Source: Jannaschia helgolandensis (GTDB taxonomy: Bacteria; Pseudomonadota; Alphaproteobacteria; Rhodobacterales; Rhodobacteraceae). From it: a DNA stretch of 64,000 nucleotides. Positions within the stretch are counted from its first letter, which is position 1. Each line of letters begins with the position of its first letter. The notes beneath the pieces are model-generated. The model had not been told where the DNA came from and ran no database searches. It worked only from the letters and a program-made list of their open reading frames with translations. Of the stretch, positions 1 through 64,000 are shown in pieces. The translations under genes were made by a program, and so were the position numbers. The stretch is from contig NZ_FNZQ01000004.1 in the NCBI RefSeq assembly GCF_900109285.1, forward strand, positions 1 through 64,000. The letters are read 5' to 3'.

Positions 1-1176
1 GAAGTGATCAGCGACGAACCCGGCGCCTGCCCCAAATGCGGCATGACGCTGGTGCCTGTCGCGGCCCAGGACGAACACGGCGGGCATGGCGACGGTGGCG
101 GCGGGCATGGCGCACATTCCGGGCATGGCGGCGGTCCGGAGATCGAGGGGATCGAGGCGAATTTCATGTCGATGGTCGATCTGACCCGCGACATGCCCGC
201 CAGCCCAGACGGATTGAAGATGGAATGGATCGATGTCCCGTTCGGACCATTCTTTCCAGGCTTGCCCGGTGGGCTGCGGCTTGACCTCATACTTGATGGC
301 GATGCGGTGGCCGAGGCAAAGGCCGAAAGCCAGATGGGCAGTGGTGATCTGCTGCCAGAAGCCGGGATGACACCCGAAGCTTTCGTCGATCGTCTGGCCG
401 CACTGTCGCCGCTCAGCCCGGTGGCTTACCGTGAACTGGCCTGCCGCGCGCTGGAGCGGGCGGCAGGCCAGAGCGCTGCCGCCGATACCGCAAATGCCCG
501 CGTGGCAGCAGTGGAGCGCGAGCGCATTGCCAGCCATCTGAACTGGCTTGCAGGGTTCGGCGGGCAGACGGGTTGCGGTTGGCTGGAAGCCGGTGCTGGT
601 GCTCTGCAAAAGGCGCTGCGCACCGCGGACATGGACGAAATCGCGAGACTGGCGCCAAGGATCGCAACCTTTCTGCGTCGGGTTCACCGCACGCCGCTGC
701 TGCATGACAAGCTCAGTGGGGTTGGCCGGTTGACGGGTGGCGGTGCACTGTCCGGCCCGGCAGCGCGGGCCTCGGGTGAGGCTGTCGACGCGCGCAGCGA
801 CGATCCTGTCCTGAAGGCGCTAGGATTTGTCGTGCTGACCGGAGCTGGCGATGATGCACTGGCGCGTCTTACGCAACGCACACGCGAAATTACACAGAGC
901 ATTGATCTGATTTCGAGGGTGGGAGCGATTGAAGCGCCCATACCGATGGAGATCGGCACGGCATCCGGGAATGGTGATGCAGTGGTGGAAACCCCGCGCG
1001 GTGCCGCACGGCTGCGCCTGACCATGACCGACGGAAAAATCACGGCAGCCGAGATCGGCACACCCACGGCGGCACATATCGCGCTGATCGGCACGGTGGC
1101 CGAGGGCCGGGAACTGGGTGACGCGTTGACGGCGATAGGGTCGCTCGACATCAGCCCGTGGGAGATGACAGCGTGA
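1..1176 (+). CDS. NuoD-like (complex I 49 kDa-like) protein with heavy-metal-binding N-terminus; 5' end outside window
   Basis: The reading frame is open to base 1 (codons E-V-I-S-D...), so the true start lies upstream. The text EVISDEPGACPKCGM is the second half of the heavy-metal-binding domain seen in copper ATPases and CusB-type proteins. It is followed by a His/Gly-rich linker (about residues 23-44, counting from base 4). From about residue 70 the protein resembles NuoD: a GP..P.LPGGLRL block (81-92), a helical ERIASHLNWL block, VGRLTGGGALSGPAARASG, and a C-terminal IGSLDIS like the DIV end of NuoD. The canonical GPQHPxxHG quinone-site motif reads GPFFPGLPG, so both histidines are missing. 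It is followed by a NuoH-like gene overlapping by 4 bases. The seen facts are the motifs; the inference is a complex I-like connector subunit that no longer reduces quinone in the usual way and may bind metal. Confidence 0.75.
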   Translation, partial: EVISDEPGACPKCGMTLVPVAAQDEHGGHGDGGGGHGAHSGHGGGPEIEGIEANFMSMVDLTRDMPASPDGLKMEWIDVPFGPFFPGLPGGLRLDLILDGDAVAEAKAESQMGSGDLLPEAGMTPEAFVDRLAALSPLSPVAYRELACRALERAAGQSAAADTANARVAAVERERIASHLNWLAGFGGQTGCGWLEAGAGALQKALRTADMDEIARLAPRIATFLRRVHRTPLLHDKLSGVGRLTGGGALSGPAARASGEAVDARSDDPVLKALGFVVLTGAGDDALARLTQRTREITQSIDLISRVGAIEAPIPMEIGTASGNGDAVVETPRGAARLRLTMTDGKITAAEIGTPTAAHIALIGTVAEGRELGDALTAIGSLDISPWEMTA

Positions 1177-2072
1177 CGATCATCTGGATTTTGCTGGCGT
1201 TCCTCGTGGGGGCCTATCTGATCGCGGTGCTGGAAAGCTGGGCCGTGCATGGACGCCTGCAACCCGCGCGTCCCGCGTTTTCGGCGCTGGCGCTTCTGGG
1301 GCGTGAATCGTTGCTGGCGCGCACGCCAGACCGGCTTTTCTTCGAAGCCGGGCCGGTGCTGCTGCTGGTCGCGGGGCTTCTTGCAGTGGCGGTCATTCCG
1401 CTGGCACCGGGGCTGATCGTCACCGACCTGGCCACCGGCGCACTGTTTCTGAATGCAGCCCTGGCCTATGTCCTGGTAGCGCTGATCATGGCTGGCTGGG
1501 GACCGAACGGTGCCTATGGGATGATCGGCGGCTGGCGGTTCCTGGGTCAGTTCGTCGCCTATGCCATGCTGATCGTGATGCCGATCACCGCCGTGGCGAT
1601 GCGGGCCGAGTCGCTTTCGACCGTGGATATCGTCACATCGCAGGCGGCCCTATGGAACATCGCGTATCAGCCGGTTGGCTTCGCATTGTTCGTCGTGGCC
1701 GCCATGGGCCTGGCCTGGTTGCCGCCGCTGGACCTGCCCACAGCGCCGGGCGATCTGGCAGGCGGGATCGAGGCCGAATATACCGGTGTGCGCCTGGCCG
1801 TGCTGCGGCTGGCCCGGATGACTGTGATCCTTGCGCTGGCAGGCGCGACTGTGACGTTTTACCTGGGCGGCTGGCTGGGGCCATGGCTCCCGGCGCCGGT
1901 CTGGAGCGGGCTGAAAATCCTGCTGGTCGCCGGGCTGATGGTCAGCGCCGGGCGGCTGGTGCCGCGGGTGCGCGAGGCGCGCTATCTGGCGCTGAGCTGG
2001 AAGCTGGGTATCCCGCTGGCCCTCACAAACATCTTCCTTGTCGGCGTCATTGCACTGGTGGTCCCGATATGA
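1173..2072 (+). CDS. NuoH-like (complex I subunit 1 family) membrane protein
   Basis: This is a 299-residue polytopic membrane protein. GTG at 1173 is chosen because it overlaps the preceding stop (GTGA) and begins directly with a hydrophobic helix. The segment DLPTAPGDLAGGIEAEYTG matches the NuoH loop around D-L-P-E-A-E...E-Y-S-G-M that lines the quinone tunnel. The N-terminal ERK signature of NuoH is replaced by ESW, and the usual IGPNRVG block is not recognisable, so the protein is strongly diverged. It lies between the NuoD-like and NuoJ-like genes and probably anchors the peripheral arm to the antiporter-like subunits. Family membership is good; whether it binds quinone is uncertain. Confidence 0.8.
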   Translation: MTIIWILLAFLVGAYLIAVLESWAVHGRLQPARPAFSALALLGRESLLARTPDRLFFEAGPVLLLVAGLLAVAVIPLAPGLIVTDLATGALFLNAALAYVLVALIMAGWGPNGAYGMIGGWRFLGQFVAYAMLIVMPITAVAMRAESLSTVDIVTSQAALWNIAYQPVGFALFVVAAMGLAWLPPLDLPTAPGDLAGGIEAEYTGVRLAVLRLARMTVILALAGATVTFYLGGWLGPWLPAPVWSGLKILLVAGLMVSAGRLVPRVREARYLALSWKLGIPLALTNIFLVGVIALVVPI

Positions 2073-2593
2073 CCGGAATGACCGCGCAGATGATCTTTCT
2101 GGCCTTCTTCGGCGCGGCGGCGGTGTGGTTCGGCATCGTGGTCTTCCGGACCAAGTCGATGGTGCGCTCGGCTTTGGCGCTGCTGTTCTCGCAAACCGCA
2201 GTGGGGCTGATGTTTCTGGTCATGCAGGCCGAATTTCTGGGTGTCCTGCAGATCATGATGATGGCCACCGAGATGAGTGTAATGGCCATCTTCATGGTGA
2301 TGTTCATGATGGATCCCGGCGGCATGGGCGCGATGGACATGACGCATCAGAAGCGCCTGTCGCTCTGGGCGGGTGGCATTGGTCTGGTCGCGGCGCTGGC
2401 AGTGATCTGGCTGGCCGCATGGGGCCCTGCGGTACCGAACATCCCCGGTGCCGCGCAACAGGCCGCCGATCTGGGGCGCGAGTTGCTGGGCCGCTCGATG
2501 TTTATCTTCCAATCCGCCGGTCTGACGATCCTGACGGCGATGGTAGCGGCGACAATGGTGGCCATCGCGCCCCGGAAGGAGCGGAAGGAATGA
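2069..2593 (+). CDS. nuoJ: NuoJ-like complex I subunit 6
   Basis: The protein has 174 residues with about five membrane helices. ATG at 2069 overlaps the previous stop (ATGA). The third helix region LGVLQIMMMATEMSVMAIFMVMF corresponds to the conserved NuoJ helix FLAVVQVIVYAGAIMVLFLFVIM that carries the pi-bulge. Here it is unusually rich in methionine and has a Glu (ATEM) in place of the usual YAGA motif. NuoJ couples quinone-site changes to the membrane arm. The gene overlaps nuoK by 4 bases. The Met-rich character, together with the metal-binding first gene of the operon, is unexpected. Confidence 0.8.
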   Translation: MTGMTAQMIFLAFFGAAAVWFGIVVFRTKSMVRSALALLFSQTAVGLMFLVMQAEFLGVLQIMMMATEMSVMAIFMVMFMMDPGGMGAMDMTHQKRLSLWAGGIGLVAALAVIWLAAWGPAVPNIPGAAQQAADLGRELLGRSMFIFQSAGLTILTAMVAATMVAIAPRKERKE

Positions 2594-2901
2594 TCCTTGA
2601 ATTGATGATCGCGCTGACCGCAGGCGCAGCGATGTTCGGCACCGGACTTTACGGCGCGCTGAGCCAGACCAACCTGGTGATGATCATCATGGGTGTCGAA
2701 TTGGTGCTGGCGGCGGCACTGGTCAATCTGGTCGCCTTCTGGCGTTACCTGCATCCCGAGGAACCTGCCGCGCAGATGTTCGTGCTGATCATCATGGCGG
2801 TGATGGCGGTCGAGATGACGGTCGGATTCGGTATCGCCATCGCCCGGTTCCGGTCGCGCGGGTCGGTCGAGATGGAAGAAGCGCGCGAGTTGAAGGGATG
2901 A
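2590..2901 (+). CDS. nuoK: NuoK-like complex I subunit 4L
   Basis: A 103-residue, three-helix protein of the usual NuoK/MrpC length. The second helix contains GVELVLAAALVNLV, matching GIELMLNAVNLTFV of NuoK with its essential buried glutamate. The third helix has MAVMAVEMTVGFGIAIARFR, retaining the second conserved glutamate (AxEaAvGLAIv). ATG at 2590 overlaps the nuoJ stop, and the stop overlaps the nuoL start. Both proton-channel acids are therefore present, which suggests that proton translocation in the membrane arm is intact. Confidence 0.88.
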   Translation: MILELMIALTAGAAMFGTGLYGALSQTNLVMIIMGVELVLAAALVNLVAFWRYLHPEEPAAQMFVLIIMAVMAVEMTVGFGIAIARFRSRGSVEMEEARELKG

Positions 2902-4712
2902 TCTTTCTCGCGTTCACGATACTGTCGCCGCTGCTGGCGGGGCTGACGATCCTCGTCCTGCGCCGCGCGTCCGAAGCGCTGGGACTGGCGGGTGCCGCGC
3001 TGGGACTGGTCGGGGCCTTGGGGTTGCTCGCAACGGCAGGCAGTGGCGATGTGCAGGCGGTGCTGACAGGCCTGCCCGACATGCCGCTGCGGCTGATCGC
3101 GACGCCGCTGACGGCGGTTCTGGCGCTGCTGGTCGCCACGGTCGCCGGTTTCGTTCTGACCTATGCTACGGGCTACATGGCGAAAGATCCCGAAAAACCG
3201 CGCTTTTTCGGCACCCTGCTGCTGTTCGTAACGGCGATGCAGGGGCTGGTGCTGGCGGGCGACTGGATCATGCTTCTGGCGGCCTGGGAGATGATCGGTT
3301 TCGCCAGTTACCTGCTGATCGGCTTCTGGTATCGCCGCGACGGCGTGGCCAGCGCGGCGACACGCGCTTTCCTTTACACCCGTAGCGCCGATCTGGGGCT
3401 TTATCTGGGGGCATTCCTGCTGATTGGCGTGGCGGGCACGTCGGAGATTTCCGCGACCCTTGCCACCACCGGCACACCGGCGCTGATCGCCGGGCTGCTG
3501 TTGCTGGTCGCCGCGATGGGCAAATCGGCGCAGGTGCCGCTGCAGGACTGGCTGCAGCGCGCCATGGCCGGTCCGACGCCGGTGTCCGCGCTTTTGCACT
3601 CGGCGACGCTGGTAGCTGCGGGGGCGATCCTTCTGATCCGTGTGGCGCCGATGCTGCCGGGTGGCGCACTGCTGGCCATCGGCATCGTCGGTGGCGTAAC
3701 GGCGGTCGTCGCCGGATTGATCGCGCTGGCCGAGCGCGACCTCAAGCGACTGCTGGCCGCCTCCACGTCCAGCCAATACGGGCTTATGCTGGTCGCGGTG
3801 GGCGCTGGCGCGCCGGTGGCGGCGCTTCTGCACCTGATCGCCCATGCCGCGATCAAGAGTTCGCTGTTTCTGGGCGCGGGCGTGTTTCAGCATGACCGCG
3901 ACAGCACCACGATGGACGCGGTCGCGGGCGCAGGCCGCGCCCGGCCCGGTATCTTCGCGGGCTTCGCCATCGCCGCGCTGGCGCTGGCGGGCATTCCGCC
4001 GCTGGCCGGGTTCTTTTCCAAGGATGCGATTATAGCCGCCGCGCTGACCTCGCCATCGGCTGCGTGGCTGCTGCCGCTGACGCTGGCGGGTACGGTGCTG
4101 ACCGGTGCCTATATGGGTCGCGCCCTCAGGGTGCTGTGGCACGGCGATCCCGGCGCCAAACCCGGAACGATCCCGCTGATGGCCACGGGAATGGCGGGGC
4201 TGGTGGCGCTGGCCGTCGTGCTGGGTGCGACTTTCGGCCCGCTGGAGCAGATGCTGAATGCGGAAATGCCCGAGTTCGGGTTGGCCGTTCCTGCGCTCGG
4301 GCTAGCCGCTGCGCTGAGCGGGCTGGCGCTTGGCTGGCTGGTGCCGGTGACCGGGCTGCTGCGCGGGCTTCTGCCCTGGGCCGAGCGCGGCTTTGTTGTA
4401 GCGGGCGGCATGGATGCGTTGATGGTCCGCCCGGCGCTGGCCATTGCCGCCGGATGCGAGCGGCTGGAACGTCGGCTTTACGATGGCGTGCTGGCTTTGG
4501 GCCGTGCCAGCCTGTCGCTGGGACAATCGGCGAGGCGCGCCGACCGTGATGCCATCGACGCCGCGATCTTCGGCCTCGTCGACCGTACCGTCATGCTCGG
4601 TGCCCGCGCACGCCGTTTGCAAAGCGGCTTCATCCATCGCGAACTGGCGATCACCACGATCGGCATCGCCGTCATAATCGTCGCGCTCTTCGCGGCCCCC
4701 TATCTGGTTTGA
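2898..4712 (+). CDS. nuoL: NuoL-like proton-pumping subunit (complex I subunit 5)
   Basis: A 604-residue antiporter-like membrane protein, close to the normal NuoL length. Conserved features include LLAAWEMIGFASYLLIGFWY (helix 5 glutamate), AMGKSAQVPLQDWL (helix 7 lysine) and TPVSALLHSATLVAAG (the discontinuous helix of NuoL/M/N). The C-terminal part (about residues 500-604) ends in a final hydrophobic helix and fits the lateral piston helix of NuoL, which separates it from NuoM or MrpD. ATG at 2898 overlaps the nuoK stop. It should be the distal proton channel of the complex. Confidence 0.9.
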   Translation: MIFLAFTILSPLLAGLTILVLRRASEALGLAGAALGLVGALGLLATAGSGDVQAVLTGLPDMPLRLIATPLTAVLALLVATVAGFVLTYATGYMAKDPEKPRFFGTLLLFVTAMQGLVLAGDWIMLLAAWEMIGFASYLLIGFWYRRDGVASAATRAFLYTRSADLGLYLGAFLLIGVAGTSEISATLATTGTPALIAGLLLLVAAMGKSAQVPLQDWLQRAMAGPTPVSALLHSATLVAAGAILLIRVAPMLPGGALLAIGIVGGVTAVVAGLIALAERDLKRLLAASTSSQYGLMLVAVGAGAPVAALLHLIAHAAIKSSLFLGAGVFQHDRDSTTMDAVAGAGRARPGIFAGFAIAALALAGIPPLAGFFSKDAIIAAALTSPSAAWLLPLTLAGTVLTGAYMGRALRVLWHGDPGAKPGTIPLMATGMAGLVALAVVLGATFGPLEQMLNAEMPEFGLAVPALGLAAALSGLALGWLVPVTGLLRGLLPWAERGFVVAGGMDALMVRPALAIAAGCERLERRLYDGVLALGRASLSLGQSARRADRDAIDAAIFGLVDRTVMLGARARRLQSGFIHRELAITTIGIAVIIVALFAAPYLV

Positions 4713-4725
4713 GGAGAGTGCAGCA

Positions 4726-6189
4726 ATGTTGCCGCTTCTGAGTATCGCCACGTTTTTGCCCATTCTTGGCGGGCTGGTCCTGATGGCGCTGCCCGACCGA
4801 TCCGCGCGGGTGACACACGGGGTGTCGATCGGCGTGACCGGCCTGACGTTCCTGATCACGCTGGCGATCTGGGCGCGCGGTATCGTTCCGGGCGGTTTTG
4901 CCCAGATCGAGGAAATTTCCTGGATTCCGGCCATTGGCGCAGCCTACCGGCTGGGGCTGGACGGGCTGAGCCTGCCGCTGGTGCTGCTGACCTCGCTGCT
5001 GTTTCTGCTCTCGGCGATCTATTCGGCGCGTGTCACCGAAAGGGCGGCCACATATGTGGTGCTGATGCTGATGCTGGAAACTGCCTCGCTCGGGACCTTC
5101 ATGGCGCTGGACGGGCTGCTCTTCTACATCTTCTTCGAGGTCTCTCTGGTCGGCATGTATTTCATGATCGCCGGCTGGGGATACGAGGACCGGCAACGCG
5201 CCGCACTGATGTTCTTTCTCTACACTCTACTTGGGTCTCTGCCGCTTTTGCTGGCCATCCTCGGACTATATCTCAGCTCCGGCAGTTTCGACATGCGGGT
5301 CTGGATCGACGCCCCGCCGCTGACCGGCATCGCCGCGATGCTGGCACTGATCGCGATGCTGTTCACCTTCGCGGTCAAGATCCCGGCCTTTCCGGTGCAT
5401 ACATGGCTTCCGGCGGCGCACGTGCAGGCGCCGACGGCGGGCAGCGTCATTCTGGCCGGGGTGATGCTGAAATTCGGAACCTACGGGCTGATCCGCTTCG
5501 CCTTGCAGATGACGCCCGAAGCCTTCACGCGTGCAGGTGTGGTGATCCTTGTCTTCGGCGTGGTCAGCGCGATCTACGGTGCCTTTGCCGCACTGGCGCA
5601 GAGCGATCTGAAGAAGATGATCGCCTACACTTCCGTCAATCACATGGGGTATGTGGTGATGGGTGTGGCAGTGGCGGCACTTGCCACCGATCCGGCGATG
5701 CGCGTGGTGGCGCTGGACGGCGCAACCTTGCAGATGATCAGCCACGGCATCGTCACCGGCGCGCTGTTCTTCCTGGTCGGAATGTTGCAGGACCGCGCCC
5801 ATGTTCGCGACATGGGCGATTTCGGCGGGCTTCTGGGTCAGGTGCCGTGGCTCGGCTGGGCCTTCATCCTATCGGCTTTCGCCTCGCTCGGATTGCCGGG
5901 GCTGGCGCACTTCCCGGCCGAGTTTCAGGTGTTTCTGGCGACCCTCAACGCACAGCCATGGGCGGTGGTGGCGATCCTTGCCATCGTGGTAACTGCGGGG
6001 CTGTATCTGCGCTCCGTCGCGGCGGTGTTCCTTGGCGAACTCAACCAGAAATGGGCCGCGATGCCCGATCTTGACCGGCGCGAGATGCTGGTGATCGTAC
6101 CGCTTCTGATCCTGACGATCCTGATCGGTGTGGCGCCCGCCTGGCTTCTGAACATGATCCACACCACCATGGCGAGCCTGAGCTTCTGA
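4726..6189 (+). CDS. nuoM: NuoM-like proton-pumping subunit (complex I subunit 4)
   Basis: A 487-residue membrane protein of normal NuoM length. A GAGGAG ribosome-binding site precedes ATG 4726. It has FFEVSLVGMYFMI (helix 5 glutamate), FAVKIPAFPVHTWLPAAHV (helix 7 lysine) and APTAGSVILAGVMLKFGTYG (NuoM signature). The usual LPDAHVEAPT reads LPAAHVQAPT, so the Asp and Glu that are nearly invariant in respiratory complex I are lost. Its stop overlaps the nuoN start (TGATG). It should form the middle proton channel; the substitutions mark a lineage apart from standard complex I. Confidence 0.9.
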   Translation: MLPLLSIATFLPILGGLVLMALPDRSARVTHGVSIGVTGLTFLITLAIWARGIVPGGFAQIEEISWIPAIGAAYRLGLDGLSLPLVLLTSLLFLLSAIYSARVTERAATYVVLMLMLETASLGTFMALDGLLFYIFFEVSLVGMYFMIAGWGYEDRQRAALMFFLYTLLGSLPLLLAILGLYLSSGSFDMRVWIDAPPLTGIAAMLALIAMLFTFAVKIPAFPVHTWLPAAHVQAPTAGSVILAGVMLKFGTYGLIRFALQMTPEAFTRAGVVILVFGVVSAIYGAFAALAQSDLKKMIAYTSVNHMGYVVMGVAVAALATDPAMRVVALDGATLQMISHGIVTGALFFLVGMLQDRAHVRDMGDFGGLLGQVPWLGWAFILSAFASLGLPGLAHFPAEFQVFLATLNAQPWAVVAILAIVVTAGLYLRSVAAVFLGELNQKWAAMPDLDRREMLVIVPLLILTILIGVAPAWLLNMIHTTMASLSF

Positions 6190-7553
6190 TGGCGCGCGAT
6201 CTGTCGTTCCTGATCCCCGAGATCCTGCTGTCGCTTGCGGTGGTGGCGATGCTGATTGCCGAAATGGCGCGCTTGGCCCGACTGGCGTTATGGATCGGGT
6301 TGGTCGGGCTGACTGCCGCCACCCTGGCCACTCTGCCGTTGCTGGCCACGGATACCATCGTCTTCGGCGGCACCTACCGGATCGACCTTCTGAACGGCTG
6401 GGCCAAACTGATCCTGCTGCCGGGTACCGCCCTGTCGCTGCTGCTCGCAAGGGCCGAGATCGCGGGGAAGGAACGGGAAGGCAGTGTCTATTCGCTCCTG
6501 TGTCTCGTCACGCTGGGCGCGCTGATGCTTGCGGGCGCAGGTGACATGATGATGCTGGTGCTTGGCGTAGTGCTGACGGGGCTGGGGTCGTTCGCATTGG
6601 TTGCCTATCCGCGCGACGACGCCGCGACCGAGGCGGGGATGAAATATCTGGTCTTCGGTGCGGTCACCGGATCGGTGATGATCTACGGGCTGACCTTCTG
6701 GTTCGGCGGTGCTGGCTCGACGTTGTTCGCAGACCTCGGCGCGTTGGACGGCAAACCGCTCATCGCAATTGCCGGGCTGGTCGCGGTGATCGTCGGGCTG
6801 GGCTACAAGGCCTCGCTGGTGCCGTTCCATTTCTGGGCACCGGACGCCTATGACGGTGCACCGGTGTCGGTCGCGGCCTATCTTTCGGTGATCACCAAAA
6901 CAGCCGCGATCTTCGCCTTCGCACAGGTGCTGCGTGATCTGCCGACGGGCAGCGGGTGGCCGCTGGTGATTGCCCTGATTTCCGCCGCGACGATGACCTA
7001 CGGTTATCTGGCCGCAGTGGTGCAGACCAATCTGGTGCGGCTGATCGCCTATTCCTCGGTCGCGCAGTCAGGTTATTTCCTTATGGGCATCGTGGCGCTG
7101 GGCGTCAGCCCGCTGGCCGTACCCGGTGTTATTATCATGGCTGCGGCCTACGTGGCGATGAATCTCGGTGCCTTCGCCATCGTCCTTGTGGCCGGGCGGC
7201 ACCTCGACGACATCAGGGGCTTCGGGCGCACCCATCCCATAGCCGGTGTGGCAATGGTGGTGTTTCTCCTGTCGCTGACCGGCATACCACCGCTGTTCGG
7301 GTTTGTCGGCAAGGTCTACCTGTTCGGTGCAGCCATCGAGGCCGGATATCTCTGGCTGGCGATCATCGGCATCCTCAACTCGGTGCTGGCGCTCGGCGTC
7401 TATCTGCGGATCGTCGTGCCGATGTATCAGGCAGCGCCCGAGGACGTGGCAGGCTTCAGGAATTCGCCGCACCCGGCACTCATCGCGGTCATAGGTGTGA
7501 CTTCGGTTGTGACGTTGGGCATGGGACTGCTGGCTGGCCTGTTTCCGGGCTAG
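6189..7553 (+). CDS. nuoN: NuoN-like proton-pumping subunit (complex I subunit 2)
   Basis: A 454-residue membrane protein with the NuoN pattern: VGLGYKASLVPFHFWAPDAY, the adjacent DGAPVSVAAYLSVITK, and LVRLIAYSSVAQSGYFLMG. The helix 7 lysine is kept (GYKAS). It is the last gene of the run D-H-J-K-L-M-N. No nuoE, nuoF or nuoG homologue (NADH module) follows; what precedes base 1 is unknown. The gene order matches the end of standard nuo operons, where HIJKLMN are consecutive, except that nuoI is missing between the H- and J-like genes. Confidence 0.9.
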   Translation: MARDLSFLIPEILLSLAVVAMLIAEMARLARLALWIGLVGLTAATLATLPLLATDTIVFGGTYRIDLLNGWAKLILLPGTALSLLLARAEIAGKEREGSVYSLLCLVTLGALMLAGAGDMMMLVLGVVLTGLGSFALVAYPRDDAATEAGMKYLVFGAVTGSVMIYGLTFWFGGAGSTLFADLGALDGKPLIAIAGLVAVIVGLGYKASLVPFHFWAPDAYDGAPVSVAAYLSVITKTAAIFAFAQVLRDLPTGSGWPLVIALISAATMTYGYLAAVVQTNLVRLIAYSSVAQSGYFLMGIVALGVSPLAVPGVIIMAAAYVAMNLGAFAIVLVAGRHLDDIRGFGRTHPIAGVAMVVFLLSLTGIPPLFGFVGKVYLFGAAIEAGYLWLAIIGILNSVLALGVYLRIVVPMYQAAPEDVAGFRNSPHPALIAVIGVTSVVTLGMGLLAGLFPG

Positions 7554-7851
7554 AGAATGAACCGAACCAGGGAGTGTGCGACCTGCTTCTTCAGTCGACG
7601 GGCGAGCGGCCCATCTGGCCTGTTCCTGATCGACGATGCGACTATCCATGGTCCTGCCCGGCAACCAAACCTCCCGGAAAATCCGGCATATCCGATTTTA
7701 TGGGACAGAGCGCTGATGCGCTGATCCCGTTATTGTGATCATGGCTGTAACCAGAATTGCTACCGTCTGTGTTTTCCAGCGCATATGCCTGTCGCGATGA
7801 CTTGCGTACTCACCAGAGTAACGCTCGACTGGCCTACTGGAAGAGGGATTG
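7554..7851 (+). other. intergenic region, no gene seen
   Basis: About 300 bases between nuoN and the ferric-reductase-like gene. There is a short dyad AGCGCTGATGCGCT near 7709-7724, but no T-run follows, so it is not a clear terminator. AAGAGGG at 7841-7847 is the ribosome-binding site of the next gene. No convincing small ORF or RNA gene is visible. Confidence 0.5.
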
Positions 7852-8562
7852 ATGATGGCAAAAGACGGACTCATGAAGCGGTGGTGGATGCGCCATCTCA
7901 TTGTGATTGCGCTGGCGGCCCTGGGAACTGCGATGTTCCTGTACAGTCGGACCGAGTGGTCGCCGATGCACCGATGGAACCGGGCATTGGGTGACATGTC
8001 ATTGGTTCTGGTGGCTATGGCGATGGCACTGGGACCGATATCCCGGCTTTCCCGAGGCTTCGTCCGGATACTGCCCTATCGTCGCGAGTTGGGTATTTAT
8101 GCGGTCCTTCTGGCACTGATCCACGCAGGGGTTATCCTGTTTGGCTGGGTCCAGCTGGATCTGATGCGCCTGATCGGTTTTGAATATCATCCCGGTCTGG
8201 AAAGATATGTCATGGTGCAGCAGGGCTTTGCGCTGGCCAACCTGATCGGTGTGCTGGCGCTTCTCTACGGAGCAGTCCTTGCTGGAACATCGAACGATTT
8301 CAGCCTGCGCTGGCTTGGCGACAAGGTCTGGAAATTCGTTCAACAAGGCACTTACGTGCTGTGGTGGCTATCGGTGGCCCATACCGCATATTTCCTGTTC
8401 ATTCACTTTCTCGACTTTCATCGCAGCACGCCGGATGCAAACTGGTTCCAGTGGCCGTTCGTCGCTCTGGTCGGGACTGTGATGGTTCTTCAGATTGCGG
8501 CATCCCTGAAGACCTGGCGAAAGGCGCGTCAGAGGGGAACCGGCACAGCAGCGACGGTTTAG
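7852..8562 (+). CDS. ferric reductase-like transmembrane domain protein (MsrQ/YedZ-like)
   Basis: A 236-residue membrane protein with about six helices. AAGAGGG lies just upstream of ATG 7852; ATG 7855 is an equal alternative. The text MHRWNRALGDMSLVLVAMAM, then RRELGIYAVLLALIHAGVI, matches the ferric-reductase-like domain with heme-binding histidines, here in LIHAG and in SVAHTAYF further on. MsrQ/YedZ proteins carry electrons to periplasmic methionine-sulfoxide reductase MsrP. No msrP is adjacent, and the protein could be another b-type-heme electron carrier. Family assignment is good, partner unknown. Confidence 0.7.
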   Translation: MMAKDGLMKRWWMRHLIVIALAALGTAMFLYSRTEWSPMHRWNRALGDMSLVLVAMAMALGPISRLSRGFVRILPYRRELGIYAVLLALIHAGVILFGWVQLDLMRLIGFEYHPGLERYVMVQQGFALANLIGVLALLYGAVLAGTSNDFSLRWLGDKVWKFVQQGTYVLWWLSVAHTAYFLFIHFLDFHRSTPDANWFQWPFVALVGTVMVLQIAASLKTWRKARQRGTGTAATV

Positions 8563-8731
8563 CCCAGCCTGTTCGGTGCGGGTCAGATACTTACAGGTTT
8601 CCGGGCAGGACCTCTTCGTCGTGCCCGGATACCGGTCCGGCCCTCTGCGCCCTTCAGGGCAAGGATAGCTTGCTCAGCCAAGAACCACTCAGACCATCAG
8701 GGATGCGGCAGCCCATCCCTTCGAGCCGGTC

Positions 8732-9303
8732 TCAGCCGCAGGTCACATCGGGATTGAATGGGGCGAAAACCCCGGTCGGATTTTCGCGCTGTGTCCAGAT
8801 ATGCAGGTCGTAATGCGGTTCAAACCCATGGGCTTCGTCGCCTTCGGTGTCGCTCATGTCAGCCATGACATCCCAGGGCTGATCGCCAGACATCGGCACT
8901 CCGTCTTCCCCCGCCGCGGTCCAGGCAGCCTGGAATATCAGGTTTTCGACACCGACAAGCTGCAACGATCCGTCGGGCTGTGGTTCATAAAGCAATATCG
9001 ACGGAGTGGTGAAATCTGTGTTCATACCGTTCCCGTTCACCCGGCCCGTGCCAGGGGGGACAGCCCCAGAAGCCCCGGATGGATATAATGAATGCCCATC
9101 GCTCCCATCTCGGCGGGCAGGCCTTCAGCAGCGGCGGATACGCAATCGCCGGGAGGTGCGGGGAAAAAGCCCTCGGCAAGAGCCACGTTGATATCTGCAT
9201 ATTTCGCCGTCGCGGTCAGGATCGTGTCGATCTGATCGGTCTCGGCCAAGGCGACACCGACGGTCAATATGCTGACCGCAAGCGGTATAAATCCATATCT
9301 CAT
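8732..9303 (-). pseudogene. conserved secreted protein split by a probable -1 frameshift
   Basis: Two minus-strand frames together give one protein. The first (9303 to 9037) has an AGAGGA ribosome-binding site and a signal peptide MRYGFIPLAVSILTVGVALA, then AEGFFPAPPGDCVSAAAEGLP and MGAMGIHYIHP. The second (9040 to 8732, GTG) continues NGNGMNTDFTTPSILLYEP and AHGFEPHYDLHIW to the stop. From memory, homologues read ...GAMGIHY...RVNG.G..TDF.TPSILLYEP... as one chain. Adding one base in the six-C run (9054-9059 on the plus strand) would restore LSPPGTGRVNGNG. Either the gene is broken, or the assembly has lost a base in a homopolymer. True two-gene translation from the GTGA overlap is less likely. 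The molecular function is not known. Confidence 0.65.
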
Positions 9304-9402
9304 GTTATAGGGTCCTCTCGAATGAACTTCCGATCCAGCCGCATGCTTTACGCTACGTTAACTTTAGCGTTTTTTCAAGCTGGATAGTGGCATTGAGTGG
9401 TA

Positions 9403-10080
9403 TCAGGCCTGCTTCATGTAATGGCGCGGCTTCTGATCACGCGACAGGGTCGCCATAAGGTCGCCGAAACGATCCCCCTGTATCGAAATATGCTTTCGCA
9501 TCTCGCTGGCGGCACTTTCGGCATCGCCCGCAATCAGGCAGCGCATGATGCGTTCATGCTCTTCGAGCGAAGTGGTGATGCGGTCACGGGCGCGCAACTG
9601 GATGCGGCGGAACGCCTTGAGCCGCTTTTGCAGCCGGTCGATCTCCTGGAGCAGGAAGGCATTGCCGCCGATCGTGCGGATGGCTGCATGAAACCGTTCA
9701 TTGGCATAGTAGTAGGCATCGGCGTCGCCCGCCGCCGCGGCCTCGGTGCAGGCGTCGTGCCGCCGACCCAGATCGGCAAGGTCGTCGGTCAGTGCCCGCC
9801 GCGCCGCATTGCGCGCGCACAGCGCCTCCAGTTCGGCCATGACCTCGAACATCTCCGACAGACGCTCCGGCCCGATCTCGACGACGAAAGCTCCGCGCCG
9901 GGGAATATGCTCGACCAGGCCGGTGGCGGCGAGCTGAAAGATCGCCTGCCGCACAGGTGTGCGCGAGACTGAGAAATCGCGTGCAAGCGCCGCTTCGTCC
10001 AGCCGGTCGCCGGGGCGGATATGGCCTGTCAGTATGCGATCTTCGAGTGCGTCGCGCAGATCGATGGGCGTGGCTGGCAT
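9403..10080 (-). CDS. matR: GntR/FCD-family regulator of the malonate cluster (MatR-like)
   Basis: A 225-residue regulator. ATG at 10080 is preferred over the GTG at 10107 because CAGGAGGGA lies about 11 bases upstream of it. The N-terminal winged helix spans about residues 5-65 (ALEDRILTGHIRPGDRLDE, VSRTPVRQAIFQLAATGLV), and the FCD ligand domain follows (FEVMAELEALCARNAA, ERFHAAI, EHERIMRCLIAGD). It is divergent from the TRAP transporter and matAB-like genes, the layout of MatR in rhizobial malonate clusters. A TTGTATACAA palindrome lies in the shared promoter region. Malonate or malonyl-CoA as the inducer is inferred from context. Confidence 0.8.
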   Translation of the reverse strand: MPATPIDLRDALEDRILTGHIRPGDRLDEAALARDFSVSRTPVRQAIFQLAATGLVEHIPRRGAFVVEIGPERLSEMFEVMAELEALCARNAARRALTDDLADLGRRHDACTEAAAAGDADAYYYANERFHAAIRTIGGNAFLLQEIDRLQKRLKAFRRIQLRARDRITTSLEEHERIMRCLIAGDAESAASEMRKHISIQGDRFGDLMATLSRDQKPRHYMKQA

Positions 10081-10140
10081 GGTCGGTCGTCCCTCCTGCC
10101 CCGACACTAGCCCGGCGCGAAGAATATAAGAAGCGCGGAA

Positions 10141-10150
10141 TTGTATACAA
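10141..10150. promoter_or_regulatory. palindromic GntR operator (matO-like)
   Basis: TTGTATACAA is a perfect 10-bp palindrome in the divergent region between the GntR gene and dctP. It fits the GT...AC arrangement of FadR-subfamily operators. From memory, the rhizobial MatR operator contains the same core. It probably controls both divergent units. Confidence 0.65.
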
Positions 10151-10257
10151 AACGATTGATATGGGACATTCGACCAGGTTACGTGTCGTCACGGGAAGAG
10201 TGCCGTCCGGGGAGGGACGCACCGCCGATACCAGACAAAGATTCGGGAGGATCACAA

Positions 10258-11244
10258 ATGACCTATGTTCGTACCGCCTTCGCAGCCGTGCTTGCCACCA
10301 CGCTGCTCGCATCGGGCGCGTTCGCCCAGACCCTCAAGCTCAGCCATCAATGGTCTGAGGGCGACGTGCGCCACAAGGTCGCCCAGATGGTCGCCGACGA
10401 AGTGGCCGCAGCCGACGTCGACCTTGAGATCCAGATTTTTCCGAACCAGACCCTTTTCAAGGCGCGCGAGCAGTACACGCCGCTCAGCCGCGGGCAGCTT
10501 GATATGACCGTCCTGCCGCTGTCCTATGCGGGCGGGCAGCAACCGGCGTACAACCTGACGCTGATGCCCGGACTGGTGAAGAACCACGACCACGGCGACC
10601 GCCTGTCAAATTCGCCGTTCATGGAAGAAATCCAGAAGATCATGGCCGGGGACGATGTGATGGTCCTTGTCCACGGATACCTCGCGGGCGGCTTCGGCTC
10701 CAACAAGGGTTGCATCACTGCGCCAGAAGATGTGGCGGGCCTCAGCATCCGCGCCGCGGGCAAGTCGTTCGAACAGATGCTGGCCGGAGCCGGGGCTTCG
10801 ATCAGTTCGATGGCATCGTCCGAAATCTACCCGGCGCTTCAGACCGGCGTTCTCGACGCGGCCAACACCTCGTCCGAAAGCTTCGTGAGCTACCGTCTGT
10901 ATGAGCAGCTGTCCTGCTACACACCCGCGGGCGACTATGCGCTGTGGTTCATGTATCAGCCGCTGCTCATGAACAAAACGACCTTCGACAACCTGACACC
11001 TGAACAGCAGGAGGCGTTGACCACTGCCGCCGCCAACGCAGAGGACTTTTATCTGCAGGAAGCCAAGAAGGGCGATGCGGACGCAGCCAAGGTCTTCTCT
11101 GACAACGGCGTGGAACTGGCCGAGATGTCCGAGGCGGATTTCAACGCGTGGCGCGAGTTGGCGAAAACCACTTCCTATCCCGCCTTCGTGGAGGAGACGC
11201 CGGACGGACAGCGTCTGCTGGACATGGCTCTCTCGGTCGAGTGA
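10258..11244 (+). CDS. dctP: TRAP transporter solute-binding protein DctP, probable malonate receptor
   Basis: A 328-residue periplasmic protein. The start is ATG 10258, after GGGAGGATCACAA; the open frame extends further upstream but has no ribosome-binding site there. The signal peptide MTYVRTAFAAVLATTLLASG ends in AFA-Q. The mature part begins LKLSHQWSEGDVRHK, typical of the DctP/SiaP fold, and has the GNxxSS-like region NTSSESFVSYRLYEQ. It sits with the two TRAP permease genes and upstream of malonyl-CoA decarboxylase and synthetase, so malonate is the likely ligand, as for MatPQM of Sinorhizobium. The substrate is inferred from context. Confidence 0.85.
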   Translation: MTYVRTAFAAVLATTLLASGAFAQTLKLSHQWSEGDVRHKVAQMVADEVAAADVDLEIQIFPNQTLFKAREQYTPLSRGQLDMTVLPLSYAGGQQPAYNLTLMPGLVKNHDHGDRLSNSPFMEEIQKIMAGDDVMVLVHGYLAGGFGSNKGCITAPEDVAGLSIRAAGKSFEQMLAGAGASISSMASSEIYPALQTGVLDAANTSSESFVSYRLYEQLSCYTPAGDYALWFMYQPLLMNKTTFDNLTPEQQEALTTAAANAEDFYLQEAKKGDADAAKVFSDNGVELAEMSEADFNAWRELAKTTSYPAFVEETPDGQRLLDMALSVE

Positions 11245-11312
11245 TCTGACCCACCTGATCCGGGGCGGTGCGCGTTACGCGCCGCCCTTCACTGACCCGA
11301 AGGAACGCCTGC

Positions 11313-11873
11313 GTGACCCCCATCGTAACCCGCGAACACCCCGTGGCCATTCGCTATATCGGCCACGTCTCGACCCTCTGCGGCATTGCGGCGTCGCTGA
11401 TGATCCTGGCATCCGTCCTCATCACCTGCCAGATGATCTTCGTCCGCACGGTCCTTAACCGTTCTACGGTCTGGCAGACCGAAGTGGTGATCTACCTGAT
11501 GATCGCCGCGACGCTCATCGGCCTGCCCTACGTCCAGAAGCTGCGCGGTCACGTCGGCGTCGACCTGCTGCCGACACTTCTGCCCGCCTCGTTCCGCCGT
11601 GCGCTGGCCGGAATAACGCTGGCGGTGACGGCGGCGATGATGGCGGTCATGCTCTTCTACGGCTGGGAAATGTGGTACCTGGCCTGGGTTCGCAACTGGA
11701 AGTCGGAGACTGTCATGGCCGTGCCGCTGTGGATTCCGTGGTTGTTCGTGCCGCTAGGGTTCGGCCTTTTCCTTCTGCAACTGGCGGCCGATCTGTGGCT
11801 GACTTTGCGCGGCGCTCCGATGGACGAAAAAGGATTGCCCGCGATCGGTCCCGAACCGTTGGAGGAATACTGA
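11313..11873 (+). CDS. dctQ: TRAP transporter small permease DctQ
   Basis: A 186-residue protein with four membrane helices. GTG 11313 follows GAAGGAA at a good distance. The text SLMILASVLITCQMIFVRTVLN, WQTEVVIYLMIAATLIGLPY and GHVGVDLLPTLLP is typical of DctQ. It lies 68 bases after dctP, and its stop overlaps the dctM start (TGATG). It forms the membrane complex with DctM and receives the solute from DctP. Confidence 0.88.
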   Translation: MTPIVTREHPVAIRYIGHVSTLCGIAASLMILASVLITCQMIFVRTVLNRSTVWQTEVVIYLMIAATLIGLPYVQKLRGHVGVDLLPTLLPASFRRALAGITLAVTAAMMAVMLFYGWEMWYLAWVRNWKSETVMAVPLWIPWLFVPLGFGLFLLQLAADLWLTLRGAPMDEKGLPAIGPEPLEEY

Positions 11874-13192
11874 TGGACCCGCTGGTGCTTGGCGGTCTGG
11901 TCGGCATCGCCACGATCATCGTCCTGTTCTCGGGTGTGCCGGTCGCGGTAGGCCTGTTGATCGTGTCGACGTTCTTTCTCTTCGTGTTCGACGGTCCGCG
12001 CAGCCTTCAGGCCCTGCCGGAGCTGTTCTACGGCGATCTGAACTCCTTCGCGCTGCTGTCGATACCGATGTTCATCATCATGGGCTCCGCCATCGCCTCG
12101 ACCCGTGCGGGACCGGATCTATACGAAGCGCTGGAACGCTGGCTGACACGCGTTCCCGGCGGCCTCGTCGTCTCCAACCTCGGGGCCTGCGCTCTGTTTG
12201 CCGCGATGTCCGGCTCCAGCCCCGCGACCTGCGCGGCCATCGGAAAGATGGGCATCCCCGAGATGCGCAAACGCGGCTACCCGGATGAAGTGGCGGCAGG
12301 CTCGATCGCTGCGGGCGGAACGCTGGGCATCCTGATCCCACCGTCGGTCACGATGATCGTCTACGGCATCGCTACCGAAACCTCGATCGGACGGCTCTTC
12401 CTGGCAGGAGTGTTGCCGGGCCTTCTCCTCGTGACGTTGTTCATCGCCTGGGCCATCTTCGATACCTGGCGGAGAGGAGCTGCGGGCGTGGCGCTGTCGG
12501 GGGTACGCTATACATGGGCGCAACGGCTGGAAATTCTGCCCCGCGTGGTGCCGTTCCTGCTGATCATCGCGGGCGTGCTCTATGCCCTTTACGGCGGCAT
12601 CGCGACACCATCGGAAACGGCGGCCGTCGGCGCGCTGCTGTGCATTGTCGTCGCGGTCGTCGTCTACCGGATGTTCCGGTTCAATGCACTCTGGGCGGTG
12701 CTGCGCGACTCGACGCGGGAATCTGTGATGATCCTTTTCATCATCGGCGCGGCGGGGGTGTTCTCGTTCATGCTTTCGTCGCTTTTCGTCACCCAGTCCA
12801 TTGCGGGCTGGATCGCCGATCTCGACGTGAACCGTTGGGTGCTGATGGGGATCATCAACCTTTTCCTGCTGGTGGCGGGGTTCTTCCTGCCGCCCGTCGC
12901 CGTCATCCTGATGTCCGCACCGATCCTGCTGCCGATTATCCTGGCCGCGGGCTTCGACCCCTACTGGTTCGCTGTCATCGTCACGATCAACATGGAAATC
13001 GGGCTGATCACGCCGCCCGTTGGTCTCAATCTCTATGTCATCAACGGCATCGCGCCCGATATCTCATTGCGCAAGATCCTCGCTGGATCGCTGCCCTTCG
13101 TGCTGAGCATGGTGGTTGCAATCATCATTTTGTCGGCCTTCCCCGGCATTGTGACCTGGCTGCCCGATATCGTGATGGGACCTGAGCTGTGA
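11873..13192 (+). CDS. dctM: TRAP transporter large permease DctM
   Basis: A 439-residue protein with about twelve helices, the usual DctM length. It shows FSGVPVAVGLLIVSTFF, SSPATCAAIGKMGIPEM, GSIAAGGTLGILIPPSVTMIVYG and, near the C-terminus, MEIGLITPPVGLNLYVI, all hallmarks of DctM sodium- and substrate-binding hairpins. ATG 11873 overlaps the dctQ stop and its own stop overlaps the next start (GTGA), tying transport to malonyl-CoA metabolism. Confidence 0.92.
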   Translation: MDPLVLGGLVGIATIIVLFSGVPVAVGLLIVSTFFLFVFDGPRSLQALPELFYGDLNSFALLSIPMFIIMGSAIASTRAGPDLYEALERWLTRVPGGLVVSNLGACALFAAMSGSSPATCAAIGKMGIPEMRKRGYPDEVAAGSIAAGGTLGILIPPSVTMIVYGIATETSIGRLFLAGVLPGLLLVTLFIAWAIFDTWRRGAAGVALSGVRYTWAQRLEILPRVVPFLLIIAGVLYALYGGIATPSETAAVGALLCIVVAVVVYRMFRFNALWAVLRDSTRESVMILFIIGAAGVFSFMLSSLFVTQSIAGWIADLDVNRWVLMGIINLFLLVAGFFLPPVAVILMSAPILLPIILAAGFDPYWFAVIVTINMEIGLITPPVGLNLYVINGIAPDISLRKILAGSLPFVLSMVVAIIILSAFPGIVTWLPDIVMGPEL

Positions 13193-14442
13193 GGGGCGCA
13201 AGCCTACTGTCGGACCTCGTGGGCCGGGTCGCGGACGCGGGCCGGGGTCTTATGTCGGCCCCGCCCGCCCGCGACATCGCCGACCTTTGCGAGGCGGTTC
13301 TGTCGGGCAAGGGCGAGGCGACGGGGCTGGCGCAGGCCCGTGCCATCTTCGAGCGTTACGACGCCATGACCGCCGACCGCCGCCGCGCCTTCTTTGGCAC
13401 CCTCCGCGACCGTTTCGGCGTCGATGCCGCACGGGTCGAGGCGGCGTGGGCGGGTCGGAAAGAAGGCGACCTGCGAAACCTGCACACCGCATCGGAGCCT
13501 CGCTCGCAGGAGCTGATCCGACGGCTCAACCGCGCGCCCGGTGGCACGCGTCGGCTGGTGGCGATGCGGCGCGATCTGCTCGACTTTCTGGCCGGGGATG
13601 CCACGCTCAAGCCGCTGGACGACGACTTCCGCCATCTCTTTTCCTCGTGGTTCAACCGCGGCTTTCTCGAACTCCGCTCCATCGACTGGTCCACCCCGGC
13701 GGCCATCCTCGAAAAGATTATCCGCTACGAGGCTGTCCACGAGATCAGCGGCTGGGACGATCTGCGCCGCCGCGTGGGCGCGCCCGACCGCAGGCTCTAT
13801 GCGTTTTTCCATCCCGCTCTCGCCGACGACCCGCTTATCTTCGTGGAGGTGGCGTTGACGACCGGCATTCCCGGCGACATCGGTGCCATTCTGGCCGAAA
13901 GTCGCGAAATGCTGGAGCCAGGACAGGCCGAGACGGCGGTTTTCTATTCCATCTCCAATTGTCAGGCGGGGCTGCGTGGCATCTCTTTTGGCAACTTCCT
14001 CATCAAGCAGGTGGTCGAGGAATTGCGTCGCGAATTCTCGGGCCTCGACACCTTCGTCACGCTCTCGCCGGTGCCCGACCTGCGCCGCTGGGCCAGGGAA
14101 AACGCCGACGCCCTGCCACCGCGCCTGTCGAAAACGGCGTCCTCCGATACGCCGGAGGCTTCGGCCCTGGCCGAGTTGACAGCGTATTACATGCTGGTCG
14201 CCCGTGCCGACCGCGGCGGTGCCACCGACCCTGTCGCGCGGTTCCATCTTGGCAATGGTGCCCGGCTGGAGCGTATCCATCCCGCCGCAGACCGCAGCCC
14301 GCGCGGCATGGCAGGGTCCTGGGGCGTGATGGTCAACTATCTCTATGACCTTGCAACGATCGAGCGGAATCACGAAGCCTATTCGACCGCCGATCAGGTC
14401 ATCGCCGCCCCCGCCGTGCGGCGCTTGCTGAAATCACACTGA
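13189..14442 (+). CDS. matA: malonyl-CoA decarboxylase
   Basis: A 417-residue enzyme that converts malonyl-CoA to acetyl-CoA and CO2. GTG 13189 overlaps the dctM stop by four bases. The N-terminal half is helical (RAIFERYDAMTADRRRAFFG, RRDLLDFLAGD); the catalytic acetyltransferase-like half has FFHPALADDPLIFVEVALT (about residues 203-221) and FYSISNCQAGLRGISFGNFL, the regions that hold the family's Ser and His catalytic residues. It is followed after 11 bases by malonyl-CoA synthetase, so imported malonate would be activated and decarboxylated to acetyl-CoA. Confidence 0.92.
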   Translation: MRGASLLSDLVGRVADAGRGLMSAPPARDIADLCEAVLSGKGEATGLAQARAIFERYDAMTADRRRAFFGTLRDRFGVDAARVEAAWAGRKEGDLRNLHTASEPRSQELIRRLNRAPGGTRRLVAMRRDLLDFLAGDATLKPLDDDFRHLFSSWFNRGFLELRSIDWSTPAAILEKIIRYEAVHEISGWDDLRRRVGAPDRRLYAFFHPALADDPLIFVEVALTTGIPGDIGAILAESREMLEPGQAETAVFYSISNCQAGLRGISFGNFLIKQVVEELRREFSGLDTFVTLSPVPDLRRWARENADALPPRLSKTASSDTPEASALAELTAYYMLVARADRGGATDPVARFHLGNGARLERIHPAADRSPRGMAGSWGVMVNYLYDLATIERNHEAYSTADQVIAAPAVRRLLKSH

Positions 14443-14453
14443 GAGGGGCCGAC

Positions 14454-15968
14454 ATGCCCGACACAAATCATCTGATCCGCGCCCTCCGCTCGGCCTCCGA
14501 TGGACGCGGCGACGCACCCTTCGCCACCGATACTACCGGGACGGTCACGACCTACGCCGACCTCTGGCACGGGGCAGCCCGCATGGCGCGGGTTCTCATT
14601 TCCCACGGGGTTGAACCGGGCGACAGAGTCGCCATGCAGGTCGAAAAGTCGATTGCCGCGCTGCAATGCTATCTGGGCACGGTGATGGCCGGGGCGGTCC
14701 ATCTGCCTCTCAACACTGCCTATACTGCCGCCGAGGTCGGGTATTTCCTGACCGATGCGGCCCCCCACGTCTTCGTTTGCGACCCGGCCCGGCAGGCGGA
14801 GATGAAGACAGCCACGCGCGAGGCCGCGGTCGCCCATGTCCTCACCCTTGATGCCGACGGACGGGGCACCGTCGCCGAGGCGATGGGAAACGCGCCCCCC
14901 CTGCCCGCAGCCATCCCGCGCGAAGCCGATGACATCGCCGCGTTCCTCTATACATCCGGTACGACGGGCCGCTCCAAGGGGGCCATGCTGACGCACGGGA
15001 ACCTCGTCTCGAATGCCGCTGCCTTGCGCGACCTGTGGCAATTCACGGCAGACGATGTGCTGATCCACGCGCTGCCCGTTTTTCACACACACGGCCTGTT
15101 CGTTGCGATCAATGTGACCCTGATGGCCGGCGGCCAGATCCTTCTGCACGGCAGCTTCGACGCCGCCGCCGTTCTGGCCGACTTCCCCCGTGCCACGACG
15201 CTGATGGGCGTGCCGACCTTCTATACCCGGCTGCTGGACCAGCCGGGCCTGACGCGACAGGCGGCTGCACACATGCGCCTGTTCGTGTCCGGTTCCGCGC
15301 CGATGCTGACGGACACGCACGCGAAGTGGCACGATCGCACCGGACATATCGTGCTGGAACGCTATGGCATGACCGAGACCTGCATGAACACCTCGAACCC
15401 CTACGACGGCACGCGCAAGCCCGGTACTGTGGGCCTGCCCCTGCCGGGGGTGGAGGTGCGGCTGACCGGGACCGACGGCATCCCCGTGCCCACGGGCGAG
15501 CCCGGCGATATCGAGGTGCGTGGCCCCAACCTCTTCGCGGGCTACTGGAACATGCCCGAGAAGACTGCGGAAGACATGCGGCCCGGTGGGTGGTTCGCCA
15601 CCGGCGATATCGGCACGGTGGATGCCGACGGTTACTATACCATCGTCGGGCGGTCGAAGGACCTTATCATTTCGGGCGGCTACAATATTTACCCCAAGGA
15701 AATCGAGACGCTGGTGGACGCCGTTCCCGGCGTGGCCGAAAGCGCGGTCTTCGGCGTGCCTCATCCCGACTTCGGAGAGAGCGTCGCCGTTGCCGTCGTC
15801 CGCCTGCCCGGTTCATATCTGACGGACGAGGATCTGCTTGCTGTCGTGATGCCCGACCTCGCCCGCTACAAGCACCCCCGCCACATCCATTTCCTTGACG
15901 CGCTGCCGCGCAATACAATGGGCAAGGTGCAGAAGACCGAACTGCGGCGCAGCTTCGGCGGAAACTGA
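14454..15968 (+). CDS. matB: malonyl-CoA synthetase (AMP-forming)
   Basis: A 504-residue acyl-adenylate-forming enzyme. It has the AMP-binding P-loop YTSGTTGRSKGAM (about residues 164-176), the YGMTET motif, FATGDIGTVDADGYYTIVGR, the hinge DLIISGGYNIYPKEIE and the C-terminal lysine region NTMGKVQK. The ribosome-binding site GAGAGGGG precedes ATG 14454. MatB ligates malonate to CoA with ATP. The pairing with malonyl-CoA decarboxylase makes malonate the most likely substrate. It is the last gene of the cluster. Confidence 0.92.
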   Translation: MPDTNHLIRALRSASDGRGDAPFATDTTGTVTTYADLWHGAARMARVLISHGVEPGDRVAMQVEKSIAALQCYLGTVMAGAVHLPLNTAYTAAEVGYFLTDAAPHVFVCDPARQAEMKTATREAAVAHVLTLDADGRGTVAEAMGNAPPLPAAIPREADDIAAFLYTSGTTGRSKGAMLTHGNLVSNAAALRDLWQFTADDVLIHALPVFHTHGLFVAINVTLMAGGQILLHGSFDAAAVLADFPRATTLMGVPTFYTRLLDQPGLTRQAAAHMRLFVSGSAPMLTDTHAKWHDRTGHIVLERYGMTETCMNTSNPYDGTRKPGTVGLPLPGVEVRLTGTDGIPVPTGEPGDIEVRGPNLFAGYWNMPEKTAEDMRPGGWFATGDIGTVDADGYYTIVGRSKDLIISGGYNIYPKEIETLVDAVPGVAESAVFGVPHPDFGESVAVAVVRLPGSYLTDEDLLAVVMPDLARYKHPRHIHFLDALPRNTMGKVQKTELRRSFGGN

Positions 15969-16329
15969 TACCGGCCGGATTGTCCGCTGATCAGGCCCGT
16001 GTCCCACCATAGGGCCAATGTGCGAGCCAGGATGGCTGCCGGGCTTCCTGACGGGTCAAGCCAGAGACGTGAACGGAGGATGTGGGTCTTGTTTCCCGCG
16101 CACATCCTGTGGCGTGAACCTGCAAGCGGGGCGGAGTCAATGCCCGCTAACCCATCTTGATACAGCGCCAGATCACACAGGGTTTCGCGCAATCACGGGC
16201 GGTCGATAACCCGGAAAAACTATTCTGATCAGCAATTAGTCAAAGAAAGGCGGATTTGCATGGACACCCGGGTCTTGCGCAATACCTGATAGATGAAATC
16301 GACTGGCACCCGCCAAGAGGAGGACGAAG
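15969..16329 (+). other. intergenic region, no gene seen
   Basis: About 360 bases between matB and the Crp/Fnr gene. The last 100 bases are richer in A and T and probably carry the promoter of the regulator; AAGAGGAGGA just before 16330 is a strong ribosome-binding site. No clear TTGAT-N4-ATCAA FNR box, terminator or RNA gene was found. Confidence 0.5.
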
Positions 16330-17058
16330 ATGACCGTCGAAAAGAGCGCTCTTGTTAAACGGGGCATGGCCGCGCGACTGACGGATCGCGAATGGGACGC
16401 CGTGCGCGACTGCTGCACTGAAATCAGGGATGTCACGGCCAAGACCCTGATCTCGCGAATGGGCGAGTCGCTGGACCGCAGCCTGTTGTTGATGGACGGG
16501 ATCGTCGGGCGGCATGTTCCCGGACCGCACCGCGATTTTCGTGAAATGGTCGCGCTGGAGGTTCCGGGCGACTTTGTTGATCTGCACAGCTTTCCCATCG
16601 GAACCCTGGACCATGATGTGACGGCCATGACGAATGTCAGATTCGCCGTCCTTCCTCACGATCTCCTTCGGCAACTGCTGATCGACATGCCTGACATAGG
16701 CATTTCCCTCTGGGGTCAGACCGTCATCGACGCATCCATCCACCGGTACTGGTCGTTCCGCGTCGGCGCCCTGCGGGCCAGCGGGCGGATCGCCAATTTC
16801 CTGTGCGAGATGGAGGCCCGGCTGGGAATGGCCGGACTGGCCGAAGGTCACAGCTTCAACCTGCCGTTGACGCAGACCGATCTGGGCGAAGCTTGCGGCA
16901 TGTCCGCCGTGCATGTGAACCGTGTCCTGCGGGAACTGCGCGAGGCGGAATGCTGCGTCTTTCAGGACGGTCGGGTGACGATCACCGACCTGACAAAGCT
17001 GACCGAAATCGGTCAGTTCGATCCAGGCTTCCTGACCATCGGACTAAATCGGGCCTAG
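16330..17058 (+). CDS. Crp/Fnr-family transcriptional regulator
   Basis: A 242-residue protein with an N-terminal cyclic-nucleotide-binding-like domain (about 25-150) and a C-terminal winged helix with LPLTQTDLGEACGMSAVHVNRVLRELRE, the Crp-type helix-turn-helix. The AAGAGGAGGA ribosome-binding site gives ATG 16330. There is no FNR-type N-terminal Cys cluster, so it is probably not an oxygen-sensing 4Fe-4S protein; the ligand is unknown. Its stop overlaps the stop of the convergent LOV histidine kinase in a CTAG. Crp-like genes often sit beside sensor kinases in alphaproteobacteria, but a functional link is only inferred. Confidence 0.85.
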   Translation: MTVEKSALVKRGMAARLTDREWDAVRDCCTEIRDVTAKTLISRMGESLDRSLLLMDGIVGRHVPGPHRDFREMVALEVPGDFVDLHSFPIGTLDHDVTAMTNVRFAVLPHDLLRQLLIDMPDIGISLWGQTVIDASIHRYWSFRVGALRASGRIANFLCEMEARLGMAGLAEGHSFNLPLTQTDLGEACGMSAVHVNRVLRELREAECCVFQDGRVTITDLTKLTEIGQFDPGFLTIGLNRA

Positions 17059-18074
17059 GCCTGTTCTCCGACAGACATCTGCACATCCACACGCAGGCCG
17101 TCCGCTTTCCAGTCGAACACGATCGTCCCGCCCACGGCCCCGACTATGGTGCGAATGATCCCGGACCCGCCCTCGCGTTTCGGGACGGTGACGGCTGGAC
17201 CCCCATTTTCCTGCCAGACCAGGTTCAGAACACCGCAATCCAAATGCCAGGATAGGTCGACGTGCCCTTGCGGTGCGCTCAGGGCACCGTATTTCACTGC
17301 ATTGGTCGCAAGTTCATGCAGGATCAGCGTCAAAGGCGTGACCCGAGATTCGGGCAGGACCATGACCGGACCGTTCAATACAAACTGCGTTTCGGCCATC
17401 GGGGCATAGGCATGAAGGATGGTCTCGGCGATCTGCGCCAGAGCAAGACTTTCCCGTGATCCATCCTCTCCAATCGTGTCGAAATGCGCTTTTCCCAAGG
17501 CGAGCAACCGGCCCGTGATCACGTCGCGCAAGGCTTCGGACCCTGGATAGTCCCGACTTGTCATCTTGATGACGACGGCCATGACATTCACGATATTGCG
17601 CAACCGATGAAGCAATTCGCGGGACCGAAGCGCCGCCGCTTCCTTCTCTTTCCTTCGCTGAGACGAGACGTCGAGTTGCGATCCGAAATAAAACACCAAA
17701 TTGCCGTCCGGGTCGGAAATCGGACCGAGTTGCAGCGCATTTACGAATTCCGAACCATCCTTGCGATAATTCACGATCTCGACTGTCGCCAGCTCCTCGC
17801 CGGTCAGGACCTCGCGCAACCTCTCGATGCTGTCGCGTGTGGTGCCCGGTCCCTGCAGGAACCTGCAATTCCGACCGATAACCTCCTCCATCGAATAACC
17901 TGTCAAATCACAGAAGGCATCGTTCGCGAATACAATGGGATTGTCGGTTTGCGTAGGATCGCTGATGCACAGGGGCATGCGGATATGACTGATTGCCTGC
18001 CGGAACACTTCACCTTTGGCTTTGTTCCAACTGGCCGACAGTTCGGCCAGTCGCGCTGCGACGACATCTTCCAA
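17055..18074 (-). CDS. LOV-domain blue-light sensor histidine kinase (HWE family)
   Basis: A 339-residue soluble protein. TTG 18074 is supported by AAAGGA six bases upstream. The LOV/PAS domain (about residues 25-140) contains GRNCRFLQG with the flavin-adduct Cys at about residue 70, and NYRKDGSEFVNALQLGPI. The kinase part has the H-box LLHRLRNIVNVM (His about 156), N-box HELATNAVKYGAL and WQENGGP, diagnostic of HWE kinases. There are no membrane segments. Such proteins sense blue light through FMN and often feed the general stress response. No response regulator gene is adjacent; the neighbour on one side is a convergent Crp/Fnr regulator. Confidence 0.9.
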   Translation of the reverse strand: MEDVVAARLAELSASWNKAKGEVFRQAISHIRMPLCISDPTQTDNPIVFANDAFCDLTGYSMEEVIGRNCRFLQGPGTTRDSIERLREVLTGEELATVEIVNYRKDGSEFVNALQLGPISDPDGNLVFYFGSQLDVSSQRRKEKEAAALRSRELLHRLRNIVNVMAVVIKMTSRDYPGSEALRDVITGRLLALGKAHFDTIGEDGSRESLALAQIAETILHAYAPMAETQFVLNGPVMVLPESRVTPLTLILHELATNAVKYGALSAPQGHVDLSWHLDCGVLNLVWQENGGPAVTVPKREGGSGIIRTIVGAVGGTIVFDWKADGLRVDVQMSVGEQA

Positions 18075-18271
18075 TCTTAATCCTTTCGAAATGGACCAAT
18101 GGGTGCAGGGATTCTTGTATCATGCCGCACCGCAATGTCCTGCGGCGCGCCCCCATAGAACCCAGTTCTCCGGTGTCCTCAAGTCAGGTCACGCACGGAA
18201 ACGTGCGATGTTATCAAATATCAATATATCATCCGACCGGTTTATGATGCCGCATAAGACGCACGGATATC

Positions 18272-19339
18272 TCAGGATCTGTATTCGACCGGGCGATGAT
18301 AGGACGGTACGGCCGTTGCCCCATTCAGATCTTGCTGCGGCGAAGATCCGTTCGCCGGTTTCGTCGAACGCCCGACGAGGATACCAAGCCCCAGGATAGC
18401 TGCGGCCCCGCCAAAGACCAGCGCCTTGCGCATAAGGTCGCCGTCGACAATCAGCCCGTCATCATAAGCGCGACTGTCATAGGGACCGTGCGCATTCGCC
18501 GCCTGATCCCGAACCGGCCCATCCAGGTTATCGGGTCCATCCTCCGTCGGTCGGTCGGACTTTTGCATGCGAACGCCCTGATCCTCCAATCTGCTCTCCA
18601 CCACGTCGGGGGCCAGAATATTGCCGACCATCAGTTTAAGGACAGAACCGCCGACCAGCATTTCCCGCGCATCCGTATCAATGGCCCGAAGAATACCCCG
18701 TGCAGCGACTTCCGGCTGAAATATCGGCGGGGCGGGTTGCGGTTTGCGGTCCATCCGGTTGCGCGCCCAGTCAAATTGCGGCGTGTTCACCGCAGGCAAT
18801 TGCACCATCGATAGTGTAATCGGGCGACCGGCCTGCCTGATTTCGATGCGCAGGGCCTGTGTGAAGCCTTCGACCGCATGTTTCGCGCCGCAATAGGCCG
18901 CCTGGTTCGGAACGGAGACATAGGCAAGGCCGGACCCGACATTGACGATATTGCCACGCGACATGATGCGCAGCGCAGCGCGGCAGCCGTTTACCGTGCC
19001 AAGATACGTGGTCTCGGTGATCTTGCGGAACTCCGTCTCGTCGACCTTGTCGAAAGGCGAGAAGCTTGTGAGCATGGCGGAATTGACCCAGATTTCGGGC
19101 ACACCGAATTCCGCCACGATCCGGTTCGCGGCCTGATCCAACAGTGTGCCGTCCGACACATCGACCGCCTCGGTCCAGATGCGGTCGCCCAGTTCGGCCG
19201 CCATTTCGTCCAGACGTTCCTGCCCGCGGGCCAGGACCGCAACGCGGTATCCCCGGTCCAAAAGGGCATCTACTGTCGCGCGGCCCACGCCTGCGGACCC
19301 TCCGGCGACCACGGCGACGGGATGATGGGTTCGGGACAT
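18272..19339 (-). CDS. short-chain dehydrogenase/reductase with C-terminal membrane helix
   Basis: A 355-residue protein. The first 250 residues are a classical SDR: cofactor motif GGSAGVGRA near residue 13, active-site Ser in NVGSGLAYVS, and the YCGAK (YxxxK) dyad. After the core comes a polar linker of about 50 residues and a hydrophobic helix ALVFGGAAAILGLGILVG near residues 300-318, so it may be tethered to the membrane. Substrate is not recognisable. It is monocistronic between the LOV kinase and puuD. Confidence 0.85.
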   Translation of the reverse strand: MSRTHHPVAVVAGGSAGVGRATVDALLDRGYRVAVLARGQERLDEMAAELGDRIWTEAVDVSDGTLLDQAANRIVAEFGVPEIWVNSAMLTSFSPFDKVDETEFRKITETTYLGTVNGCRAALRIMSRGNIVNVGSGLAYVSVPNQAAYCGAKHAVEGFTQALRIEIRQAGRPITLSMVQLPAVNTPQFDWARNRMDRKPQPAPPIFQPEVAARGILRAIDTDAREMLVGGSVLKLMVGNILAPDVVESRLEDQGVRMQKSDRPTEDGPDNLDGPVRDQAANAHGPYDSRAYDDGLIVDGDLMRKALVFGGAAAILGLGILVGRSTKPANGSSPQQDLNGATAVPSYHRPVEYRS

Positions 19340-19510
19340 TGAGGACTCCTGCGGAAACGGCCATGCGACCCGATGGACCGCTCAGTCAGACAAACGCACG
19401 TTCCCACGCAAAAGGTTCCGGCACCCGGCATTCCATGCTTCAGGGCAACCGCATGCCGCGGGCCCGACCGGACCCTGTCCGGGATCTTGCGCAGGAAGGG
19501 ACAGAAAGGG

Positions 19511-20764
19511 TCAGTCCGTAACCGCAAGCCGGTTACCGCCCGCCGCATTGAACCACGCGACAAGGGCCCGGCGTTCGGCGGGCGTGATACCAGTAAGGTT
19601 GGCGGGGGGCATGGCCTGCGTCACACCAGCCTGTAAATATATCTGGCGGGCCTGTGCCGCGATGTCGCCGGTGGTTTCCAGATAGACGCCCTTGGGCGCC
19701 CACCGCAGGCCGTCCCAGTTCGGTGCGCGCGCGTGACACATCGAACAGCGGCCCAGCACGATGTTTTCGACCTCGGCGAAACCCTCGGCCTGTGCATAGC
19801 GCATCTGACCGTCGGTCAGCGGCATGGCTTCGACCGCATCGTAATCACCATCCCATGTGGAGGCGGTAGACAGCCAGGCAATCACCACGAAAATCACCGC
19901 CGTCGCACCCAGTGTCCAGGCCGGGCCGCTGCCGGTCGCATGCTTTGTGTTGAAGTAATGCCGGATCGTGACACCCATCAGGAACACAAGCGCCGCGATG
20001 ATCCAGGCGTATTGCGTTCCGAAGGCCAGTGGATAATGGCCCGACAGCATCAGGAATATCACCGGCAATGTCAGATAATTGTTATGCGTCGACCGCAGCT
20101 TGGCGATCTGACCGTACTTCGGGTCCGGAGTGCGCCCGGCCTGCAGGTCGGCAACTACGATGCGCTGGTTCGGCATGATGACGAAGAAGACGTTGGCCGT
20201 CATGATCGTCCCCGTCATCGCACCCAGATGCAACAGGGCGGCGCGCCCGGTAAAGACCTGATTGAGCACCCAACTGAACACGACGATCCCGATAAACAGG
20301 ATTAACATCACCGCAGTCGGTCTTGTTTTCAAAGGAGATTTGCATAGCAGGTCATAACCGATCCAACCCACGCCGAGGAACGCCGCCGAAATCGCGATGG
20401 CTTGCCATGTGGCAAGGTCGGCCTTGGCCGGGTCGATCAGGAATAACTCCGCCCCGGCCCAGTAGACGACCGCCAGAAGGGCCGCGCCGGACAACCATGT
20501 GGCATAGCTTTCCCATTTGAACCAGATCAGGTGGTCGGGCATGTTGTCCGGCGCGACCATGTATTTCTGGATATGGTAAAAGCCGCCGCCATGGACCTGC
20601 CATTCCTCGCCCGACGCGCCGGGGGGCAAGGGCACGTCTTTCCGCAGTCCCAGATCCAACGCGATGAAATAGAACGACGACCCGATCCACGCGATCGCGG
20701 TTATGACGTGCAGCCAGCGCACCGCAAAGGCCAGCCAGTCCCACATGATGGCAAGATCGTACAT
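19511..20764 (-). CDS. puuD: urate oxidase/hydroxylase PuuD, membrane protein with cytochrome c domain
   Basis: A 417-residue protein. ATG 20764 is preferred to 20773 because GGAG is well spaced for it and homologues start MYDxAIMWDWLAF. It has eight or so membrane helices (VRWLHVITAIAWIGSSFYFI, FVIMPNQRIV, RSTHNNYLTLPVIFLMLS) followed by a C-terminal cytochrome c domain with the heme motif CSMCH. PuuD oxidises urate to 5-hydroxyisourate and passes electrons to the respiratory chain. It lies immediately downstream of uraH, the next enzyme of the pathway. Confidence 0.93.
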   Translation of the reverse strand: MYDLAIMWDWLAFAVRWLHVITAIAWIGSSFYFIALDLGLRKDVPLPPGASGEEWQVHGGGFYHIQKYMVAPDNMPDHLIWFKWESYATWLSGAALLAVVYWAGAELFLIDPAKADLATWQAIAISAAFLGVGWIGYDLLCKSPLKTRPTAVMLILFIGIVVFSWVLNQVFTGRAALLHLGAMTGTIMTANVFFVIMPNQRIVVADLQAGRTPDPKYGQIAKLRSTHNNYLTLPVIFLMLSGHYPLAFGTQYAWIIAALVFLMGVTIRHYFNTKHATGSGPAWTLGATAVIFVVIAWLSTASTWDGDYDAVEAMPLTDGQMRYAQAEGFAEVENIVLGRCSMCHARAPNWDGLRWAPKGVYLETTGDIAAQARQIYLQAGVTQAMPPANLTGITPAERRALVAWFNAAGGNRLAVTD

Positions 20765-20797
20765 CGGCAGCATCTCCGTCGTCGGTGGCAGGCAGGC

Positions 20798-21151
20798 TCA
20801 GCTGCCGCGATAGGTGGTATAGCCGAACGGCGACAGCAAAAGCGGCACGTGGTAATGCGCGGCCTGTGACATGCCGAACCGCAACGGCACGGTGTCGAGG
20901 AACCTGGGGCTTTCCGACGGCACGCCGCAGCGATCGAAATAATCCCCGCAGTGAAACACCAGTTCATAGGTTCCCGCCGCGAATTCCGTCGCCGGCAGGA
21001 TCTGCGTATCGGTGCGTCCGTCGACGTTGGTCGTCAGGACGCGCAGTGGCGTCCGGGTGTCGCCGTCGATGCGGTACAGGTGAACTTCCAACCCCTCGGC
21101 GGGGCAGCCGCGCGCCGTGTCCAGAACGTGCGTCGTAAGGTATCCGGCCAT
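20798..21151 (-). CDS. uraH: 5-hydroxyisourate hydrolase (transthyretin-like)
   Basis: A 117-residue protein of normal HIUase length. It begins with GYLTTHVLDTARGCPAEGL (catalytic His in THVLD) and ends with the diagnostic C-terminal tetrapeptide YRGS. The middle region has ELVFHCGDYF and the AHYHVPLLLSPFGYTTYRGS block is complete. It hydrolyses 5-hydroxyisourate to OHCU. It is divergent from the puuE fusion gene and 33 bases upstream of puuD. Confidence 0.95.
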   Translation of the reverse strand: MAGYLTTHVLDTARGCPAEGLEVHLYRIDGDTRTPLRVLTTNVDGRTDTQILPATEFAAGTYELVFHCGDYFDRCGVPSESPRFLDTVPLRFGMSQAAHYHVPLLLSPFGYTTYRGS

Positions 21152-21293
21152 GGCATGCTTTCCTTTTGCAAGTCGTAAGGATGCAATGCGCGCGAGCCAA
21201 GGTGAAGTGGAGAATCCCGAAAATTCCGCCCCTTCCCTTGAAAGTCACCGCAAAGCTGTCGCCATATGGCCATCAGCACCGCAGGAGCCGCCG

Positions 21294-22703
21294 ATGACCC
21301 GATATCCCCGCGACCTACAGGGCTACGGCCCCACGCCGCCGGACCCGCAGTGGCCGAACGGCGCGAAGATCGCCGTTCAGATCGTCCTGAATTACGAAGA
21401 AGGCGGTGAAAATAACATTCTGCATGGTGATGCGGCGTCCGAAGCCTTCCTGTCGGAAATCCTAGGGGCCGCCGCCTGGCCCGGTCAACGCCACGCCAAT
21501 ATGGAATCGATCTACGAATACGGCGCCCGCGCAGGCTTCTGGCGACTGCACCGGATGCTGCGCGATTTGCCTGTAACCGTCTATGGGGTTGCCACTGCAC
21601 TGGCCCGGTCGCCCGCACAGGTGGATGCGATGCGGGATGCCGGTTGGGAAATCGCGTCGCACGGTCTGAAATGGATCGAGCACAAGGACATGGCGGAAAA
21701 CGACGAACGCACCGCCATCGCTGAAGCCATCCGCCTGCATATCGAGGTTGTGGGCACGCCACCGCGGGGGTTCTACTGCGGGCGATCATCGAAAAACACG
21801 ATCCGGCTGGCCACCGGGACAGGGGCCTTCGCATATGTTGCCGACTCTTATGCCGACGACCTGCCCTATTGGATTGAAGTGGGTGACAGGGATCAGTTGA
21901 TCGTGCCCTATACGCTGGACTGCAACGACATGCGCTTTGCCACGCCACAGGGGTTCAATGCGCCCGAACAGTTCTTCGACTACCTGCGCGCCACTTTCGA
22001 TACGCTGCACGCCGAGGGTGTCGCGGGCGCGCCCAAGATGATGTCGGTCGGGTTGCATTGCCGTCTGGTCGGTCGCCCGGGTCGGGCCGAAGCCCTGCAA
22101 CGGTTTCTCGACCACGCGCGGACCAGGGGTGATGTCTGGTTCGCCACCCGCGAACAGATCGCCGACCATTGGGCCGCAACCCATCCCCATACACGGCGCG
22201 AAAACCCCAGCCAGATGGATCGCGATAGTTTCGTCGCCCGCTTCGGTGGTATTTTCGAGCACTCGCCGTGGGTCGCGGAACGCGCCTTCGATCTGGAGCT
22301 TGGTCCTGCGCACGACACGGCAGTCGGGTTGCACAGCGCCCTCTGCCGCGCCTTCCGCTGTGCGTCCGAGGACGACCGCCTTGGCGTCCTGACCGCGCAT
22401 CCCGATCTGGCTGGCAAACTGGCTGCGGCCAGGCGTCTGACGGAGGAAAGCACCTCGGAACAGGCCAGTGCGGGCCTGGATGCCCTGACCGACGACGAGC
22501 GTGCGATATTTACCCGGCTGAATACCGAATATGTCGCGCGCCACGGGTTTCCCTTCATCATCGCGGTGCGCGACCACGACAAGAGCAGCATCCTCGCCGC
22601 GTTCCAAAGCCGCGTTGCTCATGATCGCGCCCGCGAATTCGACGAGGCCTGCCAGCAAGTCGAGCGCATCGCCCTGCACCGCCTGAAAGCCATTCTGCCA
22701 TGA
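21294..22703 (+). CDS. puuE: bifunctional allantoinase PuuE - OHCU decarboxylase fusion
   Basis: A 469-residue fusion. ATG 21294 follows GCAGGAG; the open frame reaches further upstream without support. Residues 1-300 are a polysaccharide-deacetylase-like allantoinase (RYPRDLQGYGPTPPDPQWP, ASHGLKWIEHKD, GFYCGRSSKNT). Residues about 305-469 are an OHCU decarboxylase (FEHSPWVAERAF with the catalytic His, HPDLAGKLA, HGFPFIIAVRDHDKSSIL). One protein therefore performs OHCU to (S)-allantoin and allantoin to allantoate. Its stop overlaps the allA start (ATGA). Such fusions occur in other proteobacteria. Confidence 0.93.
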   Translation: MTRYPRDLQGYGPTPPDPQWPNGAKIAVQIVLNYEEGGENNILHGDAASEAFLSEILGAAAWPGQRHANMESIYEYGARAGFWRLHRMLRDLPVTVYGVATALARSPAQVDAMRDAGWEIASHGLKWIEHKDMAENDERTAIAEAIRLHIEVVGTPPRGFYCGRSSKNTIRLATGTGAFAYVADSYADDLPYWIEVGDRDQLIVPYTLDCNDMRFATPQGFNAPEQFFDYLRATFDTLHAEGVAGAPKMMSVGLHCRLVGRPGRAEALQRFLDHARTRGDVWFATREQIADHWAATHPHTRRENPSQMDRDSFVARFGGIFEHSPWVAERAFDLELGPAHDTAVGLHSALCRAFRCASEDDRLGVLTAHPDLAGKLAAARRLTEESTSEQASAGLDALTDDERAIFTRLNTEYVARHGFPFIIAVRDHDKSSILAAFQSRVAHDRAREFDEACQQVERIALHRLKAILP

Positions 22704-23188
22704 CCCGCACGATCCGGCCCGAACCGCTGACGGCCAAGGCTTTCGCCCCGTTCGGCGATGTGCTGGCCGCTTCCGGTGATGCCGATAAAATCATCAATCA
22801 GGGTCTCTGTAGCCGCTTTCATGACCGTGCCCGGCTGGACTTCACGGAAGGACGCGCCGGGATCAGCATTTTCGATGCCGTCCCGCGCAGCCTGCCGCAC
22901 GATCTGGACATGATGGAACGACATCCCGACGGGTCTCAGGCCTTCGTGCCGATGCACCAGAACGACTGGCTGGTGATCGTGGCCGCCGATGCCGACGGGA
23001 CGCCGGGCGCACCCCGCGCCTTTGTTGCCTCACAGGGTCAGGGCGTAAACTTTCATCGCGGCACATGGCACGGCGTCTTGACGCCTTTGGCCCCACCGGG
23101 CCTGTTTGCGGTCATCGACCGGATCGGACCGGGCGACAACCTGGAAGAACATTGGTTCGAAACCCCCTGGCGGGTAACGGCCAACTGA
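22700..23188 (+). CDS. allA: ureidoglycolate lyase
   Basis: A 162-residue protein of the AllA family: LTAKAFAPFGDVLAASG at the N-terminus, INQGLCSRFHDRARLDF, ERHPDGSQAFVPM and FHRGTWHGVLTPL. It splits ureidoglycolate into glyoxylate and urea. ATG 22700 overlaps the puuE stop by four bases, so the two are probably translated together. Confidence 0.93.
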   Translation: MTRTIRPEPLTAKAFAPFGDVLAASGDADKIINQGLCSRFHDRARLDFTEGRAGISIFDAVPRSLPHDLDMMERHPDGSQAFVPMHQNDWLVIVAADADGTPGAPRAFVASQGQGVNFHRGTWHGVLTPLAPPGLFAVIDRIGPGDNLEEHWFETPWRVTAN

Positions 23189-23237
23189 TCGGGAACCGCC
23201 GACAAGAGCGGTCCCACCACACCAAGAGGGATACGAA

Positions 23238-24680
23238 ATGACCGACACATCCATCGGAACGCCGGAGCAGCTCCGCGATCCGGACTATACTCCACCGCTC
23301 CACAAGGCGATCCCGCTGGGCATCCAGCACGTCCTCGCCATGTTCGTCTCGAATGTCACGCCTGCGATCATCATCGCGGGTGCGGCGGGCTTCGGCTTCG
23401 GGTCGAACTCTCCCGATTTTCCGGAACTGCTCTACCTGATCCAGATGTCGATGCTGTTCGCTGGCGTTGCCACCCTGTTGCAGACCATCACGCTGGGGCC
23501 GGTCGGTGCGGGCCTGCCCATCGTGCAGGGCACATCCTTTGCCTTCCTGCCCATCATGATCCCGCTGGTTGCGGGCAAGGGTGTCGATGGCTTGGCCGCG
23601 CTGTTCACGGGCGTCATCATGGGCGGTCTGTTCCACACGCTGATCGGCACGTTCATCGGCAAGATCCGCTTTGCGCTGCCACCGCTGGTCACCGGCCTTG
23701 TCGTCACGATGATCGGCCTGGCGCTGGTCCGCGTCGGCATCCAGTACGCGGCAGGCGGCGTTCCCGCCATCGGCACGCCGGAATACGGCAGTCTGCTGAA
23801 CTGGTCGGCGGCGCTGGTCGTCATTGCGGTGACGCTGGGCCTCAAGTTCTTCACCCGCGGCATGCTGGCCGTCTCGGCGGTGCTGATCGGCCTGATAGTC
23901 GGCTATGTCTATGCATTGGGCGTCGGCATCCTGACGGTCGAGGCCATCACCTCATCGTGGAACCGCTCCGCCGCCTTCGCCCTGCCCCAACCCTTCAAGT
24001 ATGGGTTCGAGTTCAGCGTCGCGGCCATCGTCGGCTTCTGCCTGATGGCCTTCGTCTCGGCTATCGAGACGGTCGGCGACGTGTCGGGCATCACCAAGGG
24101 CGGGGCGGGACGCGAAGCCACCGATACGGAGATCCAGGGCGCGACCTATGCCGACGGTCTGGGCACTGCGATTGCAGGCGTGTTCGGCGGGTTCCCGAAC
24201 ACATCGTTCAGCCAGAACGTCGGCCTGATCGCGATGACCGGCGTGATGTCGCGTCACGTCGTGACCTGCGGCGCGATTTTCCTGATCATCTCGGGACTGG
24301 TGCCGAAAGTCGGCGGCGTCATCCGCACGGTGCCCATCGAGGTCTTGGGCGGTGGTGTGATCGTGATGTTTGGCATGGTCGTCGCGGCGGGCGTTTCGAT
24401 GCTGTCCGATGTCGACTGGAACCGGCGCAACATGGTGATCTTCGCGGTCTCCCTGTCGATTGGCCTTGGCCTTCAGCTGGAACCGGGCGCAGTGCAGTAT
24501 CTGCCTGAATGGGCGCGTGTCCTGATGGTCTCGGGTCTGTTGCCTGCGGCGTTCATCGCCATCATCCTGAACCTCGTTCTGCCCGAACACCTGTCCGATG
24601 AGGCAACCGAGGAAGTCTCTGGCGGCATGGCCGGACGCAGGCAGCCAGAGGGCATCCCGCTGGAGACCCCGCGCCACTAG
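23238..24680 (+). CDS. NCS2-family urate/xanthine permease
   Basis: A 480-residue transporter with about 14 helices. It has the NCS2 signature QNVGLIAMTGVMSRHV near residue 325 and the QHVLAMFVSNVTPAIIIA start, with GPVGAGLPIVQGTSFAF. The C-terminal 30 residues are hydrophilic. Its place between allA and allE, downstream of puuE, points to uptake of urate (UacT/PucJK type) rather than uracil. Specificity is inferred. Confidence 0.88.
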   Translation: MTDTSIGTPEQLRDPDYTPPLHKAIPLGIQHVLAMFVSNVTPAIIIAGAAGFGFGSNSPDFPELLYLIQMSMLFAGVATLLQTITLGPVGAGLPIVQGTSFAFLPIMIPLVAGKGVDGLAALFTGVIMGGLFHTLIGTFIGKIRFALPPLVTGLVVTMIGLALVRVGIQYAAGGVPAIGTPEYGSLLNWSAALVVIAVTLGLKFFTRGMLAVSAVLIGLIVGYVYALGVGILTVEAITSSWNRSAAFALPQPFKYGFEFSVAAIVGFCLMAFVSAIETVGDVSGITKGGAGREATDTEIQGATYADGLGTAIAGVFGGFPNTSFSQNVGLIAMTGVMSRHVVTCGAIFLIISGLVPKVGGVIRTVPIEVLGGGVIVMFGMVVAAGVSMLSDVDWNRRNMVIFAVSLSIGLGLQLEPGAVQYLPEWARVLMVSGLLPAAFIAIILNLVLPEHLSDEATEEVSGGMAGRRQPEGIPLETPRH

Positions 24681-24686
24681 GATATC

Positions 24687-24712
24687 CGGCCCCCGCTTAC
24701 GGGCGGGGGCCG
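24687..24712. terminator. GC-rich hairpin between convergent genes
   Basis: A perfect 10-bp stem (CGGCCCCCGC / GCGGGGGCCG) with a six-base loop lies between the converging permease and allE genes. No T-run follows on the plus strand. It probably serves as a bidirectional terminator. Confidence 0.65.
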
Positions 24713-24730
24713 TTCCGGATCGAACCGTCG

Positions 24731-25561
24731 CTAGCCAGAACGCGGCAACGCCATATGCCGGTTCACATCCTTGTAGAGCAGATACCGGAACGGCCCCGGC
24801 CCACCCGCGTAACAGGCCTGCGGACAGAATGCGCGCAGCCACATGTAATCGCCCGCCTCGACCTCGACCCAGTCGGCGTTCAGGCGGTAGACAGCCTTGC
24901 CCTCCAACACATACAGCCCGTGTTCCATGACGTGCGTTTCCAGGAACGGGATCACACCGCCCGGCTGAAACGTGACAATGGTGACATGCATGTCGTGGCG
25001 AAGATCGGTCGGATCGACAAACCGCGTCGTGGCCCAGGCACCGTCGGTGTCGGGCATGACGGTCGGCGCGATGTCGGCATCGTTCAGGATCAGCGGGTCC
25101 GGAGCGTCCAGCCCCTCGACCGCGACATAGGCCTTGCGGATCCAGTGGAACCGCGCGACTGCACCGCCGTCGTTGCGCAATGACCAGTCTGCGCCCGCAG
25201 GGACATAGGCATAGCCGCCTTCGCCCAGATCATGCGCCTGCCCCGCCACCGTAAGCGAGACGGTGCCCTCGACCACGAACAACACGCCCTGTGCGCCCGC
25301 GTCGGTTTCGGGCCTGTCCGACCCACCACCGGGCTGAACCTCCATGATATAGTGACTGAAGGTCTCGGCGAACCCCGACAGGGGCCGGGCGAGGACCCAG
25401 AGGCGCGTGGCTGTCCAGAACGGCAGGAAACTGGTCGTGATATCGCGCATCGTCCCTTTGGGGATCACGGCATAGGCTTCGGTGAAGACGGCGCGATCGG
25501 TCAGCAGGTCGGTCTGGGGCGGGTGGCCGCCCCTGGGGGCGAAATAGGGTGTCTTTGACAT
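24731..25561 (-). CDS. allE: (S)-ureidoglycine aminohydrolase, bicupin
   Basis: A 276-residue double-cupin protein. It shows the first cupin around GVLFVVEGTVSLTVAG and a second, metal-binding cupin around FLETHVMEHGLYVLEGKAVY with the conserved E-x-H-x-M-E-H pattern. The C-terminal AGDYMWLRAFCPQACYAGG and KDVNRH are typical of UGHY/AllE. It deaminates ureidoglycine to ureidoglycolate, the substrate of AllA. It is convergent with the permease gene. Confidence 0.92.
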   Translation of the reverse strand: MSKTPYFAPRGGHPPQTDLLTDRAVFTEAYAVIPKGTMRDITTSFLPFWTATRLWVLARPLSGFAETFSHYIMEVQPGGGSDRPETDAGAQGVLFVVEGTVSLTVAGQAHDLGEGGYAYVPAGADWSLRNDGGAVARFHWIRKAYVAVEGLDAPDPLILNDADIAPTVMPDTDGAWATTRFVDPTDLRHDMHVTIVTFQPGGVIPFLETHVMEHGLYVLEGKAVYRLNADWVEVEAGDYMWLRAFCPQACYAGGPGPFRYLLYKDVNRHMALPRSG

Positions 25562-25989
25562 GCCTGCTCCGGATTATTGATTGGCGATGCGACAGACATG
25601 AACCCGGCGCAATTGCCGCAACTTGTCGGGCGACTGTCCCCGATGTCAACGTGTCCGGCCCGCGCGGGGTCACGATCTACGTATCGTGCGGGCGCCAGCA
25701 GCGTCCAGGCGTCCGCCGCAATCCTCTGCGGATGGCGCATAGTTCAGGGCGGCGAATTCCGATCATGCACCACCGAGCCCGCAGCCTGACCGAAGACGGA
25801 TCGAGAGCGCCTGGACAACAGGTTGGCCGCGACTTACGAAATATTTCGGCAGCTATACACACAATTACAAATAGTTAAGGCAGGTATTACAGGTTGACGG
25901 GAAATGCCTGACACGCATGAATCACCCGTTCGTGATAATAGTTAACAATCCGTTAAGACGCCTTAGTTTTTACCAGTTCAATTGTTTTC
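25562..25989 (+). other. intergenic region with AT-rich promoter-like end
   Basis: About 430 bases with no supported gene. The first 270 bases have ordinary GC content. From about 25845 the sequence is AT-rich with several GTTAA words and includes GTTAACAATCCGTTAAG. It may carry a promoter for the small ORF that follows or for allE on the other strand; no terminator or RNA gene was recognised. Confidence 0.4.
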
Positions 25990-26229
25990 ATGTTCAATCC
26001 CGATCCTTCCTACAACTTGGGCTTCGGCAGGTCTGCCCTGTCCCTATCATCGGTTTCCGGTCGTACGACCCCGGTTTGCTCCACGGTCACTCACAGATCC
26101 GCCCGCACCGGGATCGTGCCCTGGAACGAGGCCGACCACCGCATCTGCACCCTGGCTCACGCCGGGGTATTGATCGCGGTGGCCGCGCCTTTGTTCGCCG
26201 CAATCTCATACGTGTTGCTTGGCATGTAG
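25990..26229 (+). CDS. possible small protein with C-terminal membrane helix
   Basis: A 79-residue open frame beginning MFNPDPSYNLGFGRSAL and ending in a clear hydrophobic helix, HAGVLIAVAAPLFAAISYVL. It follows an AT-rich promoter-like region, and the tail-anchored layout looks protein-like, but there is no ribosome-binding site and I recognise no family. The flanking 200 bases to 26436 show nothing else. Confidence 0.35.
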   Translation: MFNPDPSYNLGFGRSALSLSSVSGRTTPVCSTVTHRSARTGIVPWNEADHRICTLAHAGVLIAVAAPLFAAISYVLLGM

Positions 26230-26436
26230 GGGCGTCGATCCGGTATCGCAGCCCGCACCCTCGTCGCGATGACGCATAGTCCAGCCAGTCAGATTCTGAC
26301 CCATTGACCGCGACCCCCCGCAGATGAAGTATGGCACCTCGCCCCCTGCCCATAAGACTTAGGGACGCAATTCCCGCCTGGGGTATATCTGCGGGAGCCT
26401 GGGCCATGCGTACCGCGCCTCCGACCCGTCCCCACC

Positions 26437-27153
26437 TCAGACCAGAATGATCGAGATCCGCCGGTTGGACTTGCCCTTGTTCTCGATCTTGCCGACCTCG
26501 ACCGCGCCGATCTCGGCGGTGGAGCGGACATGCGTGCCGCCACAGGGTTGCAGGTCGACCGGCGCATCGGTGGTTCCGATCCGCACCAGGCGGATATGCC
26601 CGGCCCCGCGCGGCGGCTGCACGGACAGCGTCTTGACCAGGCCCGGATTGGCATCCAGCTCGGCTTCGGTGATCCACTCCTCGGTGACGGCATGATCCTC
26701 GGCGATCAACTGGGTCAGCCGGTCCTGAATGAAATCCCGATCAAAGATCACCTCGGGCATGACGAAATCCAGCCGCGACTTCTCCGCTCCGATCTGACCT
26801 CCTGTTACCGGCAACGGCACCACGACCGACAGAAGATGTAACGCCGTGTGCATCCGCATGAAACGGTGGCGGCGGTCCCAGTCCAGACGCATCTCGATCT
26901 CGGCCCCCAGCGGCGGCAGCGGCGATTCCTCGGCGGGGACCAGAACGATGGCGTCCTCCACCCCCTTGACCGCGCCCGCAATATCACAGCCGCCACCGTC
27001 CCAGGCGATGTGCCCGCTGTCGCCGGGTTGACCGCCGCCCTTGGCATAGAAGATCGACGCATCAGGCACGATCCCACCCTCGGGCGTCAGCGCCATCACA
27101 CGGCCGACGGCGGACTTCCGATAGGGATGGGTGCGGTACAGCATGTCGGTCAT
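26437..27153 (-). CDS. alanyl-tRNA editing protein (AlaX-type)
   Basis: A 238-residue stand-alone homologue of the AlaRS editing domain. It contains FYAKGGGQPGDSGHI, the zinc motif HTALH (HxxxH) near residue 101, and QPCGGTHVRSTAEIG near residue 207 with the Cys and His that complete the metal site. It hydrolyses Ser- or Gly-mischarged tRNA-Ala. Its start overlaps the mscS-like stop (ATGA), making it the last gene of the cysK-mscS-alaX set. Confidence 0.92.
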   Translation of the reverse strand: MTDMLYRTHPYRKSAVGRVMALTPEGGIVPDASIFYAKGGGQPGDSGHIAWDGGGCDIAGAVKGVEDAIVLVPAEESPLPPLGAEIEMRLDWDRRHRFMRMHTALHLLSVVVPLPVTGGQIGAEKSRLDFVMPEVIFDRDFIQDRLTQLIAEDHAVTEEWITEAELDANPGLVKTLSVQPPRGAGHIRLVRIGTTDAPVDLQPCGGTHVRSTAEIGAVEVGKIENKGKSNRRISIILV

Positions 27154-29591
27154 GTCGTCTCGGGGGGCTGGTCGGGCGTGTGATCGGATGGCGGGGCAGT
27201 ATCGGGCGCGGTTGTCCGCAGCACCTCGGGGTTTCGTAACCAGATATCGCGTTGCGCGAAAGGAATCTCCAGATCTTCCGCCTTGAAACGTTCTGCAATC
27301 CCGTGGTTCAGCTCCGACGCGACGATCGGCCTGAACAGGATATCGCGCAAGACGACGCGAATCGTAAAGTTCAGGCTATCCGCCCCGAACCCGTCGAACG
27401 TCACCAGAGGGCCGGGGTTGAGCACGACCATCGGATGGGCTTCGGCCACTTCGGTCAGGATCTTCTCGACCCGGCGCGTATCGCTGCCATAGGCCACGCC
27501 GACCGTCAGAACAACGCGCCCGGAGGAATTCTGCAAGGTATAATTGGTCACAACTCCAGAAATCAGATCCGCGTTCGGCACGATCACATCCTGACGGTCG
27601 AACGTCTCGATCCGGGTGGAGCGCACCGAAATCTCGCGCACGAATCCCTCGACCCCGCCGACGTTCACCCAATCGCCCAGTTTGATGGGACGCTCGATCA
27701 GCAGGATGACACCCGACACGAAGTTCTGCACGATGGTCTGCAGGCCGAAACCGATACCGACCGACAGAGCACCCGCGACAATGGCCAGACCGCTCAGGTT
27801 GATGCCCGCCGCCGTGATGGCGACCAGCGCGGCAACCGTGATCCCGAGATAACCGGTGCCGGACAGAATGGCGTTGGTCCCGCCCGTATCCAGCTTGGTC
27901 TTGGGCAGCACACTGATGCGCAGCACACCCTTCAGCAGACGGACGATCATGTAGCCCAGCGCGAAGACAATCGCGAAGGTCATGAAACTTGCGGGCGAAA
28001 TATCGGTCCCGGCGATGGTGAAACCGCGCAGGAACCTTGTCCACCATTCCGCCAGAACCGTCCCGCGCACACCCCAGATCATAGCGAACGCAGGCGCCGA
28101 TGCGATGGCCAGTGCGAACCCGATCAGCGTCGGTGTCAGCGCATCGCGTCCGGCATCCGACCGGCGCGTCACGGCGGCATAGATGTCGAACGCCAGCCCC
28201 TGAAGGATGCCGATCAGCATGATCAACGCCAGCGACATGACAGAAGGCCAGAGGATCGCACCGGCCAGATTGACATAGCCGACCGCCGAGATGACCGGTG
28301 TCACCAGCCCGACGACGATCAGCGCCCGGCCCAGAAAACGCAGGACCTGTGCCCAGAACCCTTCCGCTTCGTCGTCGCGCGCGGCAAGTCCCTGCGACAG
28401 GAACAACTGACCCAGCCGGAACAGGATCAGCCCGGCAAATGTCAGGATGACGAAATGCGACACCGCACGGCTGACCGCCGGGTCGGCGGATGTGGGCGCA
28501 ATCACCTCGACCGCGAAGGCGCAGGCCAGAAGGAAACCCAACATCAGCGCATGCCGTCGCGCCTCGGCCCGACGATCGGGCGCGACCGGCAGGAACGCCT
28601 CCACCGTTTCTCGCCGCGGCAGGGCCTGTAACGCCAGCCAGCGCGCCAGCAGCGTGACCAGCCCCATGATCGGCAGCGTCGTCGTGGCCACTGCAACGCG
28701 CGGACCTTCGGCCCCCATCAGTTGCAGGATACGGACAATCGCAAACAAGCCCAGTACCGGCAGGATAAGACGGACCAGCGAAATCCCCAGCAGGATGATA
28801 CGCACTATTGCGCTGTCCGCCTCATCCCTGGCGATGCGGTCGCGCAGGCGGGCCAGCCAGACGCCCGATCTCCAAAGGAGCATGACCGCCACAAAGATCA
28901 GCAGCCCCAGTTCAACCCCGCGCGACTGCCAGACGGCGCGGTCCGTGGGGGTGGCGAACGGCTGCCACATTTCCCGCCCGAAAGCGGCAAGCCAGCTGCC
29001 GATGGCGGTTACGGTTGGCAGCCAGTTGACTGGATTGAGTGGCGCGGGACCTTTTTCCAGGACTCGCTTTGTGCGGTCCTGCTCGATCAGGCGGTCCGTT
29101 TCGGCGATCAGACCATCGGCGCGGGCGAATTCGGCCTGCGCCAGGCGGACCGGAGCCATGAGCGTTTCCAGCTGGGCATTCAGGTCTGCGCGCTGCGATG
29201 CAATATCGGGTGCCTCGGATGACCCTTCTTGGGGAGCCGGGCCAAGCGCTTCTATCTGCGTCTTCAGCGTCGCGATGCGCTCTGCCCCTGCCTCCCGGTC
29301 CACGGAAAACTGCGCCCGCCAGCGAACCAGATCGGACCGCAGCGTTCCCAGAGCCTCGACCGAAGCCGCACCGTCATCGATCACGCCGCGCGCGCGTTTT
29401 GCCAGTTCGACCCACTCCGCGGACTCGGCGGCAGGCGTGGCTGCGTTCTGCGTCTGCGCGGTCGACGACGGCGTGGAGGTTTGCGGCGAAGCACTTGGCT
29501 GGGGTGCAGTGGCGTCCTGCGCCGCCAACGGCAGCGCCAGCACCCCCCACACCAACAGGGCGGTCAGAATACGGATCAGGGGCCGGATCAT
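27150..29591 (-). CDS. DUF3772/MscS-family mechanosensitive ion channel
   Basis: An 813-residue inner-membrane protein. ATG 29591 overlaps the cysK stop; the open frame upstream lies inside cysK. The signal peptide MIRPLIRILTALLVWGVLAL is followed by a Ser/Thr/Gln-rich stretch, a periplasmic DUF3772-type helical domain (about 60-190), about nine to ten helices and the MscS core: pore helix GALSVGIGFGLQTIVQNFVS, beta domain RPIKLGDWVNVGGVEGFV, and DVIVPNADLISGVVTNYTL. It protects against osmotic downshock. The operon with cysK and alaX is unusual. Confidence 0.9.
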   Translation of the reverse strand: MIRPLIRILTALLVWGVLALPLAAQDATAPQPSASPQTSTPSSTAQTQNAATPAAESAEWVELAKRARGVIDDGAASVEALGTLRSDLVRWRAQFSVDREAGAERIATLKTQIEALGPAPQEGSSEAPDIASQRADLNAQLETLMAPVRLAQAEFARADGLIAETDRLIEQDRTKRVLEKGPAPLNPVNWLPTVTAIGSWLAAFGREMWQPFATPTDRAVWQSRGVELGLLIFVAVMLLWRSGVWLARLRDRIARDEADSAIVRIILLGISLVRLILPVLGLFAIVRILQLMGAEGPRVAVATTTLPIMGLVTLLARWLALQALPRRETVEAFLPVAPDRRAEARRHALMLGFLLACAFAVEVIAPTSADPAVSRAVSHFVILTFAGLILFRLGQLFLSQGLAARDDEAEGFWAQVLRFLGRALIVVGLVTPVISAVGYVNLAGAILWPSVMSLALIMLIGILQGLAFDIYAAVTRRSDAGRDALTPTLIGFALAIASAPAFAMIWGVRGTVLAEWWTRFLRGFTIAGTDISPASFMTFAIVFALGYMIVRLLKGVLRISVLPKTKLDTGGTNAILSGTGYLGITVAALVAITAAGINLSGLAIVAGALSVGIGFGLQTIVQNFVSGVILLIERPIKLGDWVNVGGVEGFVREISVRSTRIETFDRQDVIVPNADLISGVVTNYTLQNSSGRVVLTVGVAYGSDTRRVEKILTEVAEAHPMVVLNPGPLVTFDGFGADSLNFTIRVVLRDILFRPIVASELNHGIAERFKAEDLEIPFAQRDIWLRNPEVLRTTAPDTAPPSDHTPDQPPETT

Positions 29592-30613
29592 TCGAATGCC
29601 GTCGGCACCTCGCGCGGTGGACCATCCAGCCAATGCGGCACCGGCAGCCCCTTTTCGCGCAGGAACGCGGGATTCCAGAGCTTCGACTGATAGCGCGATC
29701 CATAGTCGCACAGGATCGTTACGATTGTATGCCCCGGCCCCAGATGCCGTGCCATCTGCATCGCTCCGCCGATGTTGATGCCGGTCGAACCGCCCATGCA
29801 GAGGCCCTCGAATTCCAGCAGATCGAAGACGATGGGCAGCGCTTCCTCGTCGGTCACCTGACAGACGAAATCGGGGGTAAACCCTTCAAGGTTGTCGGTG
29901 ATGCGGCCCTGCCCGATGCCTTCCGAAATGCTGTTGCCCTCGGACGCCAGCTCTCCGTTCTTATAGAAGTTATAAAGCGCCGCGCCCATCGGATCGGCCA
30001 GCCCGACCTTGACGCCCTTTGGCTGCAGAACCTGGGCCACGCCCGCCACCGTGCCGCCCGACCCTGCGGCACAGATGAAACCGTCGATGCGGCCATTCAA
30101 TTGCTCCCAGATTTCGGGGGCAGTGGTTTCAACATGCGCCTGCCGGTTCGCGGTGTTGTCGAACTGATTGGCGAAGATCGCGCCGTTCGGTTCGGTCTCG
30201 GCCAGCTTGTCCGCCAATCGGCGGGCATAGTGGATGTAATTGTTCGGATCGCGATACGGCTTGGGCGGCACCTCGACCAGCGTGGCCCCTGCAAGGCTCA
30301 GCATGTCCTTCTTTTCCTGGCTCTGGCTGTCGGGAATGACGATCACCGATTTGAACCCCATCGACGCGCCCACCAGCGCCAGACCGATACCTGTGTTTCC
30401 GGCGGTGCCTTCGACTATCGTGCCACCGGGTTTCAACGCGCCCGACGCCAACGCATCGCGAATGATATACAGCGCCGCGCGGTCCTTTACCGACTGACCG
30501 GGGTTCAGAAACTCCGCCTTGCCCAGAATTTCGCAGCCGGTGTCGTCGCTGACCCGGTTCAGCCGGATCAGGGGCGTGTTGCCGATGGCCTCGGTCAGGT
30601 TCTGATGGATCAT
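29588..30613 (-). CDS. cysK: cysteine synthase A (O-acetylserine sulfhydrylase)
   Basis: A 341-residue PLP enzyme, slightly longer than typical CysK. It starts IGNTPLIRLNRVSDDTGCEI, has the PLP lysine in NPGQSVKDRAA (about residue 43), the phosphate-binding GTAGNTGIGLAL and SGGTVAGVA. It makes cysteine from O-acetylserine and sulfide. The C-terminal extension (LWNPAFLREKGLPVPHWL) is of the type seen in an alphaproteobacterial subgroup. Its stop overlaps the channel gene's start. Confidence 0.9.
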   Translation of the reverse strand: MIHQNLTEAIGNTPLIRLNRVSDDTGCEILGKAEFLNPGQSVKDRAALYIIRDALASGALKPGGTIVEGTAGNTGIGLALVGASMGFKSVIVIPDSQSQEKKDMLSLAGATLVEVPPKPYRDPNNYIHYARRLADKLAETEPNGAIFANQFDNTANRQAHVETTAPEIWEQLNGRIDGFICAAGSGGTVAGVAQVLQPKGVKVGLADPMGAALYNFYKNGELASEGNSISEGIGQGRITDNLEGFTPDFVCQVTDEEALPIVFDLLEFEGLCMGGSTGINIGGAMQMARHLGPGHTIVTILCDYGSRYQSKLWNPAFLREKGLPVPHWLDGPPREVPTAFE

Positions 30614-30666
30614 GTCTGGGCCTCCGGATGGGTTACAATCCCATCTACCCCTCGGTCGTCATGGCT

Positions 30667-31782
30667 TCAACCGCGTAGCGTGTCCCGGTTGAGCGCCAGC
30701 CACTGCGCAGAAATGATCAACGGTGCATTCACCGCTTCGCCCGACGCGACCATCGCCAGCAAATCGTCCAGAGGCACCACGTGGACACGAATGTCTTCGT
30801 CCTCGCCGTCCAGACCGTGCAGGCCGTCGCTGTCATCCGGCAGATCGCAGACCGCCACGTAGGAGTGTAATATCTGCGCCAGACCACCGGGACTGGGATA
30901 GTAACGTCCAACAAAATGAAAGTTTTGCGGGTCGACGTTAAGACCCGCCTCCTCCGCCGTTTCGCGGATGGCCGCGGTCTCGGCCGTCTCGCCCACGTCA
31001 ATCAGGCCGGCGACAGGCTCCAGCATCCAGGGCTGCGGATCGCCCTTGGCCAGCGCACCGATACGGATCTGCTCGACCAGCAGGACGCGGTCGCGCACCG
31101 GGTCATAGGGCAGAACCGTCGCCGCATCCGTGGCATGAGAGATCGCGCGTTGCAGAACGCCCGAACGGGTGCCGTTGAAGCGCGGATAATCCAGATGCCA
31201 TTCCTCGACCCGATGAAACCCTTCATAGGGATAGTCGACCCGCTGAACGTCGACCTGATCGGCCCGTCCCTCGCCCCCGACGGTTGCGACCCTCCGGTGA
31301 CCCCGCGCCGCGACGATACCCTGCGCGCGCGACTGAACCACGCCACGCCGTGCCGCAATTTCAGCGGGCGTCACCTGCCCCATGCCGCGCATCACTTCGG
31401 CGGCGGCCAGCCGGGTGCGCGCGCCGTGCGCCGCAACCCAATCGGTCAGCGACCAGGGCACGCCCGCGCCGCCGGCCCCGCCGACCTCCCGGTAGACCAG
31501 AGCCGAGACTGCCCCCTCGGGCCCGTCGACCGTTACCGCTTCGGGCGCATATCCGAAGGCCACCTCGTACCAGTCCAGCCGGGCCTTTGCCGTGCCGTCC
31601 AGCGGGGCCGTCAGATACCCGGTCGCCTGCCCCCCGCACACCAGCACAGGCCAGTCACCCGCCGCCGCACGTTCGACCGACCAGTCGTTCAGCGTGGCAC
31701 GGATGCAGCCGACATCGCCCCCGGCCACATCGGTCAGAAGCGCATCCCACATAAGGGTTCCGAACAGAAAATAACGGCTCAT
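30667..31782 (-). CDS. GGCT-like / NUDIX (ADP-ribose pyrophosphatase) fusion protein
   Basis: A 371-residue two-domain protein. The first about 100 residues (MSRYFLFGTLMWDALL, TGYLTAPLDGTAKARLDWYE) have the gamma-glutamylcyclotransferase/AIG2 fold signature FGTLM. Residues about 180-371 are a NUDIX hydrolase of the ADP-ribose pyrophosphatase class (LVEQIRIGALAKGDPQPWML, NUDIX box GLIDVGETAETAAIRETAEE). It probably cleaves ADP-ribose or related nucleotides; the role of the first domain is unknown. It is 18 bases after trgA and 53 before cysK. Confidence 0.88.
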   Translation of the reverse strand: MSRYFLFGTLMWDALLTDVAGGDVGCIRATLNDWSVERAAAGDWPVLVCGGQATGYLTAPLDGTAKARLDWYEVAFGYAPEAVTVDGPEGAVSALVYREVGGAGGAGVPWSLTDWVAAHGARTRLAAAEVMRGMGQVTPAEIAARRGVVQSRAQGIVAARGHRRVATVGGEGRADQVDVQRVDYPYEGFHRVEEWHLDYPRFNGTRSGVLQRAISHATDAATVLPYDPVRDRVLLVEQIRIGALAKGDPQPWMLEPVAGLIDVGETAETAAIRETAEEAGLNVDPQNFHFVGRYYPSPGGLAQILHSYVAVCDLPDDSDGLHGLDGEDEDIRVHVVPLDDLLAMVASGEAVNAPLIISAQWLALNRDTLRG

Positions 31783-31800
31783 GTCCAGGTCAGCGCAGGT

Positions 31801-32262
31801 TCATCGCATCGTACGACCGACAAGGCCGCCGATCAGCCCGACAACCGCACCGCCACCGAACAACAGGCCCATCACAACCGGATGGAAGACTGTCACCGCG
31901 TCTTTGACCAAGAACCCCATCCAGGCCGACGCCGCCGTACCGATGGCGGTGTATTTGCCCTGCAGCGACTCGGCGATCATGACTCCGAAGGCGTGAAGCA
32001 ACAGACTCAGAACCAGCAGTATTGCCGCCCCTCCGATGCCCGCCGTTATGACATTGGTGACCGTGTTGCCCCGCATCGTCGGCCCCGACGCGATCCGCCC
32101 GATATACCGCCACCCGATCAACAGACCGCCGAAGGCCAGAAATTCGCGGAACAGGCCGACGCGCGTCCCTTCCTCCAGCGTATAGCGGACAATGGCTTCG
32201 CCTACAGCCCAGGCCAACGCGGCAAACAGGATGGCACTGACAAGTTTGGCGGGGGTTGGCAT
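31801..32262 (-). CDS. trgA: TrgA-family membrane protein
   Basis: A 153-residue protein with four membrane helices, beginning MPTPAKLVSAILFAALAWAV. This matches the TrgA family described with tellurite resistance in Rhodobacter and common in Rhodobacterales. Its ATG overlaps the cfa stop by one base (TGATG). The biochemical activity is not known. Confidence 0.85.
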   Translation of the reverse strand: MPTPAKLVSAILFAALAWAVGEAIVRYTLEEGTRVGLFREFLAFGGLLIGWRYIGRIASGPTMRGNTVTNVITAGIGGAAILLVLSLLLHAFGVMIAESLQGKYTAIGTAASAWMGFLVKDAVTVFHPVVMGLLFGGGAVVGLIGGLVGRTMR

Positions 32263-33473
32263 CAGGTTGGCTTTCGGACCGTCATCTGGATGACGTCACA
32301 CATGCCATATTCAAACGCCCCCGCACAGCCCGTCAGATACAGGTTCCACATCTTGCGAAACCGCTCGTCGAAACCCTGTGCCGCGACCTCGTCCCAACGG
32401 TGGTTGAACCGGTCATACCAGCGCCGCAGCGTGATTGAATAATCCTTGGCAAGACTGATCGACCCGCGATCCTCCAGCCCGGCGCGCGCAAGTTGTTCGG
32501 CCAGCTTCATCGGCGCAGGCAGCATGCCACCCGGAAAGATATATTTCTGGATGAAATCGACGCTGCGTGTATACACCGCCCACCGCGTGTCCGGCACCGT
32601 GATGATCTGTAACGACGCCTGCCTGCCGGGATGCAGCCGATCGCGTAGCGTGTCGAAATAGACCGGCCAGTATTCGCGGCCCACCGCCTCGAACATCTCG
32701 ATGGACGCGATACCGTCGTACACGCCCGTCTCGTCGCGGTAATCCTGCAAGCGGAACTCGACAAGATCGGAAAGTCCAGCTTTTTCAATGCGCTCTTCGG
32801 CGAAGTTCAACTGCTCCTTACTTAGCGTAAGCCCGGTGACGCGCAGCCCCCGCTCCGCGGCGGCATATTCCGCAAAGCCACCCCAGCCACAGCCGATTTC
32901 CAGGACATGATCGCCCGGCTGCACCTCCATCCGGTCGATGATGGACTTGTATTTCGCGGTCTGCGCAGCCTCCAGCGGGTCCTGCGATGTGGCGAACATG
33001 CCAGACGAATAGGTCATCGTCTCGTCCAGCCACAGACCATAGAAATCATTCCCCAGATCGTAGTGCTTGGAGATGTTCTTCCTTGCCTGCGCCTTGGTAT
33101 TTCGCAGCATCCAGAACCGCGCCTTTTCATAGGCTTGCACCAGTTTCAGACCGGGGAACTTCTGGATCAGCATGTCCCCTTCCTTGTTGATGTAATCGAA
33201 CACCGCCTGCAGGTCGGGCGTCGTCCATGACCCATCCATATAGGCCTCCATGAAGCCCACGTCGCCTTCGCGCACAAGACGGGCGAACACATCATTGTTG
33301 TGGGTCACGATTTCGGCCACGGGTCCGGGCACAGCACCTTCGTGGCGGAACCGGCGGCCATCAGGCAGCACCACATCCATGCGGCCCGACTGCGCGCCCT
33401 GCGCCATCGCGAACGCCCGCTTGAAGTAACGCGGAAGACCGGCCTGTCCGTCCGTGGTCGTGAATGCGTTCAT
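32262..33473 (-). CDS. cfa: cyclopropane-fatty-acyl-phospholipid synthase
   Basis: A 403-residue SAM-dependent enzyme. ATG 33473 follows AAAGGGATTAAC; a longer frame upstream is not supported. It has MEAYMDGSWTTPDLQAVFDY, KNISKHYDLGNDFYGLWLDE, MTYSSGMF, the SAM motif VLEIGCGWGGFAEYA and SIEMFEAVGREYWPVYF. It methylenates unsaturated acyl chains in membrane phospholipids. It is upstream of and coupled to trgA. Confidence 0.93.
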   Translation of the reverse strand: MNAFTTTDGQAGLPRYFKRAFAMAQGAQSGRMDVVLPDGRRFRHEGAVPGPVAEIVTHNNDVFARLVREGDVGFMEAYMDGSWTTPDLQAVFDYINKEGDMLIQKFPGLKLVQAYEKARFWMLRNTKAQARKNISKHYDLGNDFYGLWLDETMTYSSGMFATSQDPLEAAQTAKYKSIIDRMEVQPGDHVLEIGCGWGGFAEYAAAERGLRVTGLTLSKEQLNFAEERIEKAGLSDLVEFRLQDYRDETGVYDGIASIEMFEAVGREYWPVYFDTLRDRLHPGRQASLQIITVPDTRWAVYTRSVDFIQKYIFPGGMLPAPMKLAEQLARAGLEDRGSISLAKDYSITLRRWYDRFNHRWDEVAAQGFDERFRKMWNLYLTGCAGAFEYGMCDVIQMTVRKPT

Positions 33474-33540
33474 GTTAATCCCTTTGATATTGGTGGAAGA
33501 AAACCACCCTGCGATCGGTTTCTGCAAGAAAAATTCGCAG

Positions 33541-34926
33541 CTATCCGTCGTCCCGTTGCTTGTATGCATCCAATGCGCGCACTCGTCCCTCGGACAGACC
33601 GACGATAGGCTCGGACGGACGGCCGGATCGGCGCGTCATGTTCCAACTGCGCGGGATCGCCTCGAAAAATGCATCATTTTCCAGCCATCTACGCCGGTAA
33701 ATGCCGTTTGGATCGAATTTTTCGGCCTGTGTCTCGGGGTTGAAGATACGGAAAAACGGCGAGGCATCCGGCCCCGACCCCGCGACCCACTGCCAGCCCA
33801 TCGCGTTCGACGCGGGGTCCCAGTCGACCAGCGTATCCGCGAACCAGTCGCGTCCCAGTTTCCAGTGCGTCATCAGATGCTTGGTCAGATAGCTGCCGAC
33901 CAGCATCCGGGCGCGGTTGTGCATCCGCCCGGTCACATACAGCTCCCGCATGGCGGCATCCACGACGTCCATCCCGGTGCAGCCGCGCCGCCAGGCTTCG
34001 GCATCGGGGTTATCCTCCCGCCAAGGAAATGCGTCCCACTCGGGCTTCCAGTTCTCGGTGACCAGGCGCGGCGTATGATAAGCCAGATGATGCGCGAAAT
34101 CGCGCCAGACGATCTCTTTCAGGAAGGTTTCGGCCCCCGCCTTCCCATCCTCCATCGCGCGTTTGCCCGCGAACCAGCATTCCCGCACGCTGATCTCGCC
34201 ATAGGTCAGGTTTTCGCTCAGACCGGAGGTACCGTCGACCGCCAGCATGTCGCGCGCGTCACTGTAATCGCCGACCTTTTCGTCCAGAAACCCCACCAGC
34301 CGGTCGCGCGCCGCCTGTTCTCCGACGTGAACGTGTTGCGCCACGACCGAAGCGCCGCGCCCCATCGCGCGGCCCAGATCCCAGTCGCCCGGAGTATCGC
34401 TGGCGGGCCAGGCGTCAGGCGCGCGCAATGCCTTCACCGGGGCCAGCGGCGTCTCCGGATCGCGGGTGCGAACCGATTTCCAGAACGGCGTGAAAACCTT
34501 GTAATAGCCCCCGGTCCCGGTCTCGACCGTCCATGGCTCGAACAGCACATGGCCCTGAAACGACCGCGCCTCGATGCCGCCTTCGCGCAGCTTTTCCTTC
34601 ACCTCGGTATCACGTGCCCGCTCGTTGGGCACATAAAGACGGTTCCAGACCACTGTCTCGGCCCCGGTCTCCGCGATCAGCGCCCGCAGCACATCCAGCG
34701 CGCGCCCCCGTCGCAGGACCAACCGCGACCCGATACCCTCCAAGGCGGTCGTTACTGCCTCCAGACCCAGACCCAGCCGCCATGCCGGGGCGGCGCCCCA
34801 TGTCTCGACCACCTCGTCCAGAAGGAACACTGGGATGACGGGATGCCCCGACTTTGCCGCCCAATCCATTGCCGGATTGTCAGTCAGCCGCAGGTCGCGG
34901 CGCATCCACAGAATGATCGGCGTCAT
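33541..34926 (-). CDS. phrB: deoxyribodipyrimidine photolyase
   Basis: A 461-residue class I CPD photolyase. The N-terminal antenna-binding domain starts IILWMRRDLRLTDNPAM; the FAD domain has GLSENLTYGEISVRECW, FLKEIVWRDFAHHLAYHTP, the WRRGCTGMDVVDAAMREL and TGRMHNRARMLVGSYLTKHL blocks, and ASNAMGWQWVAGSGPDASPF. It repairs UV-induced dimers using blue light. It is the first of a minus-strand run that continues with cfa 67 bases later. Confidence 0.94.
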   Translation of the reverse strand: MTPIILWMRRDLRLTDNPAMDWAAKSGHPVIPVFLLDEVVETWGAAPAWRLGLGLEAVTTALEGIGSRLVLRRGRALDVLRALIAETGAETVVWNRLYVPNERARDTEVKEKLREGGIEARSFQGHVLFEPWTVETGTGGYYKVFTPFWKSVRTRDPETPLAPVKALRAPDAWPASDTPGDWDLGRAMGRGASVVAQHVHVGEQAARDRLVGFLDEKVGDYSDARDMLAVDGTSGLSENLTYGEISVRECWFAGKRAMEDGKAGAETFLKEIVWRDFAHHLAYHTPRLVTENWKPEWDAFPWREDNPDAEAWRRGCTGMDVVDAAMRELYVTGRMHNRARMLVGSYLTKHLMTHWKLGRDWFADTLVDWDPASNAMGWQWVAGSGPDASPFFRIFNPETQAEKFDPNGIYRRRWLENDAFFEAIPRSWNMTRRSGRPSEPIVGLSEGRVRALDAYKQRDDG

Positions 34927-35036
34927 CCAAGACCCTTCGTCATATCGAAGGGATCATAGGGCCATCCGTCCGGTCGCCCAGCTTCCTCTTGGTAAAAATA
35001 TCCACGTTTCCGGGCCGAGGCCCCGATAACGCTGCG

Positions 35037-36026
35037 TCAGGCATTCACGTCGACGACCACACGTCCCCGAACCTGACCCTTCAGGATATCGGCGCCGGTT
35101 CGCGGCAGGTCCTCCAGCGTCTTCTCGACGATCATCGCCTCCAGCTTGTCCATCGGCAGCAGTTCGGCCAAACGATCCCAGGCCCGGACCCGGTTTTCAT
35201 ATGGCTGCAGCACGCTGTCGATGCCCAGAAGGTTAACACCCCGCAACAGGAACGGGATTACCGTTGCGGGCAACGATGCGCCGCCGGCCAGTCCAACTGC
35301 CGCAACACTGGCCCCATATTCCATCTGACCCAGCAGTCGCGCCAGCATCGCGCCACCGACCGCATCGACGCAGCCACCCCATGTCTCGCCCTCCAGCGGA
35401 CGCTTGACGGTTTCTGCCAGGTCTTCGCGCGGGACGATCTGCGTGGCCCCCAGCGAAGTCAGATATTCTGCCTGTTCAGGCCGTCCGGTGACGGCGGCAA
35501 CCTGCTTGCCCATCGCCGACAGCAGCGCGACCGCAACGGATCCGACACCACCTGCAGCCCCGGTGACCAGAACCGGCCCGGCCTTGATTCCGTGATCTTC
35601 CAGCACCTGGACCGCCAACATGGCGGTAAACCCCGCTGTGCCGACCGCCATCGCCTGCCGTGTGGTCAGCCCCTTGGGCAGTGGCACCAGCCAGTCGGCT
35701 CGGACGCGGGCCTTCTGGGAATAGCCGCCCCAATGCGCTTCGCCGACCCGCCAGCCGGTCAGGACGACCTTGTCGCCCGTTTTGTACCGGTCGTCAGACG
35801 ACGCCTCGACCGTGCCGGCGAAGTCGATGCCCGGCACATGCGGATAGTTGCGGACCAGCCCGCCGCCCGGCCCAATGCACAGCCCGTCCTTGTAGTTCAC
35901 CGTCGAATATTCGACTGCGACGGTAACCTCCGCCTCGGGCAGATCGGCCAGCGTCAGATCCTGAACCGAAGCCGAGGTCCCCTGATCTTCCTTTTCGACG
36001 ACCAGCGCCTTGAATGTCTCGCTCAT
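35037..36026 (-). CDS. acuI: acryloyl-CoA reductase AcuI
   Basis: A 329-residue zinc-independent medium-chain reductase. ATG 36026 overlaps the dmdA stop (ATGA) and has GAGAGG upstream. It has AVEYSTVNYKDGLCIGPGGG, VPGIDFAGTVE, and the NADPH motif GAAGGVGSVAVALL, all as in YhdH/AcuI. AcuI reduces toxic acryloyl-CoA to propionyl-CoA in DMSP breakdown. Its coupling to dmdA matches the dmdA-acuI pair of roseobacters. Confidence 0.93.
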   Translation of the reverse strand: MSETFKALVVEKEDQGTSASVQDLTLADLPEAEVTVAVEYSTVNYKDGLCIGPGGGLVRNYPHVPGIDFAGTVEASSDDRYKTGDKVVLTGWRVGEAHWGGYSQKARVRADWLVPLPKGLTTRQAMAVGTAGFTAMLAVQVLEDHGIKAGPVLVTGAAGGVGSVAVALLSAMGKQVAAVTGRPEQAEYLTSLGATQIVPREDLAETVKRPLEGETWGGCVDAVGGAMLARLLGQMEYGASVAAVGLAGGASLPATVIPFLLRGVNLLGIDSVLQPYENRVRAWDRLAELLPMDKLEAMIVEKTLEDLPRTGADILKGQVRGRVVVDVNA

Positions 36027-37102
36027 TTCCAGAACCTCTCCTGTATCGTGGCCGCAATCTTGCCGTCCTGCGTCACGCAGGTCAGCCGATCGCCCGGCTC
36101 CCAGTTCATTCCGACCATACCGATCGCCACACCGCATTGAAACTCGTCCGACCACGCCGCCGACCGGATGCGACCGGCCTGTACATCGCCGTCCATCAAC
36201 GGCCATTCCCGGTCGCAGACCGGCGGTGCGCCCTCCAACTCAACGGCTACGATCTTGCGCGACGCGACATGCGCCCGCAACGCCGCGCCCCCGATGCAAT
36301 CGAACCGCTGGACATAGCGCCCCAGCCCTGCCTCGAACGGGGTGTCGGCGCGGGTCATGTCGTTGCCATAGGACAGCATCCCGCCCTCGATCCGTTCGGG
36401 GCCACTGGGGCATCCGGCGCGGATATCGAATGGCTGCCCTTTGGACATCAGCGTGTCCCACAGCGGCGTCGCCAGCGCCGGATCGGTCACGTAGATCTCG
36501 AACCCGCCCTGTTTGGAATAGCCCGAGCGTGCGACCAGAACCTTGCCGTTCTCAAATGGCAGCCATTTGAAACCGAAGAACGGGATGTCCCGCGTGTCTT
36601 CGCCAAACACCTCGGCGGCCAGATCACCGGCCCACGGCCCCTGCACGGCCAGTATCTGAACGTCAGGTTCGGATACGGACACATCGTATCCGGCCCCCAT
36701 CGCCACCCCTTCGACCCAAAGCGCGAGGTCGCTGTCGGCCAGCGAAATCCACCATACCCCCGGAAACGGTTGCAACGCGACCGGGTCGTTGAGCATCCCG
36801 CCGTTCACATCGCAGATCGGGACATAGGCGCATTTGCCCGGTTTGATCCGGTCCAGATCGCGCGGGGTCAGGCGCTGCATCAGCTTGGTCGCGTCCGGCC
36901 CTTCGATGCGGATCTGACGCTCGCAGGCGACATCCCAGACCTGAACCGCAGACTTCAGGTGACGGCAATCCTCGGACGGGCTTTCGAACACGACGGGCAG
37001 CAAGGTCTTGTTATAGACCGTAAAGGCAGACACTCCCGCCGCCTCGACCGCATCGGTCCACCACGTTCGGCGCAGCCGGTTCGAGGGCGCGAGCGCCGTC
37101 AT
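36023..37102 (-). CDS. dmdA: dimethylsulfoniopropionate (DMSP) demethylase
   Basis: A 359-residue GcvT-fold, tetrahydrofolate-dependent enzyme close to the roughly 364 residues of roseobacter DmdA. It begins LAPSNRLRRTWWTDAVEAAG, with VQVWDVACERQIRIEGPDA, NGGMLNDPVALQPF, VARSGYSKQGGFEIYV, RAGCPSGPERIEGGMLSYGN and the end ERFWK. These follow roseobacter DmdA more closely than glycine-cleavage T protein. It moves a methyl group from DMSP to THF, forming methylmercaptopropionate. Its ATG overlaps the DinB stop and its stop overlaps the acuI start. Confidence 0.92.
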   Translation of the reverse strand: MTALAPSNRLRRTWWTDAVEAAGVSAFTVYNKTLLPVVFESPSEDCRHLKSAVQVWDVACERQIRIEGPDATKLMQRLTPRDLDRIKPGKCAYVPICDVNGGMLNDPVALQPFPGVWWISLADSDLALWVEGVAMGAGYDVSVSEPDVQILAVQGPWAGDLAAEVFGEDTRDIPFFGFKWLPFENGKVLVARSGYSKQGGFEIYVTDPALATPLWDTLMSKGQPFDIRAGCPSGPERIEGGMLSYGNDMTRADTPFEAGLGRYVQRFDCIGGAALRAHVASRKIVAVELEGAPPVCDREWPLMDGDVQAGRIRSAAWSDEFQCGVAIGMVGMNWEPGDRLTCVTQDGKIAATIQERFWK

Positions 37103-37599
37103 TGGACGTCACGCAGAAAGATCAGGTCGGTCGTCGGCGTCTCCCGCCCCATGGCCGTGAGCATGGCGTGGACCTGCCCGCGGTGGTGCGTTGCGTGGTT
37201 GAAAACATGCGTGACGACAAAATCGCGCCGCGCCGTCTGCGGCCCGAACAGCCCGGACACCCAGTCGAGGTCGCCGGACAGATCCGTTTCGGAAAGACCG
37301 CCCGCCCAGGCGGTCAATTCTGCATCGGCGCCGATGCGCATCGCGGCCCAGTCAACCCGCGTCGAGGCGATGTCACGCCCACCCGGCGTGGCTTCGGGTG
37401 CGGGACGGGACGCCAGTCGCGAAAGCCAGATCAGGTCCGCCCAGAGGATGTGGTTGAGCGTCGCGCCCAAGGACCCGAAAAACGCGCCCCGGTCCGCCCA
37501 CCACGCGGCCTCGTCCAGATCGGAGGTCAGGTCCGCATAGGCCACGTTCTGATGCGCCCCGAACCGCACCATCATGCGCACCCATTCCGGTGAGATCAT
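37099..37599 (-). CDS. DinB-family protein
   Basis: A 166-residue four-helix bundle protein of the DinB superfamily. ATG 37599 has GGAGA at a good distance; ATG 37611 (TGATG with the preceding stop) is the alternative. The metal ligands of the family are visible as His in TLNHILWAD (about residue 47) and HVFNHATHHRGQVHAML (about 130). DinB-type proteins include metal-dependent enzymes that use thiols such as bacillithiol or mycothiol, and EgtB. It overlaps dmdA, so a role in DMSP or thiol chemistry is possible but only inferred. Confidence 0.85.
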   Translation of the reverse strand: MISPEWVRMMVRFGAHQNVAYADLTSDLDEAAWWADRGAFFGSLGATLNHILWADLIWLSRLASRPAPEATPGGRDIASTRVDWAAMRIGADAELTAWAGGLSETDLSGDLDWVSGLFGPQTARRDFVVTHVFNHATHHRGQVHAMLTAMGRETPTTDLIFLRDVQ

Positions 37600-37610
37600 C
37601 GGTGTCTCCA

Positions 37611-38297
37611 TCACCGGGCGACCTCGGGTCCGGACCAGTCGATCTGACAGATTTCGGCGCTGCGCCCATCAAAGTCCCAGACACGGCCAAAGGCGCGCAC
37701 CCGGCCCTTGGTGGCGGTGGCGACGGTGATGTCGCTGCCCATCCAGTATTCGGTATTGGTGGCGACGATATCGCGCTCGGGGTCCTTGCCCTTGACCGGC
37801 ACCACCTCGCCCTGAATCTTCTTGCCGACCATCAGGCGACGGGACTTGCCTTCGGTCTCATAGGTGATCGCCGCGCGTTCGGCCCCGAGGAATTCGCTGA
37901 CCAGCAGCTTGAAAAGACCTGTCGTTCCCTTGGCCCGGCCCGAAAATATCTCGATCAGACCCAGATAGGCGGCCTGGGTTGCACGGTCGTCGATGAACGC
38001 CGCCGCCTTCCAGTTGCCGCGCGCCATAAGACCCGGAATTTCCAGGAGAAGCCCCACGTTCAGACCCGACAGATCGGTGTCACCGTAATGTCCGCTGTCG
38101 ATGCGGATGCCCGACCACGCCTGACAATAGCCTTCGGTCGGTGCGTGTTTGCCCAGAGACACGACGCAGGGACAGAAGACCGTGCAATTGCAGTTCAGGA
38201 TCAGCTCGCCCTTGATCGCCCATGGCGTCTGGGCGGCCCCTTGCGGGCGGGCTTGCGGGTGGCGGCTCGACAGGGCGGGCGCTGCGATCTTGGTCAT
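37611..38297 (-). CDS. DUF1326 domain protein
   Basis: A 228-residue cytoplasmic protein. ATG 38297 overlaps the DUF2182 stop and has CGGAGGAACG upstream. The DUF1326 hallmark is the Cys cluster ILNCNCTVFCPCVVSLG near residues 33-49 (CNC...CPC), which suggests metal or thiol binding; the rest resembles the DUF1326 body (GLNVGLLLEIPGLMARGNWK, AAFIDDRATQAAYLGLIEIF). Function is unknown. DUF1326 and DUF2182 genes often lie side by side in other genomes. Confidence 0.88.
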   Translation of the reverse strand: MTKIAAPALSSRHPQARPQGAAQTPWAIKGELILNCNCTVFCPCVVSLGKHAPTEGYCQAWSGIRIDSGHYGDTDLSGLNVGLLLEIPGLMARGNWKAAAFIDDRATQAAYLGLIEIFSGRAKGTTGLFKLLVSEFLGAERAAITYETEGKSRRLMVGKKIQGEVVPVKGKDPERDIVATNTEYWMGSDITVATATKGRVRAFGRVWDFDGRSAEICQIDWSGPEVAR

Positions 38298-39004
38298 ATC
38301 GTTCCTCCGATCAGATAGCCCGCGCCGGTCAGACAGGCGAGGCCGATTGCGCGCGGCACCCAAGCCCCGCGTGTTAATTTTTCCAATACCATCAACAAGG
38401 TGGCCAATGCCATGAAGCCCAGATTCATCGCGCCGCCGACCAACCCGAGCGTCATCAGCGCCCAGCAGCAGCCCAGACAGGTCGCGCCCAGACGCAGGCC
38501 CATGTGCAGCGGTCCTTCGTCCCAATGATTCATGAAAAACGTCAGCGGCTGGCGACATTTCGACAGGCAGGCGTCCTTGACGGCCGAAAACTGGTAGGCC
38601 CCCGCAAGGGTCAATAGCGCAGCGGCGAGCCAGACCCCTTCCAGCACACCGGCGCGCGACAGGACGAGTTGCGCCACGGCGGCAACACCCGAAAAACCCA
38701 CCCAGACAACGAGATAGCCCGCGACCAGCCGCCCCCCGCCGCCCGTGCCCTGGGAGTCGGCGATGTCGTCATGCGTGGCGAAGGCGGGCAAAGCGGTCGG
38801 CAACATCATCGCCGCCGACATGATCAGCCACATCGCGAAAGCCCCGGCCACCCCCACGGCATCGACCGGCAGGCGAAACATGTCGTGAAGGGCCATCGCC
38901 CACCCGTTATCGACGCCGATCAGGAAAACAGCGGCCCATGCCAGCAATAGCCCGGCATAAAGCGCCAGCCAGTGCGGTGCGGTCATGCGTGACAGATGCC
39001 TCAT
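38294..39004 (-). CDS. DUF2182 predicted metal-binding membrane protein
   Basis: A 236-residue protein with about six helices. ATG 39004 follows GGGAGGGCGGTTG; the TTG at 39007 is less likely. It contains KDACLSKCRQPLTFFM and LRLGATCLGCCWALMTLGLV, the paired Cys motifs typical of the family (COG5486-type). It is the first gene of the operon DUF2182-DUF1326-DinB-dmdA-acuI, divergent from a GntR gene. Biochemical function unknown. Confidence 0.88.
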   Translation of the reverse strand: MRHLSRMTAPHWLALYAGLLLAWAAVFLIGVDNGWAMALHDMFRLPVDAVGVAGAFAMWLIMSAAMMLPTALPAFATHDDIADSQGTGGGGRLVAGYLVVWVGFSGVAAVAQLVLSRAGVLEGVWLAAALLTLAGAYQFSAVKDACLSKCRQPLTFFMNHWDEGPLHMGLRLGATCLGCCWALMTLGLVGGAMNLGFMALATLLMVLEKLTRGAWVPRAIGLACLTGAGYLIGGTI

Positions 39005-39051
39005 CAACCGCCCTCCCCAGCCGCTTGATCCGTTGCCGATTCACCCATATC

Positions 39052-39077
39052 AAATGTCAGACATTTAAAAGTCAGAC
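39052..39077. promoter_or_regulatory. duplicated GntR-type operator
   Basis: AAATGTCAGACATTT (39052-39066) is a perfect 15-bp palindrome. The core GTCAGAC recurs at 39071-39077, exactly 15 bases downstream and thus about one and a half helix turns away. The T-GT-N3-AC-A shape fits FadR-subfamily operators. It lies between the DMSP operon and the divergent GntR gene and probably controls both. Confidence 0.75.
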
Positions 39078-39092
39078 AATTGGATTCTGCCG

Positions 39093-39818
39093 GTGCCGAC
39101 GAAGACCCCTCCCGCGAAATCGATTTCGCTGTCCATCTCGGACCGGCTGGCCGCGCGGATCGCGGATGGCGACCTGATGGCGGGCGATCGCCTTCCCTCC
39201 GAAGCGGAGCTTGCGCTGCAATTCGACTGTTCCCGCGCAACGGTGCGCGAGGCGTTGAAGCGGCTGGCCGCCAAGAACCTGATCCGCACCGCGCGCGGCC
39301 ATTCCGGCGGCGCTTTCGTGGCCGACCTGACCTATGCCGCGGCACTGGATTCGCATGTCGCGACATCCATGCTGTTGCTGTCGATGAATGCCGTCGATTT
39401 CCAGACCGCCGCCGAGGCGCGGTTCGCCCTGGAACGCGCCTGCGTCGATCTGGCGGTCGCGCAGCACGACCGCGCCGACCTGCGCGCCCTGAAAGATGCG
39501 ATCAACCGTCTGGCCAGCCGCTGCACCGACGAGGCGTTCTGCGCCGCCGACGTCGCGTTTCACCGGGCGCTGGTCGATGCGGGGCACAACCCGGTGCTGT
39601 CGTATCAACTGGCGGGCGCGGTCGAGGCGATGCAGCCGCTGATGAACATGATCACCTATGCCGACCGCGACCGCGAGACGATCATCCGCTTGTATCGCCG
39701 TATCGCCGGGGCCCTGCAGGCACGGGATGCGGGCGAAGTCAGGCATGTTCTGGACGAGCTGGAGGCCCTGATGATCGCTTTGTTTCAACGGGGACAGGCG
39801 CGGCGGGCGCGGCGCTAG
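39093..39818 (+). CDS. FadR-subfamily GntR regulator, probable regulator of the DMSP operon
   Basis: A 241-residue protein. GTG 39093 is the earliest sensible start and gives the complete winged helix: SISDRLAARIADGDLMAGDRLPSE, CSRATVREALKRLAAKNLI and GHSGGAFVADL. The FCD domain follows (AEARFALERACVDLAV, VAFHRALVDAGHNPVL, YRRIAGALQARDAGEV). It is divergent from the DUF2182-acuI operon with a duplicated palindrome in between. Acryloyl-CoA or DMSP metabolites are possible ligands by analogy; this is an inference. Confidence 0.85.
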   Translation: MPTKTPPAKSISLSISDRLAARIADGDLMAGDRLPSEAELALQFDCSRATVREALKRLAAKNLIRTARGHSGGAFVADLTYAAALDSHVATSMLLLSMNAVDFQTAAEARFALERACVDLAVAQHDRADLRALKDAINRLASRCTDEAFCAADVAFHRALVDAGHNPVLSYQLAGAVEAMQPLMNMITYADRDRETIIRLYRRIAGALQARDAGEVRHVLDELEALMIALFQRGQARRARR

Positions 39819-39900
39819 AGATCTGCCCGACAGGCGCTAGACATTCCGTGCGACAGGTCGCAACCTCCGGGCAAAACATCCAACCTCGGGAGCTATATAC

Positions 39901-40950
39901 ATGACCTTACGCCTTGCCCTTCTGACCACCACAGTGACCGGTGCCGCGACGCTGGCCGCCCTGCCCGCCGGTGCCCAGAGCCTGACGGTCTTCGACTATT
40001 CCGGCTTCGAAGACCCGGCCTTCCACTCGGCCTATATCGAGGCCAATGGTGCCGGTCCGGACTTCGCTTTCTTCGGCGACGAGGAGGAGGCATTCCAGAA
40101 ACTGTCGTCGGGATATAACGAGCCGGGTGTCACGCACATCTGCGCGGGCTCCGTCACCAAGTTCGTCGAATCCGGCCTGATCGAGCCATGGGACCTGTCG
40201 AAGATCACGGAATGGGATAACCTGAGCCGCGATCTGACCGGCCAGAAAGTCGGGGACGATGGCGATGTGTATTTCGTGCCCGTGGACTATGGGTCCACCG
40301 CGATCGCCTATAACGCCGACGAAGTACCGGCCGAAGACGTCGCGTCGCTCGATGTCTTTCTGAACCCGGAATACCAGGGCCGCATGTCCCTGCCCGACAA
40401 TGTCGACGACGCCTATGCGCTGGCCTATCTGGCGACCGGCACCACCGACTGGTCGAACGCCACCGACGCACAATTCGACGCGGCATCCGAATGGCTCCGC
40501 AAGGCACATGTCAACCTGCGGACCTACTGGACCGACCCGGCGGAGCTGTCGCAGCTTCTGTCCTCGGGCGAGGTTCTGGTAAGCTGGGCCTGGAACGAGA
40601 CGCTTCCGACGATGGCCGACGAGGGCTTTCCCATCGGCTTCCAGCGCGAGGCGGCCGAAGGGTCATCGCTCTGGCTGTGCGGCTACGTCAACATGAAGGA
40701 CAGTACGTCGGACGAACAACTGGGCTATGACTATGTGAATGCGATGCTGGATGCGTCTTCGACCGTGCCGCTGCTGGAGGCGGGATACGGCCAGTCGAAC
40801 CTGCCCGCGATGGAAGGTCAGGGCGAGGAAGCGCTGACCGCCTCCGGTCTTGGCACCATCGACGCACCGGTGCTGGCGCAGCTTCCGATGGACGGGCAGT
40901 TGCGCCAGAAACAGGCCGAGACCTTCGAGCGGATCAAGGCCGGATTCTGA
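39901..40950 (+). CDS. ABC transporter solute-binding protein (PotD-like), orphan
   Basis: A 349-residue periplasmic protein. The signal peptide runs to about LPAGAQS. The mature part has the type II binding-protein layout of spermidine/putrescine-type proteins: LTVFDYSGFEDPAFHSAYI, GVTHICAGSVTKFVESGLIE, PVDYGSTAIAYNADEVP and LNPEYQGRMSLPDNVDDAYA. GGGAGCTATATAC precedes ATG 39901. No permease or ATPase gene is adjacent and a terminator follows directly, so its transporter partner must be elsewhere. Substrate unknown; quaternary amines or polyamines are possible. Confidence 0.83.
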   Translation: MTLRLALLTTTVTGAATLAALPAGAQSLTVFDYSGFEDPAFHSAYIEANGAGPDFAFFGDEEEAFQKLSSGYNEPGVTHICAGSVTKFVESGLIEPWDLSKITEWDNLSRDLTGQKVGDDGDVYFVPVDYGSTAIAYNADEVPAEDVASLDVFLNPEYQGRMSLPDNVDDAYALAYLATGTTDWSNATDAQFDAASEWLRKAHVNLRTYWTDPAELSQLLSSGEVLVSWAWNETLPTMADEGFPIGFQREAAEGSSLWLCGYVNMKDSTSDEQLGYDYVNAMLDASSTVPLLEAGYGQSNLPAMEGQGEEALTASGLGTIDAPVLAQLPMDGQLRQKQAETFERIKAGF

Positions 40951-40975
40951 TCGGACGGCCAACCCCGTAACACAT

Positions 40976-41004
40976 GCCCTGCCGGACCTTTCGGCAGGGC
41001 TTTT
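40976..41004 (+). terminator. Rho-independent terminator
   Basis: A perfect nine-base-pair stem (GCCCTGCCG / CGGCAGGGC) with a seven-base loop is followed directly by TTTT. It ends transcription of the orphan solute-binding protein gene. Confidence 0.92.
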
Positions 41005-41038
41005 GTTCAAGACGAACGCATCTGACCGGAGACCCGCC

Positions 41039-41389
41039 ATGGCCGACATACTCAACCTCCTCCTGGCCCTCGCCACCATTGGTTTCGGGGCCGCAGGCTG
41101 GTTGGCCCCCCGCTGGACGATGGAAAAGGTCGACCTGCGCGACGGCGGGTCGACCATGGGCCTGTCGGAAGTGCGCGCGGCCTCGGGCGCGCTGTTCGTC
41201 GTGGCCGGGGTCGGGGCGATTCTGATCGGATTTCCGGCAGCCTATGCCATGTTGGGATTCGTCTGGGGCGGCGGCGCCCTTGGTCGGGCGACGTCTTTGC
41301 TGCTCGATGGGCGGACGACACGGAAATGGGGGTTCTTCGGCACCGAAATCGTGTTCGCAGTGCTTCTTCTGGGCATCAACCTGACTTGA
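41039..41389 (+). CDS. DUF4345-like small membrane protein
   Basis: A 116-residue protein with four helices, starting MADILNLLLALATIGFGAAG. ATG 41039 follows ACCGGAGACCCGCC. The pattern MGLSEVRAASGALFVVAG and AYAMLGFVWGGGALGRATSLL resembles DUF4345 proteins. Its stop codon lies inside the -35 element of the tmRNA promoter. Function unknown. Confidence 0.8.
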   Translation: MADILNLLLALATIGFGAAGWLAPRWTMEKVDLRDGGSTMGLSEVRAASGALFVVAGVGAILIGFPAAYAMLGFVWGGGALGRATSLLLDGRTTRKWGFFGTEIVFAVLLLGINLT

Positions 41390-41414
41390 ATCGGACCACG
41401 GAACAGACTATGTT
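41386..41414 (+). promoter_or_regulatory. promoter of the tmRNA gene
   Basis: TTGAAT (41386-41391) and TATGTT (41409-41414) are spaced by 17 bases, a good sigma-70-type promoter. The predicted transcription start near 41421 lies just before the acceptor piece of the tmRNA. Confidence 0.65.
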
Positions 41415-41420
41415 CACTTT

Positions 41421-41742
41421 GTCTTCTTCGGAGGACTATGGCGATAAACGCGCCCGTAATAAGCGGATCGGACCCGGGGGCGGTACCCGGCGACTCCACC
41501 ATACATCCCGTATTGGGGGATCATGGGGTCGAAACAGGATCGACGGACGTCTAAAGGGGTAATGCTTTCGCTCGGTGAGTTACCACCGTTATCGGTACAA
41601 AATGTACAGTTGCCAATATCAACCGTGCTCCGGTCGCCGTCGCAGCGTAAGCTGCGTCGAGACCGAAACTTAAGCCCTTGCGCCTAGCAGCGTAAGGCGG
41701 GGTTCGCAGGCACCTGGCAACAGAAGCCTGCACTTCTACCCC
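41421..41742 (+). ncRNA. ssrA: two-piece (circularly permuted) tmRNA
   Basis: The acceptor piece comes first and ends ...CGACTCCACCA at 41501. After a 23-base intervening segment (41502-41524) the coding piece starts at GGGGTCG (41525). GGGGTCG pairs with CGACTCC to form the 7-bp acceptor stem, with discriminator A and CCA following. A 5-bp T stem (CCGGG/CCCGG) precedes the acceptor strand, with loop GGCGGTA in place of a normal T loop. CGAAACAGGATCGACGG fits the tmRNA 5' domain. The resume codon and tag lie at 41612-41650, with the stop in the loop of hairpin CGCAGC-GTAA-GCTGCG. This permuted order is characteristic of alphaproteobacteria. The outer ends are approximate. It lies upstream of sspB. 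Confidence 0.9.
41612..41650 (+). other. tmRNA proteolysis-tag reading frame
   Basis: From the resume codon GCC at 41612 the tag reads ANINRAPVAVAA then TAA. With the alanine carried by the tmRNA the full tag is 13 residues. The C-terminal AVAA is the ClpX-recognised end. The third encoded residue is Ile where most tags have Asp (AND...). Confidence 0.9.
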
Positions 41743-41831
41743 CTTGCGTTTTCGAGATGAAACGGCGTCCAAAACCCTGGCGCCGCCTTTCGCTTGCGCG
41801 AAAAACGTTGAGGCAACAGAAGCCTGCACTT
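41716..41831 (+). repeat. 20-bp direct repeat flanking the 3' end of the tmRNA gene
   Basis: GGCAACAGAAGCCTGCACTT occurs at 41716-41735 and again, without a mismatch, at 41812-41831 (96 bases apart). The first copy forms the 3' hairpin of the tmRNA coding piece (GCAGGC...GCCTGC); the second lacks the matching left arm. Between them lies a small hairpin TTTCGC-TTGC-GCGAAA. The stretch 41743-41973 has no gene. Confidence 0.75.
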
Positions 41832-41973
41832 ATCAACACCGGGCTTGCCCGGACCCGAAGGTCTGGTGGCTTGATATGACCTTTGTTGCATATCGCCGCT
41901 TTCCACCCGACCTGCCCTTGCCGCTCCTCCGCCGCTCTGTTCTACTTTTCCCAGGCGACACACCGAGGGGCCA

Positions 41974-42453
41974 ATGACAGATTCATCTGCGACGATCGAC
42001 TACGGCACGCTGATGCACGATGCCATGCGCGACCTCATCAAACGGGTATTTCTCCGCGTGGCCGAGCAGGGTTTGCCGGGCGACCACCATTTTTTCATCT
42101 CGTTCGACACCAATTTCGACGGCGTCGAAATCGCGGCGTGGCTGCGGGACCGCTATCCCGACGACATGACCATCGTGTTACAGCACTGGTACGACAACCT
42201 GGATGTGCGGGATGACGGGTTTTCCGTGACGCTCAATTTCGGAGACAGTCAGGAAACCCTGACCGTGCCCTGGGCGGCGATGAAGACCTTCGTCGATCCG
42301 TCCGTCGAATTCGGTTTCCGGTTCGAGCGGCATGAAGATGACGACCCCGACGGCCCCGATGACGGAGATGAGGCCCCCTTCGCCGAGCTTGAGGAAGAAC
42401 CTGCACCGCGCCAGGATGCCGAAGTCGTCAGCCTGGATCGCTTCCGCAAATAG
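41974..42453 (+). CDS. sspB: SspB-family ClpXP adaptor protein
   Basis: A 159-residue protein of the alphaproteobacterial SspB type. The core MRDLIKRVFLRVAEQGLPG, HHFFISFDTNFDGVEIAAWL, YPDDMTIVLQHWYDNLDV and VTLNFGDSQETLTVPWAAMK is the tag-binding fold; the acidic linker EDDDPDGPDDGDEA is followed by a C-terminal tail (VVSLDRFRK) like the XB motif that docks on ClpX. It delivers ssrA-tagged proteins to ClpXP. It lies directly downstream of the tmRNA gene. Confidence 0.92.
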   Translation: MTDSSATIDYGTLMHDAMRDLIKRVFLRVAEQGLPGDHHFFISFDTNFDGVEIAAWLRDRYPDDMTIVLQHWYDNLDVRDDGFSVTLNFGDSQETLTVPWAAMKTFVDPSVEFGFRFERHEDDDPDGPDDGDEAPFAELEEEPAPRQDAEVVSLDRFRK

Positions 42454-42609
42454 GCCGGACCCGAAGACCCGACACGAAGGCCGGATGCGGAGATTGCGCG
42501 ATCACGTCTTTGTAGATCGTCCCAAGATGTATTGACGTCCGACATTTTGCCCCACAACTCAGCAGTCGGTTCGTTCGGCGTGGGCGACGTATCTTACAGG
42601 GATCATCTG

Positions 42610-43167
42610 ATGTCGCTGCACCTCTCCCAGTTTCTCGGACAGATCCTTGCGCGACCCCAGGAAGTCGGTGCGATCCTGCCATCTTCGAGCTACCTGGGCC
42701 GGGAAATGACCGATGGACTCGGTGTCGGGACAGGTCCGGTGATAGAACTGGGTCCTGGTCCCGGTGCGATTACCCAGGCCATATTGGGCCGCGGCGTGCC
42801 CGCATCGGACATCCACGCGGTCGAGATGAACCCTACGTTCTGCGACATCCTGGCCCGCCGGTGTCCGGGCGTGCGGATCTATCCGGCCAGTGCCACGGAC
42901 CTTGTGGCGCTGAATCTGCCGCGGGTCAGCACCATCGTTTCCAGCCTGCCCTTGCGATCGATTCCCGCCGATGTGGTGCTGGCCATCATGGTGGCAGCGC
43001 ATGACCGGCTGCTGCCGGGCGGTCGCATTCTGCAATTCACCTACGGAATGCGTCAGCCGGTGGCCTCGCAGACGCTGGACGAACTGGGCCTTGCCTGCAT
43101 CGCCGGCCCCAAGGTCTGGCGCAACCTGCCCCCTGCGCGTGTCTTTTCCTTTCAGCGCGGTGTCTGA
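42610..43167 (+). CDS. class I SAM-dependent methyltransferase, phospholipid N-methyltransferase-like
   Basis: A 185-residue protein from ATG 42610; a TTG at 42532 would add 26 residues of low quality. It has the region [20 protein letters not shown] and the SAM motif [16 protein letters not shown] (about residues 40-56), [13 protein letters not shown] and [14 protein letters not shown], matching the KsgA-like family to which the Rhodobacter PmtA (phosphatidylethanolamine methyltransferase) belongs. It could make phosphatidylcholine precursors; a different substrate is possible. Confidence 0.8.
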
Positions 43168-43252
43168 CGGGCGTATGCGCGCGGGCGATGGACCTGTGCG
43201 GCAGCCTTCGTTATGTCCGCCTCATCGAGATGACAGACCACCGGAGATCGTG

Positions 43253-44644
43253 ATGACCGACATGCGCACCGAAACCGACAGCTTCGGCCCGCTGGAGGTG
43301 CCCTCCGACAAATACTGGGGCGCGCAGACGCAGCGGTCGATCCTGAACTTCCCCATCGGCTGGGAGCGTCAGCCCGTCGCCATCGTGCGCGCGCTGGGTG
43401 TGGTCAAAAAGGCGGCGGCGGCCGTGAATTTCGGCTTCGGCGATCTGGACGCCAAACGGGCGGGTGCAATTTCGGCCGCCGCGCAGGAAGTAATCGACGG
43501 CAAGTTCGACGACAACTTCCCACTGGTCGTCTGGCAGACCGGATCGGGCACACAGTCGAACATGAACGCCAACGAGGTCATCTCGAACCGCGCCATTGAA
43601 ATCCTGTCGGGTGTGATCGGCTCCAAGGATCCCGTGCATCCCAATGACCATTGCAACATGGGGCAGTCGTCCAACGACACCTTCCCGACCGCGATGCATG
43701 TCGCCATCGGCATGATGGCGCGCGATACGTTGCTGCCCGGTCTGCACAAGCTGCACCATGCGCTGGCCGCGAAATCGGATGAGTTCAGGGACATCATCAA
43801 GATCGGGCGCACGCACACGCAGGATGCCACGCCGCTGACTTTGGGGCAGGAATTCGGCGGCTATGCGCATCAGGTGAAAAAGGGGATCGAGCGGGTCGAA
43901 GCCTGCTTGCCCGATATCTATGAACTGGCGCAGGGCGGCACGGCGGTCGGCACCGGCCTTAACACCCGCAAGGGGTTCGCCGAGAAGGTCGCCGCGGAAA
44001 TCGCTGAAATCACGGGACTTCCCTTCGTCACCGCCCCCAACAAGTTCGAGGCGCTGGCCGCCCATGACGCGATGGTCATGTTCTCCGGCGCGCTCAGGAC
44101 CGTTGCCGCCAGCCTGTTCAAGATCGCCAATGACATGCGTCTTCTTGGCTCCGGTCCACGGTCAGGGCTGGGCGAATTGATCCTGCCTGAAAACGAGCCG
44201 GGATCGTCGATCATGCCGGGTAAAGTGAACCCGACGCAGGCCGAGGCGCTGACCATGGTCTGCGCCCATGTCATGGGAAACGATGCCGCCGTCGGCTTTG
44301 CCGGATCGCAGGGCCATTTCGAGCTTAACGTCTATAACCCGATGATGTCCTACAATGTATTGCAGAGCATGCAGCTTCTGGGCGACGCGGCGGGCAGCTT
44401 CACCGACAACATGGTGGTGGGAACGAAAGCCAATATCGAACGCATCGACAAGCTGATGAAGGAGTCGCTGATGCTGGTGACGGCGCTGGCCCCCACCATC
44501 GGCTATGACAACGCCACCAAGGTTGCGAAGACGGCCCACAGGAACGGCACGACGCTGAAAGAAGAGGCACTGGCCATGGGTCTGGTGGACGAGGAAACCT
44601 TTGACCGGGTCGTCGATCCGAAATTGATGATCGGTCCGAAGTGA
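43253..44644 (+). CDS. fumC: class II fumarate hydratase
   Basis: A 463-residue iron-independent fumarase of the aspartase/fumarase family. CCGGAG precedes ATG 43253. It has the catalytic-loop signature [50 protein letters not shown] and [17 protein letters not shown]. It interconverts fumarate and malate in the TCA cycle. Its stop overlaps the GTG of the DUF4169 gene. Confidence 0.95.
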
Positions 44645-44817
44645 CAGGCAAGGTCGTCTCCCTCTCCGCGGCCCGCAAGGCGCGCGACCGGGATGCGAAG
44701 AAGGTCCGGGCGGATGCGAATGCCGCCCGGTTCGGTCGCACCAGAGCCGAAAAGGACGTCGAAAAGGCGCAGGCCGACAAGGCGCAACGTCACGTCGATG
44801 ACCACGAAATAGAATGA
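44641..44817 (+). CDS. DUF4169 family small protein
   Basis: A 58-residue, highly charged protein: [43 protein letters not shown] 44641 overlaps the fumC stop (GTGA) and its stop overlaps the next ATG (ATGA). The composition and start match DUF4169 proteins that sit beside fumC and a ribbon-helix-helix gene in Rhodobacterales. Function unknown. Confidence 0.85.
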
Positions 44818-45077
44818 CCGACGCACGACCCCGCAAACGATCGCTGACCCTGCATGGCCACCGCACATCGGTGTCGCTGGAGGAGGCGTTCTGGACCGCT
44901 TTCGTCGACATGGCGCGGGCCAAGGGCCTGTCGATCAACGCGCTGGCCGCGCAGATCGACCGGGACCGGGGCGTCAGTGCGGGACTGGCCTCGGCCATCC
45001 GGGTAGCGGTGTTGCGGGATCTGCAGCAGATGGCGGATGATCCGCGACGGGACGACGGCGACCGTTCCGGGCGCTAG
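44814..45077 (+). CDS. ribbon-helix-helix domain protein
   Basis: An 87-residue protein with a compact core KRSLTLHGHRTSVSLEEAFW, TAFVDMARAKGLSINALAAQ, resembling RHH_4 proteins that bind DNA as dimers. ATG 44814 overlaps the DUF4169 stop. Its TAG stop shares the palindrome CTAG with the stop of the convergent aroB gene. Targets are unknown. Confidence 0.85.
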   Translation: MTDARPRKRSLTLHGHRTSVSLEEAFWTAFVDMARAKGLSINALAAQIDRDRGVSAGLASAIRVAVLRDLQQMADDPRRDDGDRSGR

Positions 45078-46168
45078 GCCGACGCCCGCAGCACCCCGAG
45101 CACCGCATCCGCGGGCACGTCCGAAGTAACGAACGCCACACCAATACCGCGTGCCAGAACGAAGCGCAGCGTGCCATCCACGACTTTCTTGTCCTGCCCC
45201 ATCAATGCCAGAAGCCCCTCCGGCCCCGGCAGGTCGCCGGGAATGTCGCGCAGGTCGCGGGACAGGCCCATCGTCTGCAAATGCGCCCGCACACGGCTGG
45301 GATCTTCCTGCGAACACAGGCCCAGACGCCACGACAGCTCGAACGCCAGGGCACAGCCGATGGCGACGCCCTCCCCGTGCAGCAGACGGTCGCCGAACCC
45401 GGTCGCCGCCTCCAGCGCGTGACAGAACGTGTGACCCAGGTTGAGCAGTGCGCGATCCCCCTGTTCGGTCTCGTCGCGTGCGACGATATCGGCCTTCATC
45501 TGCACCGAATGACGCACGGCCTGCACCCGCAATGCGGCGTCGTCCGCCAGACGGGGCGCGTTGTCCTCCAGCCATTCGAAAAAATCCGCGTCGCCCAGCA
45601 ACCCGTATTTCACCACCTCGCCATACCCGGCCCGGAAATCACGCGGCGTCAGTGTGTCCAGCACGTCGACGTCCGCAATCACCAGCGACGGCTGATGAAA
45701 GGCGCCGACAAGGTTCTTGCCGTGCCGCGTGTTGATCCCGGTCTTGCCGCCGACCGACGAATCCACCTGTGCCAGCAAAGACGTCGGCACCTGCACAAAT
45801 CGCACGCCGCGCCGCAGGATCGCCGCGGCGAATCCCACCAGATCGCCGATCACGCCGCCGCCCAGTGCCACCACCACATCGCCACGTTCGCATTTCTGGT
45901 CCAGCAACCATTCGACCACCTGCGTCAACCCGGCCCAGCCCTTGGTCGCTTCGCCCGGTTCCAGCAACAATGCGGGGGCCTCGATGTCGCCCAGACCGTT
46001 CTGCAACCGATCCAGATGCAGCCCCGCCACCCGCCGCTCGGACACGACGAAGACGCGGGGACGGCCCAGCAACGGCGCGATCAGATCGCCCGCCTGCGCG
46101 AACAACCCCTGCCCGACGTGCACGTCATATGCCCGGTCCCCCAAAGGAACATGTACGATGTCGGTCAT
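45074..46168 (-). CDS. aroB: 3-dehydroquinate synthase
   Basis: A 364-residue NAD- and Zn-dependent enzyme of the shikimate pathway. It has GDVVVALGGGVIGDLVGFAA, RRGVRFVQVPTSLLAQVDSS, VGGKTGINTRHGKNLVGAFH and LNLGHTFCHALEAATGFGD, including metal-ligand His and Glu. It lies 7 bases downstream of aroK on the minus strand, the normal aroK-aroB pairing. It converges on the RHH gene with a CTAG stop overlap. Confidence 0.95.
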   Translation of the reverse strand: MTDIVHVPLGDRAYDVHVGQGLFAQAGDLIAPLLGRPRVFVVSERRVAGLHLDRLQNGLGDIEAPALLLEPGEATKGWAGLTQVVEWLLDQKCERGDVVVALGGGVIGDLVGFAAAILRRGVRFVQVPTSLLAQVDSSVGGKTGINTRHGKNLVGAFHQPSLVIADVDVLDTLTPRDFRAGYGEVVKYGLLGDADFFEWLEDNAPRLADDAALRVQAVRHSVQMKADIVARDETEQGDRALLNLGHTFCHALEAATGFGDRLLHGEGVAIGCALAFELSWRLGLCSQEDPSRVRAHLQTMGLSRDLRDIPGDLPGPEGLLALMGQDKKVVDGTLRFVLARGIGVAFVTSDVPADAVLGVLRASA

Positions 46169-46175
46169 TCAGGCC

Positions 46176-46778
46176 TCATGTCAGGATGGCGGCGTCTTGC
46201 AGGGCGGCGATGACGCGATCGACCATCTGCGCGATCGACAGTCCCGGCACGGACTGAACCGTCAGGCTGGCCTCTGAATAGGAGTCTGTACGCTCGGCCA
46301 GCAGGGCCAGCAATGTCGCTTTCGGATCGTCGGTCATCAAAAGCGGGCGCGTGGTGCGGTGCTTCACCCGCGACCAGAGCAGTTCGCCGTCCGCCTTCAA
46401 CCAGACCGACACGCCCGACTTGCCTATGACGCCACGGTTTTCAGGGCGCAGAAACGCCCCGCCCCCGGTCGAGAGGATACCCGGACCCTGTTCCAGCAGA
46501 CGGCGCAGAACCTCGCTCTCGCGGGCGCGGAAGAAGGCCTCGCCGTCGCGGTCGAAAATCTCCTGGATGGTCATGCGCGCGGCCGACTCCAGCGCCTCGT
46601 CGGTGTCGCGGAATGGCACGTTCAGACGGCTGGCAAGCGCGGTGCCGACAGCGGTCTTGCCGCAGCCCATCATGCCGACAAGCACGACCGGACGCGTCAG
46701 ACTGAGGCCGGTCTCGGCGGTTACACGCCGTTCCGCTTGTCCCGCCTCTTCCGGCATCTTGTCGCCCATCGCCCGCAT
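46176..46778 (-). CDS. aroK: shikimate kinase
   Basis: A 200-residue enzyme. ATG 46778 follows AAGGA at seven bases; a longer frame to 46814 has no support. P-loop GMMGCGKTAVGTAL (about residues 36-49), DTDEALESAARMTIQEIF, STGGGAFLRPENRG and RTTRPLL are typical. It phosphorylates shikimate. The N-terminal 28 residues are extra compared with the minimal enzyme. Confidence 0.94.
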   Translation of the reverse strand: MRAMGDKMPEEAGQAERRVTAETGLSLTRPVVLVGMMGCGKTAVGTALASRLNVPFRDTDEALESAARMTIQEIFDRDGEAFFRARESEVLRRLLEQGPGILSTGGGAFLRPENRGVIGKSGVSVWLKADGELLWSRVKHRTTRPLLMTDDPKATLLALLAERTDSYSEASLTVQSVPGLSIAQMVDRVIAALQDAAILT

Positions 46779-46863
46779 GACGTTTCCTTGACCTGTCGCT
46801 TGACCGATTGCCAACTATATCTCCGCCCGCCACAATGGATGCAATGATAACAGGCAGGCAGGC

Positions 46864-46992
46864 ATGTTCCGATTTTTAAAATACCTTCTAATTCTGCTCG
46901 TGCTCGGCACGATCGGACTATTCGGATATTCCTATCTGATGGAGCCCGAGACAGCCCCGGTCAGCACCACGATCGAAATCGATGCGGGGTGA
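46864..46992 (+). CDS. small single-helix membrane protein
   Basis: A 42-residue protein, MFRFLKYLLILLVLGTIGLF then GYSYLMEPETAPVSTT and a short acidic end. GGCAGGCAGGC lies upstream. One membrane helix is followed by a short periplasmic or cytoplasmic tail. Its end overlaps the next gene by 11 bases. Similar tiny proteins precede this secreted-protein/xerD pair in related genomes, as far as I recall. Function unknown. Confidence 0.7.
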   Translation: MFRFLKYLLILLVLGTIGLFGYSYLMEPETAPVSTTIEIDAG

Positions 46993-48508
46993 TCGGCGGC
47001 TGGCCTGCGCAGGTCTTGCACTGATCGCAGGGCTGCTTCCAATGGCCGTCGCCGCGCAGGGCGCACCCGAATCGGCAATTCCCTGGCTGTCCGACAGTCT
47101 GGCCGCGCCGCAAGCCTCTTCCACCATGGACGAACCTGTGGCTGTCCCCCTGACCGGCCCGGAAGTCACTGTCATGCCGCTGGGACAGACGCGGCGCGAC
47201 GCCGTGGGTCTTTTGTCGACCCGCCTGACCGGTCTGCCGCGCGATGCCGTGGCCGGATCCGATCCGGAACGAATTGCCGACCTGATCCAGACTCTGCCGG
47301 GGGACGCCATACCGGCGATGCAGGATCTGGCGCTGATGCTGATGCTGGCCGAACTGGACCCGCCCCGCGCCGCCGGGGACACCGACAGGTTGTTTTTCGC
47401 GCGCATCGACGGGCTGTTGCGCTTCGGCGCACTGGATCAGGCTCAGGCGTTGCTGGAACGTGCAGGCGCGACCGACCCCGAAGCCTTCCGGCGGTGGTGG
47501 GACACGTCGCTGCTGACCGGTTTCGACACCCGCGCCTGCGATGCGATGACCGCCAATCCGGGCGTCGCGCCCACCCTGCCCGCGCGCATCTTCTGCCTGT
47601 CTCGATCGGGCGACTGGGCCGCCGCCGCCCTGACGCTGGACACCGGGCGCGCGTTGGGGATGATCACCGACGAGGAAGACGCGCTGCTGGCCAACTTTCT
47701 CGACCCCGAATTGTTCGAGGGACTGCCGCCACCGGTTCCGCCACGTCCGATGACTCCGCTGGCGTTCCGTTTGCTGGACGGCATCGGCGAGACGCCTCCG
47801 ACGCTGGACCTGCCACTGGCCTTCGCGGTTGCCGATCTGCGGCCCACGACCGGCTGGAAATCCCAGATCGAAGCGGCGGAACGTCTGGTTCGCGCCCGCG
47901 CGCTGGACCCGAACCGGCTACTGGCGCTCTATACCGAAGGGCGTCCGTCCGCGTCGGGCGGCGTCTGGGACCGGGCCGCCTCGATCCAGAAACTGGACAC
48001 CGCGCTGATCGCCGGCGATCCTGTGGCGGTAGCCAGCGCGCTGCCACAGGCAGTGGCACGCATGCGGGAGGCCGGACTGCTGGTGCCTTTTGCAGATCTC
48101 TATGGCGAGCGGCTGTCGCAGGTCAGGCTGAACGGTTCGGCGGCGGATCTGGCCCTGCGCGTCGGATTGCTGTCGCCCGCCTACAAACGCGTCGCCCGCG
48201 ACGCGAGTCCGACCCTGCCGCGCGACGCCTTCGCCGTCGCCATTGCACAGGACGACTTCGCTGCGCCCCCCCCGCCCGGAAATCTGATGCAGGCCATTTC
48301 AGACGGGCTGACGGGCCCGGCCCCCGACCGTCTGACCCGTATGGCCCAAGGCGAACGGCTGGCCGAGGCCCTGCTGGAAGCGGCGAGCCTGCTGTCGGGC
48401 GGTGCCCAGGCCGATCCGCAGGATATCGCCGATGCGCTGGCGTTCTTCAGGTCTGTCGGACTGTTGGACGTGGCCCGGCGCACGGCTCTGCAACTGCTGC
48501 TGGCATGA
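46982..48508 (+). CDS. conserved secreted protein of unknown function
   Basis: A 508-residue protein with a signal peptide (LACAGLALIAGLLPMAVAAQ). The remainder is helical and rich in Ala, Leu and Asp, with TPR-like stretches (LDQAQALLERAGATDPEAFR, AAERLVRARALDPNRLLALY). No enzymatic motif is visible. It is coupled to the 42-residue peptide upstream and overlaps xerD by four bases (ATGA). I do not recognise a named family. Confidence 0.8.
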   Translation: MRGDRRLACAGLALIAGLLPMAVAAQGAPESAIPWLSDSLAAPQASSTMDEPVAVPLTGPEVTVMPLGQTRRDAVGLLSTRLTGLPRDAVAGSDPERIADLIQTLPGDAIPAMQDLALMLMLAELDPPRAAGDTDRLFFARIDGLLRFGALDQAQALLERAGATDPEAFRRWWDTSLLTGFDTRACDAMTANPGVAPTLPARIFCLSRSGDWAAAALTLDTGRALGMITDEEDALLANFLDPELFEGLPPPVPPRPMTPLAFRLLDGIGETPPTLDLPLAFAVADLRPTTGWKSQIEAAERLVRARALDPNRLLALYTEGRPSASGGVWDRAASIQKLDTALIAGDPVAVASALPQAVARMREAGLLVPFADLYGERLSQVRLNGSAADLALRVGLLSPAYKRVARDASPTLPRDAFAVAIAQDDFAAPPPPGNLMQAISDGLTGPAPDRLTRMAQGERLAEALLEAASLLSGGAQADPQDIADALAFFRSVGLLDVARRTALQLLLA

Positions 48509-49440
48509 GCGGCGACGGCAGTGCCTGGGTCGACCTGTTCCTTGAAGCGCAGGCGGCGGAACGCGGTGCCGCCCTGAACTCGCTGATGGCCTATCGCCGT
48601 GATCTGGACGCCTATGCCGCCCATCTGGAAGCGCGTGGCCATGGGGTCGGCACCGCCACCCGGACCCAGATCGAGGCCTTTCTGATCGCCTGCGAGGCCG
48701 AAGGTCTGGCCGCTTCGACCCGCGCGCGGCGCCTGTCCGCAATTCGGGGCCTATACCGCTTCGCGCACGAGGAAGGGCTGCGCGACGACGATCCGGCGAT
48801 CCGCATCACCGGCCCGCAAAAGCCGAAATCCCTGCCGAAAACCCTGTCGGAGGCGGACGTCGATGCCCTGCTGTCGGCGGCGGAGGACATGGGAGAGACC
48901 GAGGCCGAGCGCCTGCGCGACACCAGCCTGATGCAACTTCTCTATGCGACGGGCATGCGCGTGTCGGAGCTTATCGGCCTGCCGGTTTCCGCCGCGCGGG
49001 GCGATCCCCGGATGCTTCTGGTGCGCGGCAAGGGCGGCAAGGAACGCATGGTCCCGTTGTCGCCCGCTGCCCGCGATGCGATGGCCGCATGGCTTGCGCA
49101 CCGCGACACCGAACAGGCGCGTGCGAAGATCGACAGCGGCGCGCCCGTCTCGCCGCATCTGTTCCCGTCGCGAGGCAAGGCCGGACACCTGACCCGCGTC
49201 TGGTTTCACAGTCGTATCAAAGCGTTGTCGGCCTTCGCCATGCTTGACCCCAACCGGGTCAGCCCGCACGTTCTGCGCCATGCCTTCGCCACGCATCTGC
49301 TGGCGGGCGGTGCCGATCTGCGTGCCATCCAGACGATGCTGGGGCATGCCGATATCTCGACGACCGAAATCTATACGCATGTTCTGGAAAGCCGCCTGAA
49401 GGAGCTGGTGCTGACGCATCATCCGCTGGCGCGGGAATAA
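48505..49440 (+). CDS. xerD: site-specific tyrosine recombinase XerD
   Basis: A 311-residue recombinase. The N-terminal SAM-like DNA-binding domain includes RGAALNSLMAYRRDLDAYAA; the catalytic part has Arg in YATGMRVSELIGL, Lys in RGKGGKERMVPL, HVLRHAFATHLLAGGADLRA and GHADISTTEIYTHV with the nucleophilic Tyr. Length and context (no phage or integron genes) indicate the housekeeping XerD that resolves chromosome dimers at dif with XerC. Confidence 0.93.
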   Translation: MSGDGSAWVDLFLEAQAAERGAALNSLMAYRRDLDAYAAHLEARGHGVGTATRTQIEAFLIACEAEGLAASTRARRLSAIRGLYRFAHEEGLRDDDPAIRITGPQKPKSLPKTLSEADVDALLSAAEDMGETEAERLRDTSLMQLLYATGMRVSELIGLPVSAARGDPRMLLVRGKGGKERMVPLSPAARDAMAAWLAHRDTEQARAKIDSGAPVSPHLFPSRGKAGHLTRVWFHSRIKALSAFAMLDPNRVSPHVLRHAFATHLLAGGADLRAIQTMLGHADISTTEIYTHVLESRLKELVLTHHPLARE

Positions 49441-49519
49441 GTGACGCAACAGGGGATATTTATGCCAAGAGGAAGTGACGCCCATTGCCGCAGGTGCAGG
49501 GGCCGCGCATAACTCCGAC

Positions 49520-50833
49520 ATGGAAAACACTATCGACACGATCAACTGGGGCGCGACCTGGGGCACGGCGGCGGGCATCGTCCTGCTGCTGATCCTGTCG
49601 GCGTTCTTTTCGGGCAGCGAAACCGCCCTGACCGCCGCCAGTCGCGCCAAGCTGCGCACTCAGGCCGACAAGGGCAGCGCCGGGGCATCCCGCGCACTGG
49701 CCGTGACCGAAGACAACGAACGTCTGATCGGCAGCGTCCTTCTGGGCAATAACATCGTCAACATCCTGTCGGCCTCTCTGGCGACCGCGCTGTTTACGAC
49801 GCTGTTCGGGCAACAGGGCGTGGCCATCGCGACACTGGTAATGACGGCGCTGGTTCTGGTTTTCGCCGAGGTGCTGCCCAAGACCTATGCCATCACCAAC
49901 CCCGAGTCGGCCGCATCGCGCGTCGCCCCGGCCATCGCCATCGTGATCCGGGTGTTCAGTCCGATCGTCTCCGCCGTCCGGGCCTTCGTGCGTGTGGTTC
50001 TGGGGTTGTTCGGCGTCGACACCGACCCCGATAGCAACATCATGTCCGCGCACGAGGAAATCATGGGGGCCATCGCCCTGGGCCATACCGAAGGCAACGT
50101 CGAGAAGGAGGACCGCGACCGCTTGCTTGGCGCGCTGGACCTGGCCGACCGCTTCGTCGAGGAGATCATGCTGCACCGTTCCGGCATCGAGATGGTGAAC
50201 GTCGATTCCGCGCCCGCCGCGATTCTGGACCAGTCGCTGGCCAGCCGTCACACCCGCCTGCCCGTCTATCGCGACGAGCCGGAGAACATTATCGGCGTTC
50301 TGCATTCCAAGGATCTGCTGCGGGCCATCGACCGTCTGGTCCGTGGGCAGGACGGTGGTATAGATGCGGTCGAACGTCTGGATGTGACGCAGGTGATGAT
50401 GGAGCCGTATTTCATCCCCGAAACCACGACGCTGGACGATCAGATGCGTCAGTTTCTGCGCCGCCATACGCATTTCGCGCTGGTGGTGGACGAATACGGC
50501 GCGTTGCAGGGTCTGATCACTCTGGAGGATATTCTGGAGGAGATCGTGGGCGAGATCACCGACGAATACGACCACCCCGAGGAGCCGGAGCTGTTGCCGG
50601 AAGCCGATGGCAGCTATCTGATCGACGGTGCCATGACGATCCGCGATCTGAACCGCGCGACCGACTGGGGCCTGCCGGATGACGAGGCGAATACTGTTGC
50701 AGGTCTTGTCATTCACGAGGCGCAGACGATTCCCACCAAGGGTCAGGTATTCAGTTTCCATGGCTTCCGTTTCGAGGTCGCGTCCCGCGAGGCGAACCGG
50801 ATCACGATGCTGCGGATCAGGCCCCTCAGGTGA
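49520..50833 (+). CDS. CNNM/CorC-family transporter or hemolysin-like protein
   Basis: A 437-residue protein. ATG 49520 is chosen because a hydrophobic helix follows closely; GTG 49475 is the alternative. The DUF21/CNNM membrane domain has IVLLLILSAFFSGSETALTA and RLIGSVLLGNNIVNILSASL. Two CBS domains follow (about 210-330) with SRHTRLPVYRDEPENIIGV and HFALVVDEYGALQGLITLED, then a CorC_HlyC domain. It probably handles Mg or Co ions or senses nucleotides. It is next to xerD. Confidence 0.88.
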   Translation: MENTIDTINWGATWGTAAGIVLLLILSAFFSGSETALTAASRAKLRTQADKGSAGASRALAVTEDNERLIGSVLLGNNIVNILSASLATALFTTLFGQQGVAIATLVMTALVLVFAEVLPKTYAITNPESAASRVAPAIAIVIRVFSPIVSAVRAFVRVVLGLFGVDTDPDSNIMSAHEEIMGAIALGHTEGNVEKEDRDRLLGALDLADRFVEEIMLHRSGIEMVNVDSAPAAILDQSLASRHTRLPVYRDEPENIIGVLHSKDLLRAIDRLVRGQDGGIDAVERLDVTQVMMEPYFIPETTTLDDQMRQFLRRHTHFALVVDEYGALQGLITLEDILEEIVGEITDEYDHPEEPELLPEADGSYLIDGAMTIRDLNRATDWGLPDDEANTVAGLVIHEAQTIPTKGQVFSFHGFRFEVASREANRITMLRIRPLR

Positions 50834-50905
50834 GGCGTTAGGCAGGAAACCCTCTGCTTTGGAGGCGAGCGTAACCCTGTGCAGCGGCAGTGTCCGGTTA
50901 CACCC

Positions 50906-50952
50906 TTGACATGATACCATAAGGTTTCATATATATTGATACCGAATGGTAT
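50906..50952 (+). promoter_or_regulatory. promoter with nested ArsR-type dyad
   Basis: TTGACA at 50906-50911 is followed 17 bases later by ATATAT. An imperfect dyad spans 50914-50952: ATACCAT at the left, ATGGTAT at the right, and inside them GGT and ACC symmetric about 50933. The dyad covers the promoter -10 element, fitting autorepression by the ArsR-type regulator downstream. Confidence 0.7.
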
Positions 50953-50968
50953 TACGAAGGTGTCTGAT

Positions 50969-51034
50969 ATGCCCGAATTTCCCATACTTGTCCGCATGAT
51001 CCGTAGCGCCCAGGTCGAATCGGCGCGCCCATGA
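50969..51034 (+). CDS. possible 21-residue leader peptide coupled to the ArsR gene
   Basis: ATG 50969 has GAAGG at a suitable distance and encodes MPEFPILVRMIRSAQVESAR plus one residue (P). Its TGA overlaps the ATG of the regulator gene (ATGA). The regulator itself has no ribosome-binding site of its own, so its translation probably depends on reading of this leader. The peptide sequence is not recognised. Confidence 0.5.
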   Translation: MPEFPILVRMIRSAQVESARP

Positions 51035-51345
51035 CCGCGCAGGCCGCATTTCGCGCGTTGGCGGACCCGACCCGACGCGACATCCTGATGATGCTTGCAC
51101 ATCAGGACATGACCATCGCCGAGGTCGCCGAAAATTTCGACATGACCCGCGCAGCCGTCAAGAAGCACCTGTCCGTTCTGAGCGACGGCAATCTCATCAC
51201 CGTGCGTCCAGAAGGTCGCGCCCGGATCAACACGCTGAACCCCCAGGGGCTGAAGCAGGTTTTCGACTGGTTCGGATATTTCGACGCCTTCTGGGACGAC
51301 CGGCTTTCCCGCCTCAGGGCATCCATTGAAAAGGACATGCAATGA
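51031..51345 (+). CDS. ArsR-family transcriptional regulator
   Basis: A 104-residue winged-helix protein: FRALADPTRRDILMMLAHQD, MTIAEVAENFDMTRAAVKKH and LSVLSDGNLITVRPEGRARI. There is no ArsR-type Cys metal site, so it belongs to the metal-free subgroup that pairs with SRPBCC/AHSA1 genes. ATG 51031 overlaps the leader ORF; its stop overlaps the SRPBCC start (ATGA). It probably binds the dyad just upstream. Confidence 0.9.
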   Translation: MTAQAAFRALADPTRRDILMMLAHQDMTIAEVAENFDMTRAAVKKHLSVLSDGNLITVRPEGRARINTLNPQGLKQVFDWFGYFDAFWDDRLSRLRASIEKDMQ

Positions 51346-51770
51346 CCGGCCATACGACGTCTGACCGAACCCTCCGGAAATCCATTTACCTGAGGGCCTC
51401 ACCCGCACAGGTCTGGGCCTATCTGACCGAGCCTGACAAGCTGGCGATCTGGTTCCACAAGCCGGAGAAACCGCTGGTTGCGGGTCCATACGAGCTGTTC
51501 GGAACCGACAGCGGAGACAGGCTGATATGGGGCGAAATTCTTCTGGCAGAACCCTATTCGCGTCTCGACTACAGCTTTACCGTCGCCCCGATGGGCGAGG
51601 CGACCAGCACGGTTCGCTGGCGACTGGAGGATGTCGCCGACGGAACCCGGCTGTCGATGACCCACGAAGGCTTGCCCGAAGGGTCGGCGGCGTTCGATCT
51701 GATCCTGGCGATGGACAAGGGCTGGGACGATCATATGGCCCGGATGCGGCAGTCGCTGCACGATATCTGA
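51342..51770 (+). CDS. SRPBCC (AHSA1-like) domain protein
   Basis: A 142-residue START-like fold protein: RKSIYLRASPAQVWAYLTEP, DKLAIWFHKPEKPLVAGPYE, TVRWRLEDVADGTRLSMTHE and GWDDHMARMRQSL. Such proteins are typically cotranscribed with ArsR-type regulators and bind hydrophobic ligands; here the start overlaps the regulator stop. Ligand unknown. Confidence 0.9.
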   Translation: MTGHTTSDRTLRKSIYLRASPAQVWAYLTEPDKLAIWFHKPEKPLVAGPYELFGTDSGDRLIWGEILLAEPYSRLDYSFTVAPMGEATSTVRWRLEDVADGTRLSMTHEGLPEGSAAFDLILAMDKGWDDHMARMRQSLHDI

Positions 51771-51790
51771 TGAAGCAACGGGCGCGGTGC

Positions 51791-52870
51791 CTATTCGGCC
51801 GCGTCCGTCTCACTCCGAACGGTGTCTCCCTTCCGGGCACCCCAGATCCGCAACTGCCGCGCCGCGCGGTGGCCCGCCGCACTCGGGTGCAGCCATTCAC
51901 TGGGGTCCTGCCCCACGCGCCGCAGTCTGCGCGACAGGAATACCGGTCCGAACCCGCCCCAGTTGCCCGCCGACGGCGCGGTCGCGTCGGTCGGAAGACC
52001 ATCCTGCCAGCCGCCGGGCAGGTCCAGACCGACACGCTCCAGTTCCGACAGCAGCCAGACCAGTGGAACATTTGCCAGGGGCCGGGCTGTCGTTCGCCCG
52101 TTCAACTGCCCACCGACATCGCCATGTGTGCCGCGAAACCAGACCTGCTCCACACTGGCCGTCCGGTTGCCCCGCGTGCGCCAGCGGTCCAGCGCATAGG
52201 CATTGCGGTTTTCATCCAACGCCATGGCGTGAAACCCGTATTCGACCGATTGCCCAAGACGATGCGACCGAAAGGCATGGACCTTGGGAAACAGACGCCA
52301 CAGGATCGGCCAGCGGATACCCACCGCCTGCACCGTATCCAGCACACCGACGGCGGTGATCCCGGCCCGTGTATGGCAATACTGCGCCGCGAAGCTGCGC
52401 GCGCCCGGATGGATGGGGTCGTCGCGATAATGGCCATAGGCCTGCAGCACCAGATCGTCGCTGGCATGTTCGGGCCGCAGCAGGCCGATGCGGTCGATCA
52501 GGCCCGCCAGCGCCCGCACCGCATAGGCGCCCCGCGAATACCCCAGCAGAAAAATACGATCACCGGGGCGATAGCGTTCGGCCAGAAACTGATAGGCGCG
52601 CCTGATCTGGTGGTTGATGCCGACGCCGGCCATCACTTCGGGTAAATTGCGCCATCCGCGCCATTCGATCCCCGGTTCGTAATAGAGGCAATGCGCACCC
52701 TGCCTTGCCAACAAGCGATAGGTCAGTCCGATCGACGTCTCGGTTCCCGGTTGCAACGACGAAAACGTCCCGTCGATCAGAACCACATGCGTCTGCGCGC
52801 GCGCGACATTGCGGGTGATCCCCGCCCTGTCACGCCCGAACAGGCGAGTGATGAAGTTACTCAGCGGCAA
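51791..52870 (-). CDS. DUF2235 domain protein (alpha/beta-hydrolase-like)
   Basis: A 359-residue protein. TTG 52870, inside the end of the CoxL-like gene, gives a reasonable N-terminus before THVVLIDGTF; a true ATG is not available nearby. It has LIDGTFSSLQPGTETSIGLT, the nucleophile-elbow FLLGYSRGAYAVRALAGLID (G-x-S-x-G) and WFRGTHGDVGGQLNG, all DUF2235 hallmarks related to Tle1-type phospholipases. No type VI secretion genes are adjacent, so a housekeeping lipase or esterase role is equally possible. Confidence 0.82.
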   Translation of the reverse strand: MPLSNFITRLFGRDRAGITRNVARAQTHVVLIDGTFSSLQPGTETSIGLTYRLLARQGAHCLYYEPGIEWRGWRNLPEVMAGVGINHQIRRAYQFLAERYRPGDRIFLLGYSRGAYAVRALAGLIDRIGLLRPEHASDDLVLQAYGHYRDDPIHPGARSFAAQYCHTRAGITAVGVLDTVQAVGIRWPILWRLFPKVHAFRSHRLGQSVEYGFHAMALDENRNAYALDRWRTRGNRTASVEQVWFRGTHGDVGGQLNGRTTARPLANVPLVWLLSELERVGLDLPGGWQDGLPTDATAPSAGNWGGFGPVFLSRRLRRVGQDPSEWLHPSAAGHRAARQLRIWGARKGDTVRSETDAAE

Positions 52871-55154
52871 TCGAACCCTTTGCTTGTTGCAGCATCGACC
52901 AGACACGCGATGGCGTGAACGGCATGTCGACCCGGCGCAGCCCCAGGTCCCACAGGGCGTCCAGCGCGGCATTGCCGACGGCGGCCATCGCGCCCACCGT
53001 CCCCGCCTCGCCGCAGCCCTTCATGCCCAGCACATTGGCCGTCGACGGTACCGGCTCGGAATGGAAGGCGATCATCGGCACCTGCACGGCGCGCGGCATG
53101 CCGTAATCCATGAACGACGCGGTCAGAAGCTGCCCGGTTTCGTCATAGACGACGTGTTCACTGACCGCCTGACCGATGCCCTGCACGACACCGCCATGCA
53201 CCTGACCTTCGGCCAGCATCGGGTTCATCAGGTTACCGAAATCGTCGACCACGGTGTATTTCACCACCTCCAGATGGCCGGTATCGCCGTCGATTTCCAC
53301 TTCGCACAGATGCGCGCCGTTGGGGAAGCTGCGCCCCGGCAGAGTCGCGGTCTCGCGGGTTTTCAGAAGCTCCGTCTCACCTGCTTCCCGCGCGGCGGCG
53401 GCGGCCTCCAGTACGGTCATCACCGTGTTCGATCCGGCGGCGCGGAAGCCGCCGTCTTCGAAGTCGACCGCCTCCACATCCATCAGACCGGCGACGAAAG
53501 GCGTGAACTTCTCGATCACCCTGGCCGTCGTCGCGCGGTTCGCGGTGCCCTGCGTCGTAACCGACCGTGACCCGCCGGTGCCGCCGCCCGTGGCGATGCG
53601 GTCGCTGTCACCCTGCACGATATCGATCAGGTCGGGCGAGATGCCCAGATCGGTTGACAGGAATTGCCGATACACCGTCTCGTGCCCCTGCCCGTTCGAT
53701 TGCGTGCCCACGTAAAGCGTCACGCGGCCGTCATCGGTAAACTCGATTTCGGCGCTCTCGCTCGGGTCACCCAAGATGCTCTCGATATAATAGCACAGGC
53801 CCAGCCCGCGCAGCTTGCCATGTGTGGCGCTCTCCTCGCGCCGCGCGTCGAACCCGGCCACGTCCGCCTCGCGCATGGCGCGGTTCAGCACACGGGGGAA
53901 ATCGCCCACGTCATAGGTCTCGCCCATCGCGCTCTCGTAGGGGAACTGATCGGGCTGGATGAAGCACTTGCGCCGCAATTCGAACCGGTCCACCCCCAAC
54001 TCTCTGGCGGCGAAATCCATCGCACGTTCCAGCACATAGATTGCCTCGGGCCGCCCCGCCCCGCGATAGGCGTCGACCTGCGTGGTATTGGTGAAGATGC
54101 CGCGGGACGTCATGAAACAGGCCTGCACGTCATAGCAGCCCGGCATCACCTTACTGAACAGTTCCGACTGGATATGCTGCGCATAGCCCGAATTATAGGC
54201 CCCCATGTTGGCCACGTTGTCCATCCGGTAGGCGATCAACCTGTTGTCGGCGTCGAACCCCAGCCTGGCGCGGCAGATCAGGTCGCGGCCCGCATTGTCC
54301 GACAGCATCGCCTCGGACCGGTCGCCCATCCAGCGGACCGGTTGGCCCAATTCGCGCGCCGCATGCGCCACCAGCACCGTCTCGGGATAATTCATCCCCT
54401 TCATGCCAAATCCGCCGCCCACATCGGGGTTGGTCACGCGCACCGACGACTTGTCGATGCCAAACGACTTGGCCAGCTGATCCTTCATGCCCCAGACACC
54501 CTGCCCGTTCACGCAGACGTGCAGCCGGTCGTCCTCCACCTCGGCCCAGGATCCGCGCGGTTCCATCGACGCACAGATGATGCGGTTGTCGTCGACCGTC
54601 AGGTCCACGACCCGCGCCGCCTTGGCCAGGGCCGCGTCGCACGCCGCCTCGTCGCCCTTGGCATAGTCATAGACGACGTTGTCCGGGGCCTCGGGGTGGA
54701 TCGTCGGGCCGCCATCGGCCACGTCCATCTTGACGTCCAGCTCCTCGAAGTCGATTTCGATGGCCTCCGCCGCATCGCGCGCCTGCTGCAGCGTCTCGGC
54801 CACGACCATCGCGATGCCCTCGCCCACGAACCGCACACGGTCCCTGGCCAGCAACGGCCGCTGCGGGTCCGCCGCCCGCGATCCGTCGCGATTCTTCGCC
54901 ACCGCCGTCGGAAGGTTATTCACGACGCCTGCCGCCTCGACGCTTTCGGCCGTCAGCACGGCGCGCACACCGTCCATTGTCTCGGCTTCGGACACGTCCA
55001 GCGAAGTGATATCCGCATGCGCCACGGGCGAACGCAAGACATAGGCATGCAGCGCCCCTGCGGGCGCGGTATCGTCAACGTAAGCGCCCTGTCCGGTCAA
55101 AAACCGGGGATCTTCAGTGCGTCGTGTCGATTGGCTCAGGCCAAACTTGTCCAT
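52857..55154 (-). CDS. xanthine dehydrogenase/CO dehydrogenase family molybdopterin subunit (form II CoxL-like)
   Basis: A 765-residue molybdenum-cofactor-binding large subunit. ATG 55154 follows GGAGA; an upstream extension has no support. It starts FGLSQSTRRTEDPRFLTGQG, with PDVGGGFGMKGMNYPETVL, the active-site loop VDAYRGAGRPEAIYVLERAM, and GDSDRIATGGGTGGSRSVTT and MKGCGEAGTVGAMAAV. The loop is AYRGAGR (form II), not the AYRCSFR of true CO dehydrogenase, so the substrate is unknown. No small FeS or FAD subunit gene is adjacent. Confidence 0.88.
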   Translation of the reverse strand: MDKFGLSQSTRRTEDPRFLTGQGAYVDDTAPAGALHAYVLRSPVAHADITSLDVSEAETMDGVRAVLTAESVEAAGVVNNLPTAVAKNRDGSRAADPQRPLLARDRVRFVGEGIAMVVAETLQQARDAAEAIEIDFEELDVKMDVADGGPTIHPEAPDNVVYDYAKGDEAACDAALAKAARVVDLTVDDNRIICASMEPRGSWAEVEDDRLHVCVNGQGVWGMKDQLAKSFGIDKSSVRVTNPDVGGGFGMKGMNYPETVLVAHAARELGQPVRWMGDRSEAMLSDNAGRDLICRARLGFDADNRLIAYRMDNVANMGAYNSGYAQHIQSELFSKVMPGCYDVQACFMTSRGIFTNTTQVDAYRGAGRPEAIYVLERAMDFAARELGVDRFELRRKCFIQPDQFPYESAMGETYDVGDFPRVLNRAMREADVAGFDARREESATHGKLRGLGLCYYIESILGDPSESAEIEFTDDGRVTLYVGTQSNGQGHETVYRQFLSTDLGISPDLIDIVQGDSDRIATGGGTGGSRSVTTQGTANRATTARVIEKFTPFVAGLMDVEAVDFEDGGFRAAGSNTVMTVLEAAAAAREAGETELLKTRETATLPGRSFPNGAHLCEVEIDGDTGHLEVVKYTVVDDFGNLMNPMLAEGQVHGGVVQGIGQAVSEHVVYDETGQLLTASFMDYGMPRAVQVPMIAFHSEPVPSTANVLGMKGCGEAGTVGAMAAVGNAALDALWDLGLRRVDMPFTPSRVWSMLQQAKGSIAAE

Positions 55155-55297
55155 GGATGTCTCCGAACGGAATGAAGGTGCTGATGCGGACACTAGCGGC
55201 CCGCGTCCCATAGTCCAGCCATGCACCTCCCCCCAGTCCACCTTCCCCTTCGCCTGCCGTCGCGCTAGGACCGGGGCAACAGAACATGAGGCCCGAA

Positions 55298-58200
55298 ATG
55301 GACAAGACATTCGACGCGAAATCCGCCGAAGCGCGGATCAGCAAGGACTGGATCGACGGTGGATATTTCCGCGCAGGGGCCAATGCATCGCGTCCCGAGA
55401 CGTTCAGCATCGTCATCCCGCCGCCCAATGTCACCGGCAGCCTGCACATGGGCCATGCCTTCAACAACACCTTGCAGGACATCTTGACGCGCTGGCACCG
55501 GATGCGCGGCTTCGACACCCTGTGGCAGCCGGGAACCGATCATGCCGGTATCGCCACCCAGATGGTGACCGAACGCGACATGGCCGCGAACGGTGAGCCG
55601 TCGCGACAGGAGATGGGGCGCGACGCCTTCCTGGAGCGGGTCTGGCAACAAAAGACGCAATCGCGCGGCACCATCATCAGTCAGCTTCAGCGCCTCGGCG
55701 CGTCCTGCGACTGGACCCGCGAAGCCTTTACCATGGGTGGCGCACCGGGCGATCCCGATGTCAGGCCGGGCAGCCAGAATTTCCACGATGCCGTCATCAA
55801 GGTCTTCGTCGATATGTACGACAACGGCCTGATCTATCGCGGCAAACGTCTGGTAAACTGGGACCCGCGCTTCGAGACGGCGATTTCCGATCTGGAAGTC
55901 GAGAATATCGAGACGCCGGGCCACATGTGGCACTTCAAATACCCGCTCGCCGATGGCGAGACCTATGAGTATACCGAACGTGATGAAAATGGTGAAATCC
56001 TGTTCACCGAAGTTCGCGACTATATTTCCATTGCCACGACGCGCCCCGAAACCATGCTTGGCGACGGCGCGGTTGCAGTACATCCGACGGATGAACGCTA
56101 TGCCTCCATCGTCGGCAAACTCTGCGAAATCCCGGTCGGGCCGAAGGATCAACGCCGCCTGATCCCTATCATCACCGACGAATACCCCGACAAGGACTTT
56201 GGCTCGGGCGCGGTCAAGATCACCGGCGCGCATGATTTCAACGACTACGCCGTGGCCAAACGCGGCAATATCCCGTGTTTCCGCCTGATGGACACCAGCG
56301 CCGCGATGCGCGACGACGGCGCGCCTTACGCCGAGGAGGCAGCAAAGGCCAAGGCCATCCGCGACGGCGAGGAAATGTCCGAAGCCGAGATCGACGCCAT
56401 CAACCTCGTGCCCGACGCCTATCGCGGGCTGGACAGGTTCGAGGCGCGCAAACGCGTGGTCGAGGATATCACCGCAGAAGGGCTGGCCGTCATGGTCCCC
56501 GAAAGCGACCCCCGCCTGGGGCGCAAGTCCGCCTCCTCCGCCGCGCTTGCCGATGGACAGGCCGGGGCCCCGACCGACAGCTTCGAGGAAGGCGGCATAC
56601 CGCCCGAACTGGCTCTGGTTCCGCTGGTCGAATCCAAGACGATCATGCAGCCCTATGGCGACCGCTCCAAGGTCGTGATCGAGCCGATGCTGACCGATCA
56701 GTGGTTCGTCGACACCGCGAAAATCGTGCAGCCCGCCATCGACGCTGTGCGGGACGGGACCGTCCGTATCCTGCCCAAGGGTGACGAGAAAGTGTATTTC
56801 CACTGGCTGGAGAACATTGAGCCGTGGTGCATTTCCCGGCAACTCTGGTGGGGGCATCAGGTGCCGGTCTGGTACACGCTCGACCCCGATGGTGATGCGG
56901 ATTGGCTGCCGATTTGCGCGACGTCCGAGGCAGCGGCGCTGGAGCAACTTCGCCTGATCCACGGCGAAGACGCCGACATACGTTTCGTCGAGGATGAGTC
57001 CGCCGCGCTCGACGTGATCCGCGACGATCTTGCCGGTCTGAACACCCGAACCGAAGGCAAAATCCGTCAGCCGCAGAGTCCGCAGACGATACCGGCCTTC
57101 CGGGACCCGGATGTCCTCGACACCTGGTTTTCTTCCAGCCTGTGGCCGTTGGGTACGTTGGGATGGCCCGAAGACACACCCGAGCTCGACAAATACTTCC
57201 CGACGTCCGTCCTTGTCACCGGCTTCGATATCCTGTTTTTCTGGGTCGCCCGGATGATGATGATGCAGCTGGCCGTCACCGACCAATCCAGGCCCGTCGC
57301 AGACCGCATTCCTTTCAAAGACGTTTACGTGCATGCGCTTGTGCGGGACGCCAAGGGTGTGAAAATGTCGAAAAGTCTCGGCAATGTCGTCGACCCGCTG
57401 GAACTGATCGACGAATTCGGGGCCGACGCCGTGCGTTTCACCCTGTCCTCCATGGCCTCGATGGGTCGGGAGCTGAAACTGTCGACGGCACGCGTCACCG
57501 GCTATCGCAATTTCTCGACCAAGCTGTGGAACGCGGTCCGGTTTGCCGGAATGTATGACGTGGAATTTGCGTTAACCAGCGGTGCGGACTTACCCCAAAA
57601 CGTGAACATGACGGTCAACCGCTGGATCATCGGCGAAACTGTGCGTGTCCGCGAAGACGTCGATGCCGCCCTTGCCGCATACCGGTTCGACGATGCCTCC
57701 AGCGCGCTCTACAAGTTCGTCTGGAACGTGGTCTGCGACTGGTATGTCGAATTCTCCAAGCCTGTGTTGCAGGGCGAAGCCTCTGACGAAAAAGCGGAAA
57801 CGCAGACCGTCATGGGGTGGGTTCTGAACAACTGCATGACCCTGCTGCACCCGTTCATGCCTTTCGTGACCGAGGAATTGTGGCGCGTCACCGGTCACGA
57901 CGGCATGCTGGTCCATGGCACATGGCCTGAGAACGTCACCTCGAAAGTCATTGATACCGCTTCAGAAACAGAAATCCGCTGGGCCATCGCCTTTATCGAG
58001 GCAGTGCGTTCTGCACGCGCGCAGATGAACGTCCCGGCCGGAGCCTACGTCCCGGTGGTTGCGGTCGATTGGGATGATACAGCAAGAAAGTCCTATGAAA
58101 CCAATGCGGTGATGATTTCTGCCTTGGCCCGGATCGAAGGCCTGACCGAAGGCGCGGCCCCGAAGGGATCGATCGCCGTGACCGCCATGGGCAGCCGCTT

Positions 58201-58435
58201 TGCCTTGCCGTTGGACGGCATCATCGACGTTGCAGCGGAACGGGCGCGACTGGATAAGTTATTGGCCAAGCTCGATAAGGAAATCAAAGGCATAGAGGGT
58301 AGAGTTAACAATCCGAAATTCGCCGGATCCGCCCCGCCCGTGGTGGTGGAGGAGACCAGGGCCAACCTTGCCGAACGACAGTCGGAACGGGACGCGGTGC
58401 AGACCGCGCTCTACAGTCTGGCGGAGCTGGGCTGA
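55298..58435 (+). CDS. valS: valyl-tRNA synthetase
   Basis: A 1045-residue class I synthetase, longer than the E. coli enzyme because of an alphaproteobacterial insertion in the editing region (about residues 320-440). ATG 55298 follows GAGG. The ATP-binding HMGH (in [20 protein letters not shown]), [15 protein letters not shown], the editing domain, [17 protein letters not shown] and the C-terminal coiled coil (about 965-1045) are all present. It charges tRNA-Val. Confidence 0.95.
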
Positions 58436-58443
58436 GGCTCGGG

Positions 58444-59433
58444 ATGACCTTCAATATCATGACCGTCGGTCAGCGCGGCCGCCTGACCCACGAAGCCTGC
58501 CTCTTCGCCGCGACCCTGCGCCACAACGCGCCGGGCTGGGACGGAAGGCTGATCGTGGCCGAGCCGCAGCCGGGCGATCGCTGGTCAGACGACCCGCGCA
58601 TACCGGCCGGGCCGCAGCGTGATCTTCTGGAGTCGCTGGGCGCTGAGATCGTGCCATTCGAGAGCCGGCATTTCGGAAGCTATTATCCCAACGGCAACAA
58701 GATCGAAGGTCTGGTAACATTGCCTGACGGGCCGTTCATGTTCTTCGATACGGATACTGTGATCACAAGTGACATCTCGACGCTTGATATTGATTTCTCG
58801 CGTCCTGCCGCCAGCATGAAGCGCGAGGGGACCTGGCCTGAAATCGAGATTTACGGGCCTGGTTACAACGATATATGGGGCGTTCTTCATGCAAGACGTG
58901 GCGGACGGCTGGCAGATACGCTGGATCTGAACTGGCCTGACGAATACTGGCAGCGCTATCTCTATTTCAATGCGGGGTGGTTCTTCGGACAACATCCGGA
59001 CGCGTTTCGCAGAGCCTTTTTGGACGCCGCCCTGATGATCCGTGACGACCCGCCCGACGAGGTCGCCTGTCAGGTGCTGGATCCCTGGCTGGATCAGGCC
59101 GCGCTCCCCCTGGCGATTCACGAGTTGGGCGGCGGGCGACCCGGTGACAAGGGCGGGATCGACGATGGCCTGCTGGATGGCAGCCACAGCTTTCATTACC
59201 GCTTTCTGCCGTTGATGTACGCGACCGCGCCAGACCATGTGATCACAGCGGTCCAGGCGGCGACGGCCCCCAACCCGGTCAAGAAAGTTCTCAAGGACTA
59301 CGAACCGTTCAAGCGGTTCCTGTATCAGCCCAAGGGCGGCAAGGCGCGGGCGCTGTTCGACCGCAGCGACCTGCCCCGCAAGGAACAGGCAATCCGCAAC
59401 CGGCTGAAGCGCGAAGGTCTCTGGCTTCGTTGA
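58444..59433 (+). CDS. GT-A-fold glycosyltransferase-like protein
   Basis: A 329-residue protein only 8 bases downstream of valS. The region MFFDTDTVITSDISTLDIDF contains an FDTDT (DxD-type) acidic motif, followed by IYGPGYNDIWGVLHARRGGR and YFNAGWFFGQHPDAFRRAFL, a layout like nucleotide-sugar transferases. The C-terminal 60 residues are basic. No named family is recognised; activity is inferred only from the motif and fold pattern. Confidence 0.7.
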   Translation: MTFNIMTVGQRGRLTHEACLFAATLRHNAPGWDGRLIVAEPQPGDRWSDDPRIPAGPQRDLLESLGAEIVPFESRHFGSYYPNGNKIEGLVTLPDGPFMFFDTDTVITSDISTLDIDFSRPAASMKREGTWPEIEIYGPGYNDIWGVLHARRGGRLADTLDLNWPDEYWQRYLYFNAGWFFGQHPDAFRRAFLDAALMIRDDPPDEVACQVLDPWLDQAALPLAIHELGGGRPGDKGGIDDGLLDGSHSFHYRFLPLMYATAPDHVITAVQAATAPNPVKKVLKDYEPFKRFLYQPKGGKARALFDRSDLPRKEQAIRNRLKREGLWLR

Positions 59434-59445
59434 AGCGACTGCGGG

Positions 59446-60093
59446 CTAAAGGTCCGACAGGGCGTTGGTTGCAAGCCAGTCGCGGGCCCGGCAGGCCGCT
59501 GCCTGATAGATCGGGCGATCGCGCTGACCCGCCGCATGGTCCCAGTCGCGCATACTTTCAGGCAGGGTTTCGTCGGCAAGCAACGCGCAGCGCTCGGGCG
59601 TCAGGTCGAAGCGTGGATCGTCAGAGGCAAGAACCGCCAGCCCTTCGTTCAGCCAGGCCGGCATATCGCCGGTCAGCAGCCGCCAGGACGACACCCGCGA
59701 TGCCAGCGCCGCATGGCTGAGTTCATGGGCGATAATCGCCCGGCGCAGGTCCGCGGCCTCGGTGCTCAGCCGGGAATGCAGAATCAGAAGATACTGATCG
59801 TAGGCCTGTGCATAGGGTCCGACGCCGCCAAGCGACCCGTCGCACCCGGTATCGCCACAGATGAGGATGCGGGGCCGTTCAGTCGCGCCGCCCCACCACT
59901 CTTCGATTCTGGTTTCGGCCCAGTCGAGTTCGTTCAATACCTCAACGGGGTCGCGCGCGCCGGGCTGCATCCAGACGCGCGGCGCGATCTCGCGGAACCC
60001 GTGCGCGCCGGGCAACAGCACGGTGCGCGGAAACGAGAAGCTGGCAAGGACCAGCACCGGCAGGGCAAGGGCAATCACGCGGATGGGACGCAT
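59446..60093 (-). CDS. HExxH-containing exported or membrane-anchored protein, putative metallopeptidase
   Basis: A 215-residue protein from ATG 60093, which overlaps the stop of the upstream regulator (TGATG); a longer frame upstream lies in that gene. A hydrophobic N-terminal segment RVIALALPVLVLASF suggests export. The motif IIAHELSHAAL (HExxH) is near residue 129 and MPAWLNEGLAVLASD follows with a Glu that could be the third ligand, as in gluzincin-type peptidases. It is cotranscribed with an ArsR-SRPBCC regulator. Substrate unknown. Confidence 0.72.
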   Translation of the reverse strand: MRPIRVIALALPVLVLASFSFPRTVLLPGAHGFREIAPRVWMQPGARDPVEVLNELDWAETRIEEWWGGATERPRILICGDTGCDGSLGGVGPYAQAYDQYLLILHSRLSTEAADLRRAIIAHELSHAALASRVSSWRLLTGDMPAWLNEGLAVLASDDPRFDLTPERCALLADETLPESMRDWDHAAGQRDRPIYQAAACRARDWLATNALSDL

Positions 60094-60824
60094 CAGAAGT
60101 TCGACAGGCTCGAGTTGGCGGCGGCCGAGAAACGGTCCAGCACCGCATCCCATAGGTCCGCCGTCCGGGTCGTGTCGGTATCCTGGGTCAAGGTCAAGCG
60201 TGACCCCCCGTCCTGGGGCGTGAAAACGACGGTCACGACAGAGCCGTCCACCGTCTCCAGCCGCCAGTCCAGTTGCAGGTAGCCGGGCGCACGCGCCGTG
60301 ATGACCGTGGCCCAAATGCCGCGTGATCCGTCAAACAGCACCTCTTGCAGATGGCCACCGGGGCGCGCGTCCAGGGTAACGATCTGCGGCAGCGCACCAC
60401 CGGATTGCGCCGACAGCGACACGCGGGCGACGGGCCACCAGATCGACAGGTCGTCGCAAAACAGGGCCCATGCCTCGGACGGTGTCAGGCGGGTTGTCAG
60501 GCTGCGGCGCAGGGTGCCGTCCGCGGTATCGGTCACGGCACTATCCGGTTGAGCATCGGCCGGATCGGTCCGCAGACTGCCCAGCCAATCGCCCAGCGGG
60601 CCAGCGCCGCCCGGCACCAATGCATAGAGATTTCGCGTCCCCTGTGCCCGAACCGACACCAGCCCCGCGTCCAGAAGAACCTTCAGATGCTGCGATACGG
60701 CGGGACGGGAAACCGGAAGATCGTCGGCAATGCGACCGACCGGCTGGGGTCCGCGCCGCAGACGGTCCAATACGGCGCGGCGCGTCGGGTCGGCCAGCGC
60801 GGTCAGGATTGTCTCGTAACTCAT
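60093..60824 (-). CDS. fused ArsR-SRPBCC transcriptional regulator
   Basis: A 243-residue protein joining an ArsR winged helix (about residues 1-80: LTALADPTRRAVLDRLRRGP, VSRPAVSQHLKVLLDAGLVS) to an SRPBCC/AHSA1 domain (about 100-243: RRSLTTRLTPSEAWALFCDD, YLQLDWRLETVDGSVVTVVF). The same two domains occur as separate genes at 51031-51770. The SRPBCC part probably binds a ligand that controls DNA binding. It is followed by the HExxH protein gene. Ligand and targets are unknown. Confidence 0.9.
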   Translation of the reverse strand: MSYETILTALADPTRRAVLDRLRRGPQPVGRIADDLPVSRPAVSQHLKVLLDAGLVSVRAQGTRNLYALVPGGAGPLGDWLGSLRTDPADAQPDSAVTDTADGTLRRSLTTRLTPSEAWALFCDDLSIWWPVARVSLSAQSGGALPQIVTLDARPGGHLQEVLFDGSRGIWATVITARAPGYLQLDWRLETVDGSVVTVVFTPQDGGSRLTLTQDTDTTRTADLWDAVLDRFSAAANSSLSNF

Positions 60825-60937
60825 GTCCGATCCTATTCACCGCACGGCTGCGCGGGTCAATCGCGTCGGTCTGACAATGCCTTGCGCGGCGCATCCCCGC
60901 CCGTGATCGTCGGAACCCTGCCCACGGCCCGATCCCG

Positions 60938-60983
60938 GCCGATCCCGGTTGCCGCAGAAGGCCGATCCCGGTTGTCGCAGAAG
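60938..60983. repeat. tandem 23-bp repeat upstream of clpP
   Basis: Two adjacent 23-base units start GCCGATCCCGGTTG and end CGCAGAAG, differing at a single base (GTTGCCG versus GTTGTCG). A truncated copy of the first part (GGCCCGATCCCG) lies directly before. They are in the intergenic region between the divergent regulator and clpP. Confidence 0.8.
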
Positions 60984-61089
60984 TAAGACAGGTTGGACAG
61001 ATCGGCTTGAAGGCCCCGCCCCCCGCGCATAGGTTCCTGCCAAGCCCGCCCGCGACAGTCGTGGAGGCGGTGGCAGAAGGGGCAGTGCC

Positions 61090-61737
61090 ATGATCGACCC
61101 GGTCGATAATTTTCAGAACAATCTCGTGCCGATGGTGGTCGAGCAGACCAGTCGCGGTGAGCGGGCGTACGATATCTTCAGCCGTCTGCTGAAAGAGCGG
61201 ATCATCTTCGTGAACGGCCCGGTCCACGATGGCATGAGCCAGCTTGTCGTGGCGCAATTGCTGCATCTGGAGGCGGAGAACCCGTCGAAGGAAATCAGCA
61301 TGTATATCAATTCGCCCGGTGGCGTCGTGACCTCCGGCCTGTCGATCTACGACACGATGCAATACATCCGCCCCGCCGTCAGCACGCTGGTCGTCGGTCA
61401 GGCCGCTTCGATGGGATCGGTCCTGTCGGCGGCAGGCGAAAAGGGTCTGCGCTTCTCGCTGCCCAACAGCCGGATCATGGTTCACCAGCCTTCGGGCGGA
61501 TATCAGGGTCAGGCAACCGATATCATGATCCATGCGCGCGAGACCGAAAAGATCCGCAAGCAGCTGTATGACATCTACGTCAAGCACACCGGCCAGACCT
61601 ATGAAGAGGTCGAGCGGGCGCTGGAGCGGGACAATTTCATGTCGCCGCAGGAAGCCAAGGACTGGGGTCACATCGACGAGATCGTCGAAAACCGGGGCGA
61701 CGCGAAACCCGACGAGAAACCGACGACCAAGAAGTGA
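61090..61737 (+). CDS. clpP: ATP-dependent Clp protease proteolytic subunit
   Basis: A 215-residue serine peptidase. ATG 61090 follows AAGGGGCAGTGCC. Catalytic Ser is about residue 107 in [14 protein letters not shown] and His about 132 in [13 protein letters not shown]; the substrate-binding [18 protein letters not shown] and [15 protein letters not shown] are typical. It forms the ring protease that degrades ssrA-tagged proteins with ClpX. A hairpin separates it from clpX. Confidence 0.96.
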
Positions 61738-61760
61738 CACGGTGGGGTTTCCCAGACGAC

Positions 61761-61786
61761 GGGCCGCGAAACGCTATTCGCGGCCC
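61761..61786 (+). terminator. hairpin between clpP and clpX
   Basis: A perfect 10-bp stem (GGGCCGCGAA / TTCGCGGCCC) with six-base loop 24 bases after clpP, without a T-run. It probably attenuates readthrough or stabilises the clpP message. Confidence 0.6.
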
Positions 61787-61981
61787 GATCCATGCCCACT
61801 CGGGGTGCGGAACAGGTTAACGTGAAGGCCACCGACGAACAGGGATTTTGCCGCCGATTTTGCCATTGTGGCCCCCGGACGATCCGCCTAGGCTTTGGGT
61901 CAGATATTCGGAATTCATGAGCGGCGGGGTGCGCCCCGCTGTCGGCGGCCACAGGCAAGGCGGCACGACGAGGAGGCTAAT

Positions 61982-63250
61982 ATGGCCAACACTTCCACTT
62001 CAGGTGACGGTAAAAATACGCTGTATTGCAGCTTTTGCGGCAAGTCACAGCACGAGGTTCGCAAGCTGATTGCGGGTCCGACGGTGTTCATCTGCGACGA
62101 ATGCGTCGAACTGTGCATGGATATCATCCGCGAGGAGACCAAGGCCGCGGGCCTGAAATCCTCCGAAGGGACGCCGACGCCGCGCGAAATCTGCCAGGTG
62201 CTGGACGACTATGTGATCGGTCAGGAACATGCCAAGCGTGTGTTGTCGGTCGCTGTCCACAATCACTACAAGCGCCTTGATAATGCCGGGAAATCCGACA
62301 TCGAGTTGGCCAAGTCCAACATTATGCTGATCGGCCCCACCGGCTGCGGCAAGACGCTGCTGGCGCAGACGCTGGCGCGGATTCTGGATGTGCCGTTCAC
62401 CATGGCCGACGCGACCACGCTGACCGAAGCGGGTTACGTGGGCGAAGACGTCGAGAACATCATCCTCAAGCTGTTGCAGGCGTCCGAATACAACGTCGAG
62501 CGGGCACAGCGCGGCATCGTCTATATCGACGAGGTCGACAAGATCACCCGCAAGTCCGACAACCCGTCGATCACCCGCGACGTATCGGGCGAAGGCGTGC
62601 AGCAGGCCCTGTTGAAGATCATGGAAGGCACCGTCGCCTCCGTACCGCCGCAGGGCGGGCGCAAGCATCCGCAGCAGGAATTCCTGCAGGTCGACACGAC
62701 GAACATCCTGTTCGTCTGCGGCGGGGCCTTTGCCGGTCTCGACAAGATCATCGCGCAGCGCGGCAAGGCGTCCAGCATGGGCTTCGGTGCCGACGTGAAG
62801 GCCCCTGACGAAAAGACCGTGGGTGAATACTTCAAGGATCTGGAGCCGGAAGACCTGTTGAAATTCGGCCTGATCCCGGAATTTGTCGGACGTCTGCCGG
62901 TTATCGCGACGCTGACCGATCTGGATCTGGAGGCGCTGGTGACGATCCTGACGCAGCCGAAGAACGCGCTGGTCAAACAGTATCAGCGCCTGTTCGATCT
63001 GGAGGGCGTGGCCCTGACCTTTACCGATGATGCGTTGCAGGCCATCGGCAAGCGCGCCATCGAACGCAAGACCGGCGCGCGCGGGTTGCGGTCGATCATG
63101 GAAGATATCCTGCTCGACACGATGTTCGAACTGCCCGGCATGGATACGGTCGAGGAAGTCGTCGTGAACGAGGAGGCCGTCCGCCGCGAGGTCAAGCCGC
63201 TGCTGATCCACTCCGACAAGAAGGTGGAGGAACCGGCCTCGGCCGGGTGA
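61982..63250 (+). CDS. clpX: ATP-dependent Clp protease ATP-binding subunit ClpX
   Basis: A 422-residue AAA+ unfoldase. ATG 61982 follows GAGGAGGC. The N-terminal zinc domain has Cys pairs at CSFCGK and CDECVELC; Walker [16 protein letters not shown], Walker B in [10 protein letters not shown], and [20 protein letters not shown] (sensor 2) are present. It unfolds tagged proteins for ClpP and is the docking site for SspB. A terminator follows. Confidence 0.96.
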
Positions 63251-63272
63251 TCCTATCGCTATCGTATCGACG

Positions 63273-63296
63273 CGCCGCCCCCCTGGGGCGGCGTTT
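63273..63296 (+). terminator. Rho-independent terminator after clpX
   Basis: A nine-base-pair stem (CGCCGCCCC / GGGGCGGCG) with a three-base loop followed by TTT, 22 bases after the clpX stop. Confidence 0.85.
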
Positions 63297-63627
63297 CGGT
63301 TTGCGCGGCATCGCTTCTCTTTCTCTCGTCATCCATCCGCGGCATTGCGCCCGTCAGAACGTGGCGCCATGACCGCCATCAGCCTGGGCCCGGAGAGCAG
63401 GTTCACCCCGGCTGACCGCATGCCGGAAACCGACAGGCCACATGACCCCACGCCGCGGCGGGTCGGTTCAGTCTGAAGATGCGAGCCCCCGACATATTGG
63501 CCACGATTCCGCAAGATATGGTGGGCTGAACACAGCAGGCTTCACAGGTTTGGGAATATGCGCTAGGGTCCCGTCAAGGCAGGTCCGATCAACGAACCGC
63601 CATCGGCAGTAAACAGTCTTGGGGCAG
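63297..63627 (+). other. intergenic region, no gene seen
   Basis: About 330 bases between the clpX terminator and the lipoprotein gene. No coding-like frame with a ribosome-binding site and no tRNA-like element was found. It presumably carries the promoter of the lipoprotein gene. Confidence 0.5.
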
Positions 63628-64000
63628 ATGACAGTGCGACAGGCATTTCACGGGGCGCTTGCCTCCAGAACCATCCGATTCACATCATCCGTCGCGCTGA
63701 TCGCCCTGATCGCGGGCTGCCAGTCCGCGCTCAATGGCGGCAGCGATGCGACCCGTGCGGCCCCGGCCTTTGACAGCGTCCAGCTGATCGAACGCGACGT
63801 CGAGGCGCCCGAAGTCTTCAAGGCACAGGATCGCGCGCTCTGGGATGGACGACCCAGTCTTGGCGGCGTCTGGGTCGCGGCTCCTGGTGTGCGTGACCCG
63901 GAGCGGGTCATCATCCGCAATTCCGACAATGGCAAATTTGTCATAGGCGCTTTGTTCAAGCGTGAACGGGACAACCCCGGCCCGGCTCTGCAACTGTCGT
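63628..64000 (+). CDS. lipoprotein gene, 3' end outside window
   Basis: The frame is open from ATG 63628 to the window end (124 full codons). The N-terminus has a lipoprotein signal with lipobox L-I-A-G-C at about residue 31, followed by a mature part AFDSVQLIERDVEAPEVFKA, ALWDGRPSLGGVWVAAPGVR and ERVIIRNSDNGKFVIGALFK. This resembles a Rhodobacterales outer-membrane-type lipoprotein that may have SPOR- or RlpA-like partners; the rest is not visible. Function unknown. Confidence 0.7.
   Translation, partial: MTVRQAFHGALASRTIRFTSSVALIALIAGCQSALNGGSDATRAAPAFDSVQLIERDVEAPEVFKAQDRALWDGRPSLGGVWVAAPGVRDPERVIIRNSDNGKFVIGALFKRERDNPGPALQLS

Follow-up and report, generated by a model that had tools for sequence, protein, structure and literature searches.

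DMSP is an algal sulfur compound whose breakdown is a major ocean sulfur pathway, and the demethylase DmdA opens the demethylation route, which directs DMSP sulfur to methanethiol and not to the climate-active gas DMS. In the dmdA-acuI operon of Ruegeria pomeroyi, acuI directly follows dmdA, and the available excerpts of the two reports describe no further genes (PMC3338564, PMC5395565). The locus that we analyzed in Jannaschia helgolandensis likewise has acuI directly after dmdA; it differs from the operon described in those excerpts in having three genes before dmdA, with genes for a DUF2182 and a DUF1326 protein at the head. The position of this pair, which probably handles copper, suggests an overlooked metal-handling step in DMSP breakdown.

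The DUF2182 protein also links the locus to the PpoB1-PpoB2 tyrosinase operon of Marinomonas mediterranea since it matches the Pfam family PpoB2; in the excerpted report, PpoB2 is assigned to COG5486 and is reported to transfer copper to tyrosinase (PMC2855505). In contrast with that operon, the locus studied here contains no tyrosinase, and the partner is DUF1326 within a DMSP operon. Within the portions of the open-licence literature covered, this is the only report that treats the family, PpoB2 being merely mentioned in PMC8523701. The mtoX-SCO1-mauG cluster similarly places a copper chaperone gene with a methanethiol-related pathway, and the excerpted study reports that the methanethiol oxidase MtoX is Cu-dependent (PMC5739008). 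The chaperone family of that cluster is a different one, however, and J. helgolandensis lacks a match to the SBP56 family of MtoX.

Gene content and layout of the J. helgolandensis locus

Within the window, the 64,000-nucleotide stretch of J. helgolandensis DNA that was analyzed, five genes lie on the minus strand in the order DUF2182 (38294-39004; PF09948, 3.4e-51), DUF1326 (37611-38297; PF07040, 1.2e-50), DinB (37099-37614; PF05163, 2.5e-18), dmdA (36023-37102) and acuI (35037-36026). Both the open reading frames and the raw sequence show a 4-base overlap at every junction, bearing out the original prediction that all five genes overlap or abut; the DinB gene has an alternative start at an ATG three bases further in. 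These genes would form a single transcription unit serving DMSP demethylation and the acryloyl-CoA pathway. A GntR/FCD regulator gene (39093-39818; PF00392 and PF07729) diverges from them on the plus strand, and the gap between it and DUF2182 holds two neighboring operator-like palindromes without strand, one exact (39052-39066) and one with a single mismatch (39067-39081). The GntR protein would bind this palindromic stretch (39052-39081) and most likely controls the operon through it.

The dmdA product scored 462 bits against the NCBIfam DmdA equivalog NF009133 (cut-off 410), with 3tfh as its best solved structure (278 bits). The acuI product exceeded the cut-off of the AcuI subfamily TIGR02823 (438.8 versus 297.25 bits) and fell short of that of the AcuI equivalog NF051456 (418.1 versus 440 bits). 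Pfam and NCBIfam identified no known copper oxidase gene among the five operon genes. The J. helgolandensis genome gave no match to the PF16867 family of DMSP lyases, and a search with one DmdD query, run without a positive control, gave no match at 1e-40.

DinB-family proteins have three metal-binding histidines. The DinB protein of this locus (67 bits against PF05163 in Pfam, cut-off 23) carries them as H55, H140 and H144, and the triad is conserved in 95-100% of 77 operon DinBs. For a thiol-transferase role of DinB, nothing was found in favor beyond its family membership and this triad; DinB may be an optional accessory metal-dependent enzyme.

Predicted metal-handling features of DUF2182 and DUF1326

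Besides the DinB histidines, the metal- or thiol-type motifs noted earlier, CLSKC and CLGCC in DUF2182 and CNCx3CPC in DUF1326, are all present. DUF2182 scored 174.3 bits against the Pfam PpoB2 family PF09948 (curated cut-off 28.7), and the motifs MWx2Mx2AMMxP, KxxCx3C and CxxCC are conserved in 96-99% of 117 sequences. The protein has hydrophobic segments and a helical model (pLDDT 88.8), as expected of an integral membrane protein, and its conserved methionines and cysteines are putative soft-metal ligands. A fold search with this model was uninformative, with no Foldseek match at E 0.001 and a best Z of 5.9 to transporters.

DUF1326 scored 172.5 bits against PF07040 (Pfam cut-off 25) and contains the CxCx3CPC motif. 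An alignment of 23 diverse members showed five invariant cysteines (C36, C38, C42, C44 and C58), while W61, D103, W185 and W221 were invariant as well in closer sequence sets; no signal peptide was seen by eye. By sequence, DUF1326 had no match in the PDB at E up to 1. Its predicted structure, though, gave five acetoacetate-decarboxylase-like Foldseek matches at E < 0.001 (best 4e-4), with Z up to 9.9 compared to 7.2 for the next fold and an rmsd of 4.7-4.9 over 161-162 residues. As predicted, DUF1326 may have the beta-cone fold of the acetoacetate decarboxylase superfamily (3bgt, 4jmd, 5upb), but it differs from that superfamily in its low identity (5-12%) and in its five-cysteine motif. Acetoacetate decarboxylase uses Schiff-base chemistry via a conserved lysine; since none of the lysines is invariant among the 23 DUF1326 sequences, such chemistry is unlikely here. 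K97 is conserved at 90% or more in 69 close sequences.

The predicted fold and the invariant cysteines could mean that DUF1326 is itself a pathway enzyme, namely an acetoacetate-decarboxylase-like lyase or hydratase with a cysteine-bound metal that is loaded by DUF2182 and that acts on a small product, whether methanethiol, some aldehyde or a C3 compound of the acrylate type. Also in favor of this reading, DUF2182 lies beside DUF1326 in 27 of 28 loci of a phylum sample. However, the missing invariant lysine and the lower confidence of the cysteine-motif stretch in the model (pLDDT 69-77 per block of ten) weigh against an enzymatic role, which we consider unlikely while regarding it as the foremost competitor to metal handling.

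Recurrence of the pair and of the palindrome across genera

We surveyed 198 genomes representing 198 genera of Rhodobacteraceae. An adjacent DUF2182-DUF1326 pair was found in 71 of the 84 genomes with dmdA compared to 24 of the 114 without it, a recurrence that exceeds chance and shows that the arrangement is no single-strain quirk; the association of the pair with dmdA-type loci is well supported. Roseovarius mucosus DSM 17069 (L207) carries the full order DUF2182-DUF1326-DinB-dmdA-acuI, and two other families also combine the pair with dmdA (L305, L323). Among 93 pair loci, dmdA, acuI or the acyl-CoA synthetase cluster was close by in 86 under the strict count, with acuI called at 150 bits or more, and in 88 under a loose count that includes the hydratase cluster. 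The acuI gene lay downstream in 76 loci (78 when L027 and L039 are added via a loose cluster) and dmdA in 63; acuI was downstream in 20 of the 30 loci that lack dmdA. Also present in 24 pair loci was a gene from a cluster in which the one member scanned proved to be a BCCT transporter.

The profile of gene order therefore upholds one part of the original prediction, in that the set recurs in many genera. The idea of five genes welded into one unit was rejected, since DinB occurs in only 46 of the 93 loci and dmdA is absent from 30; only DUF2182 and DUF1326 are tightly paired. Their identities correlate at 0.63-0.74, while DUF1326 identity barely tracks that of dmdA (0.16) or acuI (0.05). An apparent 82% identity between the dmdA genes of J. 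pohangensis and J. helgolandensis came from a single HSP and was not upheld by a cleaned comparison.

A divergent GntR gene stands beside DUF2182 in 56 of the 93 loci and goes with dmdA, being present in 50 of 63 pair loci with dmdA compared to 6 of 30 without it; L116 and L121, which have dmdA-acuI and no pair, carry it as well. Between this gene and DUF2182 lies a palindrome of the AAATGTCWGACATTT type, whose strict 13-mer occurs in 99 of 110 intergenic regions. In the fetched loci, we counted 121 sites in 17,059 bases of GntR-DUF2182 intergenic DNA compared to 7 in 3,186,430 bases elsewhere, 6 of these 7 being upstream of DUF2182, DinB-dmdA or dmdA, while a reversed-pattern control gave 0 and 0 sites. 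The palindrome is also common to operons that have dmdA and lack the pair (L050, L051, L116, L122), so that a site shared between pair operons and dmdA-type operons is well supported. It further occurs upstream of mtoX in L285 and at 11 other exact places in the J. helgolandensis genome, some of them not promoter-like.

Since acuI follows the pair more often than dmdA does (76 versus 63 of 93 loci), the pair and DinB could serve an acrylate, electrophile or general metal-thiol stress role tied to acuI, with dmdA as a later addition. Another MDR reductase, an NADPH:quinone reductase, follows the pair in one genus of another family, and acuI has been reported, in the excerpt available, to protect against acrylate (PMC3338564). 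Six loci (L070, L076, L087, L096, L101 and L105) nevertheless contain dmdA alongside the pair and the synthetase cluster although acuI was not detected in them, indicating that the link of the pair is not to acuI only. Together with the preference of the GntR gene for loci with dmdA, this makes an acuI-tied stress role improbable.

The adjacency could instead be inherited chromosomal synteny with no shared function, since the downstream photolyase, CFA synthase, nudix and cysK genes are likewise syntenic in many genera. We judge this quite improbable: the pair accompanies dmdA in L060, L070, L076, L096, L100, L101, L105 and L112, and in Labrenzia (L220 and L230), although those downstream genes were not seen there. 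The occurrence in two other families, the 4-base overlaps in J. helgolandensis and the palindrome shared with dmdA operons that lack the pair also argue against synteny.

Both families are evidently used outside DMSP metabolism as well, since reverse-ordered DUF1326-DUF2182 pairs, present in 20 of the 198 genomes, were distant from dmdA in 20 of 20 loci read. Ten neighbor proteins scanned at these reverse pairs, two of which were DUF2182 itself, revealed no common partner. In L151, a member of the loose blast cluster of acuI comes after the pair, but the acuI seeds did not match it at 150 bits.

Proposed role of the pair and its relation to mtoX

The recurrence, the shared palindrome and the copper-chaperone family of DUF2182 keep in the lead the earlier idea that the locus may supply a cofactor or handle a sulfur intermediate, as judged from sequence. 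Our preferred reading, held tentatively and with somewhat less than even confidence, is that DUF2182 and DUF1326 act together in copper-type metal handling and are expressed along with the DMSP demethylation genes in a five-gene unit under GntR control. DUF2182 belongs to the PpoB2 copper-chaperone family and is a membrane protein rich in Met and Cys; with its putative soluble partner DUF1326, a predicted acetoacetate-decarboxylase-like barrel bearing a five-cysteine site, it would handle a soft metal, presumably copper. DUF2182 may pass copper(I) to DUF1326 or take it from DUF1326. Methanethiol is a thiol that binds copper and would disturb it, and it may be the reason for the pair's presence: the pair would maintain copper supply or buffering during the release of methanethiol and reactive acryloyl-CoA species by the pathway. 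The occurrence of mtoX near a DUF2182 gene (L044), near the operon (L055) and downstream of the palindrome (L285) also speaks for this reading. Counting against it are the pair loci that lack dmdA, the weak tracking of dmdA and acuI by DUF1326 identity, the missing association of the pair with mtoX, the lack of an SBP56 match in J. helgolandensis, the reverse-ordered pairs away from dmdA, the quinone reductase that follows the pair in another family and the additional palindromes in the J. helgolandensis genome. If most Rhodobacteraceae demethylators carry such a module, copper status could partly decide DMSP use, and a specific physiological context would emerge for two little-characterized families.

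A more specific target for the copper would be MtoX itself, since this oxidase is reported to be Cu-dependent in the excerpted study (PMC5739008). L044 has an apparent mtoX-ferredoxin-DUF2182 operon, in which the DUF2182 is a divergent one, and in L055 mtoX follows a GntR gene that is divergent from DUF2182-DUF1326-DinB-dmdA-acuI. However, the J. helgolandensis genome had no match to SBP56 (PF05694), although a Sulfolobus control genome did, so that a simple model of MtoX metallation does not fit this organism. Among genomes with dmdA, mtoX was found in 42 of 71 with the pair, leaving 29 without it, compared to 6 of 13 lacking the pair (p 0.54, no association). Metallation of MtoX was therefore rejected as the single purpose of the pair in J. 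helgolandensis, and as a general explanation it is very improbable.

We also give little probability to the possibility that DUF1326, metallated by DUF2182, is an SBP56-independent copper-thiolate enzyme or carrier for DMSP-derived methanethiol. If true, it would help explain how methanethiol is coped with in the 36 of 84 genomes with dmdA in which mtoX was not counted, 29 of which have the pair. Against this, the pair is equally common in genomes that have both dmdA and mtoX (42 of 48).

The operon and its recurrence across genera

The interval 35037-39004 is filled by five minus-strand genes, DUF2182, DUF1326, DinB, dmdA (DMSP demethylase) and acuI (acrylyl-CoA reductase family), and the open reading frames in the raw sequence overlap by 4 bases at every junction, just as the original prediction of five overlapping genes had it. 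The Pfam and NCBIfam identities of the five genes agreed, with PF09948, the DUF2182 of that prediction, carrying the name PpoB2, copper chaperone. DmdA scored above its NCBIfam equivalog cut-off, and AcuI scored above the subfamily cut-off and below the equivalog cut-off. Upstream of the operon, Pfam identified a divergent GntR/FCD regulator gene (39093..39818, plus strand), then a solute-binding protein gene, then a DUF4345 gene. The operon is a variant of the known dmdA-acuI operon.

From a larger group we took 198 genomes of the family, each representing its own genus, and searched them for DUF2182, DUF1326, dmdA and DinB; DUF2182 was matched in 110, DUF1326 in 106, and dmdA above cut-off in 84. 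DUF2182 was followed directly by DUF1326 (hereafter, the pair) in 95 genomes, namely 71 of the 84 with dmdA compared to 24 of the 114 without it (Fisher p 1e-19, which is overstated because genera are not independent). Clustering of the hits gave the order pair-DinB-dmdA in 32 loci, pair-dmdA in 28 loci, plus two more with a split DUF2182 match, and pair-dmdA-DinB in two. Both the order of the genes and its recurrence are solid: the phylogenetic profile shows that the arrangement recurs across genera and is not limited to one strain.

Of 93 pair loci analyzed, 63 had dmdA downstream, 76 had acuI at ≥150 bits, and eight had a gene from an acyl-CoA synthetase cluster, such that 86 carried at least one of the three (acuI being counted on either strand). 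DinB was present in 46 and a divergent GntR gene in 56, while BLAST clusters within 9 kb placed a BCCT-type gene in 24 and an enoyl-CoA hydratase of a DmdD-containing cluster in five. These cluster labels rest on few scanned members: three synthetases (PRK08162, with solved relatives including 6ihk, which we take to be DmdB), the hydratases of L118, matching 4izb (presumably R. pomeroyi DmdD) at 1.6e-150, and L028 (PRK08150), and one BCCT-type protein, from L012. Among the seven loci without any of the three pathway genes (L014, L021, L026, L027, L034, L039 and L040), L021 and L040 are cut off by the end of the contig, and L027 and L039 do carry, near the pair, a gene from the looser acuI cluster. 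Separately, a small gene of one cluster, by eye universal stress protein-like, and a BCCT-type transporter gene lie downstream of acuI in L013, L016, L037, L057, L063, L067, L081 and others, including loci without dmdA.

In named genomes, DUF2182 adjoined DUF1326 in all of the most similar 80 of 564 DUF1326 relatives, with dmdA in 57, acuI in 70, and DinB in 30; these genomes, which include Jannaschia, Roseovarius, Tritonibacter, Yoonia, Ruegeria, Seohaeicola and Labrenzia, are partly those of the family survey, so the two counts are not additive. The closest by DUF1326 were Jannaschia, with 89-95% identity in six of seven and 83% in J. aquimarina. A class-wide dmdA search covered 385 genomes, a few belonging to the family, and we examined ~1.5 kb on each side of 27 of the 30 dmdA places above cut-off in other families. 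The pair was immediately upstream of dmdA in two (L305 and L323) and absent within this distance in 24; in L314, from another alphaproteobacterial family, an apparent DUF1326 remnant (about 1212-1492) abuts dmdA. Across a phylum sample of 200 genomes, DUF1326 was found in 21, five of them within the family, and 27 of 28 loci had DUF2182 next to it. In genus g214 of another family, a pair of this type precedes NADPH:quinone reductase (two assigned by NCBIfam scans and one more by Pfam); in genome G205 it precedes an acyl-CoA synthetase gene.

The reverse order, DUF1326 then DUF2182, occurred in 20 of the 198 genomes, the matched domains lying about 200-520 bases apart. None of the 20 loci fetched, out of 22 listed, contained dmdA, and the DMSP link is therefore a property of the DUF2182-DUF1326 type rather than of the two families at large. 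A single one of these loci, L133, had acuI, 3.6 kb away on the opposite strand.

A palindrome upstream of DUF2182

The region between the GntR and DUF2182 genes contains AAATGTCAGACATTT, with AAAAGTCAGACAATT adjoining, and thereby two operator-like palindromes side by side at 39052..39081. A strict 13-base form of this palindrome was present in 99 of 110 such intergenic regions (the family survey supplying 57 of the 110 and named genomes 53, with some genomes in both), amounting to 121 sites in 17,059 bases, compared to seven sites in 3,186,430 bases elsewhere in the same loci. Six of these seven were upstream of DinB-dmdA (three), dmdA (two) or DUF2182 (one); the seventh was not. The reversed pattern, used as a control, was found neither in these regions nor elsewhere in the loci. 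A divergent GntR gene accompanied 50 of the 63 dmdA-containing loci versus 6 of the 30 lacking dmdA. Taken together, these counts indicate that, in most dmdA-containing loci with a divergent GntR gene, the whole set has in common a palindrome immediately upstream of DUF2182, which strongly suggests co-regulation, and we infer that GntR binds this site.

Elsewhere in the window's own genome, the palindrome WWWTGTCWGACAWWW occurs at 12 exact places, the operon site included, and at one mismatch there are 20 palindromes per strand versus one for the reversed control. The genes beside the other sites inspected were mixed, and some sites were not promoter-like. One copy lies between an enoyl-CoA hydratase gene and a gene that by eye is PaaI-type thioesterase-like, others are near genes resembling in appearance sarcosine oxidase and superoxide dismutase, and some are inside genes or between convergent genes (L330-L339).

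The pair, copper and methanethiol

The DUF2182 motifs MWx2Mx2AMMxP, KxxCx3C and CxxCC are kept in 96-99% of 117 sequences and, save for one Ala, are invariant in 58 close sequences, where further Met, Glu and Lys residues are also invariant; these residues are of the soft-metal ligand type. The DUF2182 structure is predicted to be a helical membrane protein, and its fold search returned no informative match. In DUF1326, C36, C38, C42, P43, C44 and C58 are invariant in 23 diverse members, and no signal peptide was seen by eye. Its predicted structure (pLDDT 81, pTM 0.80, with the Cys stretch less confidently modeled) is closest in fold to acetoacetate decarboxylase. The DinB His triad is retained in 95-100% of 77 operon copies. 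Our search of an open-licence literature library for both families found nothing on DUF1326 and a single source on the DUF2182 family, which reports PpoB2 passing copper to a tyrosinase (PMC2855505). Family, ligands and context make copper handling our best guess for the role of the pair.

Methanethiol may provide the rationale for the pair. The methanethiol oxidase MtoX (SBP56) is described as Cu-dependent with an SCO1 chaperone gene nearby (PMC5739008) and, in Rhodobacteraceae, as producing sulfane sulfur (PMC10936201). Single cases chosen among the SBP56 matches are L044, where mtoX is followed by a ferredoxin gene overlapped by a divergent DUF2182 gene; L055, where mtoX follows the GntR gene divergent from pair-DinB-dmdA-acuI; and L285, with the palindrome upstream of mtoX. 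The DUF2182 profile matched in three of 23 mtoX loci scanned (L044, L055 and L293), which were examined owing to DUF2182 already being known there. A simple model in which the pair matures MtoX is countered by two results: a profile search of the window's genome gave no SBP56 match, and among genomes with dmdA, pair and mtoX were unrelated (mtoX in 42 of 71 with the pair versus 6 of 13 without, p 0.54, weak matches in G023, G031 and G075 being scored as absent).

A ferredoxin-like gene follows one class of mtoX in 16 of the 23 mtoX loci (L280-L293, L299 and L044; Fer2 by Pfam in L044), and in L287 and L291 a gene for a CoA-binding-domain protein comes next. In L042 (6073-7549), a divergent DUF2182 gene lies immediately 3' of a gene that by eye is DUF899 thioredoxin-type-like.

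Divergence within the operon

Pairwise identities of DUF2182 and DUF1326 were correlated at 0.63 (100 loci) and 0.74 (46 loci), compared to lower values of 0.50 and 0.32 for dmdA and acuI; DUF1326 gave 0.16 with dmdA, and 0.05 and 0.03 with acuI. In the window, dmdA (36023-37102) and DinB (37099-37614) are far more divergent from the other Jannaschia copies than DUF1326 and acuI are: no other locus compared, those of Jannaschia among them, exceeds 69% identity for dmdA or 46% for DinB, whereas DUF1326 and acuI are 89-94% and 84-89% identical to those of five Jannaschia. These identities suggest that dmdA and DinB are exchanged, or evolve quickly, between a pair and an acuI that stay stable. 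In dmdA the window departs at 8 of 134 conserved columns and in DinB at 3 of 36, each the third highest count of 46 loci, so some relaxation is possible, with most conserved positions intact.
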